Assembly: GCF_900105785.1 (NCBI RefSeq)
Contig: NZ_LT629799.1
Span: 2,666,001 to 2,730,000, forward strand
Source: Microlunatus sagamiharensis
Lineage (GTDB): Bacteria > Actinomycetota > Actinomycetes > Propionibacteriales > Propionibacteriaceae
Direction of reading: 5' to 3'
DNA: 64,000 nt
The position numbers and the translations under genes were made by a program. The notes beneath the pieces are model-generated. The model had not been told where the DNA came from and did not search any database. It worked only from the letters and a program-made list of their open reading frames with translations. This document shows, piece by piece, positions 1 through 64,000 of the stretch; positions within the stretch are counted from its first letter, which is position 1; every line of letters begins with the position of its first letter.

Positions 1-430
1 CGACGTCACCACCACCGACGCGCGGCTGCAGCCGGCCGCCGGCGCCGCGGGCCCGGTCGCGGCCGACGTGCTGCTGCAGCAGCTCACCGACCTCCGGGCC
101 AGCCGGGACCGCGGGCTCGGCCACCTGCTGGGGTCGGTGGAGGGCGAGCGCGGCGAGCAGCTCGTCGTCGCCGTCCTGGGCCGCCTGACGCCCGAGGAGG
201 CGTACGCCGTCGCGGCGCTGCGCCGCCAGCGGGCGACGGGCCTGGCGATGCTGCTCGACGTGGACACCTGGGCCGAGGGCGGCCGGTTCCAGCCCGACGA
301 CGGACCCGGGCCGGCGGCCCGCGCGGCGGAGATCCTGGCCGAGCACCAGTGGCGGGTCGTCGTGGTCGACGCGTCCACCACGGTCCCCCAGGCCTGGTCT
401 GCCCTCGAGCGGACCTCGGTGGCCGCGTGA
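1..430 (+). CDS. DUF58-type protein, C-terminal part (5' end outside window)
   Basis: The reading frame is open from the first bases, so this is the 3' end of a longer gene. The visible 140 or so residues contain a stretch on proteolysis-free housekeeping context typical of DUF58 C-termini (LLDVDTW near the middle, then a final VVVVDAST segment that would end a von Willebrand-like fold). It stops at 428-430, and the next gene starts with a GTG overlapping that stop by 4 bp, so the two are translationally coupled. In actinobacteria DUF58 genes stand just before TgpA-type transglutaminase genes, usually behind a MoxR ATPase gene. The family assignment rests mostly on this context. Confidence 0.6.
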   Translation, partial: DVTTTDARLQPAAGAAGPVAADVLLQQLTDLRASRDRGLGHLLGSVEGERGEQLVVAVLGRLTPEEAYAVAALRRQRATGLAMLLDVDTWAEGGRFQPDDGPGPAARAAEILAEHQWRVVVVDASTTVPQAWSALERTSVAA

Positions 431-2682
431 GCGCGCGCGCCGACGTGCGGCTCGCCCTCGCGACCGTCGTCGCGGTGGCGCTGGCCACCCTCACGGTCCT
501 GCCGCTGACCGTCGACCGGAGCTTCGTGCCGCTCGCCTGGCTCGGCACCGCCCTGGTCTGCGCGCTCGGCCTCGTGCTGCGCCGCCGCGGGGCGGGCGCC
601 GCCCTGACCTTCTCCAGCCAGCTGGTCGGGGTCGTCCTCGGCTCGCTGGTGCTGGCTCTCGCGATCGGCGGCTCGGCCGGCCCGGGCGGGCTCCTCGCCG
701 TCTACCCACGCCTGTGGGCCCAGGGCGTCCTGCACATGCAGACCCAGAGCTCGCCGATGGCACCCGACGCGGGCGTGCTGCTGATCTTCGCCACCGCGAT
801 CCCGCTGGTCGGTGCGCTCGCGGACCTCGTCGTGTCGGGGCTCCGTCGACCGGCCTGGTCGATCGCCCCGCTGGCCGCGCTGTTCGCCGTGCCCGCGGTC
901 GGGCTCGGCTTCGACACCGGCATCCTCAGCTTCGCCTGCCTCGCGCTCGGCTACCTCGCGGTGCTCGTCGCCGACGGCCTCAACTCGGCCGCCGCCTGGA
1001 ACCGCGGCCTCAGCCTCGACCAGGCCGCGGGCGGGCCGGCCCGCACCGGCTCCGGCCGGGCCCGGTCGGCGGGCGGGGCGCCGGTCTGGCGGGCCGCCGG
1101 CCTGCTGGCCACCCCGGCCGTGGTGCTCGCCCTCGTCCTCGGGGTCCTGCTGCCCACGATCAGCCTGCCCGGCCTGGGGCTGGGCGGCGGGTTCGGCGGC
1201 AACGGCCCGCTGCAGCTGACCGACCCCAGCCTCGACCTCAAGCGCAACCTCAACCAGCCGACGAACCGCGTGGTGTTCCGCTACACGACCGACAAGCCCG
1301 GCGGGGTCTACCTCCGGATGGCGGCGCTCCCCCAGTTCTCGGCCTCGGGCTTCGGCAACACCCAGATCCGGCTCAACAAGGGCACGAACCTCTCGGAGCC
1401 GGAGGGCTACACCGGGCCGGCTCCCGAGGTCCGCACGACGCGGATCACCTCGGTCGACTTCTCCTCGCAGTACCTCCCGGCGCCGTACGCGGCCCGCACC
1501 TTCGACGCCGCCGGCGACTGGAGCTTCAACGCCGAGTCGCTCACGATCGTCAACAGCGAGAACTCCGCCGACGACCTGACCAACCTCACCTACGACGTCC
1601 GCAGCTGGGACATCGCCCCCGACGCGGCCGACCTCTCCCGGGCGGCCGCGGGAGCGCCGTCGGACGGCGCCGTGACCTCGGAGGTCCCCGCCGACCTGCC
1701 GCAGGAGCTGATCGACCTGAGCCGCCGGGTCACCCGCGGGGCCGACACCCCGTACGCCCGCGCGGCGGCGATCCAGGCCTACCTGCGCGACTCGTCGAAC
1801 TTCACCTACGACACCGAGCAGCGACCCGGCAACGGCTACCAGGCGCTGGTCAACTTCCTGACCCGGGACCGGCGGGGCTACTGCGAGCAGTTCGCCAGCG
1901 CGATGGCGATGATGGCCCGCGTCAACGGCATCCCGGCCCGGGTGGCCGTGGGCTTCCTGCCCGGCACGCAGAACGGCAACGGCTACGACGTCTACGTGCG
2001 CGACATGCACGCCTGGCCCGAGCTCTACTTCACCGGCTACGGCTGGGTGCGCTTCGAGCCGACGCCCGGTGTGCAGACCGGCTCCGCGCCGCCCTGGACG
2101 ATCCCGCCGAGCCAGGACGACACCGCCTCGCCGAGCGCCGAGTCGTCCAGCGCGCCGAGCAGCGCCGCGCCGAGCACCGAGGCGTCCCAGGAGAGCGCAC
2201 CCCAGGACGCCCCAACGCCGACCACGACCACGACGACGGCGTTCCCGTGGCGCACCGTGGGGGTGGTCGCGGGCGTCGTGGTGCTGCTGCTCCTGCTCGC
2301 CGCGCCGGCGGTGGTCCGCGTACGGCGCCGCCGCGCCCGTCTCGACGGCGAGGGCCCGACCGACGAGCAGGTCGAGGCCGCGTGGGCCGAGCTGCGCGAC
2401 ACCGTGCTGGACTTCGGCGGCCGATGGCCCGAGGGCACGCCGCGCGCGGTGGGCCGGGAGCTCGGCCAGCGCCTGGACGCCGATGACCGCGCGGACCTGG
2501 GCCGCGTGGCGACGCTGGTCGAGCGCGCCCGCTACGCGCCGAGCCTCGGCGGCGACTCGGTCACCGACGACCTGCCCGAGACGACCGCCTCGCTGCGCCA
2601 GGCGATCGGCGCGCCGGCCGGCCCGTGGCAGCGCGCCCGCGCCTTCCTGGCCCCCGCCTCGGTCTTCCGCCGCCGGCGCTGA
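427..2682 (+). CDS. TgpA-type membrane transglutaminase (DUF3488 + transglutaminase-like)
   Basis: This is a 751-residue membrane protein. The N-terminal third has several hydrophobic segments (DUF3488-like). An extracytoplasmic transglutaminase core follows, with the likely catalytic cysteine in RGYCEQFASAM (about residue 486) and the histidine in MHAWPELYF (about 527); the third position reads FEPTPG. A Ser/Thr/Pro-rich linker leads to a single transmembrane helix near residues 608-630 and a cytoplasmic tail. The GTG start at 427 is chosen because it overlaps the DUF58 stop (GTGA). The order DUF58 then TgpA is the conserved MoxR/DUF58/TgpA arrangement. The enzyme probably acts on cell-envelope proteins; the substrate is unknown. 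Confidence 0.85.
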   Translation: MSARADVRLALATVVAVALATLTVLPLTVDRSFVPLAWLGTALVCALGLVLRRRGAGAALTFSSQLVGVVLGSLVLALAIGGSAGPGGLLAVYPRLWAQGVLHMQTQSSPMAPDAGVLLIFATAIPLVGALADLVVSGLRRPAWSIAPLAALFAVPAVGLGFDTGILSFACLALGYLAVLVADGLNSAAAWNRGLSLDQAAGGPARTGSGRARSAGGAPVWRAAGLLATPAVVLALVLGVLLPTISLPGLGLGGGFGGNGPLQLTDPSLDLKRNLNQPTNRVVFRYTTDKPGGVYLRMAALPQFSASGFGNTQIRLNKGTNLSEPEGYTGPAPEVRTTRITSVDFSSQYLPAPYAARTFDAAGDWSFNAESLTIVNSENSADDLTNLTYDVRSWDIAPDAADLSRAAAGAPSDGAVTSEVPADLPQELIDLSRRVTRGADTPYARAAAIQAYLRDSSNFTYDTEQRPGNGYQALVNFLTRDRRGYCEQFASAMAMMARVNGIPARVAVGFLPGTQNGNGYDVYVRDMHAWPELYFTGYGWVRFEPTPGVQTGSAPPWTIPPSQDDTASPSAESSSAPSSAAPSTEASQESAPQDAPTPTTTTTTAFPWRTVGVVAGVVVLLLLLAAPAVVRVRRRRARLDGEGPTDEQVEAAWAELRDTVLDFGGRWPEGTPRAVGRELGQRLDADDRADLGRVATLVERARYAPSLGGDSVTDDLPETTASLRQAIGAPAGPWQRARAFLAPASVFRRRR

Positions 2683-2706
2683 CCCGCAGCCGTCCGGCAG
2701 CCGCCG

Positions 2707-3816
2707 TCAGGCGGGCTGCCAGGCCAGACGGGTGACCCCGCTCAGCCGGCTCGGCACGACCCGGTCGTCGACGGCGTCGTAGAGCACCAGCCCGTCGCGG
2801 CCGACGAAGGCGACCCAGCGCTCGGAGAGCCACACCGCCCCGCTGCCGGCGCCCGGGAAGGTGCGCAGCGGGCGGTCCGAGCCGAGCGGTCGCACCTGCA
2901 CCACCGGGGCGTCGTCGACCAGCTGCGAGAGCAGGACGAGCCGGTTGCCCGGCGAGAGGGCCCCGTCGACCGCGCTCCCGGCGACGGGCACGTCGAGGAC
3001 GCGCCGCGTACGGGCCACCCCCTCGCGCAGCACCGTGGTGCAGGCCCCGCCGGAGCAGCGCTGCACGAGGAAGCCGTCGGGACCTGTGGCGACGACCGCG
3101 CCGGCGTCCGCCTGCCGGTCCGCGACGTCCGGCAGGGGCGGTTCGACGACCCGGACGGCGCCTCCGGCCGCCGCGAGCAGGCCCCCCGCACCGTCGGCGA
3201 CCGCCCGCCCCCGCACCGCGACCGACGTCGTCGCCGTCCCGTCCGCGTCGACGAGACGCCAGACGGTCCGCCGGTCGGGCCGGGCGGGGTCGACCTGCGC
3301 CGCCCACACGCCGTCGGCCCCCGGGACGAAGCGGTTCGCACGCGCGAGGGCACCGGGTGGGGGCGTGCCCGTGTCGAGGCCGAAGCGCAGGAGCCGGCTG
3401 GACCAGCCGGACGGGTACCAGACGAGCAGGCCGTCGGCGAGGGGCGCCAGGCGGACGTCATAGCTGCGGGTCCGCAGGCCGGTGTCGGTCACCAGGCCCG
3501 TCGAGGCGTCGACCGCGAGCACCGACCGGCCGGACGTCAGGTAGAGCGTCCCGGTGCCGGCGCGGAGGTCTGCCGGCCACGCCCGACCGGGCACGTCGGG
3601 CTCGGACGCCCCGGGCTGCCTGACCGGTGCCGAGGCGTACGGGGACGAGGTCGGCGGCCGGGGCGCCGGCGTGGGGAGGCCGGGCAGCTCTCCCACCCGC
3701 GCCGCAAGCAGGCCGCCGAGCAGGACGGCTCCGGCGGCCGGGAGCAGCCACCGGCCGCGTCGCCGAGGCCCCCGCGGAGACGGAGGACCCGCCTCGAGGC
3801 GCTCCGGTCCGCTCAC
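2707..3816 (-). CDS. Membrane-anchored hypothetical protein, propeller-like
   Basis: The product has a basic N-terminus, one transmembrane segment (about WLLPAAGAVLLGGLLAARVG), a Pro/Ser-rich linker, and a long extracytoplasmic part. That part is rich in repeating short strands such as LYLTSGRSVLAVDASTGLV and LVLLSQLVDDAPVVQVRPLG, which suggests a beta-propeller-like sensor or binding domain. A cysteine pair lies in QRCSGGACTTV. I chose GTG 3816; the frame is open upstream to 3882, but those residues look like non-coding Arg/Pro-rich sequence. It is convergent with the transglutaminase gene. I do not recognise a named family. Confidence 0.6.
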   Translation of the reverse strand: MSGPERLEAGPPSPRGPRRRGRWLLPAAGAVLLGGLLAARVGELPGLPTPAPRPPTSSPYASAPVRQPGASEPDVPGRAWPADLRAGTGTLYLTSGRSVLAVDASTGLVTDTGLRTRSYDVRLAPLADGLLVWYPSGWSSRLLRFGLDTGTPPPGALARANRFVPGADGVWAAQVDPARPDRRTVWRLVDADGTATTSVAVRGRAVADGAGGLLAAAGGAVRVVEPPLPDVADRQADAGAVVATGPDGFLVQRCSGGACTTVLREGVARTRRVLDVPVAGSAVDGALSPGNRLVLLSQLVDDAPVVQVRPLGSDRPLRTFPGAGSGAVWLSERWVAFVGRDGLVLYDAVDDRVVPSRLSGVTRLAWQPA

Positions 3817-3951
3817 CACCTCAGTATCCGGCCGACGGTGAGGCAGGGTCGGCCGCCGGCCTGCGTACGCCGACGGACGCACGGCTGCGGAGACGCAGAA
3901 CGGCGGACGCGTGCTCCGCGTCCGCCGTTCGTCTGCTCGTGGTGCGAGGTC

Positions 3952-4365
3952 CTACATGCCCTCGTCGCGCCGCTTGCGCCAGCGCTCTTCCATCTTGTCC
4001 ATGAACCCCTGGTTGCCGGGGGCGCGGCTGCCCTGCGCGGTCTTGGCCCGGTCTGGACGGTCGCCGGCCTCGACGGCCGAGCCGACGTGCTGCCACGAGA
4101 GGATGGCGATCACCGCGGCGGCGACCATGAGCACGAAGCCCAATACGCTGAGCGCGATGTAGCCGCGGGCGCCGGTCGCGAGGTAGAGACCCACGACGAG
4201 GAGCACGAGGCCGCCGAAGAAGGCCACTCCTGCGAGGGCTGCCCGGCGTCGGTGGACCCGGCGCGTGCCGGTCCCGCGCATGGCGTTGACGAGCTTGGGA
4301 TCCTCGGCCGCCAGGGCGGCCTCCATCTGCTCGAGAAGCCGCTGCTCCTCGTTCGAGAGGGCCAT
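3952..4365 (-). CDS. DUF3040 domain membrane protein
   Basis: A 137-residue protein opening MALSNEEQRLLEQMEAAL, the hallmark of DUF3040, followed by two adjacent transmembrane helices (about residues 43-62 and 70-88) and a charged tail ending in a KMEERWRKRRDEGM-like helix. The start ATG at 4365 is preceded by a good GGAGGT ribosome-binding site. The function of DUF3040 proteins is unknown. They are common in actinobacteria and are often encoded beside dinB, as here. Confidence 0.9.
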   Translation of the reverse strand: MALSNEEQRLLEQMEAALAAEDPKLVNAMRGTGTRRVHRRRAALAGVAFFGGLVLLVVGLYLATGARGYIALSVLGFVLMVAAAVIAILSWQHVGSAVEAGDRPDRAKTAQGSRAPGNQGFMDKMEERWRKRRDEGM

Positions 4366-4526
4366 CGGCCACCTCCACCGGTCACGTGATCAACTACGGC
4401 CATCCTACGTGGCGATCCGGCGGTGGCGAGGGGTGCGGCCCGATCGATACGAAGCCGCGACGACGCCGTCGTCCGTCACTCAGGAACCCACGATGACGCT
4501 GCAGGCTTCGCCAGTGTAGGCGGGCC

Positions 4527-5741
4527 CTAGGTCGTGGGGAACAGCCCGAGCGAATTGGCCTCCGCCACGCTCGTCGAACCCCGCCGACCGCCCAGGACGG
4601 CGCGCCGCACGGCCCCCGGACCGAAGCGCGCGACGGTCGCGTCGACGGCGTGCTCGGCCTCCCGCCAGCCGAACTCAGGGTCGGTCAGCTGGGGCTGCCG
4701 GTGGGCGCGCGAGGCCTCGACGAGCCCCTCCACGCGGACGCCCACGCGCCGGATTCGCGCCCGGTCGAGACCCAGGCGGTCGTAGGTCGCCATGACCGCC
4801 GCGTGGATCTCCTCGCCCACGTCGGTCGGGGAGTCGATGGTCACGGCGCGGTTGGTCTCACGGAAGTCGGCGAAGCGCAGGCAGAGCACGACGGTGCGGC
4901 CCAGCACCCCCTGTTTGCGCATCCGACGCGCGGTCTTGTCGGCCATCCGCAGCAGCTCGCGCGACACCACCTCGCGGTCGTCGGTGTCGAGCGAGAGGGT
5001 CTCCTGCGAGCTGACGCTGCGCTCGCGGGTCCACGGGACGACGCTGCGCGCGTCCCGGCCCCACGCGAGGGAGCGCAGCCCGGCGCCGGCGTTCGGCCCG
5101 AAGACCGGCCGGAGGGCACGGACGTCGGCGTGGGCCAGGTCGCCCACGGTCTCGATGCCGAGCCGGTGGAGCTTGGCGGCGGTCGCCGCCCCCACGCCCC
5201 ACATCGCCTCGACCGGCAGCGGGTGCAGGAAGTCGACGACCCCGTCGGCCGGGACCTCGACCAGGCCGTCGGGCTTGGCCGCCCGAGAGGCGACCTTGGC
5301 CACGAACTTGCTGGGCCCGATCCCCACCGAGCAGGTGATGTGCTGCTCGTCGGCGATGGTGGCCCGCAGCCGCTCCCCCATCGCCACCGCCGACCCGTGC
5401 ATCCGCAGGGCTCCGGTCACGTCGATGAACGCCTCGTCCACCGACGCCGACTCGACGACCGCGCTGAAGGAGCCGAACACCTCCACGATCGCGCGGGAGA
5501 CCGAGACGTAGCTCTCGAAGTCGGGAGGGACGAAGGTCGCGCCCGGCGCCAGCCGGCGCGCCTCGCCCGACGACATCCCCGACCGGATGCCGAGCGCGCG
5601 GGCCTCGTACGTGCAGGACAGCACCACCCCGCGGCCCTCGCCGCCCACGATCACCGGGGTGCCGCGCAGCTCGGGGCGGGTGCGCAGGGCCACCGAGGCG
5701 TAGAAGGCGTCCATGTCGACGTGCATGATCGTCCGGCTCAC
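4527..5741 (-). CDS. dinB: DNA polymerase IV (Y-family)
   Basis: A 404-residue translesion polymerase. It has the Y-family palm motifs: MHVDMDAFYASV near the N-terminus with the first metal-binding aspartate, the YEARALGIRSGMS finger motif, and SVDEAFIDVTG with the second carboxylate pair. A helix-hairpin-helix thumb follows (GVGAATAAKLHRLGIETVGDL) and then the little-finger domain. GTG 5741 is chosen because GAGGAG lies about 7 nt upstream and the longer frame adds only non-conserved residues. A near-perfect LexA box lies 25-40 bp upstream, so SOS induction is expected. The enzyme copies damaged templates with low fidelity during DNA repair. Confidence 0.95.
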   Translation of the reverse strand: MSRTIMHVDMDAFYASVALRTRPELRGTPVIVGGEGRGVVLSCTYEARALGIRSGMSSGEARRLAPGATFVPPDFESYVSVSRAIVEVFGSFSAVVESASVDEAFIDVTGALRMHGSAVAMGERLRATIADEQHITCSVGIGPSKFVAKVASRAAKPDGLVEVPADGVVDFLHPLPVEAMWGVGAATAAKLHRLGIETVGDLAHADVRALRPVFGPNAGAGLRSLAWGRDARSVVPWTRERSVSSQETLSLDTDDREVVSRELLRMADKTARRMRKQGVLGRTVVLCLRFADFRETNRAVTIDSPTDVGEEIHAAVMATYDRLGLDRARIRRVGVRVEGLVEASRAHRQPQLTDPEFGWREAEHAVDATVARFGPGAVRRAVLGGRRGSTSVAEANSLGLFPTT

Positions 5742-5765
5742 CGCGAGGCTCCTCGTGCGGGACAA

Positions 5766-5781
5766 TCGAACACGCGTTCTA
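5766..5781 (-). promoter_or_regulatory. LexA (SOS) box of dinB
   Basis: The plus strand reads TCGAACACGCGTTCTA: TCGAAC, 4 nt, GTTCTA. This matches the mycobacterial/actinobacterial LexA consensus TCGAAC-N4-GTTCGA at 11 of 12 positions. It sits 25 bp upstream of the dinB start, where it should overlap the promoter. Confidence 0.85.
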
Positions 5782-5834
5782 GCGTAGCGCCCCTCGTCGT
5801 CGGGCACGGCGCGGCACACGGAGCGAGCGAGCCC

Positions 5835-6575
5835 TCAGAAGCCGCTGAGCACGTCCTCGGGCGTCAGCCGGGCGAAGACGTGCACGTGCGCCGCGAGGGC
5901 GCGGAAGGCCGGGTCGCGGCCGAGCGCCGCCTCGAGCGCGAGCAGGTCGGCCGACGCGGCGGCGCCCTCCACGGCCGACTCGGGCACGAGCTCGGAGACC
6001 GCTCCGATCCCGTCGCTCTCCACGACGCCGAAGCCGGCGTCCTCGACGAGGGCGGTCACGCTCGCCAGGTCGAGCCGGCGGGGGTCGGCCCAGGTCTGGC
6101 GCGCGGCCGCGACGTGGCCGGCCAGGGCCTGGCCGAGGACAACCGCGTGGCGCTGCGCGACGAGCAGGCTGAGTGCCCCACCGGGCCGCAGGACGGCGGC
6201 CGCGTGGCGCAGGACCGCGGCCGGGTCGTCGACGACCTCGAGGACGCGGTGGCAGAGCACGACGTCCACCGAACCCTCACCCAGCAGCCCGACGAGGTCG
6301 GCCGCGTCGCCCTGGCGCCCGACGACGCTGGCCGCGAGCTGCTCGTCGGCGAGACGACGCTCCAGCGAGGCGAGCGCGTCGGCGCTCGGGTCGACGACGG
6401 TGACGTGGTGGCCGCGGCGCGCGACGTCCAGCGCGAGGCCGCCGGTGCCGCCGCCGAGGTCGACGACGTCGAGCGGGCGCTGGCGGGAGGGCTCGAGGGT
6501 GCCGAGCTGGGCGTCGAGCACCTCCCAGAGCCGTGTCGTCGCCACCGGGCGCCGCCGTCTGGGCATCACCACCAC
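5835..6575 (-). CDS. SAM-dependent methyltransferase
   Basis: A class I methyltransferase of up to 246 residues. The SAM-binding motif I is VVDLGGGTGGLALDVA, the acidic ribose-binding residue is in VTVVDPS, and later motifs are VDVVLCHRVLEVVDDP and LRPGGALSLLVAQ. The start may be GTG 6575 or, more likely, the internal ATG at 6566. It lies upstream of dinB on the same strand with 93 bp between them. The acceptor substrate cannot be predicted. Confidence 0.85.
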   Translation of the reverse strand: MVVMPRRRRPVATTRLWEVLDAQLGTLEPSRQRPLDVVDLGGGTGGLALDVARRGHHVTVVDPSADALASLERRLADEQLAASVVGRQGDAADLVGLLGEGSVDVVLCHRVLEVVDDPAAVLRHAAAVLRPGGALSLLVAQRHAVVLGQALAGHVAAARQTWADPRRLDLASVTALVEDAGFGVVESDGIGAVSELVPESAVEGAAASADLLALEAALGRDPAFRALAAHVHVFARLTPEDVLSGF

Positions 6576-6899
6576 GACCCCCTGCCACGCCCGGCCGGGC
6601 GCCCCGGGCGGGCTCCGTCACCGTGCGGGCAGCGTAGCGGGACCTGCGGCGCCGGCCCTGGACGGACGACGACCCCGGCGCGTACGGGGGTCGAGGCCGC
6701 AAGCACCGGGGTCGAGACGTCGGCGTCGTGCCGCGAACACGCTCGCCGTGGTCGGACGGTGTCGGCGGCCCCTTCCCCAAGCAGCCTCTCGAACACCTGT
6801 TCGAACTCCACGCACACTACCCGCGACAACCGGCACGTGCGCGGAACTCGCCGGTCCGCGTGTCGCGCGTGTCGCGTGCGCGGGCGGGCGGGCGGACGG
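6576..6899. other. Intergenic stretch with an orphan SOS box
   Basis: This 324-bp stretch between the methyltransferase start and the glycosyltransferase stop holds no convincing complete gene. Its one clear signal is the LexA box at 6790-6805. On the minus strand a short open frame runs through the box (VEFEQVFERLL...) but resembles no family I can name; it could be the 5' relic of an SOS-controlled gene. Confidence 0.5.
6790..6805. promoter_or_regulatory. Perfect LexA (SOS) box without an obvious target gene
   Basis: The sequence TCGAACACCTGTTCGA is a full 12/12 match to TCGAAC-N4-GTTCGA. No annotated gene begins within 200 bp on either strand. The nearest possible target is the methyltransferase, whose start is about 215-225 bp away on the minus strand. 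Confidence 0.8.
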
Positions 6900-7667
6900 T
6901 CAGCGGTGGAGCGCGACCTCGTGAAACACCTGGCGGGGCTGGTGCGCCACGAAGCTGGGGGCGGTCTCGAGGAGCTCCGGCGTGCCGTGGATGCCGACCG
7001 CGCCGATGTTCTGGACCCGGCTGACCTCCGGCGAGACGGACACCAGCCCGTGGGCCGGGAAGACCCGGGTGTCGAGGTTCCAGTCGAAGCCGGTCTCGAA
7101 GCCGGGCGAGGAGTTCCAGGTCGAGTAGTCACGATCCCACGTCGGGCCGATCAGGCTCGTCCAGCGGTCGCGCCAGGTCCCGAAGACCCAGGGGCAGAAC
7201 TCCGGCGCACGGACGAGGGCGTCGGCACGCCCACCCGCCGCCGCCCGGCTGTAGGCGTGCACGGTGGCGACCTGCTGCTCGTCGGCGTACGCGGTCGCGG
7301 CGTGCGCGAACAGCTCGAGGACGTCGTCGGCGACCAGCAGGTCGTCCTCGGCCCGCACGACGAAGGCGTGGCCGGCGGAGAAGAGGGCGTCGAAGTGGGC
7401 GTACGGGTTCTCGAGCACGCCGAGCCGGGACGGGTTGACCACGACCTCGGAGTCGTGGTGGCCGGTGCGCGCGACGAAGGCGTCGACCAGCGCGACCACC
7501 TCCGTGGCGGCGTCGCTCGGCTCGACCGCGACCCGCACGTGCCAGCCCTCGAGCCCGCGCACCTCGGACCAGGACGCGAGGACCGGCTCGAGGTAGTGGG
7601 GGCGGTCGAAGGCGGTGAGCAGCAGCGCGGGCCGCTCGGGCCTCGCGACGACGGGGACCTCAGGCAC
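6900..7667 (-). CDS. Putative GT-A-fold glycosyltransferase
   Basis: A 255-residue cytosolic protein opening with a family-2-like strand (ALLLTAFDRPHYLEPVLASW). An acidic metal/nucleotide-sugar motif follows in AFVVRAEDDLLVADDVLELF, and an aromatic acceptor-like region in CPWVFGTWRDRW. The EDD motif and overall order recall GT2 and GT13 (GNT-I-like) enzymes. It starts at GTG 7667 and overlaps the stop of the SelW-like gene by 8 bp, so the two are coupled. Donor and acceptor are unknown. Confidence 0.65.
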   Translation of the reverse strand: MPEVPVVARPERPALLLTAFDRPHYLEPVLASWSEVRGLEGWHVRVAVEPSDAATEVVALVDAFVARTGHHDSEVVVNPSRLGVLENPYAHFDALFSAGHAFVVRAEDDLLVADDVLELFAHAATAYADEQQVATVHAYSRAAAGGRADALVRAPEFCPWVFGTWRDRWTSLIGPTWDRDYSTWNSSPGFETGFDWNLDTRVFPAHGLVSVSPEVSRVQNIGAVGIHGTPELLETAPSFVAHQPRQVFHEVALHR

Positions 7668-7992
7668 CGCCGCCCTCCCCCGCCGGGCGGTGCCGGTCGG
7701 TGTGCCCGAGGCTCCGGCCGGGGGCCGCCCGGTCGCGCACGAGCCGCTTGAGGGGCGCGAGGTCGGGGAACCCGCCGTCGGCCTTCCGGTCCCACACGAG
7801 CTCCCCGTCGATCTCGACGGTGAACACGCCGCCGGTGCCGGGGCGCAGGACGACGTCGCCGAGGTCGGTGCTGAAGGTCGTCAGGAGCTCGCTCGCCAGC
7901 CACGACGCGCGCAGCAGCCAGCGGCACTGCGTGCAGTAGGTGATGCGGACGCTCGGGCGTGGTCCGACGGGCTCGAGGTCCGGGTCGCTCAC
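7660..7992 (-). CDS. SelW/SelT/SelH (Rdx) family thioredoxin-like protein
   Basis: A 110-residue protein with a CxxC redox motif, CTQC at residues 20-23, just after the first strand. It continues with RWLLRASWLASELLTTF and GVFTVEIDGELVWDRK, the usual Rdx-family pattern (beta strand, CxxC, helix, then a GxF.V..dG..vwdr strand). The cysteine form rather than selenocysteine is used. A disordered Arg/Gly-rich tail extends past the domain. It is the last core gene before the island. Confidence 0.85.
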   Translation of the reverse strand: MSDPDLEPVGPRPSVRITYCTQCRWLLRASWLASELLTTFSTDLGDVVLRPGTGGVFTVEIDGELVWDRKADGGFPDLAPLKRLVRDRAAPGRSLGHTDRHRPAGEGGGA

Positions 7993-8247
7993 CGGGCCAC
8001 CCTCTCACCGAGCCGGGCGGGCTACGGCGCGGCGCTTCAGAGCAGCGCGGCAAGCGGCCTCGGCCGCGACTCCGCTCCGGAACCCCTGGTCCATGGCTGC
8101 TCCGCCTCCAGATCGCGCGGTCGTGATTCTTCGACGACGTCTGCTCAGCGTGAGGTGCCGTAGGGGGACCGTCGAGCGGGGCTCGCACAAGCCGACCGTC
8201 AAGCGAGACACGTTCGACATGCCTCCAGCTGGTCTCCGCCGGGTGCG
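7993..8247. other. Left island boundary
   Basis: No gene is supported here. The stretch joins the core Rdx gene to the accessory island and ends with the first hairpin repeat site (8155-8210). No tRNA, direct repeat or integrase signal marks the junction. Confidence 0.4.
8155..8210 (+). repeat. Island hairpin repeat site 1 (A' + B units)
   Basis: The B unit has the core AAGCCGACCGTC framed by CTCGC (8182-8186) and GCGAG (8203-8207). The preceding unit shares GACCGTCGAGCG with site 12 rather than with the standard A unit. Confidence 0.75.
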
Positions 8248-8535
8248 GTGGCTGGTCGCCGGGCGCTGGTCCGGCTCGGACGCGTCCTGCTGATCGGAGC
8301 AGCAGTCAGCGGAGTCTTCTGCTTCCAGCTCCGCGGCGAGTGGCGCTACGTACCGTTAGCCGCGGCTGGCTTTTGGGGAGCCTCTCTGGGCATGACGATG
8401 CCGCTGATGGCTGCACAGCCCGCCAGGACGGTCGGTGACGGACTCGATCGTGCGCGCCGAGGACCGCGATGGCGGGGGGCCGCCGTAGCGCGAGAGGATC
8501 CGCTCTCGCAGCCCCGAAGGCGGAGCCCTGCGTGA
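8248..8535 (+). CDS. Possible small membrane protein
   Basis: A GTG-initiated frame of 95 residues. It has two hydrophobic stretches (LLIGAAVSGVFCFQL and VPLAAAGFWGASLGMTMPLM) separated by a short charged turn, then a basic, low-complexity tail that looks less protein-like. It ends 14 bp before the hydrolase start. No family is recognised, and it may be a chance frame whose 5' half only is real. Confidence 0.35.
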   Translation: MAGRRALVRLGRVLLIGAAVSGVFCFQLRGEWRYVPLAAAGFWGASLGMTMPLMAAQPARTVGDGLDRARRGPRWRGAAVAREDPLSQPRRRSPA

Positions 8536-8549
8536 ACTACGTTCCGGGC

Positions 8550-9332
8550 ATGACGCTCAACCATGTTCGACGCGGAAGCGGTGACCCGCTGCTGCTGATC
8601 CACGGTCTGGGCGCGGGGTGGCGGTCCTGGGCCCCGATCCTCGACGAGCTGGCCGAGCGGCGCGAGGTCATCGCGGTCGACCTGCCTGGGTTCGGTGAGA
8701 CACCACCGTTGACTGGCGAGGTCTCCATCGCCACCTTGACCGACTCCGTCGCGGACTTCATCCGCGAGCAGGGGCTGGACGGGGTCTCCACCGTCGGCCA
8801 GTCCATGGGCGCCCGGATGGTGCTCGAGCTCGCGCGGCGTGGCGTCGGCGGCGACACGGTGGCGTTGGACCCGGGCGGCTTCTGGAGCGACCGTGAGGTC
8901 TTCGTCTTCGGTGCCACGCTGCGGCCGTCGATCGCTCTGGTCCGCGCGCTCCGACCCAGGTTGCCCGCACTGCTCGGCAGCACCGTCGGAAGGACCCTGC
9001 TGCTGGCCCAGCTCTCGGCGCGTCCCTGGGCGCTCTCGGCCGAGACCGTGCTGCCGGACGTGCGTGGGCTGGTCGACTCCCCGTCGACCGGCGCGGCTCT
9101 GGACGCCTTGGTCAAGGGGCCGAAGCAGCAGGGAGCGCCTGCCGGCACCGTGCCCGGCCGGGTCACGATCGGGTGGGGCCGTCGTGATCTGGTCGCGCTG
9201 CCGAGACAGGCTGCACGTGCCACCGCGCTGTTCCCCGACGCGGTGCTGCACTGGTTCGAGCGGTGCGGTCATTTTCCGCAGTGGGACGCACCGCAGGAAG
9301 CGGTCCGACTGATCCTCGACAGCACCAGCTGA
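8550..9332 (+). CDS. Alpha/beta hydrolase
   Basis: A 260-residue hydrolase. The oxyanion region is LLLIHGLGAGWRSW, the nucleophile elbow is GQSMGARM with serine as nucleophile, the likely acid is the Asp in GWGRRDL, and the catalytic His lies in CGHFPQWD near the C-terminus. ATG 8550 is preferred, as MTLNHVRRGSGDPLLL starts the domain; GTG 8532 is an alternative. The substrate is unknown. It lies between repeat sites 1 and 2. Confidence 0.85.
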   Translation: MTLNHVRRGSGDPLLLIHGLGAGWRSWAPILDELAERREVIAVDLPGFGETPPLTGEVSIATLTDSVADFIREQGLDGVSTVGQSMGARMVLELARRGVGGDTVALDPGGFWSDREVFVFGATLRPSIALVRALRPRLPALLGSTVGRTLLLAQLSARPWALSAETVLPDVRGLVDSPSTGAALDALVKGPKQQGAPAGTVPGRVTIGWGRRDLVALPRQAARATALFPDAVLHWFERCGHFPQWDAPQEAVRLILDSTS

Positions 9333-9694
9333 GGTTGGTCGGGCTGCCCGGCCGACGAGGGTGCCGGCGCCGTGGGCGGGTCCGCCTCCGTCGAGCGAAG
9401 CTGCGGGGCTGACCCTCCGTAGCCCACCGGCCGCCGGTCGTGGTGGTGGACAAGAAGACCTGTAGGAACTTGATCGTCTTGTCGTCGCGATCTCGCTCTG
9501 ACCAGGGAACGACAAGATGCATGGGCGCTTCCAAACTCACTACCTTGTCGGCTTCCTTGGCCAGACAGACCATGGTGTTCGAGCAGGCCGCGCCAGTGGA
9601 GCATTGCCGCAAGCCGACCGTCTTGCGAGAACGGCGCGGCAGTAACCCGTGCAACTGCCTCTGGCAGGGAGCTGGTCTGGGCTACCGTCCTGGC
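9333..9694. other. Intergenic stretch with a long-loop inverted repeat
   Basis: About 360 bp without a supported gene. It contains the inverted repeat TCTTGTCGT (9477-9485) / ACGACAAGA (9509-9517) and repeat site 2, and ends in the promoter of the next gene. The TACCGT -10 box at 9683-9688 lies 6 nt before the ATG. Confidence 0.5.
9605..9632 (+). repeat. Island hairpin repeat site 2 (B unit)
   Basis: The most consensus-like copy: CGCAAG (9608-9613) pairs perfectly with CTTGCG (9622-9627) around the loop CCGACCGT, followed by AGAACGGC. Confidence 0.85.
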
Positions 9695-9907
9695 ATGGGG
9701 TTTGACCCGTACCGCGGAGAGGCTCGGGGTCTGCTGTCCACCTCGATCGTGACTGCAGCCGTCGTCGTCGTGGGCTTCGTCCTCGTGGCGCTACTTCGTC
9801 CGTACCTTGGGTCTGTTGGATCATTTGCTACTGCGCTTGGCATCGCCCTGGTGGCAGAACTGGTCCTCTGGCTTGTCATCCGGCGGCGGCGTTCAACATC
9901 CCGCTAG
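9695..9907 (+). CDS. Small two-helix membrane protein
   Basis: A 70-residue protein with two transmembrane helices (SIVTAAVVVVGFVLVALL and SFATALGIALVAELVLWLVI) and a basic tail RRRRSTSR, probably cytoplasmic. The promoter looks leaderless (TACCGT at 9683-9688, 6 nt before the ATG). Its stop codon TAG lies inside repeat site 3, so the repeat supplies the gene's 3' end. Function unknown. Confidence 0.7.
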   Translation: MGFDPYRGEARGLLSTSIVTAAVVVVGFVLVALLRPYLGSVGSFATALGIALVAELVLWLVIRRRRSTSR

Positions 9908-9930
9908 CCGACCGTCTCGCGAGACGGCAG
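9901..9930 (+). repeat. Island hairpin repeat site 3 (B unit)
   Basis: The copy contains the core TAGCCGACCGTC and the perfect 16-bp palindrome CCGTCTCGCGAGACGG at 9912-9927. This shows the alternative 3' hairpin (GTCT/AGAC arms) of the B unit in its strongest form. Confidence 0.85.
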
Positions 9931-9940
9931 AAGCAAGTGC

Positions 9941-10291
9941 CTACGAGCGGTGCCGGGCGACGTTGATCACGTGTCCGTCGGGGCTACGAACGAAGAAGCG
10001 CCGGATGCCCCAGGGCTCGTCGGTGATCGGGTGCACGATGTCGTAAGCGCGGCGTTGCGCTTCTTCGTATGCGGCATCGACGTCATCGACCTTGATGGTG
10101 ATGACCGAGTCCTGCGGTGCGGTTGCGTCCCGAGTCACGACCTGGACGCAGGCGTCAGAGTCGGGAGAGCTGAAGCGGGCGACCCAGCCCTGGTTCATGG
10201 CTTCCTCGGTGAGCCCGAGGAAGCCGAAGAACTCCCGTGCTCGTTCGACGTCGTCGGTGTGCAGGTTGGCGATGGCCTCAACTGCTCTCAT
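9941..10291 (-). CDS. Glyoxalase/VOC superfamily protein
   Basis: A 116-residue single VOC module. It starts MRAVEAIANLHTDDVERAR, with the usual FFGFLGLTEE helix, the strand DSVITIKVDDVDAAYEEAQ, and the end FFVRSPDGHVINVARH. This layout fits a dimeric VOC protein of the bleomycin-resistance/glyoxalase type; metal ligands are not all obvious. ATG 10291 opens the domain. The stop lies 11 bp from repeat site 3. Substrate unknown. Confidence 0.8.
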   Translation of the reverse strand: MRAVEAIANLHTDDVERAREFFGFLGLTEEAMNQGWVARFSSPDSDACVQVVTRDATAPQDSVITIKVDDVDAAYEEAQRRAYDIVHPITDEPWGIRRFFVRSPDGHVINVARHRS

Positions 10292-10845
10292 GGTGTGAGC
10301 CTGACAGCCCGGCTTCCGCATCAGAACGCCGAGCCCAGCGGATGAGCCGTAGGAGGACCCCCTCGCGAGAACGCTCGCCGGTATTGCCGCTGCGGTGAAC
10401 GCGGCGCAACCAACGACCGAGTCGGTGCGAACTATCAGTGGCCGCGCCGATGTCGACTCCGTTGCGCTTCGACCCCCCAGCTGCAACGTGAATCTCGACC
10501 GCCGGTCCGTGATGGACGGCTTTGCCCCGAGCTGTTCGTCGCCACGACCGGGCAGCGGACTCGACGCCGCTACCCGGTCGTCCGACGTTCTCCTTCAGCC
10601 TTGCTTACAGCGTAAGTCTGGTCGGTGCTGCAGCGGGTATACCTGACACGGCGCCGGTAGTAACACCTTGGGGGGTCGACCTACCGGTCGCGACTGACTC
10701 CCTCGGGGGAACTCGGTTGCGAGGTCGGGAGGGGCGGTCACGAATGTTCCCCCCGGCCGCCCGCTCGACTCCCTAAGCGGGCCGTCCTTCGAGAACAACT
10801 GCGCTCGTTGACAAGCTTGTAGCAGCACGCGGAGGGGCGTCTTCC
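10292..10845. other. Long intergenic stretch with a degenerate repeat
   Basis: About 550 bp in which I can support no gene. It carries the degenerate hairpin repeat (10770-10797) and a TTGACA at 10808-10813 without a matching -10 box. Confidence 0.4.
10770..10797 (+). repeat. Island hairpin repeat site 4 (degenerate B unit)
   Basis: CTAAGCGGGCCGTCCTTCGA followed by GAAC aligns to the B consensus AAGCCGACCGTCTTGCGAG with several substitutions. It is likely a decayed copy, and the least certain together with site 7. Confidence 0.5.
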
Positions 10846-10879
10846 GATACTTGTCAGTACCGATATGCTGGAGTATTGT
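10846..10879 (+). promoter_or_regulatory. Promoter and operator-like dyad of the TetR gene
   Basis: The -35 TTGTCA (10851-10856), a 17-bp spacer and the -10 TATTGT (10874-10879) end 7 nt before the GTG start, so the transcript is probably leaderless. The dyad GATACT (10846-10851) / AGTACC (10856-10861) overlaps the -35 and could bind the TetR protein encoded next. Confidence 0.6.
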
Positions 10880-10886
10880 ATGTGCC

Positions 10887-11591
10887 GTGAGTCAAGCACA
10901 GTCCACGGTTGTGAGCACAGCCGACCCCGGTGGGGCACCTGCCGTCAAGCAGGTCGGCCGGCCTCGCGACGGTTCCCGTGACGTCTTGATCTTGGAGGAG
11001 GCGTTGGCCGTCCTGGCCGAGGTCGGCTATGAGCGGTTGACGATTGATGCCGTCGCTGCGCGCACAGGAGCGGCTCGAGCGACGATCTACCGTCGGTGGC
11101 CGACGAAGGCCGAGCTCGTCCTCGACGCGGTGCGCCGGCTCAGCGAGGGAGACGTCGACCCTGCTGACCTCCCTGACACCGGGCGGCTCCGTGACGACCT
11201 GGTGGCGATCGTGTTGTCCCAGAGCGAAGACGAACTGCAGTACCGGATGAAGATCGTGGCCGGGGTCGCCTCCCTGGCGTTGACCGAGGACCGGCGCCTG
11301 GCGCAGGCGGCGACCGTGGCGAGCGTCGGCTCGTGGACCCGAGCGCTCGAGGTGCTGCTGCAGCGCGCGGTGGACCGCGGCGAGTACCCGAACGTCTCCC
11401 GCGACGTGGCCCCTGACGTCTCCGGTGAAGCTGGCATCTCCAGTGGAACGGCCGTCGACGTGGCGGCGCTGGCGCAGGTCGTCCCGCTAATGTGCCTGGC
11501 TCGTGCCGTCACCCAGCAGCCGATCAGCCGCGAGTTCAGCCTGCAGCTCATTGACGGGGTCCTCATCCCTGCCATGCGCGGCGCGGGCTGA
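10887..11591 (+). CDS. TetR/AcrR family regulator
   Basis: A 234-residue regulator. The N-terminal helix-turn-helix runs through ALAVLAEVGYERLTIDAVAA and RTGAARATIYRRWPTKAELV (about residues 38-80). A variable ligand-binding helical domain follows, with an unusual Gly/Ser-rich insertion (DVSGEAGISSGTAVD). It starts at GTG 10887 under its own promoter. It stands upstream of a PhnB-like VOC gene and may control itself and its neighbours. Confidence 0.85.
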   Translation: MSQAQSTVVSTADPGGAPAVKQVGRPRDGSRDVLILEEALAVLAEVGYERLTIDAVAARTGAARATIYRRWPTKAELVLDAVRRLSEGDVDPADLPDTGRLRDDLVAIVLSQSEDELQYRMKIVAGVASLALTEDRRLAQAATVASVGSWTRALEVLLQRAVDRGEYPNVSRDVAPDVSGEAGISSGTAVDVAALAQVVPLMCLARAVTQQPISREFSLQLIDGVLIPAMRGAG

Positions 11592-11783
11592 GCGTCGCCG
11601 CCGGCCACGGCGGCCGGACGGCTCTGTCCCGGCCTTCGTCGTGCGAACGCCACACGCACAGTCGTAGAACAGCACCAAGAACGCACTGCCTCGGGGGAGC
11701 CGCCCGGCTCGGCCCGAGGTTCCCACTGGGCAGTGTTCGAACCATCGTCGACCTACAGCTCGTTGAGCAAGCAGGAGGAAGCC

Positions 11784-12293
11784 ATGCCCATGACCGCTAC
11801 CGCCCACCTCAATTTCCGCGGTGACGCCCGCTCAGCGCTGACGTTCTACCAGTCCGTCTTCGGCGGACAGGTGATGGCAGCGACGTACGGCCAGGTCGGG
11901 GTCCCGCAAGACTCGCCCGAGTCCGACCACGCCGTGTTCGTTCCGGTCGAGGCGTCCTCGCCGGACGCGGACCGTCTCGCCTTCGGGATGCTCGCCGCCG
12001 ACAACGGTCTGCGTCTGGCCGCGTACGACGTCTTCGGCGCCCAGGGCGGCGGCCTTGCCGCCGCCGGGTTGGAGCACGGGTCGACCCGCGCCGGTGGCCT
12101 TACCCATACGGAGTCGTCGTTCCTGCTCGTGAACAGCAACACTCTCGAGGAAGCCCGCGCCCTGTGGGAGAGGCTGTCCTCGGGCGGCACGGTGATCCAG
12201 GCTCTGGCGCCGGCTGACTGGGCTCCCGTCTACGGCATGCTGACCGACCGGTTCGGCGTTACCTGGATCTTCGGCCTCGCACCCAGCGCCTGA
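11784..12293 (+). CDS. PhnB-like VOC family protein
   Basis: A 169-residue protein with the PhnB/3-demethylubiquinone-methyltransferase-like VOC start TATAHLNFRGDARSALTFYQ and VFGGQVMAATYG. Later come SSFLLVNSNTLEEARALWER and the closing GMLTDRFGVTWIFGL. A strong ribosome-binding site AGGAGGAA precedes the ATG. Proteins of this type are common beside TetR genes, and the enzymatic activity is generally unknown. Confidence 0.85.
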   Translation: MPMTATAHLNFRGDARSALTFYQSVFGGQVMAATYGQVGVPQDSPESDHAVFVPVEASSPDADRLAFGMLAADNGLRLAAYDVFGAQGGGLAAAGLEHGSTRAGGLTHTESSFLLVNSNTLEEARALWERLSSGGTVIQALAPADWAPVYGMLTDRFGVTWIFGLAPSA

Positions 12294-12310
12294 GCCGACG
12301 CGTCGAGAAG

Positions 12311-13615
12311 GTGCACGAGGTCGACCGGAACGATCATGAGTCAGCACCTTCCGTGAGCGCGCATCACTCTGTCCGCACGGTTCCCGACGTCGAACGCAGG
12401 GCCCGCCTCGCCGTCCGGCACCGGCTCGCGTCGGCACCAGCGACGACGAGCGGCCCCGGAGGACCCGCCGAGTCGGTGACCTCGTCGGGTGCCGTCGCGG
12501 CCAGCGCACGGGCGGTGGTGGGCCTGCATGCGACCGAGCCGGTGAGTGTGTACCTCTCGGCCTGGGCTCGAAGTGGCGCCACCCAGGCCGACGTCGACGA
12601 CGCGCTCTACCGCGAACGAAGCGTCGTCAAGCAGCTGGCGATGCGGCGCACCCTGTTCGCCTTTCCTGTCGACCTGCTGCCCGCCGTGCGGGGCAGTGCC
12701 GCCGCCCGCGTCGCCGCCCAGCAGCACGGATTGCTCGCCCGCAGCGTCGTGACCGCCGGCCTCGCCACCGACGGCGACGCCTGGGTCGAACGGGCCTGCG
12801 ACCTGGCCCTCGAGCGGCTCGCCCAGGAGCCCGCCACCACCAATCAGCTCCGCAACCAGCTACCCATGCTGGCCGTTCGCCTGCCACGACCCGAGAACCC
12901 GACCAGCCCGCCGGCGCCGGTCGCGGCGCGGGTCCTCACCGTCCTGGCTGCGTCGGGGCGCGTCGTGCGCGGGAACAACCAGGGCAGCTGGACGACCTCG
13001 AAGCCTGTCTGGACGCTCGTCGACGACTGGGTGCCCGGCCCGGCCGGCTCGGCGGAGCCGTGGGGTGCCGCCGAGGGCTACGCCGAGCTCGTGCGCCGGT
13101 GGCTGTGGGCCTACGGGCCCGGTACCGAGGCCGACATCGTCTGGTGGCTCGGCGCGACGAAGTCCGCGGTTCGTCAGGCCCTGGCCGACACCCGTGCTGT
13201 GGCTGTCTCCCTCGAGGACGGCGCGCCCGCCTGGCTGCACCCCGACGACGTCGACCCCGTCGCCGCACCCGCTCCGTGGGCGGCGTTGCTGCCGGCGCTC
13301 GACCCCGCCACGATGGGCTGGCGTGGCCGCACCTTCCACATCGACCCCAGAACCGCCAAAGCCGTCTACGACCGGGCCGGCAACGGTCTGCCCACCGCCT
13401 GGTGGAACGGCCGCACCGTCGGCGGCTGGACCCAACAAGCAGACGGCCGCGTCACCGTGGTCCCTCACGTCGACCTGCCCCGGACCGCGATCATCGCCCT
13501 CGACCACCAGGCCGACGAGCTCACCCAGCGCCTCGACGGCCAGGTCCTCCGCACCACCTTCCACCGACCCCAGCAGGAAGGGGACCGACCCGTGACAGCG
13601 GAACGGGTGCCGTAG
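12311..13615 (+). CDS. Winged-helix DNA-binding domain protein (HTH_42/YcaQ-like)
   Basis: A protein of up to 434 residues with the features of the crosslink-repair-associated winged-helix family. VVGLHATEPVSVYLSAWARS and ALYRERSVVKQLAMRRTLFA are near the N-terminus, with RRWLWAYGPGTEADIVWWLG in the middle and LLPALDPATMGWRGR near the C-terminus. Members related to YcaQ/AlkX are linked to DNA glycosylase activity; whether this one cuts DNA is unknown. The start could be GTG 12311 or a later GTG (12353). It follows the VOC gene by 17 bp. Confidence 0.75.
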   Translation: MHEVDRNDHESAPSVSAHHSVRTVPDVERRARLAVRHRLASAPATTSGPGGPAESVTSSGAVAASARAVVGLHATEPVSVYLSAWARSGATQADVDDALYRERSVVKQLAMRRTLFAFPVDLLPAVRGSAAARVAAQQHGLLARSVVTAGLATDGDAWVERACDLALERLAQEPATTNQLRNQLPMLAVRLPRPENPTSPPAPVAARVLTVLAASGRVVRGNNQGSWTTSKPVWTLVDDWVPGPAGSAEPWGAAEGYAELVRRWLWAYGPGTEADIVWWLGATKSAVRQALADTRAVAVSLEDGAPAWLHPDDVDPVAAPAPWAALLPALDPATMGWRGRTFHIDPRTAKAVYDRAGNGLPTAWWNGRTVGGWTQQADGRVTVVPHVDLPRTAIIALDHQADELTQRLDGQVLRTTFHRPQQEGDRPVTAERVP

Positions 13616-13695
13616 AGGACCCCTCCAAGGACCCGCCAGCAGGCTGGGCAGGGCGGCCGCCGCGGAGGGCTGGCGGGGAGTGCTGAGACGTTGGA

Positions 13696-14322
13696 TCATC
13701 CTTGGTCGGCGAGCTTGTCGACGATCAGGCGCACCTGGTCGGCGGAGCGGCGACGGAACTCTGGGGTGCGGGGATCGAGCCCGGTGAGGCGTTTGGTCTC
13801 GGCGGGGAACAAGGTCCCGGCAACCGTCATGGCCTGGAGGAACAGCAGGACGAACGCCGGGTCGAGGGACGGGGCGAGCTCACCGTCTTGCTGCCGGCGT
13901 CGCAGCTCGGCGACCTCGGGGACATCAGGATCGAACTCGACGCCGTCCGGGTCCTGGTCGAGGGTGTCGCGCAGGAAGAGCCGCTCGAGCTCGGGATGGT
14001 CGCCGAACACCCGCACGTAGCGGCCCGCAAGCTCCCCGAGAGATGTGTCGGTAGCGTCGAGCTCGGCCACCAGAGCTTGGCGACGCTCCACGACGGCGTC
14101 GTACAGCCCGCGCTTACCGCCGAAGTAGTAGGCGATCAGCTGCTTGTTCACCCCGGCCTTCGCGGCGATCGCCTCGACCCTGGCGCCCGCGAAGCCGTGC
14201 TCGGCGAACTGCGCCTGCGCCGCCTCGAGCAGGGCCTTGCGGCTCCGGTCGGCATCGCGGACCCGCTCGTGCGCTCGAGGTTGACGTCGTGGCTCCTGCA
14301 CGATCTCAACAATACGTCCCAC
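13696..14322 (-). CDS. TetR family regulator
   Basis: A 208-residue regulator. The helix-turn-helix is SRKALLEAAQAQFAEHGFAG, then ARVEAIAAKAGVNKQLIAYY and FGGKRGLYDAVVERR. The C-terminal part matches the TetR_C_33-like layout (VRVFGDHPELERLFLRDTL). GTG 14322 is chosen because the longer frame adds non-conserved residues. It is divergent from the NmrA gene, with a shared 140-bp control region, and probably represses it. Confidence 0.8.
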   Translation of the reverse strand: MGRIVEIVQEPRRQPRAHERVRDADRSRKALLEAAQAQFAEHGFAGARVEAIAAKAGVNKQLIAYYFGGKRGLYDAVVERRQALVAELDATDTSLGELAGRYVRVFGDHPELERLFLRDTLDQDPDGVEFDPDVPEVAELRRRQQDGELAPSLDPAFVLLFLQAMTVAGTLFPAETKRLTGLDPRTPEFRRRSADQVRLIVDKLADQG

Positions 14323-14462
14323 TCTGTCACCCGTTTGGTTGATTATTGCTGTCGGACCTCGCATCCTGGATCCACCAGCAACGCGCTCCCGTCGAGCACG
14401 ACCAACCCCCCTCCTCGCGTGTCCTCTACCGGCAGCGCGACCCACCCGTGAAAGGGCAATCC

Positions 14463-15356
14463 ATGGACACCGACTCGAAGACGCTCGTCACTGGCGCGAC
14501 CGGAGACATCGGCGGCACCCTGGTCCGGCTGCTGAAGGACTCCGGGCACCCGTTCCGGGTGATGTGCCGTCGCCCTGACCAGGTCGAGGCCTTCGCCGCC
14601 GACGGCGTCGAAGCGGTGCACGGCGACTTCGCCGACCCCGCGAGCGTCCGTCAGGCGCTCGAGGGCTGCGACCAGCTATTCCTGCTTCCCCCGTTCACCG
14701 CGCAGATGGTCGAGCAGACGAGGGCGGCGATCGACGCCGCCCGCGAGGCGGACGTCGGTCATGTCGTGAAGATCTCCGCCGCCGACGCCAACCCCGACTC
14801 GCCGGTGCCGTGGGCCGCCGACCACGGACGGGTCGACACCTACCTGCGCGCGTCCGGGCTTTCCTGGACCCTGCTGAGGCCCAGCTGCTTCTTCAACCTG
14901 CTCGCGGTGATGGCCCCGGCGATCCGGCGCGGGCTGCTACCCGGGATGAGCGGGCACGGAGCGACCACCTTCATCGACAGCCCCGACATCGCGGCCGCCG
15001 CCGCCCGAGTCCTGACCGACCCGTCCACCCAGGGCGGTCTCGGCGACCAAGGACGGGACTACCTGCTCACCGGCACCCAGCCCCTCTCGCTGCCCCAGTC
15101 CGCCGAGATCCTCACCGCCGAGCTCGGCCACCGGGTGCGGTACCTGCCCGTGCCCGCTCCGCTGGTCTACCTCGCAGCCCGCGCCAAAGGTGTCCCCGTC
15201 CGTGAAGCCCGCGGCATCGTCAACCAGTTCGCCGTGGTCGTACGCCGCGGCCTCGACAACGTCCGCGTGCACTCCACCGACCTCGAGCACCTGATCGGCC
15301 GCCCTCCCACCGACATGAGCACCTACGTCCGCACCCACCGCACCGAGCTGACCTGA
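14463..15356 (+). CDS. NmrA-like NAD(P)H-binding protein
   Basis: A 297-residue atypical short-chain dehydrogenase. The nucleotide-binding motif is TLVTGATGDIGGTLVRLL, followed by FRVMCRRPDQVEAFAADGVE and the HVVKISAADANPDSPVPWA segment where the catalytic Tyr is missing. The pattern fits the NmrA / quinone-oxidoreductase QorB-like group. ATG 14463 has AAAGGG upstream. It is divergent from a TetR gene, the usual arrangement for an inducible redox stress protein. Confidence 0.8.
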   Translation: MDTDSKTLVTGATGDIGGTLVRLLKDSGHPFRVMCRRPDQVEAFAADGVEAVHGDFADPASVRQALEGCDQLFLLPPFTAQMVEQTRAAIDAAREADVGHVVKISAADANPDSPVPWAADHGRVDTYLRASGLSWTLLRPSCFFNLLAVMAPAIRRGLLPGMSGHGATTFIDSPDIAAAAARVLTDPSTQGGLGDQGRDYLLTGTQPLSLPQSAEILTAELGHRVRYLPVPAPLVYLAARAKGVPVREARGIVNQFAVVVRRGLDNVRVHSTDLEHLIGRPPTDMSTYVRTHRTELT

Positions 15357-15426
15357 CCTGACCATCAAAGACCCGCCCCGATGAGGTCAACCGCATCTGA
15401 GTCGCAGGGCCGCACCGGTCCGCGGC

Positions 15427-15459
15427 GAGCAGCGAGCAGCGAGCAGCGAGCAGCGAGCA
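15427..15459 (+). repeat. 7-bp tandem repeat (GAGCAGC, about 4.7 copies)
   Basis: Consecutive GAGCAGC units run from 15427 in the spacer between the NmrA and VOC genes. It is a simple-sequence array that could vary in copy number. Confidence 0.9.
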
Positions 15460-15567
15460 ACCCTTCCTTGACCGAGCATCGCCACCGGTGAGGCGTGCCA
15501 GGGCGGCCTGCCAGAGCCTCTCGCGGTGCCGTGAGAACCACACGACCCGACACGACTGGAGAACCTG

Positions 15568-16005
15568 ATGCACCTCAACCACATCAACCTCTGCGCCAGC
15601 AACGTCCCCGCCCTGGCCAGCACGCTCGTCAACCACTTCAACTACCGACTCGCCGACTCCGGCGCCATCCCCCGACCCAACGATGACGAGGACTCCCACT
15701 TCGCCCTCGTCATCGGCGCCGACGGCTCCGAGCTCGTCATCACCCAGATCACCGCCCCACCAGCCGACCAGTCGGCCTACCCCCAAGGGTTCCACTTCGG
15801 CCTCATCCAGCCGTCCCGCGAAGCCGTCTACGCCAAGCACGACGAACTCACCACAGCAGGCCTAACCCCGGGAAAGATCAACGACGGCTTCCAGGTCTGG
15901 GGCGCCACCTGGACCGCGTTTTACTGCCCGCTCGGCGACGGCCTCGAGATCGAGATCAACTACCGCACCACCTCCGACTTCCTCGACACTCGAGCCTCGA
16001 CCTGA
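15568..16005 (+). CDS. VOC family protein
   Basis: A 145-residue single-domain VOC protein: MHLNHINLCASNVPALASTL at the N-terminus, SHFALVIGADGSELVITQIT, then the second half starting FHFGLIQPSREAVYAKHDEL and ending TAFYCPLGDGLEIEINYR. The paired N- and C-terminal halves, His near the start and Glu near the end (LEIEINY) fit a metal-binding VOC enzyme. Substrate unknown; detoxification is the usual role. Confidence 0.8.
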   Translation: MHLNHINLCASNVPALASTLVNHFNYRLADSGAIPRPNDDEDSHFALVIGADGSELVITQITAPPADQSAYPQGFHFGLIQPSREAVYAKHDELTTAGLTPGKINDGFQVWGATWTAFYCPLGDGLEIEINYRTTSDFLDTRAST

Positions 16006-16142
16006 AAAACTGTCCCGCACGGGCGAAACCCAATTCAGCATCAAAGCCTGGACCAGGTAAGACCGCAACGAGCGGTTCGTCAGCGTCCGGTACGTGTCGC
16101 AGCGCTCCCGGCTCTGACCTCCGACCAGACAAGGAGACGACG

Positions 16143-16991
16143 ATGATCGCCACGGAGCAGGTGACCTCCGCCGACGGCACGCCCATCGGCTACCTCCGCC
16201 AAGGACAGGGGCCGGGACTGGTACTGGTGCAAGGCGCCATGGCCGACGTGTCCGCCTACCGCGACCTCGCCGCGGAGCTCGCCACGAGCTTCACCGTCTA
16301 TTCGGCCGAGCGGCGCGGCCGCGGGCTCTCCCCGCACCCATACAGCCAGCGCCACGACCTCGCGCGCGACGTCGACGACCTCGACGCGATCCTGCACGCC
16401 ACCGAAGCCGGACTCGTCTTCGGCCTGAGCTCAGGAGCCGTGATCACCCTCGAAGCGGCCCGCACCCTCGACCGCGTGAGAGCCATCGCGGTCTACGAAC
16501 CCCCGTTCTACCCGAGCGGCATCGACCGCGACGGGATCCGCCGTCTCAGCAGGGACATCGAGTCCGGCGACGCCCCTGCTGCCCTGCTCGAGGCGCTGCG
16601 CACCGCAGGCACCGCTCCCGCCGTCTTCCGACTCCTACCCCACTCGATCGGACGGACGCTCACCGCGGCGGCGCTCGCCGTCGACGACCGCCGCAACCAT
16701 GAAGGGGAGTCGCTGCGACAGCTGCTACCGAGCGTGCGCTACGACTTCCACGACGTCGCCCAGGTCGACGGCCGCCTCGAGACGTACGGCGAGATCAACA
16801 AGCCGGCGCTCCTCATCAGCGGCACGAAAAGCCCAACTTTCCTTCGTCAAGCCATCCGGACGCTCCACCACACCATCCCAGACTCCATCCACGTCGAGCT
16901 CGAAGGCCTCGGCCACGACGGACCCTGGAACAACGGCTCACCAACCGCGGTCGCGTCAGCCATCCGTCGACACCTGGCCGAGCCGAGATGA
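16143..16991 (+). CDS. Alpha/beta hydrolase
   Basis: A 282-residue hydrolase. The strand-loop VLVQGAMADVSAYRDL carries the oxyanion region, the nucleophile elbow is FGLSSGAV, and the C-terminal histidine is in GLGHDGPWNN. The cap helix region is INPHxx-poor and short. An AAGGAGA ribosome-binding site lies before ATG 16143. It is the last gene of the eight-gene interval between repeat sites 4 and 5; its stop is 12 bp from site 5. Substrate unknown. Confidence 0.85.
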   Translation: MIATEQVTSADGTPIGYLRQGQGPGLVLVQGAMADVSAYRDLAAELATSFTVYSAERRGRGLSPHPYSQRHDLARDVDDLDAILHATEAGLVFGLSSGAVITLEAARTLDRVRAIAVYEPPFYPSGIDRDGIRRLSRDIESGDAPAALLEALRTAGTAPAVFRLLPHSIGRTLTAAALAVDDRRNHEGESLRQLLPSVRYDFHDVAQVDGRLETYGEINKPALLISGTKSPTFLRQAIRTLHHTIPDSIHVELEGLGHDGPWNNGSPTAVASAIRRHLAEPR

Positions 16992-17002
16992 CCTTCAAGG
17001 TT

Positions 17003-17070
17003 GACCGTAAGACGTCCGCCCTGCGGGCGCTCGCTGTCGCCATAAGCCGACCGTCGTACGACTAGTCGGT
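17003..17070 (+). repeat. Island hairpin repeat site 5 (A + B units)
   Basis: The A unit CCGTAAGACGTCCGCCCTGC has a CCGTA/TGCGG stem with one G-T pair. The B unit starts 35 nt later (ATAAGCCGACCGTC) and includes the palindrome GTCGTACGAC at 17053-17062. Confidence 0.8.
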
Positions 17071-17123
17071 ACGGGGCCTCGGGGTGAAGGACTGGCAGGA
17101 ATGCTGGGCGAGATGATGGCGGC

Positions 17124-17583
17124 GTGACGATGGCTGAGCGTCCCGACGAAGCCGCAATCGAGGAGTATCACGGGGCTTTCGCAATTCGGTGCCATGAGGG
17201 CACACTCGCGGCCGACGCCCCGCGAGCCGCTGGCGACCTTGTCTGGCTCTTCGAGGATCCGACCCAGTCCAACTTCCTAGTCGTTCAACACCGGAGGCCA
17301 GGGTGGGCCCTTCGCGGTCGCGATGAAGCTCCACGATGACGCCACATCGCGACCGGAGGCTGAGTGGGAGGAGGTGGCCGAGGTGTCTTTTCGCTGTACC
17401 GGGCCCCTCATCGCGTCCAGCCTCACTGACCCAGCACCTGAGGCATGGCTCGACTGCAAGCCGGGGTCGTATCGCCTCCGAGTTAGTGCACGCGGTCGGG
17501 ACGAGGGCCGTCGGCGGGACCGTGAGTGCGACTGGGTCGACTACCCCGTCGGGGCTTACCTGGTTGAGGCGTGGCCTGAGTAA
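17124..17583 (+). pseudogene. Frameshifted conserved hypothetical gene
   Basis: Two overlapping frames make one protein. The first (17124-17339) gives MTMAERPDEAAIEEYHGAFA up to about QSNFLVV. The second, open from 17281, gives SFNTGGQGGPFAVAMKLHDD and ends PVGAYLVEAWPE. The second part has the actinobacterial pattern of a SYRLRVSARGRDEGR strand followed by a short acidic stretch and a L.EAWP end. The join must lie near 17275-17290. Either the gene is broken or the sequence has an indel error. Function unknown; it is the only gene between repeat sites 5 and 6. Confidence 0.7.
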
Positions 17584-17640
17584 CCAGCGGCAAGAGGGCG
17601 TAATGGGGCACCAGGGCGCGGATGCGCTGGGCGTCCCTAA

Positions 17641-17668
17641 TGACCGCAAGCCGACCCTCCTACGAGAA
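17641..17668 (+). repeat. Island hairpin repeat site 6 (B unit)
   Basis: ACCGCAAGCCGACCCTCCTA followed by CGAGAACG. The stem is weaker than in the consensus, but the AAGCCGACC core and the CGAGAAC end are kept. Confidence 0.75.
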
Positions 17669-17689
17669 CGACTAGTTCCGCCCTGTCTG

Positions 17690-18105
17690 TCAGGTGACGA
17701 CTCCTCCGCCCACAGTCCACGTGGTCCAGAAGTCGGCGAGGCTGGCGGCGACGGCGCGCGCCTCGCCGTCGATCGGGTACCAGGCCAGCACTGTGGGGGT
17801 TCCGTCTCGGCGAAGGCAGAACGAAGTCCCGGCGCCGTCGGTGCCGAATGCGACGAGGCCCGCTGCCGACAGCTCGGTGCACCACGCCGATGGTGCCATT
17901 TCGACCAGCTCCTCGAGGGACCAGATCACCTGTAGCTGCGCGTCGTCGTCGCGCAGCCCATCCGTGCGAGGTAGAGGTCGCGTAGAGCGGTCGGTAGCGG
18001 CCACCCGAGCGCGGCTTCGGCCCGCTCGATGTCTTCTGCGTCGATGCCGGGACTGCGGGTGACGCCGGGCGTCGGGGCCAACTCGTCCCAGGGCTTCGAT
18101 TGCAC
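17690..18105 (-). pseudogene. Frameshifted SMI1/KNR4 (SUKH) family gene
   Basis: Translation from GTG 18105 gives VQSKPWDELAPTPGVTRSPG and then IDAEDIERAEAALGWPLPTA and LRDLYLAR, the classic SUKH N-terminus. After a shift near 17960-17970 the next frame continues DGLRDDDAQLQVIWSLEELV and then AFGTDGAGTSFCLRRDGTP and ends WTVGGGVVT. SUKH proteins commonly serve as immunity proteins against polymorphic nuclease toxins. The gene appears disrupted, or the sequence has an indel error there. It is the only gene between repeat sites 6 and 7. Confidence 0.75.
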
Positions 18106-18177
18106 GGCTTCATCATCTGCGGGTACAAGCGGAGAACCCTTATGGCCACGCGGCAGGCCTCAACTGTTGCCGTCCGC

Positions 18178-18207
18178 GTGCCCTAACCCGACCCTTGTGC
18201 GGAGCAC
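18178..18207 (+). repeat. Island hairpin repeat site 7 (degenerate B unit)
   Basis: CTAACCCGACCCTTGTGCGG is bounded by GTGC (18178-18181) and GCAC (18204-18207). It resembles site 10 (GTTGTGCGGAGC versus CTTGTGCGGAGC) and is probably a diverged copy. Confidence 0.55.
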
Positions 18208-18265
18208 GCTACCCACCGCTGTGTCTGCGCTCACGTAGCACCGTGGAGACGGCGGCTGGTCTAGT

Positions 18266-19237
18266 TCAAGGGAACAGGACGATCAGGAAGGCGAGCAAGG
18301 CGACGAAGGCCAGGAAGAAGATTCCGAGCCCGAGGGCCCCTGGCCTGCGCTGACGTTCCGTGCCAATCCGCCCATCGAGCAGAGTGAGGGCAGGCGGGCT
18401 GTAGTGCAGAACCGTGCGGTCACCGGGCGAGACCGTGATCGTCGTCGACGCGCGGCCGTGGTCAGTCAGGTACTCGATCCAGACGCTGACTCGGATGGCG
18501 CCAGCGGGCACAAGGTATCGGTTAGCCCCCCACTCCGAGGGCACGAGTTGGCCGTTGACCCGGACCATGGTTGAACTGGCGTTCGTCCCGCCGCCCCAGG
18601 GCTTGCGGATCTGTAGTTCCAGGACCGCACGGTCGGAGCTCGCGAGGCCGCGTAGGGGTTCGTCCTCGACGAGCCGGTGGACCCCGTGCGTCGGAGGTGA
18701 AGGCAGGTCGACGTGGCTGCGGAGGTCGTGCAGATGCCGCGTCCACGTACGGTCGCGCCGCAGAAGCAGACCCGCCAGCCCGGCCAGCAGGGCTGATTCT
18801 CCCCACCACCATGGCGACGACACAGCGCCGGCCACCGCGCACCCGGCCGCCAAGCCCGCGAAGACGAGTCCGGTGGCCTGCTTGCTGGTGCCACGGGCCG
18901 CTGCCCACTGCTCGGCCAGTCGGCGCGCTTCGACTCTCACAACCGGGTCCGCCGGCAGCGGCCCGGACCGGGCCGCCACCATCACCTGGTCGCGCTGAGC
19001 GCCCGTCAGAGCCGACGGCAGCAGGTCCTTGGTCCGTCTACGCGCCTTTCGTGTTGCGAGCGTGGTCATGATGCCGACGCCGACACCTGCCCCGACCCCG
19101 CCGTACCCGCCGTGCACGTACTCGGCGAAGCGTGTTTCAGCCAGAGCTTGAAACAGGAAGTAGGCGAACGCCACCATGAGGACGGTCGTCACCAGCGTCG
19201 GCAGGACGACGGACCTGAAGGTTCCTTCTCCCGTCAC
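18266..19237 (-). CDS. Multi-pass hypothetical membrane protein with beta-sandwich-like domain
   Basis: About 323 residues from GTG 19237. The N-terminal helix is VVLPTLVTTVLMVAFAYFLF, then a Gly-rich hydrophobic stretch, a pair of helices in the middle (TGLVFAGLAAGCAVAGAVSS, ALLAGLAGLLLRR) and a last helix IFFLAFVALLAFLIVLF. Between the last two lies a soluble region (MVRVNGQLVPSEW, YLVPAGAIRVSVWIEYL, TTITVSPGDRTVLHYSPPAL) that looks like a small beta-sandwich. The gene at 26019-26567 carries a similar strand pattern. Function unknown. It is the sole gene between repeat sites 7 and 8. Confidence 0.65.
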   Translation of the reverse strand: MTGEGTFRSVVLPTLVTTVLMVAFAYFLFQALAETRFAEYVHGGYGGVGAGVGVGIMTTLATRKARRRTKDLLPSALTGAQRDQVMVAARSGPLPADPVVRVEARRLAEQWAAARGTSKQATGLVFAGLAAGCAVAGAVSSPWWWGESALLAGLAGLLLRRDRTWTRHLHDLRSHVDLPSPPTHGVHRLVEDEPLRGLASSDRAVLELQIRKPWGGGTNASSTMVRVNGQLVPSEWGANRYLVPAGAIRVSVWIEYLTDHGRASTTITVSPGDRTVLHYSPPALTLLDGRIGTERQRRPGALGLGIFFLAFVALLAFLIVLFP

Positions 19238-19381
19238 GGCGCCATGTTGGACGATTCGGGGGCTGCACGTGCCGAAACGGGAGGACTCGCCCGTTCTCGT
19301 TTCGCCTCCCTCACAAGCAGCCTCCGCGCAGGACACCGCAAGCACGCACGCTGGCGGTCGTTGAGCGCCGCAGCAACGTGT

Positions 19382-19444
19382 GCCCGTAAGCCGTCCGTCC
19401 TACGGGCGCGAACATCGCCGTTAGCCGACCGTCTTGCGAGTCGG
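19382..19444 (+). repeat. Island hairpin repeat site 8 (A + B units)
   Basis: The A unit has a perfect 6-bp stem, CCCGTA (19383-19388) / TACGGG (19401-19406), around the 12-nt loop AGCCGTCCGTCC. The B unit core AGCCGACCGTCT begins at 19423, exactly 34 nt after the A core. Confidence 0.85.
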
Positions 19445-19548
19445 AACCCGGCCAACCCTTGAGAGCGATGAGGCCCTCGAACGTACTTGCGCCGAGGACG
19501 ACAACGGAGGAGTCGGCACGGCCGACGCGGACCCCCCGATACTGAGTC

Positions 19549-20292
19549 ATGGACGACGGCCAGGTTGCGCGGTTCCGCGGCCAGTTGGCCTTCCTGCTCG
19601 TCTTGACACTGCTCGTCATCACGGGGCTCTTCGTGGGCGACCACGCACTACGTCAGCGGCAAGACCAGAACCGAGAAGAGCGCAGCTCGACCTCGCCTCC
19701 CAGCAGCACGCCGCTCATCCCCTTAAGACGTTCGTCGGTGGTAGCGGCCTCCATCGACCGGGGCGCTCTCAGCCGCAAGCAGGCAGTCACTGCGGCGCAG
19801 AACTGCCTTCGTGGAGCCGACAGGACGACCCGCCCGACGACGATCCACCTCGCGCGTCGAACTACCACGCATCGTGTCGTCATCTTCACCGCGGAAGACC
19901 ACATCGCTTACGTCTGCGCAGGGAACGACCTGAAGCTCTACGACGGGCCCAACCCGCCCTACATCGACGACGAACACCGCCGCGAGCCGGCGGACCGGCT
20001 CTACGGCTTCACCATCTCCGCCAGCACCTCCACCTCGGGCAACGTCACAGCTGTCACCAGTGCGGCCTACCGCACTGAGCCCGAAGTCGCCACCATCCAG
20101 CTCCGGCTCACACGAGGAGCTCAGACCGGTCCCTGGTACCCGGCTGCCCTGCACGACGGGTACGCGTTCGCTGAAGCTCGCCTCGACTTCGAGCTCGGCT
20201 CAGGCGACCCGGCTCCCTTGGACCTCGATGTCGAAGACCGCGCACTCGACCAGAATGGCCAGCCCCTCTCCATCCTCCGGGTCCGCGGCTGA
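19549..20292 (+). CDS. Hypothetical membrane-anchored protein
   Basis: A 247-residue protein with one N-terminal helix (LAFLLVLTLLVITGLFVGD), then a Ser/Thr/Pro linker and an extracytoplasmic domain of alternating strands (HRVVIFTAEDHIAYVCAGND, LYGFTISASTSTSGNVTAV, TIQLRLTRGAQTGPWYPAA). A GATACT -10-like box 5 nt before the ATG suggests a leaderless transcript. No family recognised. It fills the interval between repeat sites 8 and 9. Confidence 0.65.
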   Translation: MDDGQVARFRGQLAFLLVLTLLVITGLFVGDHALRQRQDQNREERSSTSPPSSTPLIPLRRSSVVAASIDRGALSRKQAVTAAQNCLRGADRTTRPTTIHLARRTTTHRVVIFTAEDHIAYVCAGNDLKLYDGPNPPYIDDEHRREPADRLYGFTISASTSTSGNVTAVTSAAYRTEPEVATIQLRLTRGAQTGPWYPAALHDGYAFAEARLDFELGSGDPAPLDLDVEDRALDQNGQPLSILRVRG

Positions 20293-20345
20293 ATCGGCCT
20301 CACGCTCAAGAAGCAGCGAGTTCTCCTTTACCGCGCTAGAGATGC

Positions 20346-20376
20346 CCTGTCCGGAAGCCGACCGTCTTACGGACAC
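20346..20376 (+). repeat. Island hairpin repeat site 9 (B unit)
   Basis: The stem is TGTCCG (20348-20353) / CGGACA (20370-20375), 6 bp, around the loop GAAGCCGACCGTCTTA. The stem sequence differs completely from site 2 while the loop is kept. Confidence 0.85.
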
Positions 20377-20435
20377 GACCCGGCCGGGCCCATACAGACC
20401 TAGCGATGTGGGCCCACCCGGAGGATTCTGAGGGC

Positions 20436-20582
20436 ATGAGTCGCCTGACGATGCGCCGTCAGCTCTACGCCGCTCGCGCTCGATGGGGCAGCTTGGCACT
20501 TGTACAGCGGTGGCGAGCACGACCACCGCGACCGGCGAGTCAGAAGCGTCAGGCCCGATATCGGGACCTCTGGACGGACTAG
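20436..20582 (+). CDS. Small basic protein, 48 residues
   Basis: The ATG at 20436 is preceded by GGAGG (20420-20424). The product opens MSRLTMRRQLYAARARWGSL and ends RQARYRDLWTD, very rich in Arg. It is the only frame of note between repeat sites 9 and 10 and ends 9 bp before site 10. Its position, matching the one-gene-per-interval pattern, is the main reason to call it. It may be non-coding. Confidence 0.4.
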   Translation: MSRLTMRRQLYAARARWGSLALVQRWRARPPRPASQKRQARYRDLWTD

Positions 20583-20590
20583 GTCGGCTG

Positions 20591-20620
20591 TCACCGCAAG
20601 GCGACCGTTGTGCGGAGCTC
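20591..20620 (+). repeat. Island hairpin repeat site 10 (B unit)
   Basis: A perfect 5-bp stem CCGCA (20594-20598) / TGCGG (20611-20615) encloses the 12-nt loop AGGCGACCGTTG. Confidence 0.8.
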
Positions 20621-20685
20621 GAACCGACGGGCTTGCGGAGCACGGAGATCGCCCTCGTGCGCCGCCCAAGTGGGATGCTCTGATC

Positions 20686-21207
20686 GTGCCCGAGGGTCCG
20701 CAAGAGGAAGAGGCTGTTCGCGACTTCGCTCGATGGAAGCACCGGCCACGTGCAGCAGCGCCAGCGGAGCCCGCCGAGAGTCCGCAGGTCGCCTACGCCG
20801 AACTCATGAAGACAGCGTTCGCACCATTTTTGCGGGAGCGCGGCTTTCGCGGGTCCTCAGGTCGATTTGAACTACCTTCGGACACCCACTGGGCACAGCT
20901 CGGTTTCCAGAAGTCGGCCTACAGCGACCGTGCCGAGCTTCGGTTCACGATCAACCTCTCCGTCATCTCCCGGAACGAGTGGGCACAGCAACTTCAAGCA
21001 AACCCCCACCTGGGCGCTCGTCCGACACCAACCATCTCCTACGGCTCATGGGCAGACCAGACGAGAATTGGCATGCTGATCCCCCCACCGGGGGACAAGT
21101 GGTGGCGCATCATCGGCGGCTCCAACGTCACCCCCGTTCGTGACGACGTGCTGACCGATCTCGACGCCTACGCGATCCCTTGGATAGTGGCTCAGGCTGC
21201 TAGTTGA
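20686..21207 (+). CDS. DUF4304 family protein
   Basis: A 173-residue protein from GTG 20686. The recognisable part runs from YAELMKTAFAPFLRERGFRG through FELPSDTHWAQLGFQKSAYS, ELRFTINLSVIS and ends DLDAYAIPWIVAQ, the usual DUF4304 order (helix, two-stranded core, FTINLSV strand, C-terminal helix). DUF4304 genes are frequent among small accessory proteins and have been placed with immunity-type proteins by context; a direct role here is inference. It is the only gene between sites 10 and 11. Confidence 0.75.
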   Translation: MPEGPQEEEAVRDFARWKHRPRAAAPAEPAESPQVAYAELMKTAFAPFLRERGFRGSSGRFELPSDTHWAQLGFQKSAYSDRAELRFTINLSVISRNEWAQQLQANPHLGARPTPTISYGSWADQTRIGMLIPPPGDKWWRIIGGSNVTPVRDDVLTDLDAYAIPWIVAQAAS

Positions 21208-21301
21208 GAACCTGCGCAGCAGGAGGGTCACCGCAGGTGTCGCTCAGCCATCCATCTCGACGCGTAGAAACTCACTTCCCGAACCGGCAGAGTTCCTGTG
21301 T

Positions 21302-21367
21302 CGTGCCGTAGGCCGTCGTTCTACGGGCGCTGGTCGTGCCGCAAGCCGACCGTCCCCCGAGACGGCA
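21302..21367 (+). repeat. Island hairpin repeat site 11 (A + B units)
   Basis: The A stem is CCGTAG (21306-21311) / CTACGG (21321-21326). The B core starts 34 nt after the A core and is followed by CCGTC (21350-21354) / GACGG (21361-21365). Confidence 0.85.
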
Positions 21368-21397
21368 GAGACCAACGAGTCGCTACCCTCCCCTGTC

Positions 21398-21832
21398 GTG
21401 ATCAACGAGCCATTCCCTGTTGTAACCGATCCGATCCGGCTTCCGCTGTACGGCGCGAGCCCCGCGCAGGCGTTTCGACGGTTCTGGCGCAAGTACGTCA
21501 CGTTCTCCGGCCGCGCGAGCCGCAGCGAGTACTGGTGGTGGGTCCTGATCGCCTTCGCCGTCAGCGTGGTGTTCCAGCTCATCGGCGTCGCCCAGACCGG
21601 CAGCTTCGCCCTGGGAGAGCGACGCACCGACGACGTCGGCGACATCCTCTCCTCGCTGTGGGGCCTCGCCGTCGCCATCCCGACCCTCGCCCTCAGCTGG
21701 CGCCGCCTGCACGACACCAACCGCAGCGGCCTGTGGATCCTGATCGGATTGCTACCCGTGATCGGATGGATCATCCTGCTGGTCTTCTACCTCTCCAGGC
21801 CCAAACCAGAAGGCGCCCGCTTCGACCGCTGA
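21398..21832 (+). CDS. DUF805 membrane protein
   Basis: A 144-residue inner-membrane protein with the DUF805 signature: FWRKYVTFSGRASRSEYWWW, then transmembrane helices VLIAFAVSVVFQLIGV and LWGLAVAIPTLALSWRRLHD, and the end SGLWILIGLLPVIGWIILLV. The GTG start lies 8 nt after a TACCCT box (21384-21389), so it is probably leaderless. Function unknown. It is the only gene between sites 11 and 12. Confidence 0.85.
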   Translation: MINEPFPVVTDPIRLPLYGASPAQAFRRFWRKYVTFSGRASRSEYWWWVLIAFAVSVVFQLIGVAQTGSFALGERRTDDVGDILSSLWGLAVAIPTLALSWRRLHDTNRSGLWILIGLLPVIGWIILLVFYLSRPKPEGARFDR

Positions 21833-21946
21833 ACCTCACAAGTCGAGCGGCGACGCCTCGGTGGGCCTCCTCGAAGATCGCGCAGCGCGAGCAAACCTGG
21901 AAGGCGTCAGAGCCGGTCGATCCCGAAGCCAGCCCGTCGTCGAATA

Positions 21947-21990
21947 TCGACCGTCGAGCGCAGCTCGCAAGCCGACCCTTTTGCAGGAGG
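21947..21990 (+). repeat. Island hairpin repeat site 12 (A' + B units)
   Basis: GACCGTCGAGCGCAGCTCGC is shared with site 1 and precedes the B core AAGCCGACCCTTTTGCAGGA. The B core is divergent at its 3' end. Confidence 0.7.
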
Positions 21991-22064
21991 CCGTACAGAG
22001 CGACCGCTGCTCGTCATGGCCGACTCTTCGGCGCCGGCTTGCGGGCCTCCCTTACCTTCGAGGT

Positions 22065-22268
22065 GTGCCCAGTCCTGCGGCCCGACGGCCGTACCACCTG
22101 ACGGACGCGTTCCCGGGCTACGCGTTGGTCTGTCTAGTCGCCGCCCTGGTTTGGCTGCTTACCGATCACTCGTTCGTAGTTGGCGCGCTCCTCTTGGCTA
22201 TCGCCGTTGGATGGTTCGTGGCTTGGCGTGCAACCCGGGGTCGCAGAAGGCGGAGTACGAGTTCTTAG
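22065..22268 (+). CDS. Small two-helix membrane protein
   Basis: A 67-residue protein from GTG 22065. It has two helices (GYALVCLVAALVWLLTDH and FVVGALLLAIAVGWFVAWRA) and a basic tail (TRGRRRRSTSS). The frame is open further upstream, but that part overlaps repeat site 12 and lacks conservation signs. It resembles the 9695 gene in size and topology. Function unknown. Confidence 0.65.
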   Translation: MPSPAARRPYHLTDAFPGYALVCLVAALVWLLTDHSFVVGALLLAIAVGWFVAWRATRGRRRRSTSS

Positions 22269-22321
22269 CTCGGTTGGGCTCGCCGACGGCCCTGGCCGAG
22301 GTAGTCAGGAGTCATCCCCCG

Positions 22322-22384
22322 GTGCCGCGAGCCCTCCGTCCTGGGGGCGCCCTCGTCGCCGTTAGCCGACCGTCTTGCGGCACA
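22322..22384 (+). repeat. Island hairpin repeat site 13 (A + B units)
   Basis: The A unit CCGCGAGCCCTCCGTCCTGG is degenerate. The B unit GTTAGCCGACCGTCTTGCGG starts 34 nt after the A core and is framed by GCCG/CGGC. Confidence 0.8.
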
Positions 22385-22393
22385 CCCGACGGC

Positions 22394-22741
22394 TCAATCG
22401 ATCTCCAGCAACATCTCGTCGAACCAGACATCCTCGTAGTCAGGCGCCACTAGGAAGCGCCAGCCCGGCGGTAGCGCCAGGTATGGCATCGCCGCGGGGC
22501 ACCAGTCGCTGAGGTGCTCGTGGTGAAGAGGCCGGAAGAAGTCCGGATCCTCCGAGAATTGTTCGCCGGCCCACAGGTACCAACCGCTGGTCCCATTCTC
22601 AGGGCGGTGCCTCAACCCGTTCAGCGGCAACAGAGCGGTCCTGATGTTGCTAGCGACACCCACGGTCTCGGAGGGAGTAAGTGCTAGAGGTAGGACGGCG
22701 AACCGCTGTGCAACTTGGAGCTGCTCCGTGGTCGGTAACAC
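22394..22741 (-). CDS. Conserved hypothetical protein, possible immunity protein
   Basis: About 115 residues from GTG 22741. The C-terminal half has a strongly patterned sequence: [20 protein letters not shown], then [35 protein letters not shown] and FDEMLLEI. Small proteins of this pattern recur in bacterial accessory loci and look like immunity proteins, but I cannot name the family. Repeat site 14 lies inside the longer upstream frame, which supports the internal start. The stop is 10 bp from site 13. Confidence 0.6.
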
Positions 22742-22799
22742 CCGTGTAGGAAAGCACGCGGATCCCGAACCCGGGCCGGGGGCTAGGACCGGACTGCGC

Positions 22800-22856
22800 A
22801 CCGTAAGTTGGACGTCCTGCAAGCGCCCGCAAGACGACGGTCTAGCGAGAGCGCGG
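22800..22856 (+). repeat. Island hairpin repeat site 14 (A + B units)
   Basis: The A unit CCGTAAGTTGGACGTCCTGC and the B unit CGCAAGACGACGGTCTAGCG are both diverged. Core spacing is 26 nt instead of 34. Confidence 0.65.
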
Positions 22857-22941
22857 GCCGACGCTGTGGCTCGCACGGGTGAGCTGCGCTCCCGGCGGTG
22901 GAGCTCGGACGTTGCTACTGACGCGGGGCGCCGAAGGTGTG

Positions 22942-23676
22942 ATGATCCGATTCGTGAAAGATTCCTTCGTGGTGGCGACGGACGGGTTGACGAAGCGATT
23001 CGCGTCCGGTGGTGGGGTCGACGGTCTCGACCTTCGAGTCCGGCCGGGGCGGGTGTACGCCTTGCTGGGTCCGAATGGTGCGGGGAAGTCGACCACGCTG
23101 AAGCTGCTGCTCGGGCTCCTGGTTCCCGACGCCGGACGGGTCTTGATGTGGGGGCGGCCGTGGCAGCGCGGGGTGCTGGCGCGGGCGGGGGCGAGCATCG
23201 ACGGGCCGGCGCTGTATCCGCACCTGTCGGCGGTACGGAACCTCGAGGTGCATGCCCGGCTGCTGTCGCTGCCTCCCGGACGCATACGTCGGGTGTTGGA
23301 GGAGGTGGGCCTGACGGGGACGGGTCGGCAGCGGGTCCGGACGTTCAGTACCGGGATGCGGGGCCGGCTCGCGCTCGCGGTCGCGCTGTTGGGCGACCCG
23401 GAGCTGTTGGTCCTCGATGAGCCGCAGAACGGTCTCGACCCCGAGGGTGTGGTGGCGCTGCGCGCGCTGATCCGCAGCTTCGCAGCAGCGGGCCGGACGG
23501 TGATCGTGAGCAGTCACCTGCTCGGCGAGGTGGTGCAGCTGGCCGACGACGTCGGTGTCCTGGTCGACGGGCGGCTGCGCTACCAGGGTGAGCTGGCCGC
23601 GCTGGCGCCGGACGGGGACCTCGAGCGCGCCTACTTCACCTTGACCACTCCTGCCGCGCAGGGGCGGGTCGCGTGA
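22942..23676 (+). CDS. ABC transporter ATP-binding protein (multidrug/bacteriocin-export type)
   Basis: A 244-residue ATPase. Walker A is [11 protein letters not shown], the signature region is [19 protein letters not shown], Walker B is [15 protein letters not shown] and the switch histidine is in [11 protein letters not shown]. The GMRGRL signature and the short C-terminus fit the DrrA/BcrA/lantibiotic-immunity type. ATG 22942 is preferred. It overlaps the permease start by 4 bp (GTGA). It supplies energy for the membrane partner encoded next. Confidence 0.85.
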
Positions 23677-25181
23677 GCACGACGACTAGACCGCGGTCGC
23701 CGCTGGTGGGGGTGCCGGCGGCGGTCGGGGCGGAGCGGCGCCGTTGGCCGGGCAGTGCGGCGGCAAGGTTGCCGCTGCTCGGGCTGGTCGCGGCGGGGCT
23801 GCAGGGGCTGCTGTACCTGGCTGGGTCGACGCGGCACGGGTGGGCGGCGTTGACGGCGTGGCAGATCTTGTGGGTGTCGTTCCTGGGACCGGTCGGCATC
23901 GGTCTGCTCGCCGGATTGCTCGGGCGTCGCGAGACCACGGCTCGTGGCGGTGGGGCGTGGTGGCGTCCGGTGACCGGTCGGCGGGCGCACCTCGCGGGCT
24001 TCGTCGTCCTTGCCGGGTATGCACTGGTGATGCAGCTGGCGGTGCTTCTGGCCGCTGTGCCGTTCGGGTGGGTCGGCGATTTGAGCTTCCCTGGGCCGGT
24101 CGGGCATCTGCTGCTGGTCGCCGCCGCGCTGTGGGTCTCAACCCTCGCGCTGCTCGCTGTCGCTCATCAGGTCGCGCTGCGGGCCGGCCTGCTCGCCGCG
24201 ACAGGTTTTGGGCTGGTGTGGGCGCTCGCGGGGACGTTCACCGCGGAGACGTCTGGGTGGTGGTGGCAGCCGTGGGCTTGGACCGTGCGTGCGATGCTGC
24301 CGTTGACCGGGACGCACGCGAACGGTGTCCCGCTGGAACCCGGTAGCCCGCTCGTCGGCGCCAGCATCTGGCCGGCTCTGCTGGCCACCGCCCTGCTCGC
24401 CGCTGGTGTCACCGCGATCGGGAGCCGACCCTGGCGGCGCGCTCGCCTGCTGCGCCGCTCAGCGGCTGGCCACGCTGCACACGCGACTGCTGCACGTCCG
24501 GTCCGGCTGCCCCGCCGGTGGCGGGTGACTGGTCCGGTCGCCGCGTTGGTCGTCGGTCTGCGGGGGACCTCGATCGCGCCGCTGCTGCTGGTTGCTGCGG
24601 GGACGGTGCCGCTCGGGTTGTGGTTGTGGGCCGACCCGACCACGACGACGCAGCTGGTCGCGCTGCTGCTGATGCCGGTCGGTACGACGCTGCTGCCCGT
24701 GCTGACCTGGCAGGCCGTCGCCCCGGCCTGGCGAGCACTCGGCGCCAGACCCCTCCCACCCGCTGCTCTGAGCGCGCGGCTCGCCCTGGTGAACGCGGGC
24801 GCAGTCGTGGTGTTCGGCGCCTGGTGCGGCCTGCTGCTCGGCGCCGCGGGCCTGGGGTGGTCCGATGCCGCCGAGCTCACGGCGCTGCTCGCCGTGACCG
24901 GGACGGCGCTGACGTGGTGGCACCTGTGGCTCGCGGTCCGCTGGCACATCGCGGTCGCGCTCGCCGCCGGCGCGGTCGGGACGTTGCTCGCGCTGGTGGT
25001 CGGCGGCACCGGGCTGGCGACCCAGTTGTGGATCGTGGTGCCCTGGGCGTGGGCCGAGACCGGCACGGCCAGCCCCGCCCGGCTGGTCGTCTGTCTGGGA
25101 CTCAGCGTCGGGGCGAGCGCGCTCCTGTTCCTCGCCTGCCGACCCGCCGGCATCCGGGCAGCGGCAGCGACTGCACCGTGA
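23673..25181 (+). CDS. ABC transporter permease-like membrane protein
   Basis: A 502-residue protein with about a dozen hydrophobic segments, for example AARLPLLGLVAAGLQGLLYL, LLLVAAALWVSTLALLAVAH, WPALLATALLAAGVTAIG and LLVAAGTVPLGLWLWA. The sequence seems to contain two similar membrane halves, and short stretches such as TWQILWVSFLGPVGIGLLAG and AETSGWWWQPWAWTVRAMLP fit ABC-2-type lantibiotic-immunity permeases. It is coupled to the ATPase (4-bp overlap) and to the following gene (4-bp overlap). The exported substrate is unknown; bacteriocin or drug defence is a guess. Confidence 0.75.
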   Translation: MSTTTRPRSPLVGVPAAVGAERRRWPGSAAARLPLLGLVAAGLQGLLYLAGSTRHGWAALTAWQILWVSFLGPVGIGLLAGLLGRRETTARGGGAWWRPVTGRRAHLAGFVVLAGYALVMQLAVLLAAVPFGWVGDLSFPGPVGHLLLVAAALWVSTLALLAVAHQVALRAGLLAATGFGLVWALAGTFTAETSGWWWQPWAWTVRAMLPLTGTHANGVPLEPGSPLVGASIWPALLATALLAAGVTAIGSRPWRRARLLRRSAAGHAAHATAARPVRLPRRWRVTGPVAALVVGLRGTSIAPLLLVAAGTVPLGLWLWADPTTTTQLVALLLMPVGTTLLPVLTWQAVAPAWRALGARPLPPAALSARLALVNAGAVVVFGAWCGLLLGAAGLGWSDAAELTALLAVTGTALTWWHLWLAVRWHIAVALAAGAVGTLLALVVGGTGLATQLWIVVPWAWAETGTASPARLVVCLGLSVGASALLFLACRPAGIRAAAATAP

Positions 25182-25948
25182 GCAGGTCTCTGCGGGTGCT
25201 GCTCACCCCCGGTGACATGGGCCCCGGTGAATGGTCTGACGTGGCCCACGTACTAACAAGCCGTGGCCATCAGGTCCTCCTCGACACCGACCTGAGCTAC
25301 GACCGCGGCATCTTGTCCGCGGCCGGCACCCAGCTGCAGCGCCTCCACGACTCGACCTTCTGGGCCCTCCGCGGCGTCCAGCACGTCGACGTCGCCGTCG
25401 GGATCGGCATGGGTGCCGGTCCGGCCGCGGCTATGGCCGCCGAAGGGCGAGCGCGATCAGCGGTCCTCATCGATCCAGACCTCACCGCCTTCGCCACGAC
25501 GCACCCCGACAATCTCGACCAGCTCGCCCCCGACGCCAAGCTCGAACTCGCCGCCGAGATCGGTACTCGCCTCGAGCCCTATGCCGACAACCTCACGTAC
25601 GGCCCCCTCACCCGAGAGATGGTCGACATCCTCTGCGGCGTCTTCACCGCAGACATGTGGCGCCAACGCCAGGCGGATCTGGTCGCGCACTTCCTCACAA
25701 GCCGCGTCGCCACCGATCGATCACTGCGACCAACCCCAGCCAACCTCCAGGCCTCTGACTGGACAGCCGCCGCTGCCACCGCACCCGTGCGCATCTGGCT
25801 GACAGCCGGCAACGAGTCCATCGACACCGCCCTCCGAGACGCCGGTCTGAACGTCACCCTCACCGCCTGGGGTCCAGCGCCATGGATCCAAAGCCCCGAC
25901 GAACTCTCAAGCGCAATCGAGACCACAACAGACCCCACGATCCCCTGA
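25178..25948 (+). CDS. Alpha/beta-hydrolase-like protein lacking the nucleophile serine
   Basis: A 256-residue protein from GTG 25178, overlapping the permease stop by 4 bp. It has the fold outline of an alpha/beta hydrolase: LRVLLTPGDMGPGEWSDVAH at the oxyanion loop, HQVLLDTDLS, and VAVGIGMGAGPAAAMAAEGR where the GxSxG elbow should be. There the serine position reads methionine within GIGMGAG. A lid-like region and VRIWLTAGNESID follow. It may bind a ligand rather than hydrolyse, perhaps as part of the ABC system. The stop is 7 bp from repeat site 15. Confidence 0.6.
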   Translation: MSRSLRVLLTPGDMGPGEWSDVAHVLTSRGHQVLLDTDLSYDRGILSAAGTQLQRLHDSTFWALRGVQHVDVAVGIGMGAGPAAAMAAEGRARSAVLIDPDLTAFATTHPDNLDQLAPDAKLELAAEIGTRLEPYADNLTYGPLTREMVDILCGVFTADMWRQRQADLVAHFLTSRVATDRSLRPTPANLQASDWTAAAATAPVRIWLTAGNESIDTALRDAGLNVTLTAWGPAPWIQSPDELSSAIETTTDPTIP

Positions 25949-25954
25949 CAACCT

Positions 25955-25984
25955 CATCGCAAGCCGACCGTCTATCGAAAGACC
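25955..25984 (+). repeat. Island hairpin repeat site 15 (B unit)
   Basis: ATCGCAAGCCGACCGTCTAT followed by CGAAAGAC. The core is intact; the stem is reduced to TCG/CGA. Confidence 0.8.
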
Positions 25985-26018
25985 CGCACGGCGACCTCTC
26001 GCCCGGCAGGATGTCCAT

Positions 26019-26567
26019 GTGGACATCGGCAGCAGCAGCGCCGCTTTCGGTGCGTGGGGCCGAGTCAGGGTCACGCGCAGTGCTGCGTATCGCGACCTCA
26101 TCAGGCCGTATCAGCTCTACGCCGATGGACACCGAGTCGGAGAGGTGCGAGCCCGTCAGTCCGTTGACATCCCGCTTCCCGTAGGAAGACGCTCGCTGGA
26201 GGCGCGGATCGACTGGTGTCGCAGCAAGGTCGTTCAGGTGGATGTCCTCGAGCAGGAGTGCGTGGATCTGACGGTCGGCACGGGAAACTTCCTCGCGATC
26301 GTTCCTCCCGCACGTGGCTACATCCGGCTGAGGAGAGGCACTCCCTCCTCGGAGCTGGCGCCGGCTATCGTGCGCCTCCTCATCGGTGCGGTCCTGCTTG
26401 TCGCTGCCGTAGCCGGCTTGCTCCACGGTTGGTCTGGAGACGCTCTGACTGGCGCGCGGGGCCTTCCGCTCCTGTTGATGGTGGTCGTCGGCGCCCTTGG
26501 CGCCGTGACGGTCGTCGACGGGATCATCAGACTGCTGACCGTGCGCTTCGGGCAGTCGGGCGCGTAG
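26019..26567 (+). CDS. Hypothetical membrane protein with PEGA-like beta domain
   Basis: A 182-residue protein from GTG 26019. The N-terminal half forms a strand-rich domain (YQLYADGHRVGEVRARQSVD, IPLPVGRRSLEARIDWCRSK, ECVDLTVGTGNF), like a short PEGA-type sandwich. Two transmembrane helices follow (IVRLLIGAVLLVAAVAGLLH and PLLLMVVVGALGAVTVVDGI). It resembles the soluble part of the 18266 gene product. Function unknown. It is the only gene between sites 15 and 16. Confidence 0.6.
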   Translation: MDIGSSSAAFGAWGRVRVTRSAAYRDLIRPYQLYADGHRVGEVRARQSVDIPLPVGRRSLEARIDWCRSKVVQVDVLEQECVDLTVGTGNFLAIVPPARGYIRLRRGTPSSELAPAIVRLLIGAVLLVAAVAGLLHGWSGDALTGARGLPLLLMVVVGALGAVTVVDGIIRLLTVRFGQSGA

Positions 26568-26577
26568 GCGCTAGCGA

Positions 26578-26640
26578 GATCGCAGGCCGGCCGAGGGATA
26601 GGCCCTCAGTCGCCGTTAGGCGACGGTCTTGCGAGACCTG
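26578..26640 (+). repeat. Island hairpin repeat site 16 (A + B units)
   Basis: The A unit is degenerate (CGCAGGCCGGCCGAGGGATA). The B core GTTAGGCGACGGTCTTGCGA begins 34 nt after the A core. The perfect 3' hairpin is GGTCT (26625-26629), loop TGCG, AGACC (26634-26638). Confidence 0.8.
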
Positions 26641-26663
26641 CCTCTAGCTTGAGGGTGCCGTCG

Positions 26664-27002
26664 TCAGGTCAGAATCTCCCGCAGTCGCTGCCGAACAAGT
26701 GCGAGCCCCTCGGAGTCCAGGTCGTAGACCACGGTCAGGGGCAGTTCGAGGGTTGCTGCCGCATCTGCTGTCAGCGTCAGCGTCAACCGCGCTCCGCTCA
26801 AGTCGAAGGTTTCGACCCCGCCATAGACGACTGCTGCACCGTTGCGCACCAGGCAGCAGACGTCGTCCTTCGGCGCCTGATCGCCGGCCGGTCCCCGATA
26901 TGCGCGTTGCAACTCCAACGTCTCACTCAAGCCCACGTCGTTCAGCACCAGCACTCGAACGCCGAGCTCGGGGTCATCGATCCAGCCAGCGCGAAACGCC
27001 AT
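26664..27002 (-). CDS. Imm10-like immunity protein
   Basis: A 112-residue protein: MAFRAGWIDDPELGVRVLVL, LSETLELQRAYR, DDVCCLVRNGAAVVYGGVET, FDLSGARLTLTLTADAAATL and a final LVRQRLREIL helix. The order (strand pair, CL.. strand, YGGV turn, RL.L.L strand, AA..L helix) fits the Imm10 family of immunity proteins, which counter polymorphic toxins. No toxin gene lies nearby, so it would be an orphan immunity gene. It is the only gene between repeat sites 16 and 17. Confidence 0.6.
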   Translation of the reverse strand: MAFRAGWIDDPELGVRVLVLNDVGLSETLELQRAYRGPAGDQAPKDDVCCLVRNGAAVVYGGVETFDLSGARLTLTLTADAAATLELPLTVVYDLDSEGLALVRQRLREILT

Positions 27003-27083
27003 GGCTGCCTCCAGTCCGCTCGTGTGTCAGTGGGGACAACATCTTCAGCATCTCAGCGGAGTGCAGGAGCGGGTCGCCCTGGC

Positions 27084-27150
27084 AGTTCGCAAGCCGACTG
27101 TCCTGCAGGTAGCCGCAGCGCCGGAAGACGACCGTCGTGTGAGACGCCGG
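27084..27150 (+). repeat. Island hairpin repeat site 17 (A + B units)
   Basis: The A unit TTCGCAAGCCGACTGTCCTG and the B unit GGAAGACGACCGTCGTGTGA have cores 34 nt apart. The B part keeps the CGTC (27133-27136) / GACG (27143-27146) hairpin. Confidence 0.8.
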
Positions 27151-27166
27151 GGTAGTGAGAAAGCCT

Positions 27167-27604
27167 TCAGCTCTCGACCACCAACCAGGGCGGTGTCGCC
27201 TCGTAGTCCGAAGTCTCGGGCAGCAGTAGGACGGGCGTTTTGGTGACGCTGCTCAAGATCTGCATCAGGGCGACGATGTCCTCGACGTCCTGCGCCTCGC
27301 GCACATCGCGAGGGTTGCCCTGGAGATCAATACAGCTCAGATCCCAGAGACAACTCGTCCACGTCTGCCGGCCAACCTTGATCGCAACCGAGAAGCTGCC
27401 GTCAAAGACAGGGACCCAGTTTGAGTGCAGCGCGGACCAGTCGGACGCCAGGTCTCGTCCCTTCACAGGCAGGCCTTGCTGCGAAGCCGTCGCGAGGAAC
27501 TGTAGCCAATGGGCGGGTTCAACCGGCCGGCAAACGACCTCGATCAGTGCCCCGTCGCTGCTAGCGACCACCCTCAAGAGCCTCTGGGACTCGGACGGAT
27601 CCAT
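27167..27604 (-). CDS. Hypothetical cytosolic protein
   Basis: A 145-residue protein from ATG 27604: MDPSESQRLLRVVASSDGAL, IEVVCRPVEPAHWLQFLATA, then WVPVFDGSFSVAIKVGRQTW, LSCIDLQGNPRDVREAQDVE and a closing TPPWLVVES. It is an alpha/beta protein of the size range of immunity proteins; I recognise no family. The longer upstream frame is rejected because it runs through repeat site 18. The stop is 17 bp from repeat site 17. Confidence 0.6.
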   Translation of the reverse strand: MDPSESQRLLRVVASSDGALIEVVCRPVEPAHWLQFLATASQQGLPVKGRDLASDWSALHSNWVPVFDGSFSVAIKVGRQTWTSCLWDLSCIDLQGNPRDVREAQDVEDIVALMQILSSVTKTPVLLLPETSDYEATPPWLVVES

Positions 27605-27637
27605 CCCACAATGGTGACATCGACGCCTGCAACGCCC

Positions 27638-27695
27638 TTCCCGCAAGCCGTCCGCCCTATGCAACCAGGGAACGAACTGGCTAGCGGGCCGTAAG
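27638..27695 (+). repeat. Island hairpin repeat site 18 (A + degenerate B)
   Basis: CCGCAAGCCGTCCGCCCTAT is a clear A-type core. About 37 nt later comes TAGCGGGCCGTAAGG, a poor B unit resembling site 4. Confidence 0.65.
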
Positions 27696-27711
27696 GACGC
27701 AGAACTTGCAC

Positions 27712-27762
27712 CTTGTGCGAGCCGACCGCCTGCGTTGACCGCAAGCCGTCCGTTCTGCGGTG
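27712..27762 (+). repeat. Island hairpin repeat site 19 (B-like then A)
   Basis: GTGCGAGCCGACCGCCTGCG is followed by a perfect A hairpin: ACCGCA (27737-27742) / TGCGGT (27755-27760) around the 12-nt loop AGCCGTCCGTTC. It is the last copy in the window. Confidence 0.8.
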
Positions 27763-28163
27763 ACGCGCCTGCTCGCCCGCTACCTGCTCGGTTCAGGCTC
27801 GGCACGATTCCCGTAAGACCCGCCCGAGAAAAAGCCCGGTGAAGGGGGCTCATACGGAGAAGGTTGACCACGCTCTATCGGCGTCTCACGGTGCTAGAAC
27901 TGTTCCGATTGCGCCACGTCACCTGAGCCGTTGCAGCCATGTGGAGGGACGGGAGCGGACAAGGAGACTCCTGGCTGCACGAGTCCGACGCTGCACCAGT
28001 CCGACTCGGACAGAGATGCGGGCAGCGCGAAACCGATCCCCCTCGGAGCGCCGGGATTCCACCCGTTCGGCGCCCTCCTCCTTCCACTCCCCCCACCAAG
28101 TCGGATGGCCGTCGCGCGACCATCAGCAAACGCGTCGAGAGGGACACGGCCTACCCTCGCCCC
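27763..28163. other. Right island boundary
   Basis: About 400 bp without a supported gene. It holds no further repeat copy, tRNA or attachment-like direct repeat that I can see, and ends in the TACCCT -10 box (28152-28157) of the next gene. Confidence 0.45.
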
Positions 28164-29501
28164 GTGCCGACCTCGACCGGATCCCTCGTCGCCGTGGTCG
28201 GGGGCGGCCTGGCCGGGATGGCCGCGGCCGCCCGCCTGGCCAAGATGGGCCACCGCGTCCGGCTGCACGAGGCGACGGACCGGCTCGGCGGGGCGTGGGC
28301 GCCGTACGCGCTGGCGGGCCCCGACGCCGGGCCGGCGCCCGTGCTGGTCGACGACGCCCCGGCCGTGCTGACCTTCCCCGCGCCGTGGCGCGACCTGTTC
28401 CGCAAGAGCGGGCGGCCGCTCGAGGCCGAGCTGGCCCGCGCCGGGTACGCGCTCGCGCCGGCCCCGCCCACCGTGGTCCACCACGATGACGGCAGCAGCC
28501 TCGCCCTGCCCAGCGACCGCGGCGAGCAGCAGGAGGTGCTGCTCCGCGCGTACGGGCCAGCGGCGGCCGCCCGCTGGCAGCACCTCCTCGACTCCCTCGA
28601 CGACGTCTGGCAGGCGCTGCGCCCGCTCGGGCTGGAGGAGCCCTGGGAGCCCGGTTCGCTGAACCGCGACCTCGCCCGCCGCCTGCGGTCGCGCCGGAGC
28701 CTCGCCGACCTCGCCGACGACCTCGGCGACCCGCACCTGCGCGCGCTGGTGCGCGCGACCGCGTACCGGCTGGGCACCACACCGGAGCAGGCCCCCGCGC
28801 TCGCCGCGGTCGGCCTGCTCGTGGAGCGGACGTTCGGCCGCTGGCAGGTCGTCGCCGAGCGGGGCCGCCCGCTCGACACGGGCCGCACCTCCGTGTTGGT
28901 CGAGACCCTGGCCGCGCGGCTCGGGCTGCGGAAGGTCGAGGTGCGGCTGGGCTCCCGCGTCGAGGGGGTCGAGACCGCCGACCGAGCGGTGACGGGCGTC
29001 CGGACGTCCGACGCCGGGACCGAGCCGGCCGACGCCGTCGTCCTCGCCGTCGACCCCTGGACGGCTGCGTCCCTGGCCCCCGCGCCGACCGCGCGGTCGT
29101 TGCGCCGGTCGCTGCGCCGGGCGTCCCCGGCCCGGCTCCCCCGGGCCGAGCACGTGCTCCTCGAGGAGGGCGGGTCCGGCGACTCCCCGGCCCCCGGGCA
29201 GCCCGTGGCCGAGCACCTCCACCTCGACGCCGACGGGCGGCCGCTGGTGGTGACGCTCCGGCGACTCGGTGACCGGCTGGTCCGGACCACCGTGGACCAC
29301 CGGGCGGACCACCTCGAGGACCGGCCCGGGGCGGGGCTCGTGACCGACGGCTTCCGCGGCTGGCGCCGACGGCCAGGCACCGCCACGCCCACCCCCGGCC
29401 TGGCCCTCGCCGGAGCCGCCTCCCCCAGCGGCCCGAGCCCCTGGGCGGTGGCGCAGAGCGGGGCTCTCGCGGCGTACGCCGTGGCCGGGCGGCGCGACTA
29501 G
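28164..29501 (+). CDS. FAD-dependent oxidoreductase (phytoene-desaturase-like)
   Basis: A 445-residue flavoprotein. The N-terminal dinucleotide-binding motif is VAVVGGGLAGMAAAARLAKM, then the acidic HEATDRLGGAWAPY, and the C-terminal FAD-contact motif LALAGAASPSGPSPWAVAQS. The pattern fits amine-oxidase/carotenoid-desaturase relatives. GTG 28164 is 6 nt after a TACCCT -10 box, so the start is probably leaderless. Substrate unknown. Confidence 0.8.
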   Translation: MPTSTGSLVAVVGGGLAGMAAAARLAKMGHRVRLHEATDRLGGAWAPYALAGPDAGPAPVLVDDAPAVLTFPAPWRDLFRKSGRPLEAELARAGYALAPAPPTVVHHDDGSSLALPSDRGEQQEVLLRAYGPAAAARWQHLLDSLDDVWQALRPLGLEEPWEPGSLNRDLARRLRSRRSLADLADDLGDPHLRALVRATAYRLGTTPEQAPALAAVGLLVERTFGRWQVVAERGRPLDTGRTSVLVETLAARLGLRKVEVRLGSRVEGVETADRAVTGVRTSDAGTEPADAVVLAVDPWTAASLAPAPTARSLRRSLRRASPARLPRAEHVLLEEGGSGDSPAPGQPVAEHLHLDADGRPLVVTLRRLGDRLVRTTVDHRADHLEDRPGAGLVTDGFRGWRRRPGTATPTPGLALAGAASPSGPSPWAVAQSGALAAYAVAGRRD

Positions 29502-29634
29502 CCGCAGTCCGGGGACCCCTCGGGAGGGGGTTCTCCACCCCTCGGCCGGACCTCGGTCTCGGCCGGGTCGGGCCCGCCGACGCCGCCGTATAGTGGGCCG
29601 TCCGTTTTGCCCCTGCCGTACCCCCACCGGATGG

Positions 29635-31821
29635 ATGACCCTGTTGGTGACCGAGGCGCGCCCCGACCCGCTCGCGAGCGAGATCGCTGTCGAGCAGGCG
29701 CACGTCGACCTCGTCTACGCCCGGCTCGGCGAGGCGACCCGCTCGGCCCAGCAGGTCGCGACCGCCGGCCGTTCGCTGCACAGCTCCGACCGTGAGTCCT
29801 ACGTGCGCGAGGAGGACGGCACCCGCCTCTACGAGCGCGACGTCTTCGCCTTCCAGTCGGCCAAGCGGCTCGCCGTCCTCGACGCCGAGCACGAGGGCCT
29901 CGTCTTCGGCCGCCTCGACCGCACCGACGGCGAGGTCCGCTACGTCGGCCGCATCGGTGTGCGCGACGAGGACTACGAACCGCTGGTGATCGACTGGCGC
30001 GCCCCGGCCGCCGAGCCCTTCTACCGCGCCACGCCGACCCAGCCGATGCAGGTGGTCCGTCGCCGGGTGCTGCGCTGCCAGGGGCCGACGGTCGTCGGCA
30101 TCGAGGACGACCTGCTCGACTCCGAGAACGCCGACGGCGGCCTCGTGGTGATCGGCGAGGGTGCGCTGATGGCCGCGCTCTCCCGGGCCCGCGGGCACCA
30201 GATGCGCGACATCGTCGCCACGATCCAGGCCGAGCAGGACGAGGCCATCCGCGCGCCCTACCAGGGCTTCACGCTGATCTCGGGCGGCCCCGGGACCGGC
30301 AAGACGGTCGTCGGGCTGCACCGCGCGGCCTATCTCCTCTACTCCAACCGCCGGCGCTTCGAGTCCGGCGGCGTGCTGGTCGTCGGCCCGAGCCGCGTCT
30401 TCCTCAACTACATCGAGCGCGTGCTGCCGAGCCTCGGCGAGGAGTCGGTCACGCTGCGCTCGATGGGCTCGGTCCCCTCCGACGTGCTGGCCGTGACCGG
30501 CGAGCGCGTCGACGACGCCCCGACCGCCGCGGTGAAGGGCAGCCTGCGGATGCTGCCGGTGCTCAAGCGCCTGGTGCTCGAGCCGCTCGCCGACCAGCCG
30601 CTGGAGCTGCGCGTCGTCGTGCAGGGCCAGGTGCTCGTGCTGCGGTCGGGCCAGCTGGCGGGCATCCGCCGTGACGTGCTGTCGCACCACAAGCTCAACG
30701 CCGGCCGGGAGGCCGCGGAGAAGGCGCTGCTCAACGCGCTCTGGCGCTCGCGGCCGCGCGAGGTCGACATGGAGCGCGACGAGTTCGACGACGTGGTCAC
30801 CAGCCTCGCGTCCTTCACGACGTTCGGCCACGCCTGGTGGCCCAGCGTGAGCGCGACCTCGGCGCTGCGCCGGCTCTCCGACCCGGCGCTCGCCGCACGG
30901 CTGTCGGAGGGTTCGCTGGAGCGCGCCGAGGCCGAGCTGCTCAGCGCCGGCACGGCCGACCTGGACCGGCTCGGTCCGACCGTCGCCGACGCCGCCCTCC
31001 TCGACGAGCTCGTGCACCTGCTCGGCCCGGTGCCCGCGCCGCCGGAGGAGAACGAGACCTCGCTCTTCCTCGACGCCGACTCCGAGTACGCCGAGATCGT
31101 CACGACCGCCGACCGGCTCAGCGTGCAGCGCGAGGTCGACCCCTTCGACCTCCCGCACCGCACCTACGCCCACGTGCTGATCGACGAGGCGCAGGACGTC
31201 ACGCCGATGCAGTGGCGGATGCTGCGGCGCCGCGGCGCGAGCGCCAGCTGGACCATCGTCGGCGACGGCGCGCAGAGCTCCTGGCCCGACGCCGCCGAGG
31301 CCGACCGCGCCCTGCGCGAGATCATCGGCACCGCGCCGGTCCGGCGCTTCCGGATGAGCACCAACTACCGCAGCCCCGCCGAGGTCTTCGACCTCGCCTC
31401 GCGCGTCGTCGTCGAGGCCTACCCGGAGGCCGACCTGCCCACGGCGGTGCGGTCCACCGGGGTCGAGCCGCTGCTGGCGGTCGCGCAGGACCTGCGCCGC
31501 GACGTGGTCGAGCAGGTGCGCGCCCTGCTCGGGCAGGTCGACGGCACGGTCGGCGTCGTCTGCCCGCCGTCGCGCCGGGACACCGTGCTGGCCGACCTGG
31601 AGGGCGCCGCGCTCGACGGGGCGGACCGGATCGCCGTCGTGACCTCGCTGGAGTCCAAGGGCCTGGAGTACGACGGCGTCCTCGTCGTCACGCCGGACGA
31701 CGTGGTGGCCGAGTCCCCCGGCGGCGTGCGCTCGCTCTACGTGTCGCTGACCCGCCCGACGCAGCGCCTCGTCACCCTCGACGAGGGCCGCCCCGGACGG
31801 TGGCGCCCGGCAGGAGCCTGA
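29635..31821 (+). CDS. HelD/HelR-like ATPase (RNA polymerase recycling)
   Basis: A 728-residue UvrD/Rep-related ATPase. The N-terminal coiled region is ASEIAVEQAHVDLVYARLGE. Walker A is LISGGPGTGKTVVGLHRAAY, Walker B VLIDEAQDVTPMQW, motif III TIVGDGAQSSWP, motif IV FRMSTNYRSP, and later motifs VVTSLESKGLEYD and LYVSLTRPTQRL. Actinobacterial HelD/HelR proteins clear stalled or rifampicin-bound RNA polymerase from DNA. ATG 29635 is chosen; GTG 29647 is possible. TATAGT at 29589-29594 is a likely -10 box. Confidence 0.85.
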   Translation: MTLLVTEARPDPLASEIAVEQAHVDLVYARLGEATRSAQQVATAGRSLHSSDRESYVREEDGTRLYERDVFAFQSAKRLAVLDAEHEGLVFGRLDRTDGEVRYVGRIGVRDEDYEPLVIDWRAPAAEPFYRATPTQPMQVVRRRVLRCQGPTVVGIEDDLLDSENADGGLVVIGEGALMAALSRARGHQMRDIVATIQAEQDEAIRAPYQGFTLISGGPGTGKTVVGLHRAAYLLYSNRRRFESGGVLVVGPSRVFLNYIERVLPSLGEESVTLRSMGSVPSDVLAVTGERVDDAPTAAVKGSLRMLPVLKRLVLEPLADQPLELRVVVQGQVLVLRSGQLAGIRRDVLSHHKLNAGREAAEKALLNALWRSRPREVDMERDEFDDVVTSLASFTTFGHAWWPSVSATSALRRLSDPALAARLSEGSLERAEAELLSAGTADLDRLGPTVADAALLDELVHLLGPVPAPPEENETSLFLDADSEYAEIVTTADRLSVQREVDPFDLPHRTYAHVLIDEAQDVTPMQWRMLRRRGASASWTIVGDGAQSSWPDAAEADRALREIIGTAPVRRFRMSTNYRSPAEVFDLASRVVVEAYPEADLPTAVRSTGVEPLLAVAQDLRRDVVEQVRALLGQVDGTVGVVCPPSRRDTVLADLEGAALDGADRIAVVTSLESKGLEYDGVLVVTPDDVVAESPGGVRSLYVSLTRPTQRLVTLDEGRPGRWRPAGA

Positions 31822-31835
31822 GCCCGAGGTCATCC

Positions 31836-31855
31836 CTACCCTCACGTGAGGGTAG
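31836..31855 (+). promoter_or_regulatory. MerR-type operator in a 19-bp-spaced promoter
   Basis: CTACCCTCACGTGAGGGTAG is a perfect 20-bp palindrome. It falls between a weak -35 (GGTCAT, 31828-31833) and a -10 box (TAGAGT, 31853-31858) separated by 19 bp, the over-long spacing typical of MerR-activated promoters. The operon downstream ends with a merR gene, so autoregulation is likely. Confidence 0.8.
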
Positions 31856-31969
31856 AGTTCCGTCCTGCTGCCGCACCGCGCAGCCGGGCGCGCCGAGCCG
31901 CGTCCGCCCGGGCCGCGCACCGCCGCGCGGCACGAGCCCCCGCGCTCCAGCGAACCCGAACGGAACCCC

Positions 31970-33484
31970 GTGGCGACGTCTGCCCCTGCCCACCCAGCAC
32001 CCGCGCTGCACCGTGCCCCGACCGTGCGCGAGACGCTCCGCTCGCCGCGGCGGCTGCGCACCGAGGTCCTTGCGGGCCTCGTGGTCGCGCTCGCCCTGAT
32101 CCCCGAGGCGATCTCCTTCTCGATCATCGCCGGCGTCGACCCCCGGGTCGGCCTCTTCGCCTCGTTCACGATGGCGGTGACGATCTCGATCGTCGGTGGC
32201 CGCCCGGCCATGATCTCCGCGGCCACCGGCGCCGTCGCCCTCGTGATCGCCCCGCTGGTGCGCGAGCACGGCATCGACTACCTCGTCGTCACCGTGCTGC
32301 TCGCCGGCGCCCTGCAGGTCGTGCTCGGCCTGCTCGGCGTGGCCAGGCTGATGCGCTTCGTGCCACGCAGCGTGATGGTCGGCTTCGTCAACGCGCTCGC
32401 GATCCTGATCTTCACCTCGCAGCTGCCCTACCTGATCGGTGTCCCGTGGCTGGTCTACCCGCTGGTCGCCGTGGCGATCGCGGTGATCGTGCTGCTGCCG
32501 CGCGTGACGACCGTGGTGCCCGCCCCGCTCGTAGCCATCGTCCTGGTCACCGTCGCGACCGTGGTGCTCGCGCTGCGCGTGCCCAGGGTCGGCGACCAGG
32601 GTGCACTGCCCGACAGCCTCCCCTCGCTCTTCGTCCCGCACGTCCCGCTCACGCTGGAGACGCTGCGGATCGTCGCGCCGTACGCGCTCGGGGTCGCCCT
32701 GGTCGGCATCCTCGAGTCGCTGATGACGGCCAAGCTCGTCGACGAGGTCACCGACACCTCCTCGAACAAGACCCGCGAGACCTGGGGCCAGGGCGTGGCC
32801 AACCTCGTCACCGGCGCCTTCGGCGGCATGGGCGGCTGCGCCATGATCGGCCAGACCATGATCAACACCAAGGTGTCCGGCGCCCGGACCCGCATCTCCA
32901 CCTTCCTCGCCGGCACCTTCCTGCTGATCCTCGTCGTGGTCCTCGGCGACGTCGTCGCGGTCATCCCGATGGCCGCGCTGGTCGCGGTCATGATCATGGT
33001 GTCGGTCGGCACCTTCGACTGGCACAGCATCCGGCCCTCGACGCTGCGCCGGATGCCGCTCAGCGCCACCGCGATCATGGTCGCGACCGTCGTCGTCACC
33101 GTCGCCACGCACAACCTCGCGTACGGGGTGCTCGTCGGCGTCGTGGTCGCCATGGTCTTCTTCGCCCGCCGCGTCGCGCACTTCACCGAGGTCGTCGACG
33201 TCGCCCACCCGGACCCCGACACCCGCGTCTACGCCGTGCGGGGCGCGCTGTTCTTCGCCTCGAGCAACGACCTGGTGACGCAGTTCGACTACAGCGGCGA
33301 CCCCCAGCACGTGGTCATCGACCTCAGCGACTCCCAGATCTACGACTCCTCCACCGTGGCCGCGCTCGACTCGATCGAGCTCAAGTACCGCCAGCGCGGC
33401 AAGGACGTGGAGATCGTCGGGCTCAACGAGCCGAGCCGGGCCTGGCACACCCGCCTCACGGGGCAGCTCGGTGCCGGGCACTAG
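31970..33484 (+). CDS. SulP family anion transporter with STAS domain
   Basis: A 504-residue membrane protein. The N-terminal SulP region starts LRTEVLAGLVVALALIPEAI, with the conserved GGRPAMISAATGAVALVIAP segment, and continues through about a dozen helices to VLVGVVVAMVFFARR. The cytoplasmic STAS domain occupies roughly the last 100 residues (VYAVRGALFFASSNDLV, VVIDLSDSQIYDSSTVAALD). SulP proteins move sulfate, bicarbonate or other anions. GTG 31970 has only a weak ribosome-binding site. It overlaps the merR start by 14 bp. Confidence 0.9.
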   Translation: MATSAPAHPAPALHRAPTVRETLRSPRRLRTEVLAGLVVALALIPEAISFSIIAGVDPRVGLFASFTMAVTISIVGGRPAMISAATGAVALVIAPLVREHGIDYLVVTVLLAGALQVVLGLLGVARLMRFVPRSVMVGFVNALAILIFTSQLPYLIGVPWLVYPLVAVAIAVIVLLPRVTTVVPAPLVAIVLVTVATVVLALRVPRVGDQGALPDSLPSLFVPHVPLTLETLRIVAPYALGVALVGILESLMTAKLVDEVTDTSSNKTRETWGQGVANLVTGAFGGMGGCAMIGQTMINTKVSGARTRISTFLAGTFLLILVVVLGDVVAVIPMAALVAVMIMVSVGTFDWHSIRPSTLRRMPLSATAIMVATVVVTVATHNLAYGVLVGVVVAMVFFARRVAHFTEVVDVAHPDPDTRVYAVRGALFFASSNDLVTQFDYSGDPQHVVIDLSDSQIYDSSTVAALDSIELKYRQRGKDVEIVGLNEPSRAWHTRLTGQLGAGH

Positions 33485-33902
33485 CGCGGCGGCGCCCGGG
33501 GGTCGGGAGGAGAGCGCCCACCACCTCCAGATCGGCGCCGTCGCCGAGCGCACCGGCCTGTCGATCCGGACGCTGCGGCACTACGACGAGGTGGGGCTGG
33601 TCACGCCGTCGGCCCGCACCGGCGGCGGCTTCCGGCTCTACACCGACTCCGACGTCGAACGGCTCACGACCATCCGGCGGATGAAGCCGCTCGGCTTCAC
33701 CCTGGAGGAGATGAGCACGCTGCTGGCGTCCCTGGACGCCCTCGACGAGCCCACGACCGGGCCCGACGCGCGCCGGGAGGCGGAGTCGTTCGTCGCCGAC
33801 TGCCACGCGCGGGCCGAGGAGAGCTGCCAGACCCTGCGGCGCCAGCTCGCGTACGCCGAGGAGTTCCGCGACCTGCTGGCCCTGCGGGAGCCGACCGGCT
33901 GA
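33471..33902 (+). CDS. MerR family regulator
   Basis: A 143-residue protein. The winged helix is HLQIGAVAERTGLSIRTLRH, YDEVGLVTPSARTGGGFRLY, and the dimerisation helix is AESFVADCHARAEESCQTLR. Two cysteines lie in the last helix but not in a classical metal-binding loop, so the signal is unclear. It is translated from within the SulP 3' end and probably acts on the 31836-31855 operator to control its own operon. Confidence 0.9.
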   Translation: MPGTSAAAPGGREESAHHLQIGAVAERTGLSIRTLRHYDEVGLVTPSARTGGGFRLYTDSDVERLTTIRRMKPLGFTLEEMSTLLASLDALDEPTTGPDARREAESFVADCHARAEESCQTLRRQLAYAEEFRDLLALREPTG

Positions 33903-33920
33903 GCCTTGGTCCCGCGAGCC

Positions 33921-35111
33921 TCAGGCTCCGGCCGTGGCCACCTCGAAGGCGTGGTGCCGCGCCCGGACGAGCCCGTCGGCGAGGGCGCCCTGGAGCGGGG
34001 CGTCCACGTCGAGGCGGGAGACCCGAATCTCCGGCGGGGGCAGCGGCAGCCGCGCGGTGAGGACCGCGCGGATCGGATCCAGCAGCAGGTCGCCGTTGCG
34101 GCCGACACCGCCGCCCAGGATGATCAGCGGCGGGTCGAGGACGGCCACGACGGCGGTGAGCGCGAGGGCCACCCGCTCCGCCTCCCGCGCGACGACGGCG
34201 AGGGCGGCGCCGGAGCCCTGCCGCGCCGCGTCGAACACGTCGACCGCACTCGTCGCCGCCAGGCCGGCGTCCCGGGCGGCCGAGACGACCGAGGCCGAGC
34301 CGGTCAGCTCCTCCAGCCGCGTCGGCGACGAGCCGGGCGCGGCCTCGGCCGGGAGGTAGGAGATCTCCCCCGCCGCGCCCCGCGCGCCGCGCAGCAGCCG
34401 GCCCTGGTCCACGACCCCCATCCCGAGCCCGGTGCCGACGGACACGAAGACGAAGGTGGGCGCGTCGGACCCGCTCTCCCGGAGCCGCTCGAGCTCGGCC
34501 AGCGCCGCGAGGTTGATGTCGTTCTCCACGACCAACGCGCCGGGCAGCCCCTCGCGCAGCCGGGCGAGGACGGCCGGCTCCTCCCAGCCGGGCAGGTTCG
34601 GGGCGAGGCGGATCACGTCGGCGGCCGCGTCGTAGACGCCGGGGCTGCCGAGCACCGTGTGGCTCGGGACGGACGCGTCGCTCGCCGGCCCGCCCGCCAG
34701 CTCGGCGGCCAGGCGCAGGACCTGCTCGACGATGGCCTCCGCCGAACGACCGTCGGCCTCCAGCGCGCAGGCCGCACCCACCTGCCCGGTGAGGTCGACC
34801 CGGGCCGCCCGGACCCACTGCCGCCCGACGTCGACGGCGAGCGCCCCACCGGCCTGCGCCCGGACGCGGAAGAGTCGTGGCGCCCGCCCGGTGCTCCCGG
34901 TGCGCCGCCCGACCTGCTCCACGAGGCCGAGCTCCTCGAGCTCGGCCAGCGCGATCCCCACCGTCGGCTTCGACAGGCCGGTGACCCCGGCCAGCTCGGT
35001 CGCCGAGCGGTGCCCGCCCAGGGCCAGCACCTCGAAGATCACGCGCTCGTTGGCCACGCGCACGCTGCTCGTCGAGCTCACCGGCGCACCGGGCCGAGGG
35101 GTCGCCGACAC
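33921..35111 (-). CDS. ROK family transcriptional regulator (NagC/XylR type)
   Basis: A 396-residue regulator. The N-terminal winged helix is RVIFEVLALGGHRSATELAG, VTGLSKPTVGIALAELEELG. The ROK domain follows, with VFVSVGTGLGMGVVDQGRLL and ARGAAGEISYLPAEA. The usual zinc motif CxCGxxGC after the GEI segment is missing. It is divergent from the permease operon and probably represses it through the dyad at 35152-35162. The effector should be an amino sugar or its phosphate (inference from the locus). Confidence 0.85.
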   Translation of the reverse strand: MSATPRPGAPVSSTSSVRVANERVIFEVLALGGHRSATELAGVTGLSKPTVGIALAELEELGLVEQVGRRTGSTGRAPRLFRVRAQAGGALAVDVGRQWVRAARVDLTGQVGAACALEADGRSAEAIVEQVLRLAAELAGGPASDASVPSHTVLGSPGVYDAAADVIRLAPNLPGWEEPAVLARLREGLPGALVVENDINLAALAELERLRESGSDAPTFVFVSVGTGLGMGVVDQGRLLRGARGAAGEISYLPAEAAPGSSPTRLEELTGSASVVSAARDAGLAATSAVDVFDAARQGSGAALAVVAREAERVALALTAVVAVLDPPLIILGGGVGRNGDLLLDPIRAVLTARLPLPPPEIRVSRLDVDAPLQGALADGLVRARHHAFEVATAGA

Positions 35112-35151
35112 CGCGTCATCTTCTCACCCGGGCCAGGGTCTTGCGCTTTGG

Positions 35152-35162
35152 AAGACAGTCTT
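35152..35162 (+). promoter_or_regulatory. Operator-like dyad before the amino-sugar operon
   Basis: AAGACAGTCTT is an 11-bp perfect dyad (AAGAC, A, GTCTT) in the gap between the divergent ROK regulator and permease genes, 46 bp before the permease ATG. It lies just downstream of TTGCGC (35141-35146). It is the best candidate ROK operator. Confidence 0.55.
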
Positions 35163-35208
35163 ACTAACGTGTCCGGCACCAGCCACCCGAGGCGCAGGAG
35201 GCACGACG

Positions 35209-36663
35209 ATGGCCGCTCCCACGACGGCGACGACCACCGGCACGACGGGGCAGTTCCGTCGTACCGTCGGCACGGTCGGCGCCACCGCCATCAACATGAC
35301 CCAGATGTGCGGCATCGGGCCGTTCGTCACGATCCCCCTGATGGTCGCGACGATGGGCGGCCCGCAGGCGATCCTCGGCTGGGTCGTCGGCGCGCTGCTG
35401 GCGCTGACCGACGGCCTCGTCTGGGCCGAGCTCGGGGCGGCGATGCCGGGCGCGGGCGGCACCTACCTCTACCTGCGCGAGGCCTTCCAGTACCGCACGG
35501 GCCGGCTGATGCCGTTCCTCTTCGTCTGGACCGCGATGATCAGCATCCCGCTGATCATGTCGACCGGCGTGATCGGGCTGGTGCAGTACCTCGGCTTCTT
35601 CTTCCCGGACATGAGCTGGCTCGCGGTGCACGCGATCGGGGTCGGCGTCGTCGCGCTCGTCATGCTCGCGCTCTTCCGCCGCATCGAGTCGATCCGGGTG
35701 ATCACCACCGCGCTGTGGGTCGTCATGCTCGTCACCGTCGTGCTCACCATCGCGGCCTGCTACTCCCACTTCAGCCCCGACCTGGCCTTCGACTTCCCCG
35801 CCGGCGCCTTCCACCTGGACGGGGGCTTCTTCACCGGCCTCGGCGCCGGGCTGCTGATCGCGGTCTACGACTACCTCGGCTACAACACGACCGCGTACAT
35901 GGGCGACGAGCTGAAGGACCCGGGCCGCTCGATGCCGCGCTCGATCGTCTTCTCCATCCTCGCCATGATGGTCATCTACCTGACCCTGAACGTCGGCGTC
36001 ATGGGCGCGGTGCCGTGGCGGCAGGTCGCCGAGTCCGACTCGGTCGCGAGCCTGGCGGTCACGACGAACTGGGGCCACACCGCCGCCGCCGTCGTCACGG
36101 TCCTGATCATCATCACGGCCTTCGGATCGGTCTTCGCCGGCCTGCTCGGCGGCTCCCGGGTGCCGTACAACGCCGCCCGCGACCGGGTCTTCTTCCCCGT
36201 CTTCGCCCGGCTGGCCCCCAAGGGTGGCTTCCCGTACGTGGCGCTGGCCTTCATGGGTGTCGTCACCGCCCTGGGATCGCTGCTCGACCTGTCGACCGTG
36301 ATCAACATGCTCACGACGGTTGCCGTCCTCGTGCAGTCCGTCGCCCAGGTCGTGGCCCTGACCGTGCTGCGCCGGCGCCAGCCGGGGTTGCGGCGCCCGT
36401 ACCGGCAGTGGCTCTACCCCGTCCCGAGCCTCATCGCCCTCGTGGGCTGGGTCTACGTCTACTTCTCCGCGACGACGCTGTCGATCCTGCTCTCGCTCGG
36501 CTGGATCGTCGTCGGCGTGGTCGCCTTCCTCGTCTGGGCCCGGGTCCGCCGGTCCTGGCCCTTCGCCCCGGTCGAGGTCCACGAGGCCTACCTCGAGGCG
36601 CAGGAGCGGGGAGCCACCACGCCCGGAGGCGACCCGGCGCAGCCCTCCGCCGTGACGGCCTGA
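35209..36663 (+). CDS. APC superfamily permease
   Basis: A 484-residue permease with about 12 helices. The first helix contains the unwound substrate motif CGIGPFVTIPLMVATMGGPQ, then EAMPGAGGTYLYLREAFQ-like sequence (AAMPGAGGTYLYLREAFQYR). YDYLGYNTTAYMGDELKDPG is the conserved helix 6/loop region, and PYNAARDRVFFPVFARLAPK follows. The ribosome-binding site is AGGAGG, ATG at 35209. APC permeases normally import amino acids or amines. Its place between a ROK regulator and a ROK kinase suggests glucosamine or another amino sugar here; that is inference. Confidence 0.85.
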   Translation: MAAPTTATTTGTTGQFRRTVGTVGATAINMTQMCGIGPFVTIPLMVATMGGPQAILGWVVGALLALTDGLVWAELGAAMPGAGGTYLYLREAFQYRTGRLMPFLFVWTAMISIPLIMSTGVIGLVQYLGFFFPDMSWLAVHAIGVGVVALVMLALFRRIESIRVITTALWVVMLVTVVLTIAACYSHFSPDLAFDFPAGAFHLDGGFFTGLGAGLLIAVYDYLGYNTTAYMGDELKDPGRSMPRSIVFSILAMMVIYLTLNVGVMGAVPWRQVAESDSVASLAVTTNWGHTAAAVVTVLIIITAFGSVFAGLLGGSRVPYNAARDRVFFPVFARLAPKGGFPYVALAFMGVVTALGSLLDLSTVINMLTTVAVLVQSVAQVVALTVLRRRQPGLRRPYRQWLYPVPSLIALVGWVYVYFSATTLSILLSLGWIVVGVVAFLVWARVRRSWPFAPVEVHEAYLEAQERGATTPGGDPAQPSAVTA

Positions 36664-36667
36664 CGAC

Positions 36668-37648
36668 GTGACCGGGCCCGGCGGAGCCGGAGGGATCCGC
36701 GAGGTCCTCCTCGGCGTCGACGTGGGCGGGACCAAGGTCGACCTCGCCCTCGCCACGCCCGACCGGGAAGTCCTCGCGCGGCGCCGGCTGCGGACCAACG
36801 CCACGGAGGGGGCCGACCAGGTGGTCGCCCGCGCGTGCGCGCTGGCCCGCGAGCTCGTCGCGGCGCACTCCGCGCAGCTGGTCGCCGCCGGGGTGGTGAG
36901 CCCCGGCGTCGTGCGACGCGACCGGGTGCTGCTCGCCCCGAACATCGAGGGCTGGGGCGCGCTGCACCTGGAGGAGGCCCTGCGCGCCGGGCTCGCCGGG
37001 GTGGTCGAGGCCGGGGTGCCCCTGGTGCTGGGCAACGACGTCAAGGCCGGGGCGCTGGCCGAGAGCCGCGAGGGCGCGCTGCGCGGCAGCCGTACCGGGC
37101 TCTACCTCAACCTCGGGACCGGGGTGGCCATGGCCGCCGTCGTCGACGGGACCGTGCTGAGCGGCGCCCACGGCGCGGGCGGCGAGGTCGCGTACGCGCA
37201 GACGGCCCCGGGGCAGACCGGGGCCGCCGAGGACCGGGCGCCCCTGGAGGAGCTCGTCGGCGGACGGTCGCTGGACACCCTCGCGAGCCGCGTCGCCGGT
37301 CGGCCGACCACGGCGGTCGAGGCCCTGCTGGGCGACGACGAGGCCCTGCGGTCGGCCCTCTCCCCGGCCCTCGATGCCCTCGACGTCGCCGTCGTGAACG
37401 CCTGCTGCCTGCTGGACCCCGACGTGGTCGCGGTCGCCGGCGGGCTCATGGGAGCGGCCTCGGTGCTGCTGCCCCGCCTGCAGCGCGCGGTCGACCGCGG
37501 CGTCCCGCTGCCCCCGCGCGTCGTCGGAGCCCGGCACCTCGTCGACGCCCCGCTCGTCGGGGCGCTCCTGCTCGCCGCCGACGCGGCCGGCGCCGCCCAC
37601 GCCGTCCGTGGCTCGACCCCCCGCCTCCCGACGAAGGAGCTCGCATGA
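36668..37648 (+). CDS. ROK family sugar kinase
   Basis: A 326-residue kinase. The ATP-phosphate motif is LGVDVGGTKVDLALATPD, the catalytic Asp lies in VLGNDVKAGALAES, and NLGTGVAMAAVVDGTVLSGA HGAGGEVAYAQ covers the sugar region with His and Glu ligands for the sugar hydroxyls. The CxCGxxGC zinc motif is absent. GTG 36668 begins 4 bp after the permease stop. It probably phosphorylates the imported amino sugar. It ends coupled (4-bp overlap) to the GH2 gene. Confidence 0.85.
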   Translation: MTGPGGAGGIREVLLGVDVGGTKVDLALATPDREVLARRRLRTNATEGADQVVARACALARELVAAHSAQLVAAGVVSPGVVRRDRVLLAPNIEGWGALHLEEALRAGLAGVVEAGVPLVLGNDVKAGALAESREGALRGSRTGLYLNLGTGVAMAAVVDGTVLSGAHGAGGEVAYAQTAPGQTGAAEDRAPLEELVGGRSLDTLASRVAGRPTTAVEALLGDDEALRSALSPALDALDVAVVNACCLLDPDVVAVAGGLMGAASVLLPRLQRAVDRGVPLPPRVVGARHLVDAPLVGALLLAADAAGAAHAVRGSTPRLPTKELA

Positions 37649-40587
37649 CCACTCCCCGGTGGCTCGTCGCCGTCGGCACCGCCGCGGCGCTCGCCCTGGC
37701 CGCGACCTCGACGGGCGGCACGGCGGCCGCGGCCGGGCCGCCGCCACCCGCGGCCGGCGGCGCGACGGCCTCTCCTACGGTGACCGCTCCCGCGTCGACC
37801 ACCGCCTCCGACGCCGCGGCCCGCGACGCCCTCACGTCGCTCGTGCGCCGCCAGGCACCCGGGGACCTCGGGACGACGACGGTCGGGACGCAGGGCTGGC
37901 GCGTGACCAGCTCCGCCGACGACCAGGCCGGCGGGTCGGAGGTGTCGTCGCCGGGCCACCCCACGCGCGGCTGGCTGCGGGTGCACCCCGACGACGCCGG
38001 CGCACCGGGGACGGAGATCGCCGCCCTGCTGCAGAACGGGGCCTGCCCGCACGTCTTCTACTCCGACACGATGCGTCGCTGCTTCGGCACCCAGGAGACC
38101 GGCAAGGAGACCGTCAAGCGCTTCGCCGTCCCGTGGTGGTACCGGACGACCTTCCCGGCGCCGAAGCACCTCGGGGCCGACGGCCACGCCGCGCTCGTCA
38201 CGAACGGCGTCGTCGGCGAGGCCGACGTCTGGGTGAACGGGACCGAGGTGGCGACCCGCTCGAGCATCACCGGTGCGTACACCCAGCACCGCATCGACGT
38301 GACACGGCTGCTGCGGGCCCACGGGGACAACACCGTGGCGATCAAGGTCTACCCCAACGACCCGCTGACGTACTTCACGGTGTCGAACATCGACTGGACC
38401 CAGATCCCGCCGGACCAGAACACCGGCATTCAGATGCCCGTGCAGCTCCAGAGCTCGCCGGGCGTCGAGCTCACCGACAGCCACGTCGTGCAGCAGACCG
38501 CCGCCGACCTGGGCCGCACCCGGCTCACGGTCGCCGCGACGCTCACCAACCCGGGCGCCGCACCCCGGCAGGCCACGCTGGCCGCGGTCGTCGTCGCACC
38601 CGACGACGCGGCCGCACCGGTCTACGTGACGAAGACCGTGACCGTGGCCCCGGGCAGCACGCGGGTGACGATCACCCCCGACGACGCCCCGGCCCTGCAG
38701 GTCGAGCACCCGCGTATCTGGTGGCCGTACCGGATGGGCGCCCAGCCGCTCTACACCCTCGTCACCGCCCTGGCGTCCGACGGCGCCCTGGTCGGCAGCA
38801 GCACCAGCCACTTCGGCGTGCGCACCGTCAGCAGCGCGCTGGTCGGGGACTCGCCCCTCGCGCCCGGCGGCGTGCGGCAGTACACGGTGGACGGGCGTCC
38901 GCTCGTGCTGCGGGGCGGCGGCTTCGACCCCGATCTGTTCCTGCGCTACTCCGCGGCCGACACCGCGCAGCAGATCCGGCTGCTGAAGAGCGCCGGGCTG
39001 AACACGGTGCGCGTGGAGGGCCACTTCATGCCGCAGGACTTCTACGACCAGATGGACGCCGCCGGGATCCTCGTGGCCTCCGGCTGGTCCTGCTGCGACG
39101 CGTGGGAGCTGCCGACCGACACCCCGGTCAGCGCCCACGACCTCGGCGTGCTGAGCGACTCCGCGTACGCGGTCGCCCGGAGCCTGCGCGCGCACGCGTC
39201 GGTCTTCACCTTCCAGTGGAGCGACAACAACCCCACCCCGCCGCAGGAGGACGTGACGCTGAAGGCCTTCCGGGCGGAGGACTTCGACATCCCCGTCCTC
39301 GCCTCGGCCGAGGACAAGTCCTCTCCGCAGCTCGGCCTCGCCGGGGAGAAGGAGGGGCCCTACGACTGGGTCCCGCCGTCCTACTGGTACGACCGCGAGC
39401 ACTCCCCGTACGCCGACGACACCAGCCTCACCAACGCGGGCGGCGCCTGGGCGCTCGACAGCGAGGAGAGCGCCGGCCACACGATCCCGACGCGCGACTC
39501 GATGGACCGCTTCCTGTCCCCCGCCGACCAGCGCCGGCTCTGGCGCGAGCCGAAGGCGAACCAGTACCACGCGAACGCCGAGACGGGCACGAGCGGCTAC
39601 AACTTCGGCACCCTGTACAACTTCGACACCGCCCTGCAGAAGCGGTACGGGTCGTGGTCCGGGCTCGACGCCTACGTGAAGGAGGCGCAGCTCGCGAACT
39701 ACGAGGACGTGCGTGCCCAGTTCGAGGCCTTCCTCCTGCACTCCACCGACGCCGCCTCGCCCTCGACCGGGACGATCTACTGGATGGCCAACAAGGGCTG
39801 GCCGACGCTGCTCTGGGCGCTCTACAACGCCGACTACGACCAGGCCGGGAGCTTCTTCGGCGCCCAGGAGGCGAACCGGTCGCTGCACGCGATGTTCGAC
39901 CCGGCGACGAGCACGGTCGCGCTGGACAACCTGACCGGCGCCACGGCCCGGGGGTTGTCGGTGGAGGCCCGCGTCGTCGGCACCGACGGGACGGTCCTGG
40001 ACCACGGACGCAGCGCCCGGGTCGACCTGGCCGCCCAGCAGGTGCGGGGCGGACTGCTGCACCTCGCCGTGCCGGCGACCACCGCGCCGCCGCAGCGGGC
40101 CTCGACCTACCTCGTCGAGCTCGTCCTGCGCCGGGGCACGCACGTCGTCGACCGGAACACCTACTGGCTCTCCACCCAGCGCGACGTCGTCGACTGGGCC
40201 GCCACGCTCGGCAACCCCCAGGCGACGATGACGCAGTACGGCGACCTCACAGGGCTGCACGACCTCCCCGCGGCGCGCGTCCGCGTCTCCTCCCGCACGC
40301 GGACGCACGGCGCGACGAGCACGACGACGGTGACGCTCCGCAACACCTCGACGAGCGCGACCGCCCTCTTCCTGCGCGCCGACGTCCGCCGCGGGACCGC
40401 CCGCGGGACCCGCCGGGGCGGCGACGACCAGGTGCGCACCGCGACCTGGAGCGCGAACGACCTGAGCCTCGCCCCGGGCGAGAGCCAGACCATCACGGCG
40501 ACGTACGCGCGCCGTGACCTGCACGGCGACCGGCCGGTCGTCACCGTCGGCGGCTGGGACGTCGCCACCACGACGCTGCGCGGCTGA
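37645..40587 (+). CDS. Secreted GH2 exo-beta-D-glucosaminidase-like enzyme
   Basis: A 980-residue protein with a signal peptide (LVAVGTAAALALAATSTGGT AAAA). The jelly-roll domain has WWYRTTFPAP and ADVWVNGTEVATRSSITGAY. The TIM barrel carries the likely acid/base Asp in FTFQWSDNNPTPP and the likely nucleophile Glu in HANAETGTSGYNFG, a pattern closer to CsxA-type exo-glucosaminidases than to beta-galactosidases. It should remove terminal glucosamine from chitosan oligomers outside the cell. ATG 37645 overlaps the kinase stop by 4 bp. Confidence 0.85.
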   Translation: MTTPRWLVAVGTAAALALAATSTGGTAAAAGPPPPAAGGATASPTVTAPASTTASDAAARDALTSLVRRQAPGDLGTTTVGTQGWRVTSSADDQAGGSEVSSPGHPTRGWLRVHPDDAGAPGTEIAALLQNGACPHVFYSDTMRRCFGTQETGKETVKRFAVPWWYRTTFPAPKHLGADGHAALVTNGVVGEADVWVNGTEVATRSSITGAYTQHRIDVTRLLRAHGDNTVAIKVYPNDPLTYFTVSNIDWTQIPPDQNTGIQMPVQLQSSPGVELTDSHVVQQTAADLGRTRLTVAATLTNPGAAPRQATLAAVVVAPDDAAAPVYVTKTVTVAPGSTRVTITPDDAPALQVEHPRIWWPYRMGAQPLYTLVTALASDGALVGSSTSHFGVRTVSSALVGDSPLAPGGVRQYTVDGRPLVLRGGGFDPDLFLRYSAADTAQQIRLLKSAGLNTVRVEGHFMPQDFYDQMDAAGILVASGWSCCDAWELPTDTPVSAHDLGVLSDSAYAVARSLRAHASVFTFQWSDNNPTPPQEDVTLKAFRAEDFDIPVLASAEDKSSPQLGLAGEKEGPYDWVPPSYWYDREHSPYADDTSLTNAGGAWALDSEESAGHTIPTRDSMDRFLSPADQRRLWREPKANQYHANAETGTSGYNFGTLYNFDTALQKRYGSWSGLDAYVKEAQLANYEDVRAQFEAFLLHSTDAASPSTGTIYWMANKGWPTLLWALYNADYDQAGSFFGAQEANRSLHAMFDPATSTVALDNLTGATARGLSVEARVVGTDGTVLDHGRSARVDLAAQQVRGGLLHLAVPATTAPPQRASTYLVELVLRRGTHVVDRNTYWLSTQRDVVDWAATLGNPQATMTQYGDLTGLHDLPAARVRVSSRTRTHGATSTTTVTLRNTSTSATALFLRADVRRGTARGTRRGGDDQVRTATWSANDLSLAPGESQTITATYARRDLHGDRPVVTVGGWDVATTTLRG

Positions 40588-40643
40588 CCCGCCCGGCGCC
40601 CCTCTCCATCCCGCACACCCCCACCCCGAGGCAAGGAAGCCCC

Positions 40644-42308
40644 ATGCACCCCCGTCCGCGCACCACCGGCCTGCAGGCCGCCGCCGTCACCGCCCTCCTG
40701 GCCACGAGCCTGGCCCTCACCTCCCCCGCGGCGCAGGCCGCCGACCCGCCCGCACCGCCCTCCTCGGGCGCGGCCCCGTCCGGGCAGACTGCGGCGATGG
40801 ACGTCCCCACCCCCGCCCAGCGCATCCTGCCGACGCCGAGGTCGCTCGAGACCCGCAAGGGTTCGCTGACCTTCGACGCCGCGAGCGCGGTCGACGTCGG
40901 CCGTCACCCGAGGAGGAGCACGCTCGGCGTCGCGGACTACCTGGCGGACTTCCTGCGCACCCCCACCGGCTACGACTGGCCGGTCGAACGCGGCTCGAAG
41001 GCGCCCGGACGCGTCGTGCTCCGCACCGGCGGACCGGCCAGCCTCGGCACGGAGGGCTACCGCCTCGAGGTCGGCACGAAGAGCGTCACGATCGAGGCGC
41101 GAACGAGCACCGGCCTCTTCCACGGCGTGCAGACGCTGCGCCAGCTCATGCCCGCCGCGGTCGAGGGCCACCAGCGCGCCGAGGGCACGACGTGGTCGAT
41201 CCCGCGGGTCCGGGTCAGCGACTCCCCGCGCTACCCGGTGCGCGGCGCGATGCTCGACGTCGCCCGGCACTTCATGAGCGTCGAGGAGGTCAAGGCCTAC
41301 ATCGACGCGATGGTCCCGCTGAAGCTGAACACCTTCGAGCTCCACCTCGCCGACGACCAGGGCTGGCGGCTCGAGATCCGCAGCTGGCCGAGGCTCGCGA
41401 CGTACGGCGGCGCGCTCGAGACCGGCGGCACGAAGGGCGGCTACTACACCCAGGAGCAGTACGCCGACCTCGTCGCGTACGCGAAGGCCCGCCACATCAC
41501 CGTCGTCCCCGAGATCGACCTCCCCGGCCACACCAACGCGGCGCTCTCCAGCTATGCCGAGCTCAACTGCGACGGCAAGGCCCCGGCGCCCTACACCGGC
41601 ACCGAGGTCGGCTTCAGCTCGCTGTGCGCCGACAAGGACGTCACCTACCGCTTCCTGTCCGACGTGCTCGGCGAGGTCGCCGCGCTGACGCCGGGGAAGT
41701 ACGTGAGCATCGGCGGCGACGAGGCCCACAGCACCACCCAGGCCGACTACACGAAGATGGTCGACGCCGCCCAGAAGGTGCTGCGGCAGCACGGCAAGCG
41801 GATGTGGGGCTGGCACCAGACCGCCTCGGCCGACCCGGCGAAGAAGAGCATCGCCGCCTACTGGGGCACGACGGGGTCGAAGGACGACATCGCGCTGGCG
41901 CAGGAGGCCGCGCGGAAGGGCCAGCGCCTGGTCATGGCACCGGCCGACCACGCGTACCTCGACATGAAGTACGACCCGACCTTCACCTACGGCCAGGACT
42001 GGGCCGCCGTGGTGCCCGTCTCCGACTCCTACGCCTGGGACCCGGCGACGCTCGTGGCGGGCGTCCCGTCGTCGGCGGTCGCCGGCGTGCTCGCGCCCGT
42101 GTGGACCGAGACGCTGCCCGACATCACGACGGTCGAGCTGATGGCCTTCCCGCGCCTGGCCGGCATCGCCCAGATCGGCTGGTCACCGCGGCGGACGCAC
42201 GACCTCGAGCCCTACCTGGTGCAGCTCGCGGTGCAGGGGCCCCGCTGGGAGGCGGCCGGCGTGAACTTCTACCGTTCGCCCGAGGTCGCCTGGCACCGGT
42301 TCGGCTGA
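40644..42308 (+). CDS. Secreted GH20 beta-N-acetylhexosaminidase
   Basis: A 554-residue enzyme with a signal peptide ending around SPAAQAAD. The non-catalytic GH20b domain comes first. The barrel follows: RGAMLDVARHFMSVEEVKAY, FELHLADDQGWRLEIRSWPR, ITVVPEIDLPGHTNAALSSY, the catalytic Asp-Glu pair in VSIGGDEAHS, and the active-site tryptophans in RMWGWHQ and APVWTETLPD. It releases N-acetylglucosamine from chito-oligosaccharides. A ribosome-binding site (AAGGAAG) precedes ATG 40644. It completes the amino-sugar operon. Confidence 0.92.
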   Translation: MHPRPRTTGLQAAAVTALLATSLALTSPAAQAADPPAPPSSGAAPSGQTAAMDVPTPAQRILPTPRSLETRKGSLTFDAASAVDVGRHPRRSTLGVADYLADFLRTPTGYDWPVERGSKAPGRVVLRTGGPASLGTEGYRLEVGTKSVTIEARTSTGLFHGVQTLRQLMPAAVEGHQRAEGTTWSIPRVRVSDSPRYPVRGAMLDVARHFMSVEEVKAYIDAMVPLKLNTFELHLADDQGWRLEIRSWPRLATYGGALETGGTKGGYYTQEQYADLVAYAKARHITVVPEIDLPGHTNAALSSYAELNCDGKAPAPYTGTEVGFSSLCADKDVTYRFLSDVLGEVAALTPGKYVSIGGDEAHSTTQADYTKMVDAAQKVLRQHGKRMWGWHQTASADPAKKSIAAYWGTTGSKDDIALAQEAARKGQRLVMAPADHAYLDMKYDPTFTYGQDWAAVVPVSDSYAWDPATLVAGVPSSAVAGVLAPVWTETLPDITTVELMAFPRLAGIAQIGWSPRRTHDLEPYLVQLAVQGPRWEAAGVNFYRSPEVAWHRFG

Positions 42309-42327
42309 GCCACCGGGCACCCCGGTC

Positions 42328-42355
42328 GTCCTCCACCCTCGCGGGTGGTGGACGG
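42328..42355. terminator. Hairpin between convergent genes
   Basis: CGTCCTCCACCC (42328-42339) pairs with GGGTGGTGGACG (42344-42355) with one mismatch around TCGC. It sits between the convergent GH20 and B12-protein genes. No T-run follows, as usual in this GC range. Confidence 0.65.
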
Positions 42356-42362
42356 CCGGGCG

Positions 42363-43064
42363 TCAGGCGCTGGCCGCGGCCCGCTGCCGGAAGTGCTCGC
42401 GCGGCAGCACCGAGGGCTCCGGGGGCGGCGTGGTGTGGCGGCTCGTGATCACGTCCGCCGACTCCCGCAGGGTGCCGTCCAGCGGGACCCCCGGGGAGTT
42501 CTGGCGGAAGAACTGCGAGGAGAACGACGAGCCGGCGAAGTACACGGGGACGCCTGCGTCGGAGATCGCCCGCACCGAGCGGACCGCCGGGCTGGCCACG
42601 GTCGGGGTGTGCGAGCAGACGACCACGGCGCTCGGGTGGACCGAGCGGAGGGCGACGAGCAGCGACGCCACCGGCGTCTGCGCACCCAGGTTGCACACCT
42701 CGACCCCACGGCTGACGAGCAGCAGGTCGAGGCAGTCGAGCGCGAGCGTGTGGAGGTCCTCCGGGCCGGCGGCCAGCAGGATCGTGCCGCGGCGGCTGGG
42801 TGCGGGGAGGACCGACGACCGGGCCGCGACCCAGCGCGTCATCGCCGAGGAGAGCACGTGCTCGTGGGCGACGTCGAGCGTGCCGCTCGACCAGAAGGTG
42901 CCGACGACGCGCAGCGCCGGGAAGACGATCTCGTCGATCGTGGTGTCCAGACCGAGGGTGGCGTCCGCGTCGTCCAGGGCCGCGCAGACGCGGTTCTGGT
43001 TGAACGAGCGGACGGCGGTCAGGATCGTGCCCACGTACGTGGCAGGTGCGGGGTCGACGTGCAC
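42363..43064 (-). CDS. B12-binding protein, CarH-like photosensory module without HTH
   Basis: A 233-residue cytosolic protein made only of a four-helix bundle and a B12-binding Rossmann domain. The bundle ends FWSSGTLDVAHEHVLSSAM, which holds the W-x9-EH motif (W58, E68, H69) of CarH/LitR light sensors. The lower-ligand motif is EDLHTLALD (D103, H105), a DxHxxA variant of DxHxxG. The N-terminal MerR-type DNA-binding domain of CarH is absent, so it would have to act through a partner. Alternatively it is a corrinoid carrier. ATG 43064. It is 117 bp downstream of metF on the same strand. Confidence 0.75.
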   Translation of the reverse strand: MHVDPAPATYVGTILTAVRSFNQNRVCAALDDADATLGLDTTIDEIVFPALRVVGTFWSSGTLDVAHEHVLSSAMTRWVAARSSVLPAPSRRGTILLAAGPEDLHTLALDCLDLLLVSRGVEVCNLGAQTPVASLLVALRSVHPSAVVVCSHTPTVASPAVRSVRAISDAGVPVYFAGSSFSSQFFRQNSPGVPLDGTLRESADVITSRHTTPPPEPSVLPREHFRQRAAASA

Positions 43065-43120
43065 GGCTCCATGCTCCTGTAAGAGATGAGTCCTGGCGGT
43101 CGACCCCCGTCGACCTGAAT

Positions 43121-43135
43121 GATGACGTTGTCATC
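43121..43135. promoter_or_regulatory. Inverted repeat upstream of the B12-binding gene
   Basis: GATGACGTTGTCATC (arms GATGAC / GTCATC, 3-nt spacer) lies 57 bp upstream of the B12-protein start, in the gap to metF. Nearby at 43099 is GTCGAC-CCCC-GTCGAC. Either could bind a regulator. Confidence 0.45.
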
Positions 43136-43181
43136 CTGAAGGCACATCGCGCCTGGGTGCAAGGCGGAGCGCCGGAAATTC

Positions 43182-44123
43182 TTATTTGCGTTGCAGAGAA
43201 GAACGCAGCCGGGCGTAGATCTCACGCGTCGCGGGCGAGCGGTTCATGGTGATGAAGTGCAGCCCGGGGGCCCCGCCGGCGAGCAGCTCCTCCGACAGCG
43301 CCGTCGCCAGGTCGACCCCCGCGGCCCGGACGAGCGCCGGGTCGTGCTCCACCTCGTGGAGCCGGTCGGTGACGAAGGCGGGCAGCGCGGCACCCGACAG
43401 GTCGGCGAACCGCTCGATCTGGCTGATGCGGGTCACGGGCATGATCCCGGGGATGATCGGCAGGTCGCTGCCCAGCGCCCGCACGCGCGCCACGAGGTCG
43501 AAGTAGCGCTCCGCGGTGAAGAACAGCTGCGTGATGGCGAAGCTGGCGCCCGCGCGCTGCTTGGCGACCAGGAGCCGCGCGTCGAGGTCGGCGTCGCGGG
43601 TCTGCGGGTGCAGGTCGGGGAAGGCGGCCACCCCGATGCAGAAGTCGCCGAGCCCGGCGACCAGCGAGACCAGCTCGGTCGCGTTGGCGAGACCGTCGGG
43701 GTGCGCCTCCCAGGGGACCGTCGGCCCGCCCGGCATGTCGCCACGGATCGTCATGATGTGGTTGATGCCGACCGAGGCGTACGCCCCCACGACGTGGCGC
43801 AGCTCGTCGCGGCTCTGGCTCGCCGCGGTGAGGTGGGCCATCGGGCGCAGCGTCGTCTGCTCGGCGATCTGCTGCGTCGCGCTGACCGTGCGGTCGCGGG
43901 TCGAGCCGGACGCCCCGTACGTCACCGAGACGAAGTCGGGGCCCAGCGACTCGAGCTCGCGGATCGTCGTCCAGAGCTGGCGGTGCTGCTCCGCGTCCTT
44001 CGCCGGGAACAGCTCGAACGACACCAGCGGCCGCTCCCCCGCCTCGAGGAGCTGGGCGACGGTGGGACCGCGGCCCGGGCGGGAGAGGCGCGGGCGCGCG
44101 GCGACGACAGCAGGCCCGGGCAC
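43182..44123 (-). CDS. metF: Methylenetetrahydrofolate reductase
   Basis: A 313-residue TIM-barrel flavoprotein. LVSFELFPAKDAEQHRQLWT carries the catalytic glutamate (EFxPP-like EL-F), then PDFVSVTYGASGSTRDRTVS, AHLTAASQSRDELR, IMTIRGDMPGG and ASFAITQLFFTAERYFDLV. It reduces methylene-THF to methyl-THF for methionine synthesis. GTG 44123 is used, as upstream frame is not conserved. It is divergent from the polyprenyl synthase gene. Confidence 0.92.
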   Translation of the reverse strand: MPGPAVVAARPRLSRPGRGPTVAQLLEAGERPLVSFELFPAKDAEQHRQLWTTIRELESLGPDFVSVTYGASGSTRDRTVSATQQIAEQTTLRPMAHLTAASQSRDELRHVVGAYASVGINHIMTIRGDMPGGPTVPWEAHPDGLANATELVSLVAGLGDFCIGVAAFPDLHPQTRDADLDARLLVAKQRAGASFAITQLFFTAERYFDLVARVRALGSDLPIIPGIMPVTRISQIERFADLSGAALPAFVTDRLHEVEHDPALVRAAGVDLATALSEELLAGGAPGLHFITMNRSPATREIYARLRSSLQRK

Positions 44124-44171
44124 GCACCAACGATAGGTGCCCGGCCCGTGGCGGTTCCGTACTCTCTCCTG

Positions 44172-45368
44172 GTGGTCACACCGGCACCGCCCGTCACGAC
44201 GCGGCACGTCCAGGCTCCCGGAGCGGTGCCCGCGGTCCGAGACGTCCTCGACCCGGCCGACCCCGTCTCGGCGTCGTTCCGACGCGCCGTGTCCGCCCGC
44301 GTTGCCGCCTTCGTGCAGCGCCAGGCCCCCGTCCTCGAGCCGATGGGCGTCGAGCTCGCCGCGGTCCGGACCATGGCCGCGGAGCTGCTGGACGGCGGCA
44401 AGCGGCTGCGTCCCGCGTTCGCGGCGTGGGGGTTCGTGGCCGCGGCCGGCCGGCCCGCCGAGGACGGGCTGGGGGCGCTCCTCGACGCCGCCGCGAGCTT
44501 CGACCTGCTGCACGCCAGCGCGCTCGTGCACGACGACGTCATGGACTCCTCGGACGTGCGGCGCGGCCGGCCCGCGGCCCACCGCCGCTTCGAGGCGCTG
44601 CACGACGAGGCGGGCTGGCTCGGGGACGGCCCCGGCTTCGGCCGGGCCGGCGCGATCCTGCTCGGCGACCTGCTGATCATGTGGTCGGCGCAGCTGCTGG
44701 GCGAGGCCGGCCTCGCCGACGACGCTCGCCGGCGGGCGCAGCCCCTGGTCGACCGGATGCGCACCGAGGTGACCTGCGGGCAGTACCTCGACATGCTCGT
44801 GCAGGCCCAGCCGCTCACCCGGTGGCTGCCCGAGGTCGACGGCCGCGTCGACCTGCGCGTGGCGCTCGCCGACGTCGACCGCGTCACCGAGCACAAGTCG
44901 GCCCGCTACACCGTGGTGCGGCCGCTGCAGGCCGGCGCCGCGATCGGCGGGGCGGACGACCGCCTGCTCGAGCGCCTCGCCGCGTACGGGTCGCCGCTCG
45001 GGCGGGCCTTCCAGCTCCGCGACGACCTGCTCGGCGTGTTCGGCGACCCGGCGGTCACGGGCAAGCCGGCCGGGGACGACCTGCGCGAGGGCAAGCGGAC
45101 CGCGATCGTCGCCCACGCGTACGCCCGCACCGACGACGCCGGGCGCGGGCTCCTCGTCGCGCTGCTCGGCGACCCTGACCTCGGGCCCGACGGCGTCGCC
45201 CGGCTCCAGGAGCTCGTCCAGTCCTCGGGCGCCGCCGCCGAGGTCGAGGCGACCATCGAGGCCGCGTACGAGGAGTCGCTCGCCGCGCTGGAGACCGCCG
45301 AGGTCACCGACGAGGGCCGCGAGGCCCTGCGGGCGCTCGCCGACGCCGCGGTGCGCCGGGCCTTCTAG
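44172..45368 (+). CDS. Polyprenyl (geranylgeranyl-type) diphosphate synthase
   Basis: A 398-residue trans-prenyltransferase. The region around LLDGGKRLRPAFAAWG binds IPP. The first Asp-rich motif is LVHDDVMDSSDVRRGRP, and the second is FQLRDDLLGVFGDP. The residues before the first motif are small, which fits products of C20 or longer. GTG 44172 is 6 nt after TACTCT (44160-44165), so probably leaderless. It supplies precursors for carotenoids, quinones or other isoprenoids. It is divergent from metF. Confidence 0.9.
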   Translation: MVTPAPPVTTRHVQAPGAVPAVRDVLDPADPVSASFRRAVSARVAAFVQRQAPVLEPMGVELAAVRTMAAELLDGGKRLRPAFAAWGFVAAAGRPAEDGLGALLDAAASFDLLHASALVHDDVMDSSDVRRGRPAAHRRFEALHDEAGWLGDGPGFGRAGAILLGDLLIMWSAQLLGEAGLADDARRRAQPLVDRMRTEVTCGQYLDMLVQAQPLTRWLPEVDGRVDLRVALADVDRVTEHKSARYTVVRPLQAGAAIGGADDRLLERLAAYGSPLGRAFQLRDDLLGVFGDPAVTGKPAGDDLREGKRTAIVAHAYARTDDAGRGLLVALLGDPDLGPDGVARLQELVQSSGAAAEVEATIEAAYEESLAALETAEVTDEGREALRALADAAVRRAF

Positions 45369-45381
45369 GACGAGGGTCGGC

Positions 45382-46056
45382 TCAGTCCGCGGCGGCGAGC
45401 CCGGCGGCGTAGGCGAGGATCACGAGCGCCACCCGGTCGCGCCGGCCGGTCTTGGCGAGGAGCCGGCCGACGTGGGTCTTCACCGTGGCCTCGGACACGA
45501 ACAGGTCCTGCGCGATCTCGGGGTTGCTGCGACCTCGGGCGATGGCGCCCAGCACCTCGCGCTCGCGGTCGGTGAGCCCGGCCACGACCTTCGCGTCCTC
45601 GGCGCGGGGCCCGCGGCTCGCGGTGGCCGTCGCGTAGCGCTCGACCAGGCGCCGGGTCGTGCTGGGAGCGACGACCGTCTCGCCGAGGTGGACCGTACGG
45701 ATCGCCGCGAGCAGGTCCTCCGGCGGCGCGTCCTTGAGCAGGAAGCCGGACGCCCCGGCCTGCAGCGCGGCGAAGGCGTGCTCGTCGAGGTCGAACGTGG
45801 TGAGCACGAGCACCCGCGGCGGCTCCCCCGCGGGCTGGCCGCGGGTGATCAGCCGCGTCGCCTCGACCCCGTCCATGCGCGGCATCCGGACGTCCATGAG
45901 GACCACGTCGGCCGGCGTCCTCCGGAGCTGGGCGACGGCCTCGGCGCCGTCGCGCGCCTGGCCCACGACCTCGAGGTCGGGCTGGGAGGCCACGACCAGG
46001 GCGAGGCCCGAGCGCACGAGGTCCTGGTCGTCGACGAGGAAGACCGAGATCGTCAC
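45382..46056 (-). CDS. NarL/LuxR-type response regulator
   Basis: A 224-residue regulator. The receiver has VFLVDDQDLVRSGLALVVAS with the acidic pair, the phospho-Asp in DVVLMDVRMPRMDG and the Lys in GFLLKDAPPED. The LuxR-type HTH is LTDREREVLGAIARGRSNPE, IAQDLFVSEATVKTHVGRLL. Its GTG start overlaps the sensor kinase stop by 4 bp, so it is the cognate regulator of that kinase. Targets unknown. Confidence 0.93.
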   Translation of the reverse strand: MTISVFLVDDQDLVRSGLALVVASQPDLEVVGQARDGAEAVAQLRRTPADVVLMDVRMPRMDGVEATRLITRGQPAGEPPRVLVLTTFDLDEHAFAALQAGASGFLLKDAPPEDLLAAIRTVHLGETVVAPSTTRRLVERYATATASRGPRAEDAKVVAGLTDREREVLGAIARGRSNPEIAQDLFVSEATVKTHVGRLLAKTGRRDRVALVILAYAAGLAAAD

Positions 46057-47261
46057 GACGCACCGCCCGGCCGCAGCGGCAGGCAGGCCCGCACCGTGAA
46101 CCCACCCGCGGGCGCCGGTCCGGCCGCAGCGCGACCACCCACCGCGGCCACGCGCTCCTGCAGCCCGGTCAGCCCGAACCCCGGCGTCCCCGACCCGGCG
46201 GCCGGACCACCGTTCCCCTCGTCGTGGACCTGCACCACCAGCTCCTCCCCCTCGACCTCGAGCACGACCTCGACGCGGTCCCCGCCGTGGCGGCGCGCGT
46301 TCGTCAGACCCTCCTGCACGACCCGGTACGCGGTGAGCCCGACCACCGGGGCCACCCGGGCGAGGTCGCCGCGACGGCGTACCGACACCGCGGCGCCGGC
46401 CGACCGGGCCTGCTCGACCAACGCGTCCAGGTCGTCGAGGCCCGGCACGGGCCCTCCGCCGCCGGCCGCGGTCCCGGCCGGCGCCGCGCGCAGCAGGCCG
46501 AGCAGCTGGCGCATCTCGCCGAGCGCGGTGCGCCCGGTCTGCGCGACCTGCGCGAGGGCCTCGCGGGAGGTCGCGGCGGACTCGGGCAGCGCGTAGCGGG
46601 CGCCCTCGGCCTGCACCACCATCACCGACAGCCCGTGGACGACGACGTCGTGCATCTCGCGCGCGATGCGCGCCCGTTCGGCCGCGGCGGCCAGCTCCGC
46701 CTGCTGCTCGCGCTCCCGCTCGGCGAGCGCCGCGCGCTCGCGGACGGCTTCCGCACCGGCGCGCGCCCGCCGCGTCTGCTCCCCGTACGCCCACGCGGCC
46801 AGCAGCAGCACCAGCGCCCCGAGGGTCGTGAGGACGTGGGTCGTGCCGGTCGCGGGTCCGAGGCGGGAGTCGAGGTAGGCCCACCACGGGGTCAGCGCGG
46901 CGAGCCCGACCAGCAGGGCCGCGAGCGCGAGGACGACCAGCCCCGTACGCCGGGTCGTCCAGCCCGTCACCGTCGCCAGCGCGACGAGCACGGCGGCGTC
47001 GTGGAACCCGACGGGCGAGCCCACCAGGACCTGGACGGCGGCGGCGAGGCCGACCAGGGCCGCGGTCGTGCGCGGCACGGTGCGGCGCAGGGCCAGGGGC
47101 AGCGCGACGAGCACGACGAAGACCCAGTCCCCGGCGTCCGCGCGCGGCGAGAGCACCTTGAGCAGGACCGCGGACGAGCCGACGGCGAGCACGGCCAGGG
47201 CCACGTCCGCGACGACGATCCGGGCGTCCGGCGTCGCGCGGGGGCGCTCGAGCTCGGTCAC
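46053..47261 (-). CDS. Sensor histidine kinase (HisKA_3 type)
   Basis: A 402-residue kinase. About five transmembrane segments occupy the N-terminal half (ARIVVADVALAVLAVGSSAV, WVFVVLVALPLALRR, LVVLALAALLVGLAAL, GALVLLLAAWAYG). The phospho-acceptor is in ARIAREMHDVVVHGLSVMVV, and the GHKL ATP-binding part has YRVVQEGLTNARRHGG and FGLTGLQERVAAVGG. GTG 47261 has GAGGTG before it; GTG 47270 is an alternative. It pairs with the response regulator downstream. The signal is unknown; it lies in the opposite direction to clpP. Confidence 0.9.
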   Translation of the reverse strand: MTELERPRATPDARIVVADVALAVLAVGSSAVLLKVLSPRADAGDWVFVVLVALPLALRRTVPRTTAALVGLAAAVQVLVGSPVGFHDAAVLVALATVTGWTTRRTGLVVLALAALLVGLAALTPWWAYLDSRLGPATGTTHVLTTLGALVLLLAAWAYGEQTRRARAGAEAVRERAALAEREREQQAELAAAAERARIAREMHDVVVHGLSVMVVQAEGARYALPESAATSREALAQVAQTGRTALGEMRQLLGLLRAAPAGTAAGGGGPVPGLDDLDALVEQARSAGAAVSVRRRGDLARVAPVVGLTAYRVVQEGLTNARRHGGDRVEVVLEVEGEELVVQVHDEGNGGPAAGSGTPGFGLTGLQERVAAVGGRAAAGPAPAGGFTVRACLPLRPGGAS

Positions 47262-47338
47262 CAGCGGCACCTCGCGAACCCTAGCGAGCCGGTGCTCCGC
47301 CGACCGCCTCCGCGGCCCGTGCCGCGCGGCCCGCCCAC

Positions 47339-47368
47339 GCTGCCCAGGGCAGCGCTGCTGCCGGCAGC
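47339..47368 (+). promoter_or_regulatory. PopR-box-like dyads before clpP
   Basis: GCTGCCCAGGGCAGC (47339-47353) contains CTGCC-N3-GGCAG, the core of the Streptomyces PopR box (TCTGCC-N3-GGCAGA, as I recall it). A second dyad, GCTGCCGGCAGC, follows at 47357-47368. Both lie 40-70 bp before the first clpP start. The outer T and A of the consensus are not kept. Confidence 0.6.
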
Positions 47369-47409
47369 GCGACCTGTCGTCGCCGTCCTCGCGCTCGCAG
47401 GCTGGCCGC

Positions 47410-48033
47410 ATGAGCGACGACGACACGACCGACCCGCAGTCCGCGCTGGACCGCGGGCTCTACCAGCTGCTGCTCGAACGGCGCACCCTCGTGCTGGGCG
47501 AACCCCTCGAGCAGCGCAACAGCAACCGCCTCTGCCACGCCCTCCTGCTGCTCGCGGCCGAGGACCCGCAGGCCGACATCGCCCTGCTGATCAACTCCCC
47601 CGGCGGCTCGGTGCCGGGGATGCTGGCGATCCGCGACTGCATGCGCACGATCCCCAACGACGTCGCGACCGTGAACCTCGGCATGGCCTACAGCGCCGGG
47701 CAGTTCCTGCTGTCGTCGGGCACGCGCGGCAAGCGCTGGTGCATGCCGCACGCCAAGGTGCTGCTGCACCAGGGCTCGGCCGGGATCGGCGGCTCGGCGA
47801 TGGACATCGCCATCCAGGCCGACGACCTGCGCCACACCCGCGACACGGTGCTCGGCCTCATCGCCGCCGACACCGGCCAGCCCGTCGAGCAGGTGGAGCG
47901 CGACTCGCAGCGCGACCGGTGGTTCACCGCGGAGGAGGCGCTGGCGTACGGGTTCGTCGACGCGGTCGTCGAACGCCTCGACGACGTGCTGCCCGGCCGG
48001 CGTCGCCCCGTCGGGATGGGGGTCGCGCGATGA
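47410..48033 (+). CDS. clpP: ATP-dependent Clp protease proteolytic subunit (active)
   Basis: A 207-residue ClpP. DIALLINSPGGSVPGMLAIR gives the oxyanion region, GMAYSAGQFLLSSG the catalytic serine, AKVLLHQGSAG the histidine and ERDSQRDRWFTAEEA the aspartate, so the triad is complete. The handle and hydrophobic pocket are conserved. ATG 47410. It overlaps the second clpP by 4 bp and will form a mixed ring with it. The locus order fits the Streptomyces clpP3-clpP4-popR type. Confidence 0.93.
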   Translation: MSDDDTTDPQSALDRGLYQLLLERRTLVLGEPLEQRNSNRLCHALLLLAAEDPQADIALLINSPGGSVPGMLAIRDCMRTIPNDVATVNLGMAYSAGQFLLSSGTRGKRWCMPHAKVLLHQGSAGIGGSAMDIAIQADDLRHTRDTVLGLIAADTGQPVEQVERDSQRDRWFTAEEALAYGFVDAVVERLDDVLPGRRRPVGMGVAR

Positions 48034-48623
48034 GCAGCTACGCCATCCCGTACGTCACCCTCCAGACCACCCGCGGCGAGCGGACGGTCGACGTCTACAG
48101 CCGGCTGCTCGCCGACCGGATCGTCTACCTCGGCACGGGCATCGACGACGGCGTCGCCAACGCGGTGATCGCCCAGCTGCTGCACCTGGAGAACGAGAGC
48201 GCCGAGCTCCCGGTGTCGCTCTACGTCAACTCCCCGGGCGGCTCGATCCCGGCGACGCTGGCGATCTACGACGCCATGCAGTTCATCCGGCCGGCCGTCG
48301 AGACGACCTGCGTCGGGCAGGCGGCGGCCACCGCCGCGCTGCTGCTCGCCGGCGGGACGCCCGGGCGGCGCAGCATCCTGCCCCACGGCCGGGTGCTGAT
48401 CCACGCCCCCGCCGCCGAGGGGCGCGGGACCGTGCCCGACCTCATCCTCGAGGCCGACGAGGTGGCCCGCGTCCGGGCGCAGCAGGAGGAGATCCTCGCC
48501 GCGCACACGCACCGGAGCACCGCGCAGGTGCGCGAGGACACCGAGCGCGACCTCGTCCTCGACGCGCAGGCGGCGGTCCGCTACGGCGTCGTGGACCTGG
48601 TGCTCCCCTCCCGCGAGCCCTGA
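48030..48623 (+). CDS. clpP: ClpP-like subunit lacking the catalytic serine
   Basis: A 197-residue ClpP homologue: LPVSLYVNSPGGSIPATLAI, then CVGQAAATAALLLAGGTPGR where active ClpPs have GQAASMGA or similar. The serine position is alanine here. The His (LPHGRVLIHAP) and Asp (REDTERDLVL) are kept. It is therefore likely a structural or docking subunit that pairs with the active ClpP encoded upstream, like cyanobacterial ClpR. ATG 48030 overlaps the first gene (ATGA). Confidence 0.9.
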   Translation: MSSYAIPYVTLQTTRGERTVDVYSRLLADRIVYLGTGIDDGVANAVIAQLLHLENESAELPVSLYVNSPGGSIPATLAIYDAMQFIRPAVETTCVGQAAATAALLLAGGTPGRRSILPHGRVLIHAPAAEGRGTVPDLILEADEVARVRAQQEEILAAHTHRSTAQVREDTERDLVLDAQAAVRYGVVDLVLPSREP

Positions 48624-48645
48624 GGCCCGGGGCCCGTACGCGGGT

Positions 48646-48978
48646 TCAGGCGGCGAGGGCGACCGGTCCGGTCGGGCGGCCGACAGAGACCGCGCGCGCG
48701 GCCAGGCGGCCCGACGAGCGCTGGGTCAGGTCGAGCACGCGCAGCCCGAGCGCGCCGGACAGCGCCGCCAGGACCTCCGAGGACGGGTCCTTCCGACCGC
48801 GCTCGATCTCGGAGAGGTACTGCGGGGAGACGCCGGCCCGGGCGGCGACGTCGGCGATGCGCTCGCCGCGCCGGCGTCGCTCCTCGCGCAGCTGGGCGCC
48901 CACGACCTCGCGCCACAGCGGTTCGGGCCGGGTGGGCTCTGGCTCGCGCCGGCGCGGGAAGGGGACCACCGTCGTCAT
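48646..48978 (-). CDS. ClgR/PopR-type XRE regulator of clp genes
   Basis: A 110-residue DNA-binding protein with the hallmark start EPLWREVVGAQLREERRRRG, the HTH ERIADVAARAGVSPQYLSEI and ERGRKDPSSEVLAALSGALG. Homologues activate or repress clp genes and are themselves Clp substrates; the C-terminus here ends in GPVALAA, a small hydrophobic end that could be a degron. It is convergent with the clpP pair (22 bp apart), as popR is expected near clpP3P4. Confidence 0.88.
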   Translation of the reverse strand: MTTVVPFPRRREPEPTRPEPLWREVVGAQLREERRRRGERIADVAARAGVSPQYLSEIERGRKDPSSEVLAALSGALGLRVLDLTQRSSGRLAARAVSVGRPTGPVALAA

Positions 48979-49089
48979 GGTCGGACGCTAGTACGCCCCT
49001 CCCCCGCCCGTCAGCCCCGCGGGACCGGATATGCCCAGGGCGGAACCGTCCGACGGAATCAGGAGGCGCCCGACCCGGTTGCCAGGAGC

Positions 49090-49869
49090 ATGACCGACCT
49101 CGCGACACGCGCCAAGACCCTGCTGGACCTCCACACCGCCCCGGAGGTGCTCGTCCTCGCCAACGTCTGGGACGTGGTCTCCGCGCGTACCGTCGCCGCG
49201 GTCGAGGGCGTGAAGGCCCTCGCGACCGCCAGCCACTCGATCGCCGCGACCTTCGGCTACGAGGACGGGGAGAACATCCCCCTCGAGCTGCACCTCGACA
49301 TGGTCCGCCGGATCGTCTCCGACACTGGCCTGCCCGTGTCGATGGACTTCGAGGCCGGCTACGGCGACGCGGGCGCGACCGCGCGCCGCGCGATCGAGGT
49401 CGGCGTCGTGGGCGGCAACCTCGAGGACCAGATGAAGCCGCTCGACGAGGCCGTCGCCGCGGTCGAGGCCGTCCTCGCCGCCGGGCGCGACGCGGGCATC
49501 GACTTCGTGCTCAACGCCCGCACCGACGCCGTCGTCCGTGCCGGTGACACCCCGCGTCCGCAGGTCATCGACGAGGTGATCCGCCGCGGTCAGGCCTTCC
49601 TCGCCGCCGGCGCCCCCGTCGTCTTCGTCCCCGGCCTCCTCGCCCGGGACGAGATCAAGACGGTCGCCGAGGCCTTCGGCCCGCAGAAGCTGACGGTGAT
49701 CAGCGTCCCCGGCGCCTCGCTCCCCACCAGCGAGCTGCAGGAGCTCGGCGTCGCCCGCGTCTCCACCGGCCCCTTCACCCAGCGCGTCGCGCTGACCGCC
49801 CTTCAGGACGCGGCCGCGACGGTCATCGGCGGCGGCACGCTCCCCGAGGGGACCCGCGCGCTGAACTGA
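49090..49869 (+). CDS. Isocitrate lyase/PEP mutase family protein
   Basis: A 259-residue TIM-barrel protein of the ICL/PEP-mutase superfamily. LVLANVWDVVSARTVAAVEG is at the start, ATASHSIAATFGYEDGE follows, and metal-binding acidic residues lie in VSMDFEAGYGD and NLEDQ. The active-site loop with the catalytic Cys of isocitrate lyase is absent, so it is more likely an oxaloacetate-decarboxylase or carboxy-PEP-mutase-like enzyme of unknown substrate. AGGAG lies before ATG 49090. Confidence 0.85.
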   Translation: MTDLATRAKTLLDLHTAPEVLVLANVWDVVSARTVAAVEGVKALATASHSIAATFGYEDGENIPLELHLDMVRRIVSDTGLPVSMDFEAGYGDAGATARRAIEVGVVGGNLEDQMKPLDEAVAAVEAVLAAGRDAGIDFVLNARTDAVVRAGDTPRPQVIDEVIRRGQAFLAAGAPVVFVPGLLARDEIKTVAEAFGPQKLTVISVPGASLPTSELQELGVARVSTGPFTQRVALTALQDAAATVIGGGTLPEGTRALN

Positions 49870-49909
49870 GGGCGCGAACGCCGCGTCGTCGAACTCCGCC
49901 GCTGAACTT

Positions 49910-49948
49910 CTGCGCATCTGACCACCCGTGAGGTGGTCAGATGCGCAG
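49910..49948. terminator. Strong 17-bp stem-loop
   Basis: CTGCGCATCTGACCACC (49910-49926) and GGTGGTCAGATGCGCAG (49932-49948) are exact complements around the loop CGTGA. It follows the lyase gene by 40 bp. There is no T-tract, but this is probably the transcript end. Confidence 0.75.
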
Positions 49949-50066
49949 AGTTGTTGGGCGACGGCCACGTTCGGAGCCCAGCTGGAGCGATGGGGCTCGT
50001 CGAGGCCGTCCAGCGCGTCATGGAACCGCGCCGCCGCCCCGCCCACGGAACCTGCACCGTGTGAGC

Positions 50067-50489
50067 ATGACCGACGTGGCAGCGAACCATGACGACGTCG
50101 TCGCCCTGTACGAGCGCTACCTCGCCGCGTGCAACGCCCACCGGCTGGACCTGGTGGCCGAGCTGGTCTCCGACGAGGTCGGCGGGTCGGGCGTGGACGA
50201 CGGGCTCGCGCCGTACCTGCGCCGCATCGAGGTCGTGCTCGAGGCCTTCCCCGACTACCACTGGGACCTGCAGCAACGCGTCGTCGAGGGCGACACCGTC
50301 GTCGCGCGGCTCATCGGGCGCGGGACGCACACCGGGACGTTCGACGGCATCGCCCCGACCGGGCGCAGCGTCGCGACGCAGGAGCTGGTGATCTACCGCT
50401 TCGTGCAGGGCAAGATCGTCGGCTGCTGGGGCGACCTCTTCCCCGTGGTCCGCGATGCCCTGACGACCACCGGGACCGTCACGACCTGA
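50067..50489 (+). CDS. SnoaL-like/ester cyclase family protein
   Basis: A 140-residue NTF2-fold protein: VALYERYLAACNAHRLDLVA at the N-terminus, VLEAFPDYHWDLQQRVVEGD, VVARLIGRGTHTGTFDGIAP and TQELVIYRFVQGKIVGCWGD. This is the SnoaL_2/polyketide cyclase-like pattern with the HTGTF strand. ATG 50067 is preceded by a GTG alternative at 50061. Substrate unknown. Confidence 0.85.
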   Translation: MTDVAANHDDVVALYERYLAACNAHRLDLVAELVSDEVGGSGVDDGLAPYLRRIEVVLEAFPDYHWDLQQRVVEGDTVVARLIGRGTHTGTFDGIAPTGRSVATQELVIYRFVQGKIVGCWGDLFPVVRDALTTTGTVTT

Positions 50490-50504
50490 GCACCGCTCGG
50501 GTGC

Positions 50505-50912
50505 TCAACCTTTGCGGAAGGCGGTTCCCAGCCGGTCCGGGAGCTCCCTCGCCAGGACGTCGTACGCGGGGTCGACCCGCAGCCAGAGCAGCTTCGAGCG
50601 GGTGCCGTCCTGCAGGGTCAGGGCGAGGCGGTCGTTGAGGGCCCCGCGGCGGAGGCGGGCCGAGGTGATCTCGGTCAACCGGATGCAGCGGTTCGTGGGG
50701 TCGAGGTCGAGCAGCGGCCCCGCCTCGTCGGCGGACGGCAGGTCGCGGTAGCGCGGCGTCGGCCCGACGGTGTCGCGGAACCGGCGGCCCTCGGCGGTCG
50801 GCACGGGGAGGCGGACCCGCACCAGCGCCTCGGCGGTGAGGTAGAGGTCGCCGTGGTTCCAGTCCGACCAGCTCGTCGTACAGCTCCGGCTGATGAGGCG
50901 TCCGCTGATCAC
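50505..50912 (-). CDS. Hypothetical cytosolic protein
   Basis: A 135-residue protein from GTG 50912: VISGRLISRSCTTSWSDWNH, GDLYLTAEALVRVRLPVPT, then DRLALTLQDGTRSKLLWLRV and ELPDRLGTAFRKG. It resembles a small beta-rich domain, possibly PH-like, but I cannot name it. It is convergent with the SnoaL-like gene and divergent from the phosphotransferase. Confidence 0.65.
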   Translation of the reverse strand: MISGRLISRSCTTSWSDWNHGDLYLTAEALVRVRLPVPTAEGRRFRDTVGPTPRYRDLPSADEAGPLLDLDPTNRCIRLTEITSARLRRGALNDRLALTLQDGTRSKLLWLRVDPAYDVLARELPDRLGTAFRKG

Positions 50913-50993
50913 CGCCCCGACCCTAGGGCGACACCGGGGCGACGAGGAGCCCGGTCGGTCCTCACCCTCGCTCCCGGTCCCTAGGGTGGCCCG

Positions 50994-51917
50994 ATGAGCG
51001 GAGGGACCAGCGCCGGGCTCGTCCGCGACCTCCTGCTCGACCAGCACCCCGACCTGGCCGGCCTGCCGCTCCGCGAGGTCGACGGCGGCTGGGGCAACCA
51101 GATGTGGCGCCTCGGTGACGACCTCGCCGTCCGCGTGCAGCGGATGGACACGACCCCGGACCACCAGCTGAACGAACGGCGCTGGCTGCCGGTCCTCGCC
51201 CCGCGCCTCCCGCTCCGGGTCCCCGTGCCCGTACGCGTCGGGGCTCCGTCCGAGCGGTTCGGGAAGCTGTGGACCGTCGTGACCTGGGTGCCCGGGACGC
51301 CCCTGGACCGCGGCTCGATCGACCGCCCGCAGCACGCCGCGCAGAGCCTCGCGGCGTTCCTGCGCGCCCTGCACGTGACCGCACCGGACGACGCCCCGAC
51401 TGACACCGGCCGCGGCGCGCACCCGCGGGACCGCACCGCGGGCTTCGAGGGGCTCCTCGGCTCCGTCGACGCCGCCGTGGGCGACGCCGACGCCGCCCGT
51501 GCGGTCTGGGCCGACGCCGTCGCCGCCCCCGCCTGGGACGGCGCGCCCGTGTGGGTCCACGGCGACCTCCACCCGGCCAACGTCGTCGTCGAGGACGGGA
51601 CGCTGGCGGGCGTCGTCGACTTCGGCGACCTGTTCGTCGGCGACCCGGCCCTCGACCTGGCCGCCGCCTGGGTGCTGCTGCCCGCCGGTGCGGCACGAAC
51701 CTTCCTCACCGCCTACGCGCCCGACCCGGGCGCCGTCCGCCGCGCCCGCGGGCACGCCCTGCTCAAGAGCCTCTTCCTGATGCTGATGGGCCAGAACGGC
51801 GACCGCGGCCTGCCCGGCGGCAAGCCGGGCTGGGGCCCGCTCGGCCGGGCGGCGCTCGACCGCGTCCTCACCGACGACCTGACCGGCCCGCTCCACGGCG
51901 CGACAGGTCCGACCTAG
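50994..51917 (+). CDS. Aminoglycoside-phosphotransferase-like kinase
   Basis: A 307-residue APH-fold phosphotransferase. DGGWGNQMWRLGDDLAVRVQ is the nucleotide region, the catalytic loop is VWVHGDLHPANVVVEDG and the metal site is GVVDFGDLFVGDPALDLA. The ATG is 6 nt after a TAGGGT -10 box (50982-50987). Such proteins phosphorylate small molecules, including antibiotics, choline or sugars; the substrate is unknown. Confidence 0.88.
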   Translation: MSGGTSAGLVRDLLLDQHPDLAGLPLREVDGGWGNQMWRLGDDLAVRVQRMDTTPDHQLNERRWLPVLAPRLPLRVPVPVRVGAPSERFGKLWTVVTWVPGTPLDRGSIDRPQHAAQSLAAFLRALHVTAPDDAPTDTGRGAHPRDRTAGFEGLLGSVDAAVGDADAARAVWADAVAAPAWDGAPVWVHGDLHPANVVVEDGTLAGVVDFGDLFVGDPALDLAAAWVLLPAGAARTFLTAYAPDPGAVRRARGHALLKSLFLMLMGQNGDRGLPGGKPGWGPLGRAALDRVLTDDLTGPLHGATGPT

Positions 51918-51927
51918 GGTGCGCAGC

Positions 51928-52710
51928 GTGTCGTCCCCGCTGCCCCTCGACGGTCGGGTCGCCCTGGTCACGGGTGCGAGCCGTCGCAGCGCGATCGGGG
52001 CGGCGGTCGTCCGGCGGCTGGTCGCGGACGGCGCCGCGGTGGTCGTGCACGCGTGGGAACCCGCCGACGGCGATCGGGTCGACGCCGGCGGCGCCGAGCA
52101 GCTCGTCGAGGAGCTGCGGGCGGAAGGCGGGCGGCTCGTCCACGTGAGCGCCGACCTCGCCGAGCCCGACGCCCCGGCGCGGCTGGTCGCGCACGCGGTC
52201 GAGGCGTTCGGCCGGCTGGACGTCCTCGTCGCGAACCACGCGCGCAGCGCCCGGCAGTCGCTCGAGGAGCTCACGGCCGCCGAGGTGGACCTCACGTACG
52301 CGGTCAACACCCGCGCGACCCTGCTCCTGGTCCAGGCGTTCGCCCGGGAGCGCGACACCGGCCGCGGCGGTCGGGTGGTGCTGTTCACCAGCGGGCAGTA
52401 CCACGGCGTCATGCCCGACGAGCTGCCCTACATCGCCTCGAAGGCGGCGCTCCGCGAGCTGACGCCGACGCTGGCCGCGCACCTCGCCGGACGCGGGATC
52501 ACCGTCAACTGCGTCAACCCGGGACCCAACGACACCGGCCACCACGACGCGGCGGCCTGGGCCTGGGTCGCCGAGCGCAACCCCGGCGGTCGCGCGAGCA
52601 CGCCGCAGGACGCGGCCCGGCTCGTGGGGTGGCTGGTCAGCGACGAGGCCGACTGGGTCACCGGCCAGGTGATCGCGTCGGACGGGGGCTGGTCGACGCT
52701 CGGCGCCTGA
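51928..52710 (+). CDS. Short-chain dehydrogenase/reductase
   Basis: A 260-residue classical SDR. The nucleotide motif is ALVTGASRRSAIGAAVVRRL, with a non-standard spacing of the last glycine. NHARS (in place of NNAG) follows, and the catalytic residues lie in FTSGQYHGVMPDELPYIASK. The end VTGQVIASDGGWSTLGA is typical. GTG 51928 is preferred over 51919 because TAGGGT (51915-51920) lies 7 nt before it. It starts 10 bp after the APH gene. Substrate unknown. Confidence 0.85.
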   Translation: MSSPLPLDGRVALVTGASRRSAIGAAVVRRLVADGAAVVVHAWEPADGDRVDAGGAEQLVEELRAEGGRLVHVSADLAEPDAPARLVAHAVEAFGRLDVLVANHARSARQSLEELTAAEVDLTYAVNTRATLLLVQAFARERDTGRGGRVVLFTSGQYHGVMPDELPYIASKAALRELTPTLAAHLAGRGITVNCVNPGPNDTGHHDAAAWAWVAERNPGGRASTPQDAARLVGWLVSDEADWVTGQVIASDGGWSTLGA

Positions 52711-52719
52711 CGGCAGGCG

Positions 52720-53946
52720 TCAGCGACGGCGGACGAGGAAGCCGCGCAGCTCGTAGCTCTCGATCAGCGCGTTCCACGCCAGCTGGGGCGGCGAGACGAC
52801 CACCAGGTCCTGCGCGAGCAGCCGGGTCAGGAACACGTCGCTCTCGAGGAGGGCGATCGCGTTGCCCGGGCAGCGGTGGTTGCCGTCCCCGAAGCTCATG
52901 ACCGCGTCGGGCACCCCACGCGGCAGGTCCCGGAAGACGCCGACCCGCAGGGGCTGCTCGCCGAGCACCTCGGCGTCGGCGTTGATCGCGCGGATGTCGA
53001 GGTCGACCAGCGTGCCGGGCGCGAGCTCGACGGTCTCGTCGCCGTCGCTGACCGTCACGGGAGCGGTGGTCCGGCGGTAGAGGTGACCGACCACGGGCTC
53101 GAGCCGCAGGATCTCGGCGAGCACCCCCATCCGCTCGGCCTCGCTGCCGGCCAGGTAGCGCGTACGCAGGTCGTCGTCGTCCAGCAGGTGCCACGCGGCC
53201 ACGCTGATGAACTCCCGCGTGGTCGCCATGCCGGCCGCACCGAAGGTGATCGCCTCGGTGAGGACGGCCGGGGCGGAGTACCCGCGACCCACGAGGTCGC
53301 TGATCACGTCCTCCCGCGGACGGATCCGGCGGGCGAGGATCGCCGGGTAGACGTCGAGGACGTGGAACGCCAGCGGTCCGAGCGCCCGGCCGTACGAGCG
53401 CGCCCGGGCCAGCAGGCGCGGGCCCTGCTCGTCGACGGCGCCGGTCCGGAAAAGGGCCTCCAGCCGCCGGGCCAGCCCGGGCGGGGAGCTGGTCAGACCG
53501 AGCACGCGCGCGGCGACCTGGACGGCCATGTGCAGGGACAGGTCGCTGATCGCGACCGGGCGGCCGCGGTCGAGGCGGGCCACGAGCCGGTCGGCCAGCC
53601 GCTCCATCATGGCGCGGTAGCCCTCGGTGACCTTCGGGGCGAAGTGACGCGCGGTGGCGCTGCGCTGGCTGCGGTGCTCCGCACCCTCCTGGTAGAGGAT
53701 CGGCCGGTGCATCGTGTCCGGCAGCTCGCCCCCGTCGGGCAGGAAGCCGGCCTGACGGACCGAGCCCTCGGCGCGCAGCACGGTCCGGGCGGCGGCGAAG
53801 GAGCGGACGACCCACCGCTCGCCGGCGGCGCCGGTCCGGCGCTCGAGCCGCGGCACCAGGGCGTCGTCCTCCCGCCCGGTCCTGCGGCCGCCGAAGAGCA
53901 GCGTGGAGCCTCCCGCGGAGGGTGAGGACGGTGTCTGGGGAGCCAT
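52720..53946 (-). CDS. Cytochrome P450
   Basis: A 408-residue bacterial P450. The I-helix is AITFGAAGMATTREF, ExxR is EILRLEPVVGHLYRRTT, and the heme-binding loop is MSFGDGNHRCPGNAIALLE with the axial cysteine. There is no membrane anchor. No ferredoxin or reductase gene lies nearby, so redox partners must come from elsewhere. Substrate unknown; the N-terminus may start a little later. Confidence 0.92.
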   Translation of the reverse strand: MAPQTPSSPSAGGSTLLFGGRRTGREDDALVPRLERRTGAAGERWVVRSFAAARTVLRAEGSVRQAGFLPDGGELPDTMHRPILYQEGAEHRSQRSATARHFAPKVTEGYRAMMERLADRLVARLDRGRPVAISDLSLHMAVQVAARVLGLTSSPPGLARRLEALFRTGAVDEQGPRLLARARSYGRALGPLAFHVLDVYPAILARRIRPREDVISDLVGRGYSAPAVLTEAITFGAAGMATTREFISVAAWHLLDDDDLRTRYLAGSEAERMGVLAEILRLEPVVGHLYRRTTAPVTVSDGDETVELAPGTLVDLDIRAINADAEVLGEQPLRVGVFRDLPRGVPDAVMSFGDGNHRCPGNAIALLESDVFLTRLLAQDLVVVSPPQLAWNALIESYELRGFLVRRR

Positions 53947-54018
53947 CCATCGAGGCTATGCCGGACCTCCGCCGAGAGCGCGCGCCAGCGCGGCCTCCCG
54001 GTCTGTCCTCCGTCGCCC

Positions 54019-54363
54019 TCAATCCGCGAGCACGACGAGGAGCGGGGGCTCCTCCGCTGACCGTCCCGTGAGCAGCTCCAGCAGCGAGGCCCAGCGGTCG
54101 GGGCGCGCGGTCGCGTACGCCCACCAGGCGGCGACGACGAGCGCAGTGGGCCGCTCGAGGTCGTGGAGGGCCTCCTCGAGGGCGTCGAGGTTCCGACCGA
54201 ACCACCCGGGCAGGGCCAGCGCGGAGGTCAAGCCGTCCCAGAGCGCCGCGTCGTCGCCCGCCCGGGGCACGAGCCCGACGTCCCAGCCGTCCTCGGCGAG
54301 CAGGGCCCCGACCTCCTCCGCCGGACCGAGGACCCGCCGCACCCCGCCGCGCAGCCCGCTCAC
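54019..54363 (-). CDS. Barstar family ribonuclease inhibitor
   Basis: A 114-residue protein with the barstar core LPGWFGRNLDALEEALHDLE and a preceding GLVPRAGDDAALWDGLTSAL. The conserved Asp/Glu residues that block the RNase active site lie in LDALEEAL. GTG 54363 overlaps the RNase stop by 4 bp, so toxin and inhibitor are co-translated. It should protect the cell against the ribonuclease encoded just upstream. Confidence 0.9.
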   Translation of the reverse strand: MSGLRGGVRRVLGPAEEVGALLAEDGWDVGLVPRAGDDAALWDGLTSALALPGWFGRNLDALEEALHDLERPTALVVAAWWAYATARPDRWASLLELLTGRSAEEPPLLVVLAD

Positions 54364-54908
54364 CGGGCGACCCGGACGAACGAGCCGTAGTGGTCGCCGG
54401 TGTAGAAGACCTGCCGGTCGTCGTCGCCGGTGACGATTCTGCGCGGGCCGCGGTCGTCCTCGCCGGGTGTGACGACGGTGTACTCGCGGTACCAGCCGCT
54501 CGGGTGCGAGGGCAGGCGCCGCTCGCGGTTGCCGAAGGTCGCGCCGTCCTGCCGGTAGGGGAACGGCCCGCCGCGCTCGACCAGCGCGACGGTCTGCTGC
54601 GCCTCGCGCGGGAGGCTGCTCAGCGCGACGAGGCGGAGCCCGGTCTCGGGGTCCCGCGTGGCTGCCGCGGAGGGCGCCCGGGTGGTGGCGCTCCGCGAGG
54701 ACGTGGCCGAGGACGAGGGCGCCGGCGACGCGCTCGTGCCCGGTTCGGCGGAACCCGGCCCGGTGCCCTCCGGACCTCCGCCCACGAGGCGGGTGAGGAC
54801 GACGACCAGCACGAGCGCCAGCAGCGCGACGGCGACCACGGCGTTGCGCGGACCGCGAGTGCGCGGCGCCTCCGCCGGCGCGGCCCCGCGCGGAGCCTCC
54901 TGGCTCAC
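54360..54908 (-). CDS. Membrane-anchored or secreted guanyl-specific ribonuclease (barnase type)
   Basis: A 182-residue protein. It has an N-terminal transmembrane helix or uncleaved signal (NAVVAVALLALVLVVVLTRL), a Ser/Ala-rich linker and a microbial RNase domain: GGPFPYRQDGATFGNRERRL, then PSGWYREYTVVTPGED with the catalytic glutamate, GPRRIVTG with arginine and GDHYGSFVRV with histidine. RNA-cleaving activity is therefore expected outside the membrane. Its start overlaps the thiE stop by 4 bp and its stop overlaps barstar. Confidence 0.88.
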   Translation of the reverse strand: MSQEAPRGAAPAEAPRTRGPRNAVVAVALLALVLVVVLTRLVGGGPEGTGPGSAEPGTSASPAPSSSATSSRSATTRAPSAAATRDPETGLRLVALSSLPREAQQTVALVERGGPFPYRQDGATFGNRERRLPSHPSGWYREYTVVTPGEDDRGPRRIVTGDDDRQVFYTGDHYGSFVRVAR

Positions 54909-55633
54909 AGGCCGAGCGAGGCGGAGCGGAGCGCGTACGAGGCGAGGGCCGGGTCGTCCGCCCACGCCTGCCCGAGCCGGTCGGAGAGCGCGCGGGCGGC
55001 GGCGCGGGGGTCGGAGGCCTCGGTGATCGCGCGGACGACGACGACCCGGCGCGCGCCGGCCTCGACCACCTCGTCGAGGTTGCCGAGGTGGAGCCCGCCG
55101 ATCGCGAACCACGGCTCGGACGTCACGTCGCCGACGGGGGCGATCCTGGCGGCGTGGCGGACCAGGTCGAGACCGACCGGGACGTAGTCGGGCTTGGTCG
55201 GGGTGGCGTGCACCGGGCCGACGGCGAAGTAGCTGACGTCGGGATCGGCCAGTGCCTCGTCGGCCTGCTCCGGGGTGTGGGTCGAGCGCCCGACGAGGGC
55301 CCACTCGTGCAGGCGCCGGCGGGCACGGTGGGCCGAGCCGTCGGTCTGGCCGAGGTGCAGCATGTCGGCGGCGAAGGCCTGGGCGATGCGCGGCGAGTCG
55401 TTCACGCAGACGATCGGCGGCGCCCCCGTCCGCGAGGCGGTGGCGACCGAGCGGGCGACCTCGAGCGCGGCCAGCTCGGCGTCGCGGTCCATGTCCTTCT
55501 GCCGGATCTGGACGACGTCCACCCCGCCCGCGAAGGCCTCGCGCAGGAAGTCCCCGAGGTCGCCCTGCCGCTCGCGCGCGTCGGTGCAGAGGTAGAGCCG
55601 CGCCGACCGCAGCCGGGAGGCGAGGCTCGTCAT
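54905..55633 (-). CDS. thiE: Thiamine phosphate synthase
   Basis: A 242-residue TIM-barrel enzyme. LYLCTDARERQGDLGDFLRE starts the barrel, GVDVVQIRQKDMDRDAELAA binds the pyrimidine diphosphate, then IVCVNDSPRIAQAFAADMLH LGQTD, VGRSTHTPEQADEAL and YFAVGPVHATPTKPDYVPVG. It joins HMP-PP and thiazole phosphate into thiamine phosphate. ATG 55633 is used. It is divergent from thiO-thiS-thiG, and its stop overlaps the RNase start. Confidence 0.92.
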   Translation of the reverse strand: MTSLASRLRSARLYLCTDARERQGDLGDFLREAFAGGVDVVQIRQKDMDRDAELAALEVARSVATASRTGAPPIVCVNDSPRIAQAFAADMLHLGQTDGSAHRARRRLHEWALVGRSTHTPEQADEALADPDVSYFAVGPVHATPTKPDYVPVGLDLVRHAARIAPVGDVTSEPWFAIGGLHLGNLDEVVEAGARRVVVVRAITEASDPRAAARALSDRLGQAWADDPALASYALRSASLGL

Positions 55634-55699
55634 CACGGTCACGTCCCGATCATCCCGCACGGCCACGGCCTAGGGTGAGGCCGTGGACGGGAGGCCGGC

Positions 55700-56862
55700 G
55701 TGAGCGGCGCGGACGTCGTGGTCGTCGGCGGCGGGCTGATCGGGACCGCGACGGCCTGGCGCCTCGCCCAGGCCGGGTTGGACGTCGCCCTCGTGGTCGG
55801 CGAACGTTCGCTGGCCGCCTCCCGCGTCGCCGCGGGCATGCTCGCTCCGGTCACCGAGACGACCTTCACCGAGCGGACCCTGCTCGCCCTCAACCAGGCC
55901 TCGGGCGAGCGCTGGCCGACCTTCGCCGACGAGGTGGTCGATGCCTCGGGCGGGCCGTCCGGGCTGCGGCGCGGACCGACGCTCTCGGTGGCCTCCGACG
56001 CCGACGACCTGGCGCGGCTGCGCACGTTCGCCGACTACCTCCAGCGCCAGGGCCTGGCCGCGGAGCGCCTGACGAGCCGGGAGTGCCGCGCCCACGAGCC
56101 GCTGCTGGCGCCCACCGTGCGCGGCGGGCTGCTCGTGCCGAGCGACTGGAGCTGCGACAACCGGGTGCTGCTCGAGGCGCTGACCACCGCCGCGGAGCGA
56201 ACGGGGGTGCGGACGGTCACGGGGTTCGTCAAGCGCGTGGAGAGCGACGCGGACCGGGTGACCGGCGTGACCCTGGTCGACGGGACGACGCTGGCCGCCG
56301 GAAGCGTGGTGCTGGCCAACGGCTCCTGGGCCGCGCAGGTCGAGGGCGTGCCCGACGTCCCCGTACGCCCGGTGAAGGGCCAGGTGCTCCGCCTCGACCC
56401 GGGCCGCCTGCCCGGCCCCGGCCTGACCGTGCGCGCGTTCAGCCGCGGCAACGAGGTCTACGTCGTCCCCCGCGAGCACGGCCGCGAGGTCGTGGTCGGC
56501 GCGACGGTCGAGGAGCAGGGCTTCGACGACCGGGTGACCGCCGGCGGGGTCTACGAGCTCCTCCGCGACGCCCGCCAGGTGATCCCGCTGAGCGCCGAGT
56601 ACGCGATCGCCGAGACCAACGTCGGCTGGCGTCCAGGCACGCCGGACAACGCCCCGATCCTGGGTCCCTGCGCGCTCGAGGGCCTGACGCTCGCCACCGG
56701 GCACCACCGCAACGGCGTGCTGCTGACGCCGGTGACCGCCGACGTCACCGCCGCGTACGTCACCACGGGCGTCCTCGACCCCGTCGCGGAGCCGTTCGCG
56801 CTGGGCCGCTTCGACCGCGAGCCGGCGCCGACGCGGCGGCTGCGCACCGCCGGGAGCGTCGC

Positions 56863-56866
<4 letters not shown>
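55700..56866 (+). CDS. thiO: Glycine oxidase
   Basis: A 388-residue FAD-dependent DAAO-fold enzyme. The FAD motif is VVVVGGGLIGTATAWRLAQA, then SRVAAGMLAPVTETTF, RPVKGQVLRLDPG and the C-terminal VGWRPGTPDNAPILGPCALE GLTLATGHHRNGVLLTP. It oxidises glycine to dehydroglycine for thiazole formation. GTG 55700. TAGGGT at 55673-55678 is a likely -10 box. It overlaps thiS by 4 bp. Confidence 0.92.
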
Positions 56867-57982
<1,116 letters not shown>

Positions 57983-58054
57983 ACTCGCGACTCAGCGCGA
58001 GGGCGGACGGCGGCACCAGACGACGCCCGTCTCGCGATCGCGGCGGGAGCGGGC

Positions 58055-60223
58055 GTGACGATGACCAGCACCTTCGGCTCGCGGGGGCCGGGCTCCCGCG
58101 GCCCGTCCGGTGACCCGTTGGTCGGGCGCGTCCTCGACGGCCGCTACCAGATCACCGAGCGCCTCGCCCGCGGCGGGATGGCCACCGTCTACCGCGGCGT
58201 CGACACCCGCCTGACCCGGACGGTCGCGGTCAAGATCATGCACGTCGGCCTCGGCGACGACGTCGAGTTCGCGCGCAAGTTCGACCGGGAGGCCCGCGCG
58301 GCCGCGCGGCTCTCGCACCCCAACGTCGTGTCGGTCTTCGACCAGGGCGCCGACGCGGTCGACGGCCACGTCGTGCGGCCCTACATCGTCATGGAGTACG
58401 TCGAGGGCGAGACGCTGCGCGACGTGGTCAACGCCCACGCGCCCCTCGACCCGCTCGCCGCGCTCGACCTGCTCGAACCCGTCGTCTCCGCGCTCGCCGC
58501 CGCCCACGACGCCGGGCTGGTGCACCGCGACGTCAAGCCCGAGAACGTCCTGCTGGGCGCCCGGGGCAAGGTCAAGGTCGCCGACTTCGGCCTGGCCAAG
58601 GCGATCAGCTCCCAGACCCAGACCGCGACCCAGGGCCTGCTCATCGGCACGGTCTCCTACCTGCCGCCCGAGCTGGTGACCACCGGCGTGGCCGACGCCC
58701 GCAGCGACGTCTACAGCGCCGGGGTGGTGCTCTTCGAGCTGCTCACCGGGCGCAAGCCGCACAGCGGCGACACCCCGATCCAGGTCGCGTACGCCCACGT
58801 CCACCACGACGTCCCGCCGCCGTCGACCCTCGCGCCGTACGGGACGATCCCGCCCTACCTCGACGCGCTCGTCGCCCGCGCGACGGCCCGCGACCCCGCA
58901 CTCCGCCCGCCCGACGGCCGGGTGCTGCTCACCCAGGTGCGCCGGGTCCGCGCCGCGCTGCGCGAGGGCCTGCGCGACGACCCCGAGCTCACCCAGGACC
59001 TGACGCCCACCGCACCCGTGGTCGAGGACACCCTCGCCCAGGACACGGCGTCGGCGCAGACGCAGGTGGTCGGGGACCGCGCCGACCTCGAGGCCACCCA
59101 GCACATCGGGGCGGCCTCCGGTCCGTCCTTCGCCCGCCCGCGCGAGGAGCGCACCGACCCGCACCCCTTCGGCGCGGGCGCCTACGGGGCGGCCGCCCAG
59201 GGCGCGACCGCGTACCAGCCGGTCCACCCGACGTTCCGTGACGCTCCCCCGCCCGTGGTCCCCGGCCACGACCCGCGGGTCCGGCTGCCGCGCACCGAGC
59301 ACTCCGAGCGGATCGCCCGGCGGCGCGAGCACGAGGCGCGCCGCCGCCGCCGCGGCTGGCTCGTGCTGATCCTCGTCCTGCTGCTCACCACCGCCGCCGC
59401 GGTGACCGGCTGGTACCTGACCGAGGGCCGCTTCACCAGCGCCCCCGCGCTGACCACCCTGAGCCGCGCCGACGCCGGCGCGGTCGCCGAGCGCGCGGAC
59501 GTGGCCGTCGACTTCACCGACGGCTGGAGCGAGACGGTGCCCGCGGGCGAGGTCGTGTCCACCGAGCCGACCGCCGGCGCCCGGGTGCGCAAGGGCAGCC
59601 ACATCGAGGCGGTCGTCTCGCGCGGGCCCGAGCGGTTCGCGATGCCGACGGTCGTCGGGCTCACCCAGGACGCGGCGACCACGGCCCTGGCCGCGGTCCA
59701 CCTCAAGCCGGGCAAGGTCACGAACCGCTGGAGCGACACCGTCGCCAAGGGCGTCGTGCTCGACGCCGGCCAGGACCCCGGTGCCTCGCTGAAGCGCGAC
59801 GCCGCAGTCTCACTGGTCGTCAGCGGCGGCCCGAAGCCGATCGAGCTCGACGACTGGACCGGCAAGGACGCCGACAAGGCGGTCGCGGCGATGAAGAAGG
59901 CCAGTCTCGACGTCACCGTCACCGAGCAGAACTCCGACGAGGTCCCCAGCGGCGACGTGATCAGCCAGGACCCGCCGACCGGTTCCCTGACCAAGGGCGA
60001 CGAGGTGTCGCTGGTCACCTCCAAGGGCCCGGTGCTCGTGACCGTCCCCAACGTGCGGGCCATGGGCGTCTCCGCCGCCCGGGACGCCCTCACCGAGGCC
60101 GGCTTCAAGGTCAAGACCACCAAGGCGTCGGGCTACCTCGGGCTCGGCTACGTGTTCAGCGCCTCCCCCGGCGGTGGTGACAAGGCCCCCAAGGGGTCGA
60201 CGGTCACGCTCTCGCTGATCTGA
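58055..60223 (+). CDS. PASTA-domain Ser/Thr protein kinase
   Basis: A 722-residue membrane kinase of the PknB type. The kinase domain covers about residues 28-300: ITERLARGGMATVYRGVDTR, VAVKIM with the ATP lysine, LVHRDVKPENVLLGARGKVK, ADFGLAKA and GTVSYLPPELVTTG. A long disordered juxtamembrane segment, a helix (RGWLVLILVLLLTTAAAVTG) and four extracellular PASTA repeats follow. PASTA domains bind peptidoglycan fragments, so it probably senses the growing cell wall. GTG 58055 or ATG 58061. Confidence 0.93.
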   Translation: MTMTSTFGSRGPGSRGPSGDPLVGRVLDGRYQITERLARGGMATVYRGVDTRLTRTVAVKIMHVGLGDDVEFARKFDREARAAARLSHPNVVSVFDQGADAVDGHVVRPYIVMEYVEGETLRDVVNAHAPLDPLAALDLLEPVVSALAAAHDAGLVHRDVKPENVLLGARGKVKVADFGLAKAISSQTQTATQGLLIGTVSYLPPELVTTGVADARSDVYSAGVVLFELLTGRKPHSGDTPIQVAYAHVHHDVPPPSTLAPYGTIPPYLDALVARATARDPALRPPDGRVLLTQVRRVRAALREGLRDDPELTQDLTPTAPVVEDTLAQDTASAQTQVVGDRADLEATQHIGAASGPSFARPREERTDPHPFGAGAYGAAAQGATAYQPVHPTFRDAPPPVVPGHDPRVRLPRTEHSERIARRREHEARRRRRGWLVLILVLLLTTAAAVTGWYLTEGRFTSAPALTTLSRADAGAVAERADVAVDFTDGWSETVPAGEVVSTEPTAGARVRKGSHIEAVVSRGPERFAMPTVVGLTQDAATTALAAVHLKPGKVTNRWSDTVAKGVVLDAGQDPGASLKRDAAVSLVVSGGPKPIELDDWTGKDADKAVAAMKKASLDVTVTEQNSDEVPSGDVISQDPPTGSLTKGDEVSLVTSKGPVLVTVPNVRAMGVSAARDALTEAGFKVKTTKASGYLGLGYVFSASPGGGDKAPKGSTVTLSLI

Positions 60224-60286
60224 TCCGCGCCCGCTCCGCGCTGGACGAGACCTCCAGGAGGGGTCGGCCGTCCCTAGGCTGACGCC

Positions 60287-61252
60287 GTGACCAGGTCGCG
60301 CACGGAGCGGCTCGCCTTCGCCGCCCTGCTGACCATGGCGGCGGTCTGGGGCTCCACGTTCTTCCTGATGAAGGACCTCCTCACCCGGGTCGGGGTGCTG
60401 GACATGCTGGCCGTGCGCTTCGCCATCGCCTCCGTCGCGCTGGCCCTGCTGGCCGCGCCGCGGCTGCGCGTCGACGCGACGGTCCTGCGGCGAGGCGTGC
60501 TCCTCGGGCTGCTGTACGGCGCCGCCCAGATCGTGCAGACCGTCGGGCTCTCGCTGACCAGCGCAAGTGTCTCCGGCTTCGTCACCAGCCTCTACGTGGT
60601 GCTGACCCCGCTGCTCGGCGCTCTCGTCTTCCGCTCCCGCATCGGGGCGGCGACGTGGGCAGGGGCGGCGCTGGCGGCGGTGGGGCTGGGCGTGCTGTCC
60701 CTGCAGGGCTTCAGCGTCGGCTCCGGCGAGGCGCTGACGCTGGCCTCCGCCGCGCTGTACGCGCTGCACATCCTCGTGTTGAGCCGGTTCACCGACCCGG
60801 AGCGCGCGCTCGGGCTCAGCCTCGTGCAGCTCGTGGTCATCACCCTCGTGTGCACGGGCGCGGCGCTGCTCCCCGACGGCTCCGGCCACGTCGGCGTCAC
60901 CCTGCCCGCCACCGCCGGCGACTGGGTCTCGATGCTCTACCTCGCCGTCGTCGCCGGGGCCGGCGCCATGGTCCTGCAGACCTGGGCCCAGGCCCACGTG
61001 GAGCCCTCCAGCGCCGCCGTCGTGATGGCCGCCGAGCCCGTGTGGGCCGCCGTCTTCGCGGTGCTCCTCGGCGGCGAGCGGCCGACAGTGCGGATGGTGC
61101 TCGGCGGCCTGGCCATCGTCGGGGCGATGTACCTGGTGGAGCTCGCCCCGCGCCGGTCGCGGTCGACCGACGCGGCGGACGACGCCGTCGAGCCCGCCCT
61201 CGAGGTGCCGCCGCCCGGGGCACCCTCGGTGGTGCCGCCGCCGGTGCCCTGA
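60287..61252 (+). CDS. EamA/DMT superfamily transporter
   Basis: A 321-residue membrane protein with two EamA repeats and ten helices: FAALLTMAAVWGSTFFLMKD at the first, VSGFVTSLYVVLTPLLGALV, AGAALAAVGLGVLSLQG, then the second repeat to VVMAAEPVWAAVFAVLLGGE. The end is a Pro-rich tail. The GTG is 6 nt after TAGGCT (60275-60280). It is a metabolite or drug exporter of unknown specificity. Confidence 0.88.
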   Translation: MTRSRTERLAFAALLTMAAVWGSTFFLMKDLLTRVGVLDMLAVRFAIASVALALLAAPRLRVDATVLRRGVLLGLLYGAAQIVQTVGLSLTSASVSGFVTSLYVVLTPLLGALVFRSRIGAATWAGAALAAVGLGVLSLQGFSVGSGEALTLASAALYALHILVLSRFTDPERALGLSLVQLVVITLVCTGAALLPDGSGHVGVTLPATAGDWVSMLYLAVVAGAGAMVLQTWAQAHVEPSSAAVVMAAEPVWAAVFAVLLGGERPTVRMVLGGLAIVGAMYLVELAPRRSRSTDAADDAVEPALEVPPPGAPSVVPPPVP

Positions 61253-61320
61253 GCCCCGCCCGCTCGTCCCGCTGAGGGCGCTCCCCGGACGATCGGTGGA
61301 CGGAGCTCAGGGCGTCGCGG

Positions 61321-61974
61321 TCAGAAGGTGCGCAGCTCCCCGCCGCGGAGGTCGACGAGGTTCGTCGGCGTCATGTCGCGGACGCGCCCCATGACCAGCC
61401 CGAGGCCGCGCTCGTTGAGCAGCCCGTCGTGGATGCCGAACCCCTCCGGCGCGGCGACCGACCGGGCGAAGTCGACGGTCTCGCGCAGCGCGCCCCACGG
61501 GCCGTAGAGCGGCACGGCCACGACGTCGACGCCGCCGGGCGCGACCGCGTACGAGTCGCCGGGGTGGAAGAGGTTGGGCTCGCCCTCGGAGCGGAGGACG
61601 TAGCCGACGTTGCCGATCCGCGGGATGTCGGGGTGGATGACGGCGTGGGCGCCCCCGACCGCGGTGACCAGCACGTCGCCGATGGCGGTCTGGTCGTCGG
61701 GCGCGAGCGCGTCGGCGCCGGGCAGGTCGAGGTCGCCGGACTCGCTCGCCGTCCGGATCGACGGCTCGACGATCAGGCGCGCCTTCGGGTTGGCCCGGAG
61801 CAGCGCGGGCAGCGCGGCCGGGTCCAGGTGGTCGGGGTGCTGGTGGGTGACGAGCACCGCGTCGAGGTCGGTGAGGTCGTGCCAGGCGTCGGACAGGTTG
61901 CCCGGGTCGATCAGGATGCGGGCCCCGTCGGTCTGGACGAGGACGGCCGAGTGCCCCAGGTGCGCGATCTGCAT
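61321..61974 (-). CDS. MBL-fold metallo-hydrolase (YtnP/UlaG-like)
   Basis: A 217-residue metallo-beta-lactamase-fold protein. MQIAHLGHSAVLVQTDGARI opens the fold, and the metal site is VLVTHQHPDHLDPAALP with further ligands in LFHPGDSYAV. The closing segment GFGIHDGLLNERGL contains the last histidine. Many such small proteins act on lactones or nucleotides; the substrate is unknown. It is convergent with the EamA gene. Confidence 0.88.
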   Translation of the reverse strand: MQIAHLGHSAVLVQTDGARILIDPGNLSDAWHDLTDLDAVLVTHQHPDHLDPAALPALLRANPKARLIVEPSIRTASESGDLDLPGADALAPDDQTAIGDVLVTAVGGAHAVIHPDIPRIGNVGYVLRSEGEPNLFHPGDSYAVAPGGVDVVAVPLYGPWGALRETVDFARSVAAPEGFGIHDGLLNERGLGLVMGRVRDMTPTNLVDLRGGELRTF

Positions 61975-62063
61975 GGGCTCACGCTAGTCGGCGGTCCGTG
62001 CGGCCGCGCTCGAGGCAGGACCGGGAGCGGGGCCGTACGGTGTCACACAGCAGAGGAGGACCG

Positions 62064-62738
62064 ATGAGCCCCGCACCCAGCATCACGACGCTGCCGAAGA
62101 CGAGCCTGCGCGAGCGCGTCTCGCAGGCCCTGCGCGCGGCGATCGTGTCCGGCGAGATGGAGCCCGGCGTCGTCTACTCCGCGCCGTCCCTGGCGTCGCG
62201 GTTCGGGGTGTCGGCGACGCCGGTGCGCGAGGCGATGCTCGACCTCGTCCGCGAGGGCACGGTGACGATCGTGCCCAACAAGGGCTTCCGGGTCAGCGAG
62301 GTCGACGACGCGTCGCTCGACCAGCTCACCCAGATCCGCCAGCTCCTCGAACCGCCGGTGGTCGGCCGCGTGACGCCGCACGTACCCGCCGAGGACCTGC
62401 CGGAGCTCCGCGCGATGGCCCAGCGGATCGTCGACGGCGCGACCGCCGGCGACCTCGTCGCGTACACCGAGGCGGACCGCGAGTTCCACCTGCGGCTGCT
62501 CTCCTACGACGGCAACCCCCGGCTGGTCGACCTCGTCGCCGAGCTCCGCGGCCAGACGCGCCTGCTCGGGCTGACCGGCATGCTCGCCTCCGGCGTCCTG
62601 GCCGAGAACGCCCGCGAGCACCTCGTGCTCGTCGACCTCGTCGAGGCGCGCGACGCCGCCGGCGCCGAGGCCCTGATGCACGCCCACGTCGCCCGGACGC
62701 GGACGACCTGGGCCGGCCGCACCCCCGCCGACCGGTAG
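62064..62738 (+). CDS. GntR family regulator (FCD domain)
   Basis: A 224-residue regulator. The winged helix is SLRERVSQALRAAIVSGEME, SLASRFGVSATPVREAMLDL, VREGTVTIVPNKGFRVSEVD. The FCD domain has REFHLRLLSYDGNPRLVDLV and the end LVEARDAAGAEALMHAHVAR, including the metal-binding histidines. GAGGAGGA precedes ATG 62064. It is convergent with the oxidoreductase and may control catabolism of an amino acid or N-methyl compound. Confidence 0.9.
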   Translation: MSPAPSITTLPKTSLRERVSQALRAAIVSGEMEPGVVYSAPSLASRFGVSATPVREAMLDLVREGTVTIVPNKGFRVSEVDDASLDQLTQIRQLLEPPVVGRVTPHVPAEDLPELRAMAQRIVDGATAGDLVAYTEADREFHLRLLSYDGNPRLVDLVAELRGQTRLLGLTGMLASGVLAENAREHLVLVDLVEARDAAGAEALMHAHVARTRTTWAGRTPADR

Positions 62739-62781
62739 GTTGCCGCGCCCGACACGCCGGTGAGCGCCGCGGCAACCTACC
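62734..62781. terminator. Bidirectional 14-bp stem between convergent genes
   Basis: GGTAGGTTGCCGCG (62734-62747) pairs exactly with CGCGGCAACCTACC (62768-62781) across a 20-nt loop. It overlaps the stop codon of the GntR gene (62736-62738) and ends 18 bp from the stop of the oxidoreductase. A shared terminator is the simplest reading. Confidence 0.7.
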
Positions 62782-62799
62782 GCTCGGCGGCCACGAGGG

Positions 62800-64000
62800 T
62801 CACTCGAGGTCGAGCGGGACCTTCCCCGGCGCGGCGTCGCCGAGGTCGGCCAGGTCGGCGAGCCGGCCGAGGCTGAGCGGCGTGGCAAGGGTTCGCTTGG
62901 CGGTGGGCCGCAGGTCGTCGACGGCCAGGCCGCGACCGGCGTCCTGGGCGGCGAGCAGCGCGGTGGCGAAGCCGCACACCCGGCCCTGGCACCAGCCCAT
63001 GCCCGTCCGCGTCAGGAGCTTGGCCGTACGGAAGTCGCCGCCGCCGAGCTCGTCGCGCGCCTGCAGCACGGTCGCGACGTCGACCTCCTCGCAACGGCAC
63101 ACCAGCGTCTCGGGCGTGAGCCAGGTCGTCCAGGTCCGCGGCACCGGGTGGGCGCGGTGCATGGCCCGGGCGAACGCCCGGCCGCGGCGGATGCCGAAGC
63201 GCAGCCGGCCGAGCGTGCGCGCCGGGACCTCACGACCCCCGTCCTGCGCCGCGGCGAGACCCGCGAGCTCGCCCTCGAGCAGCGCGAGCGCGGCCCCGCC
63301 GACCCCGGTCGCCTCCCCTGCGACGTAGACGCCGGGCGCGGTGCTGCGCTGGTCGTCGTCGACGACCACGACGAGCGAGTCGTCGACGTCGACGCGCGTG
63401 TCCGCCCCGACGGCGGTGACGAGCTCGAGCGACGGCGTGAAGCCCCAGCCGAGCGCCACCAGGTCGACCTCGGCCGTGCGCTCGCTGCCCGGCACGACGA
63501 GGCCGTCGCGGCCGAGCCGGGCGGTGGTGACCGACTCCACCTGGTCGGTCCCGCCGATCGCGGTGACGACGGTCCGCTGCCGGTAGGGGATGCGGTGCGC
63601 CAGCATCGTGCGGACGTAGCCGACGGCATCGAGGCCCTTGCGCGGCGACTGGACCGCCCCGCCGACCTGGCGCACCCAGCCCGTCACCGCTCCGGACTCG
63701 CAGATGCCCAGGACCTCCGCGCCCGCCTCGGCGAGCCCGGCGGCGACGGGCAGCAGGAACGGGCCGGTGCCGGCCACGACGGCGCGGCGGCCCGCCAGCG
63801 AACCGTGACCCTTGAGCAGTGCCTGCACCCCGCCCGCGGCCATCACCCCGGGCAGGTCCCAGCCGGGCACCGGCAGCTGCCGGTCGTAGCCGCCCGGGCA
63901 GAGCACGAGCGCCGGGGCCACGACCTCGGTCGGGACGCGGTCGTCGGGCTCGACGGTCGGGCTCGTCCGCAGCCGCCAGCCGAAGCTGGTGGACCCGCCC
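62800..64000 (-). CDS. FAD/[2Fe-2S] oxidoreductase, alpha-subunit type (5' end outside window)
   Basis: The frame stays open to the window edge, so the N-terminus is missing. The visible 400 residues hold a dinucleotide-binding motif AVVAGTGPFLLPVAAGLAEA, APGVYVAGEATGVGGAALAL, and a C-terminal BFD-like cluster with cysteines in TLVCRCEEVDVATVL and TGMGWCQGRVCGFATALLA. This layout matches the FAD subunits of sarcosine oxidase/opine or hydroxyproline dehydrogenases. The GntR gene beside it may regulate it. Further subunits are expected beyond the edge. Confidence 0.82.
   Translation of the reverse strand, partial: GGSTSFGWRLRTSPTVEPDDRVPTEVVAPALVLCPGGYDRQLPVPGWDLPGVMAAGGVQALLKGHGSLAGRRAVVAGTGPFLLPVAAGLAEAGAEVLGICESGAVTGWVRQVGGAVQSPRKGLDAVGYVRTMLAHRIPYRQRTVVTAIGGTDQVESVTTARLGRDGLVVPGSERTAEVDLVALGWGFTPSLELVTAVGADTRVDVDDSLVVVVDDDQRSTAPGVYVAGEATGVGGAALALLEGELAGLAAAQDGGREVPARTLGRLRFGIRRGRAFARAMHRAHPVPRTWTTWLTPETLVCRCEEVDVATVLQARDELGGGDFRTAKLLTRTGMGWCQGRVCGFATALLAAQDAGRGLAVDDLRPTAKRTLATPLSLGRLADLADLGDAAPGKVPLDLE

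Follow-up and report, generated by a model that had tools for sequence, protein, structure and literature searches.

The second subunit of a two-gene clpP operon found in the window, by which we mean the whole stretch of 64,000 nucleotides of Microlunatus sagamiharensis DNA analysed here, has alanine at the position of the catalytic serine. An altered triad is no peculiarity of this gene: 157 of the 222 ClpP4 genes that we collected carry one. Judging from the sequences of both partners, we consider it quite probable that the two proteins form a mixed core, of which ClpP4 is the half that docks the ATPase without catalysing and ClpP3 the half that cuts. Such a ClpP3-ClpP4 core would most likely possess half the active sites. 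The features of the locus are listed in Table 1.

Table 1. Positions of the features of the clpP3-clpP4 locus in the window
Feature	Position	Strand	Basis
PopR-type double palindrome with variant arms, ending 42 bases before the clpP3 start codon	47340..47367	+	
clpP3-type gene of 207 aa; triad Ser95-His120-Asp169 intact; positions for ATPase docking (E. coli mature 60/62/82) occupied by Ala/Leu/Thr	47410..48033	+	
ATGA shared by the clpP3 stop codon and the clpP4 start codon	48030..48033	+	direct reading
clpP4-type gene, 197 aa, predicted non-catalytic	48030..48623	+	translation, Pfam, alignment, predicted fold
Codon GCC (Ala100), nucleophile position of clpP4	48327..48329	+	direct reading
PopR/ClgR-like HTH regulator, 110 aa, C-terminus ...GPVALAA, convergent to clpP4	48646..48978	-	

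Positions 48030-48620 translate into a ClpP of 197 residues (Pfam CLP_protease, E = 4.4e-61), in which Ala100, His125 (CAC, 48402-48404) and Asp174 (GAC, 48549-48551) align with S97, H122 and D171 of E. coli ClpP. The Ser-His-Asp triad of an active ClpP peptidase subunit is absent, the site reading Ala-His-Asp, and by sequence the protein fits the definition of a ClpR, that is, a ClpP homologue without a working catalytic triad. A ClpP fold was predicted by AlphaFold2 for this alanine subunit (pLDDT 90.1), and in a Foldseek search with the predicted fold ClpPs were the best matches, the top one being a chain of M. tuberculosis ClpP1P2 (TM 0.90). The original prediction had correctly read both the replacement of the catalytic serine by alanine, with His and Asp kept, and the completeness of the upstream partner. 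The motif that it had quoted for active enzymes, GQAASM, held in part: serine has indeed given way to alanine there, but ASM is not the motif of this subfamily, whose serine-keeping members mostly show ASTA, ASAA, ASSA or SSAA at E. coli positions 96-99.

The 222 ClpP4 genes came from several samples. Among the order-level relatives 57 genomes were searched, and the ClpP4-like matches were fetched except that of genome G044; clpP4 was present in 12 of 20 genomes in the genus sample; an evenly drawn sample of the class gave a match in 128 of 393 genomes; and a scan of named contigs, a biased sample in that it comprises the best 80 matches to the window gene, contributed 77 of the 222 genes (62 altered). 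Fourteen of the 236 genes first labelled ClpP4 (L112, L115, L121, L225, L236, L237 and L239-L246) were set aside, since in the tree they, or the sequences representing them, fell with ClpP2 or outside it. All of these are triad-intact, and with them 79 of 236 genes would be intact. Ten ClpP3-labelled partners of these loci, likewise all intact, were dropped (from 231 to 221).

When the triad residues were read from a single alignment with E. coli ClpP, 65 of the 222 ClpP4 were found to be intact and 157 altered, with the serine changed in 94. Serine or histidine is changed in 142 of the altered subunits and only the aspartate in 15. Among the 221 fully readable ClpP4, the serine is replaced by Ala (58), Gly (17), Glu (11), Trp (5), Phe (1) or Asp (1); the histidine by Gly (46), Gln (3), Asp (2), Thr (1) or Asn (1); and the aspartate by Asn (12), Glu (10), His (6), Ser (3), Thr (3) or by Arg, Ala and Gln (1 each). 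The truncated gene of L111, in which the serine is already Gly and the aspartate is unreadable, was left out of the tree. Glycine in place of histidine was found in all 46 Streptomyces-type ClpP4, namely in 27 of 27 from named Streptomycetaceae and in 19 of 19 from an unnamed family (f20) whose genes are interspersed with those of Streptomyces in the ClpP4 tree; S. violaceoruber (L095) is included in these 46, and S. lividans itself is not. The evenly drawn class sample supplied 117 ClpP4, of which 77 are altered (70 at Ser or His and 7 at Asp only), and its 37 genera comprise 21 that are wholly altered, 13 that are wholly intact and 3 that are mixed. In the window's own genus 4 of 12 ClpP4 are altered. 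For the ClpP3 partners, the triad is intact in 219 of 221, and the other two are each unreadable at one residue (a frame break in L094 and a contig end in L101). The housekeeping controls, which represent one order only (the window's genome and 40 of the other 56 order-level genomes), have intact triads in 41 of 41 ClpP1 and 41 of 41 ClpP2. Since 65 of the 222 ClpP4 keep the full triad, catalytic loss is allowed in this subunit, not required. Two individual subunits may be mentioned here: L050 of Corynebacterium kalidii has the whole triad changed (Ala-Thr-Gln) with Ser/Tyr/Phe kept at the docking positions, and in L238, from another family of the class, the nucleophile is replaced by Phe and the aspartate by Asn.

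The history of these changes was traced on a quick maximum-likelihood tree of 168 representatives of the ClpP4-labelled genes, 16 ClpP2 and E. coli ClpP, from which the catalytic columns had been removed. ClpP4 forms one clade (SH-aLRT 99), which includes the Streptomyces ClpP4 and lies apart from ClpP2. Parsimony gave 12 switches between the intact and altered states on the best tree, and 11, 10 or 8 when branches with support below 70, 80 or 90 were collapsed; because the outgroups are intact, most of these switches are taken as losses. Three lone ClpP4 with intact Ser-His-Asp (L019, L098 and L114) are nested among genes with Ala, Gly or Asp, and their serine codons (TCG, TCC and TCG, respectively) are one base away from GCN; it is possible that the active site was regained in them. 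The window gene belongs to a supported clade (96) of ten alanine genes, which includes genes of Ornithinimicrobium, Phycicoccus, Nocardioides and Corynebacterium kalidii, and the ClpP4 of the order-level relatives group with Kribbella and Nocardioides genes, which hints, though weakly in a family that seems horizontally mobile, at Propionibacteriales as the order of the host. The ClpP4 of the window's genus (L005-L033) fall in five separate places on the best tree, some of the separating branches being weakly supported, and this scatter suggests that the clpP3-clpP4-popR block has been horizontally transferred among Actinomycetes. The genes on the 5′ side of clpP3 differ: in the window, ORFs that by reading resemble a sensor kinase and a response regulator lie divergently on the minus strand (approximately 45382-47261), while in the closest relative found (L006, in the separate genome G017; clpP4 92% identical) the apparent end of a polyprenyl-synthetase gene is directly upstream, and therefore the pair has been inserted or lost. 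A link between the serine loss in ClpP4 and Ala instead of Met after the catalytic serine of ClpP3 was also considered (81 of 93 loci with the serine lost against 13 of 128 with it kept), and it was not significant when phylogeny was allowed for (five independent pairs, about one of them informative).

The ClpP3 and ClpP4 subunits also differ at the residues for ATPase docking. In Streptomyces ClpP1P2 the ATPases are described to bind via ClpP2, in which S94, Y96 and Y116 were mutated; in the numbering of that paper these equal E. coli Y74, Y76 and F96 (PMC9765437), and by our own conversion they are mature positions 60, 62 and 82. The window ClpP4 has Ser/Tyr/Phe at these positions, against Ala/Leu/Thr in the window ClpP3. 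When Tyr, Phe and Trp are counted as aromatic, both 62 and 82 are aromatic in 41 of 41 ClpP2, in 36 of 40 readable ClpP1, and in 127 of 157 altered and 64 of 65 intact ClpP4, but in only 2 of 220 readable ClpP3 and in none of the 155 whose partner ClpP4 is altered. The other 218 ClpP3 lack one or both aromatics, mostly that at position 82 (taken singly, 62 is aromatic in 184 and 82 in 24 of the 220). The aromatic pair is incomplete in 30 altered ClpP4, with His at 82 in at least 14 of them. The axial-loop residues P4-G13-R15-D18-S21 are kept in 148 of 157 altered and in 65 of 65 intact ClpP4, whereas G13-R15-D18-S21 are not conserved in ClpP3, where the comparison covers positions 13-21, without 1 to 7, the N-termini having been trimmed on extraction. 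The commonest ClpP3 pattern at 60/62/82 is Ser-Tyr-Leu. By our matching of positions, it equals the S61-Y63-L83 patch of M. tuberculosis ClpP1, which was mutated and is reported to be dispensable there (PMC9067928). In these sequences the docking loss of ClpP3 thus looks older and almost universal, and the catalytic loss of ClpP4 looks later and repeated. The chances are about even, in our estimation, that the losses were complementary and sequential, with the ClpP3 aromatic pair going first (mostly at 82) and the ClpP4 active site being lost afterwards many times and perhaps regained. Under that scenario the early docking loss in ClpP3 would have made ClpP4 indispensable for docking and so released its active site.

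The window pair is an actinobacterial clpP3-clpP4 operon of the PopR type. The two genes are adjacent, in the order clpP3-clpP4, and lie apart from the housekeeping clpP1P2 genes, which form a second, triad-intact pair elsewhere in the 4.4-Mb genome; the gene that follows them reads like clpX. Their ATGA overlap points to translational coupling. Of the 222 clpP4 loci, 221 have a same-strand clpP3 gene upstream, and the remaining locus is cut by a contig end. The regulator near the pair was matched to the NCBIfam ClgR model (E = 8.9e-16; 58 bits, below the curated cut-off of 170 bits) and has a degron-like LAA tail; it is predicted to be an activator. A PopR-like gene was found in 187 of the 222 loci, always convergent and never on the same strand, and 174 of these 187 end in AA; it was not found in the other 35, and many stretches had only 1.5 kb of flank.

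With regard to the box, the published PopR box is given as ending in TCTGCC-N3-GGCAGA (PMC9775585). On direct reading the arms of the window box (GCTGCY/GGCAGC) have two mismatches to it, and 0.02 matches to the double palindrome are expected in the window. A pattern modelled on the window box, and thus designed after the site had been seen, had a single perfect match genome-wide; with two mismatches it had three (this site on both strands and one elsewhere) against six for the reversed control, and for these reasons only the single perfect match is given weight. In 217 upstream regions of clpP3, TCTGCC-N3-GGCAGA was present exactly in 60, with up to one mismatch in 117 and with up to two in 182, compared with 0, 0 and 4 to 5 in three shuffled copies that preserve letter content only. 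The ClgR box GTTCGC-N5-GCG is at most weakly enriched there (exact in 4 of 217; with one mismatch in 62, compared with 36 to 43 in the shuffles).

In S. lividans, ClpP1P2 degrades PopR, a paralogue of ClgR that is regarded as the activator of clpP3clpP4, and the circuit is described as making the ClpP3-ClpP4 pair only when ClpP1P2 fails (PMC9765437). This behaviour makes it improbable that the inactive ClpP4 is a regulatory poison that enters the housekeeping ClpP1P2 core and lowers its activity. A divergent ClpP can disturb ClpP1 complexes, as reported for ClpP-ADEP on ADEP-activated ClpP1 (PMC12607617), but clpP4 has a catalytic partner of its own directly upstream in all loci save the one at a contig end.

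It is also very unlikely, from the residues around the site, that a neighbouring serine or threonine (Thr101 in the window), a possibility for which the original prediction had allowed, took over as the nucleophile and left ClpP4 a peptidase. All ten genes of the window's subclade have Ser or Thr directly after the alanine, and His125 and Asp174 are still present in the window gene. However, Ser or Thr at this place also accompanies a kept catalytic serine (ASTA in 47 genes and ASSA in 11) and therefore is no replacement as such. Moreover, two of the ten subclade members have lost the catalytic histidine as well (Ala-Thr-Gln in C. kalidii L050 and Ala-Gln-Asp in L172), the adjacent subclades show Trp-Thr, Phe-Thr or Gly-Pro, and elsewhere most alanine genes continue with Val or Ala.

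We give equally little credence to the view that clpP4 became dispensable and is decaying, to which the many independent triad changes and the members with two or three triad residues changed might point. Purifying selection on clpP4 is about equal to that on clpP3: between the window and its 92% relative, dN and dS are 0.057 and 0.314 for clpP4 and 0.0585 and 0.328 for clpP3 (dN/dS 0.18 in both). Over pairs that share sequences and hence are not independent, the median dN/dS values are 0.170 for clpP4 and 0.172 for clpP3 in 670 altered pairs, and 0.188 and 0.248, respectively, in 54 intact pairs. In addition, no internal stop occurs in any of the 128 class-sample matches, and the axial-loop residues and Tyr62 are retained. 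Finally, a sequencing or assembly error at the Ala100 codon, which the original prediction had named as a possible refutation, can be dismissed almost with certainty, because the 92%-identical gene of a separate genome encodes the alanine by GCG instead of GCC, and alanine stands here in 10 of 10 members of the supported subclade (SH-aLRT 96). With the same site altered variously in many relatives, the change does not look like an error but like a true division of labour.

For the assembly, ATPase docking, inactivity and regulation that such a division of labour would involve, we infer the following arrangement. ClpP4 would form one heptameric ring of the mixed ClpP3-ClpP4 core. This ring would not cut, because its nucleophile is gone, and, to judge by related systems, it would offer its axial-loop residues and aromatic pocket residues to a Clp ATPase. 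ClpP3, as the other ring, would supply all of the active sites without having the ATPase-docking aromatics; with the nucleophile missing from one subunit and the docking aromatics from the other, neither could replace its partner. The PopR-like activator would switch on the operon at the double-palindrome box and, by analogy with Streptomyces, its Ala-Ala end would mark it for destruction by the housekeeping ClpP1P2, so that the back-up core would appear only when ClpP1P2 fails.

Published work on the related pairs agrees with a docking ClpP4 and a cutting ClpP3. Streptomyces ClpP1 combined with ClpP2 S131A is reported to have full activity (PMC9765437). In mycobacteria the catalytic serine of ClpP2 is described as dispensable, and a forced-asymmetry double mutant without the ClpP1 patch and without the ClpP2 serine grows (PMC9067928). 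For the viability of S. lividans either clpP1P2 or clpP3P4 is enough according to PMC9765437, and therefore clpP3P4 alone suffices. Taken together, the ClpP2-mutant data, this sufficiency and the Gly for His in 46 of 46 Streptomyces-type ClpP4 make a docking ClpP4 and a cutting ClpP3 the most likely arrangement. The 15 ClpP4 in which only the aspartate is changed may still be active, because Listeria ClpP1, with Asn for Asp, is reported to be active in its heteromer (PMC9765437). A point against an inactive ClpP4 might be seen in the report that S. cattleya ClpPs, each expressed singly with ClpX, shortened the half-life of RelB2 in E. coli (PMC4989188); those genes need not be orthologues of clpP4, however, and the ClpP of the host may have contributed.

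Among known systems, the Streptomyces ClpP3-ClpP4/PopR core shares with the window operon the gene order, the convergent PopR-like gene, the Ala-Ala tail, the ClpP4 clade and, possibly, the type of box. The box arms differ (GCTGCY/GGCAGC in the window and TCTGCC/GGCAGA in Streptomyces), and so does the triad change: the Streptomyces-type ClpP4 keep the serine and have Gly for the catalytic histidine, whereas in the window ClpP4 the serine has become Ala and the histidine is kept. The closest functional analogue of ClpP4 is probably the ATPase-docking ClpP2 of actinobacterial ClpP1P2. In mycobacterial and Streptomyces ClpP1P2, too, one subunit docks the ATPase and the other cuts, and the serine of the docking subunit is reported to be dispensable when mutated (PMC9067928, PMC9765437). 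Nevertheless, both triads are intact in those pairs (for Streptomyces, PMC9765437; 41 of 41 each in the window's order), while in ClpP3-ClpP4 natural changes in both subunits have fixed the asymmetry. ClpR of cyanobacteria, plastids and apicoplasts is likewise described as a triad-less ClpP homologue beside an active ClpP (PMC7966870). It belongs to another lineage, however, and the ClpP4 system differs in its PopR circuit and in its numerous triad changes, which are dispersed across a single gene family. Listeria ClpP1 also represents an odd triad in one of two ClpPs, but its triad is reported to align to an active one in the heteromer (PMC9765437), which a missing nucleophile presumably cannot do.

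A 2022 paper (PMC9067928), the main text of which does not mention ClpP3/ClpP4, is the only one in the literature searched that reports triad residues to be missing from one clpP allele of S. coelicolor and of Nocardia asteroides; it suggests natural asymmetry. In the open literature searched, we found neither an identification of such alleles as the clpP4 of the PopR operon, although the first reports on S. lividans (Viala and co-workers 2000, 2002) may note the ClpP4 residue, nor a description of the repeated ClpP4 catalytic loss or of the complementary loss of docking residues in ClpP3. What could have been taken for an isolated oddity becomes a repeated natural experiment, in which the ClpP4 triad was changed 8 to 12 times by parsimony, with every one of its three positions affected, and the 219 readable ClpP3 partners all kept theirs. 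If the losses were complementary and sequential as outlined above, the ClpP3-ClpP4 core is a natural version of the mycobacterial forced-asymmetry mutant. The purpose of inactive ClpR subunits has been called poorly understood (PMC9067928), and the role of inactive Clp subunits becomes testable in common laboratory Streptomyces. The present results also suggest ClpP3 as the subunit on which any inhibitor of the active sites of the back-up core would have to act.
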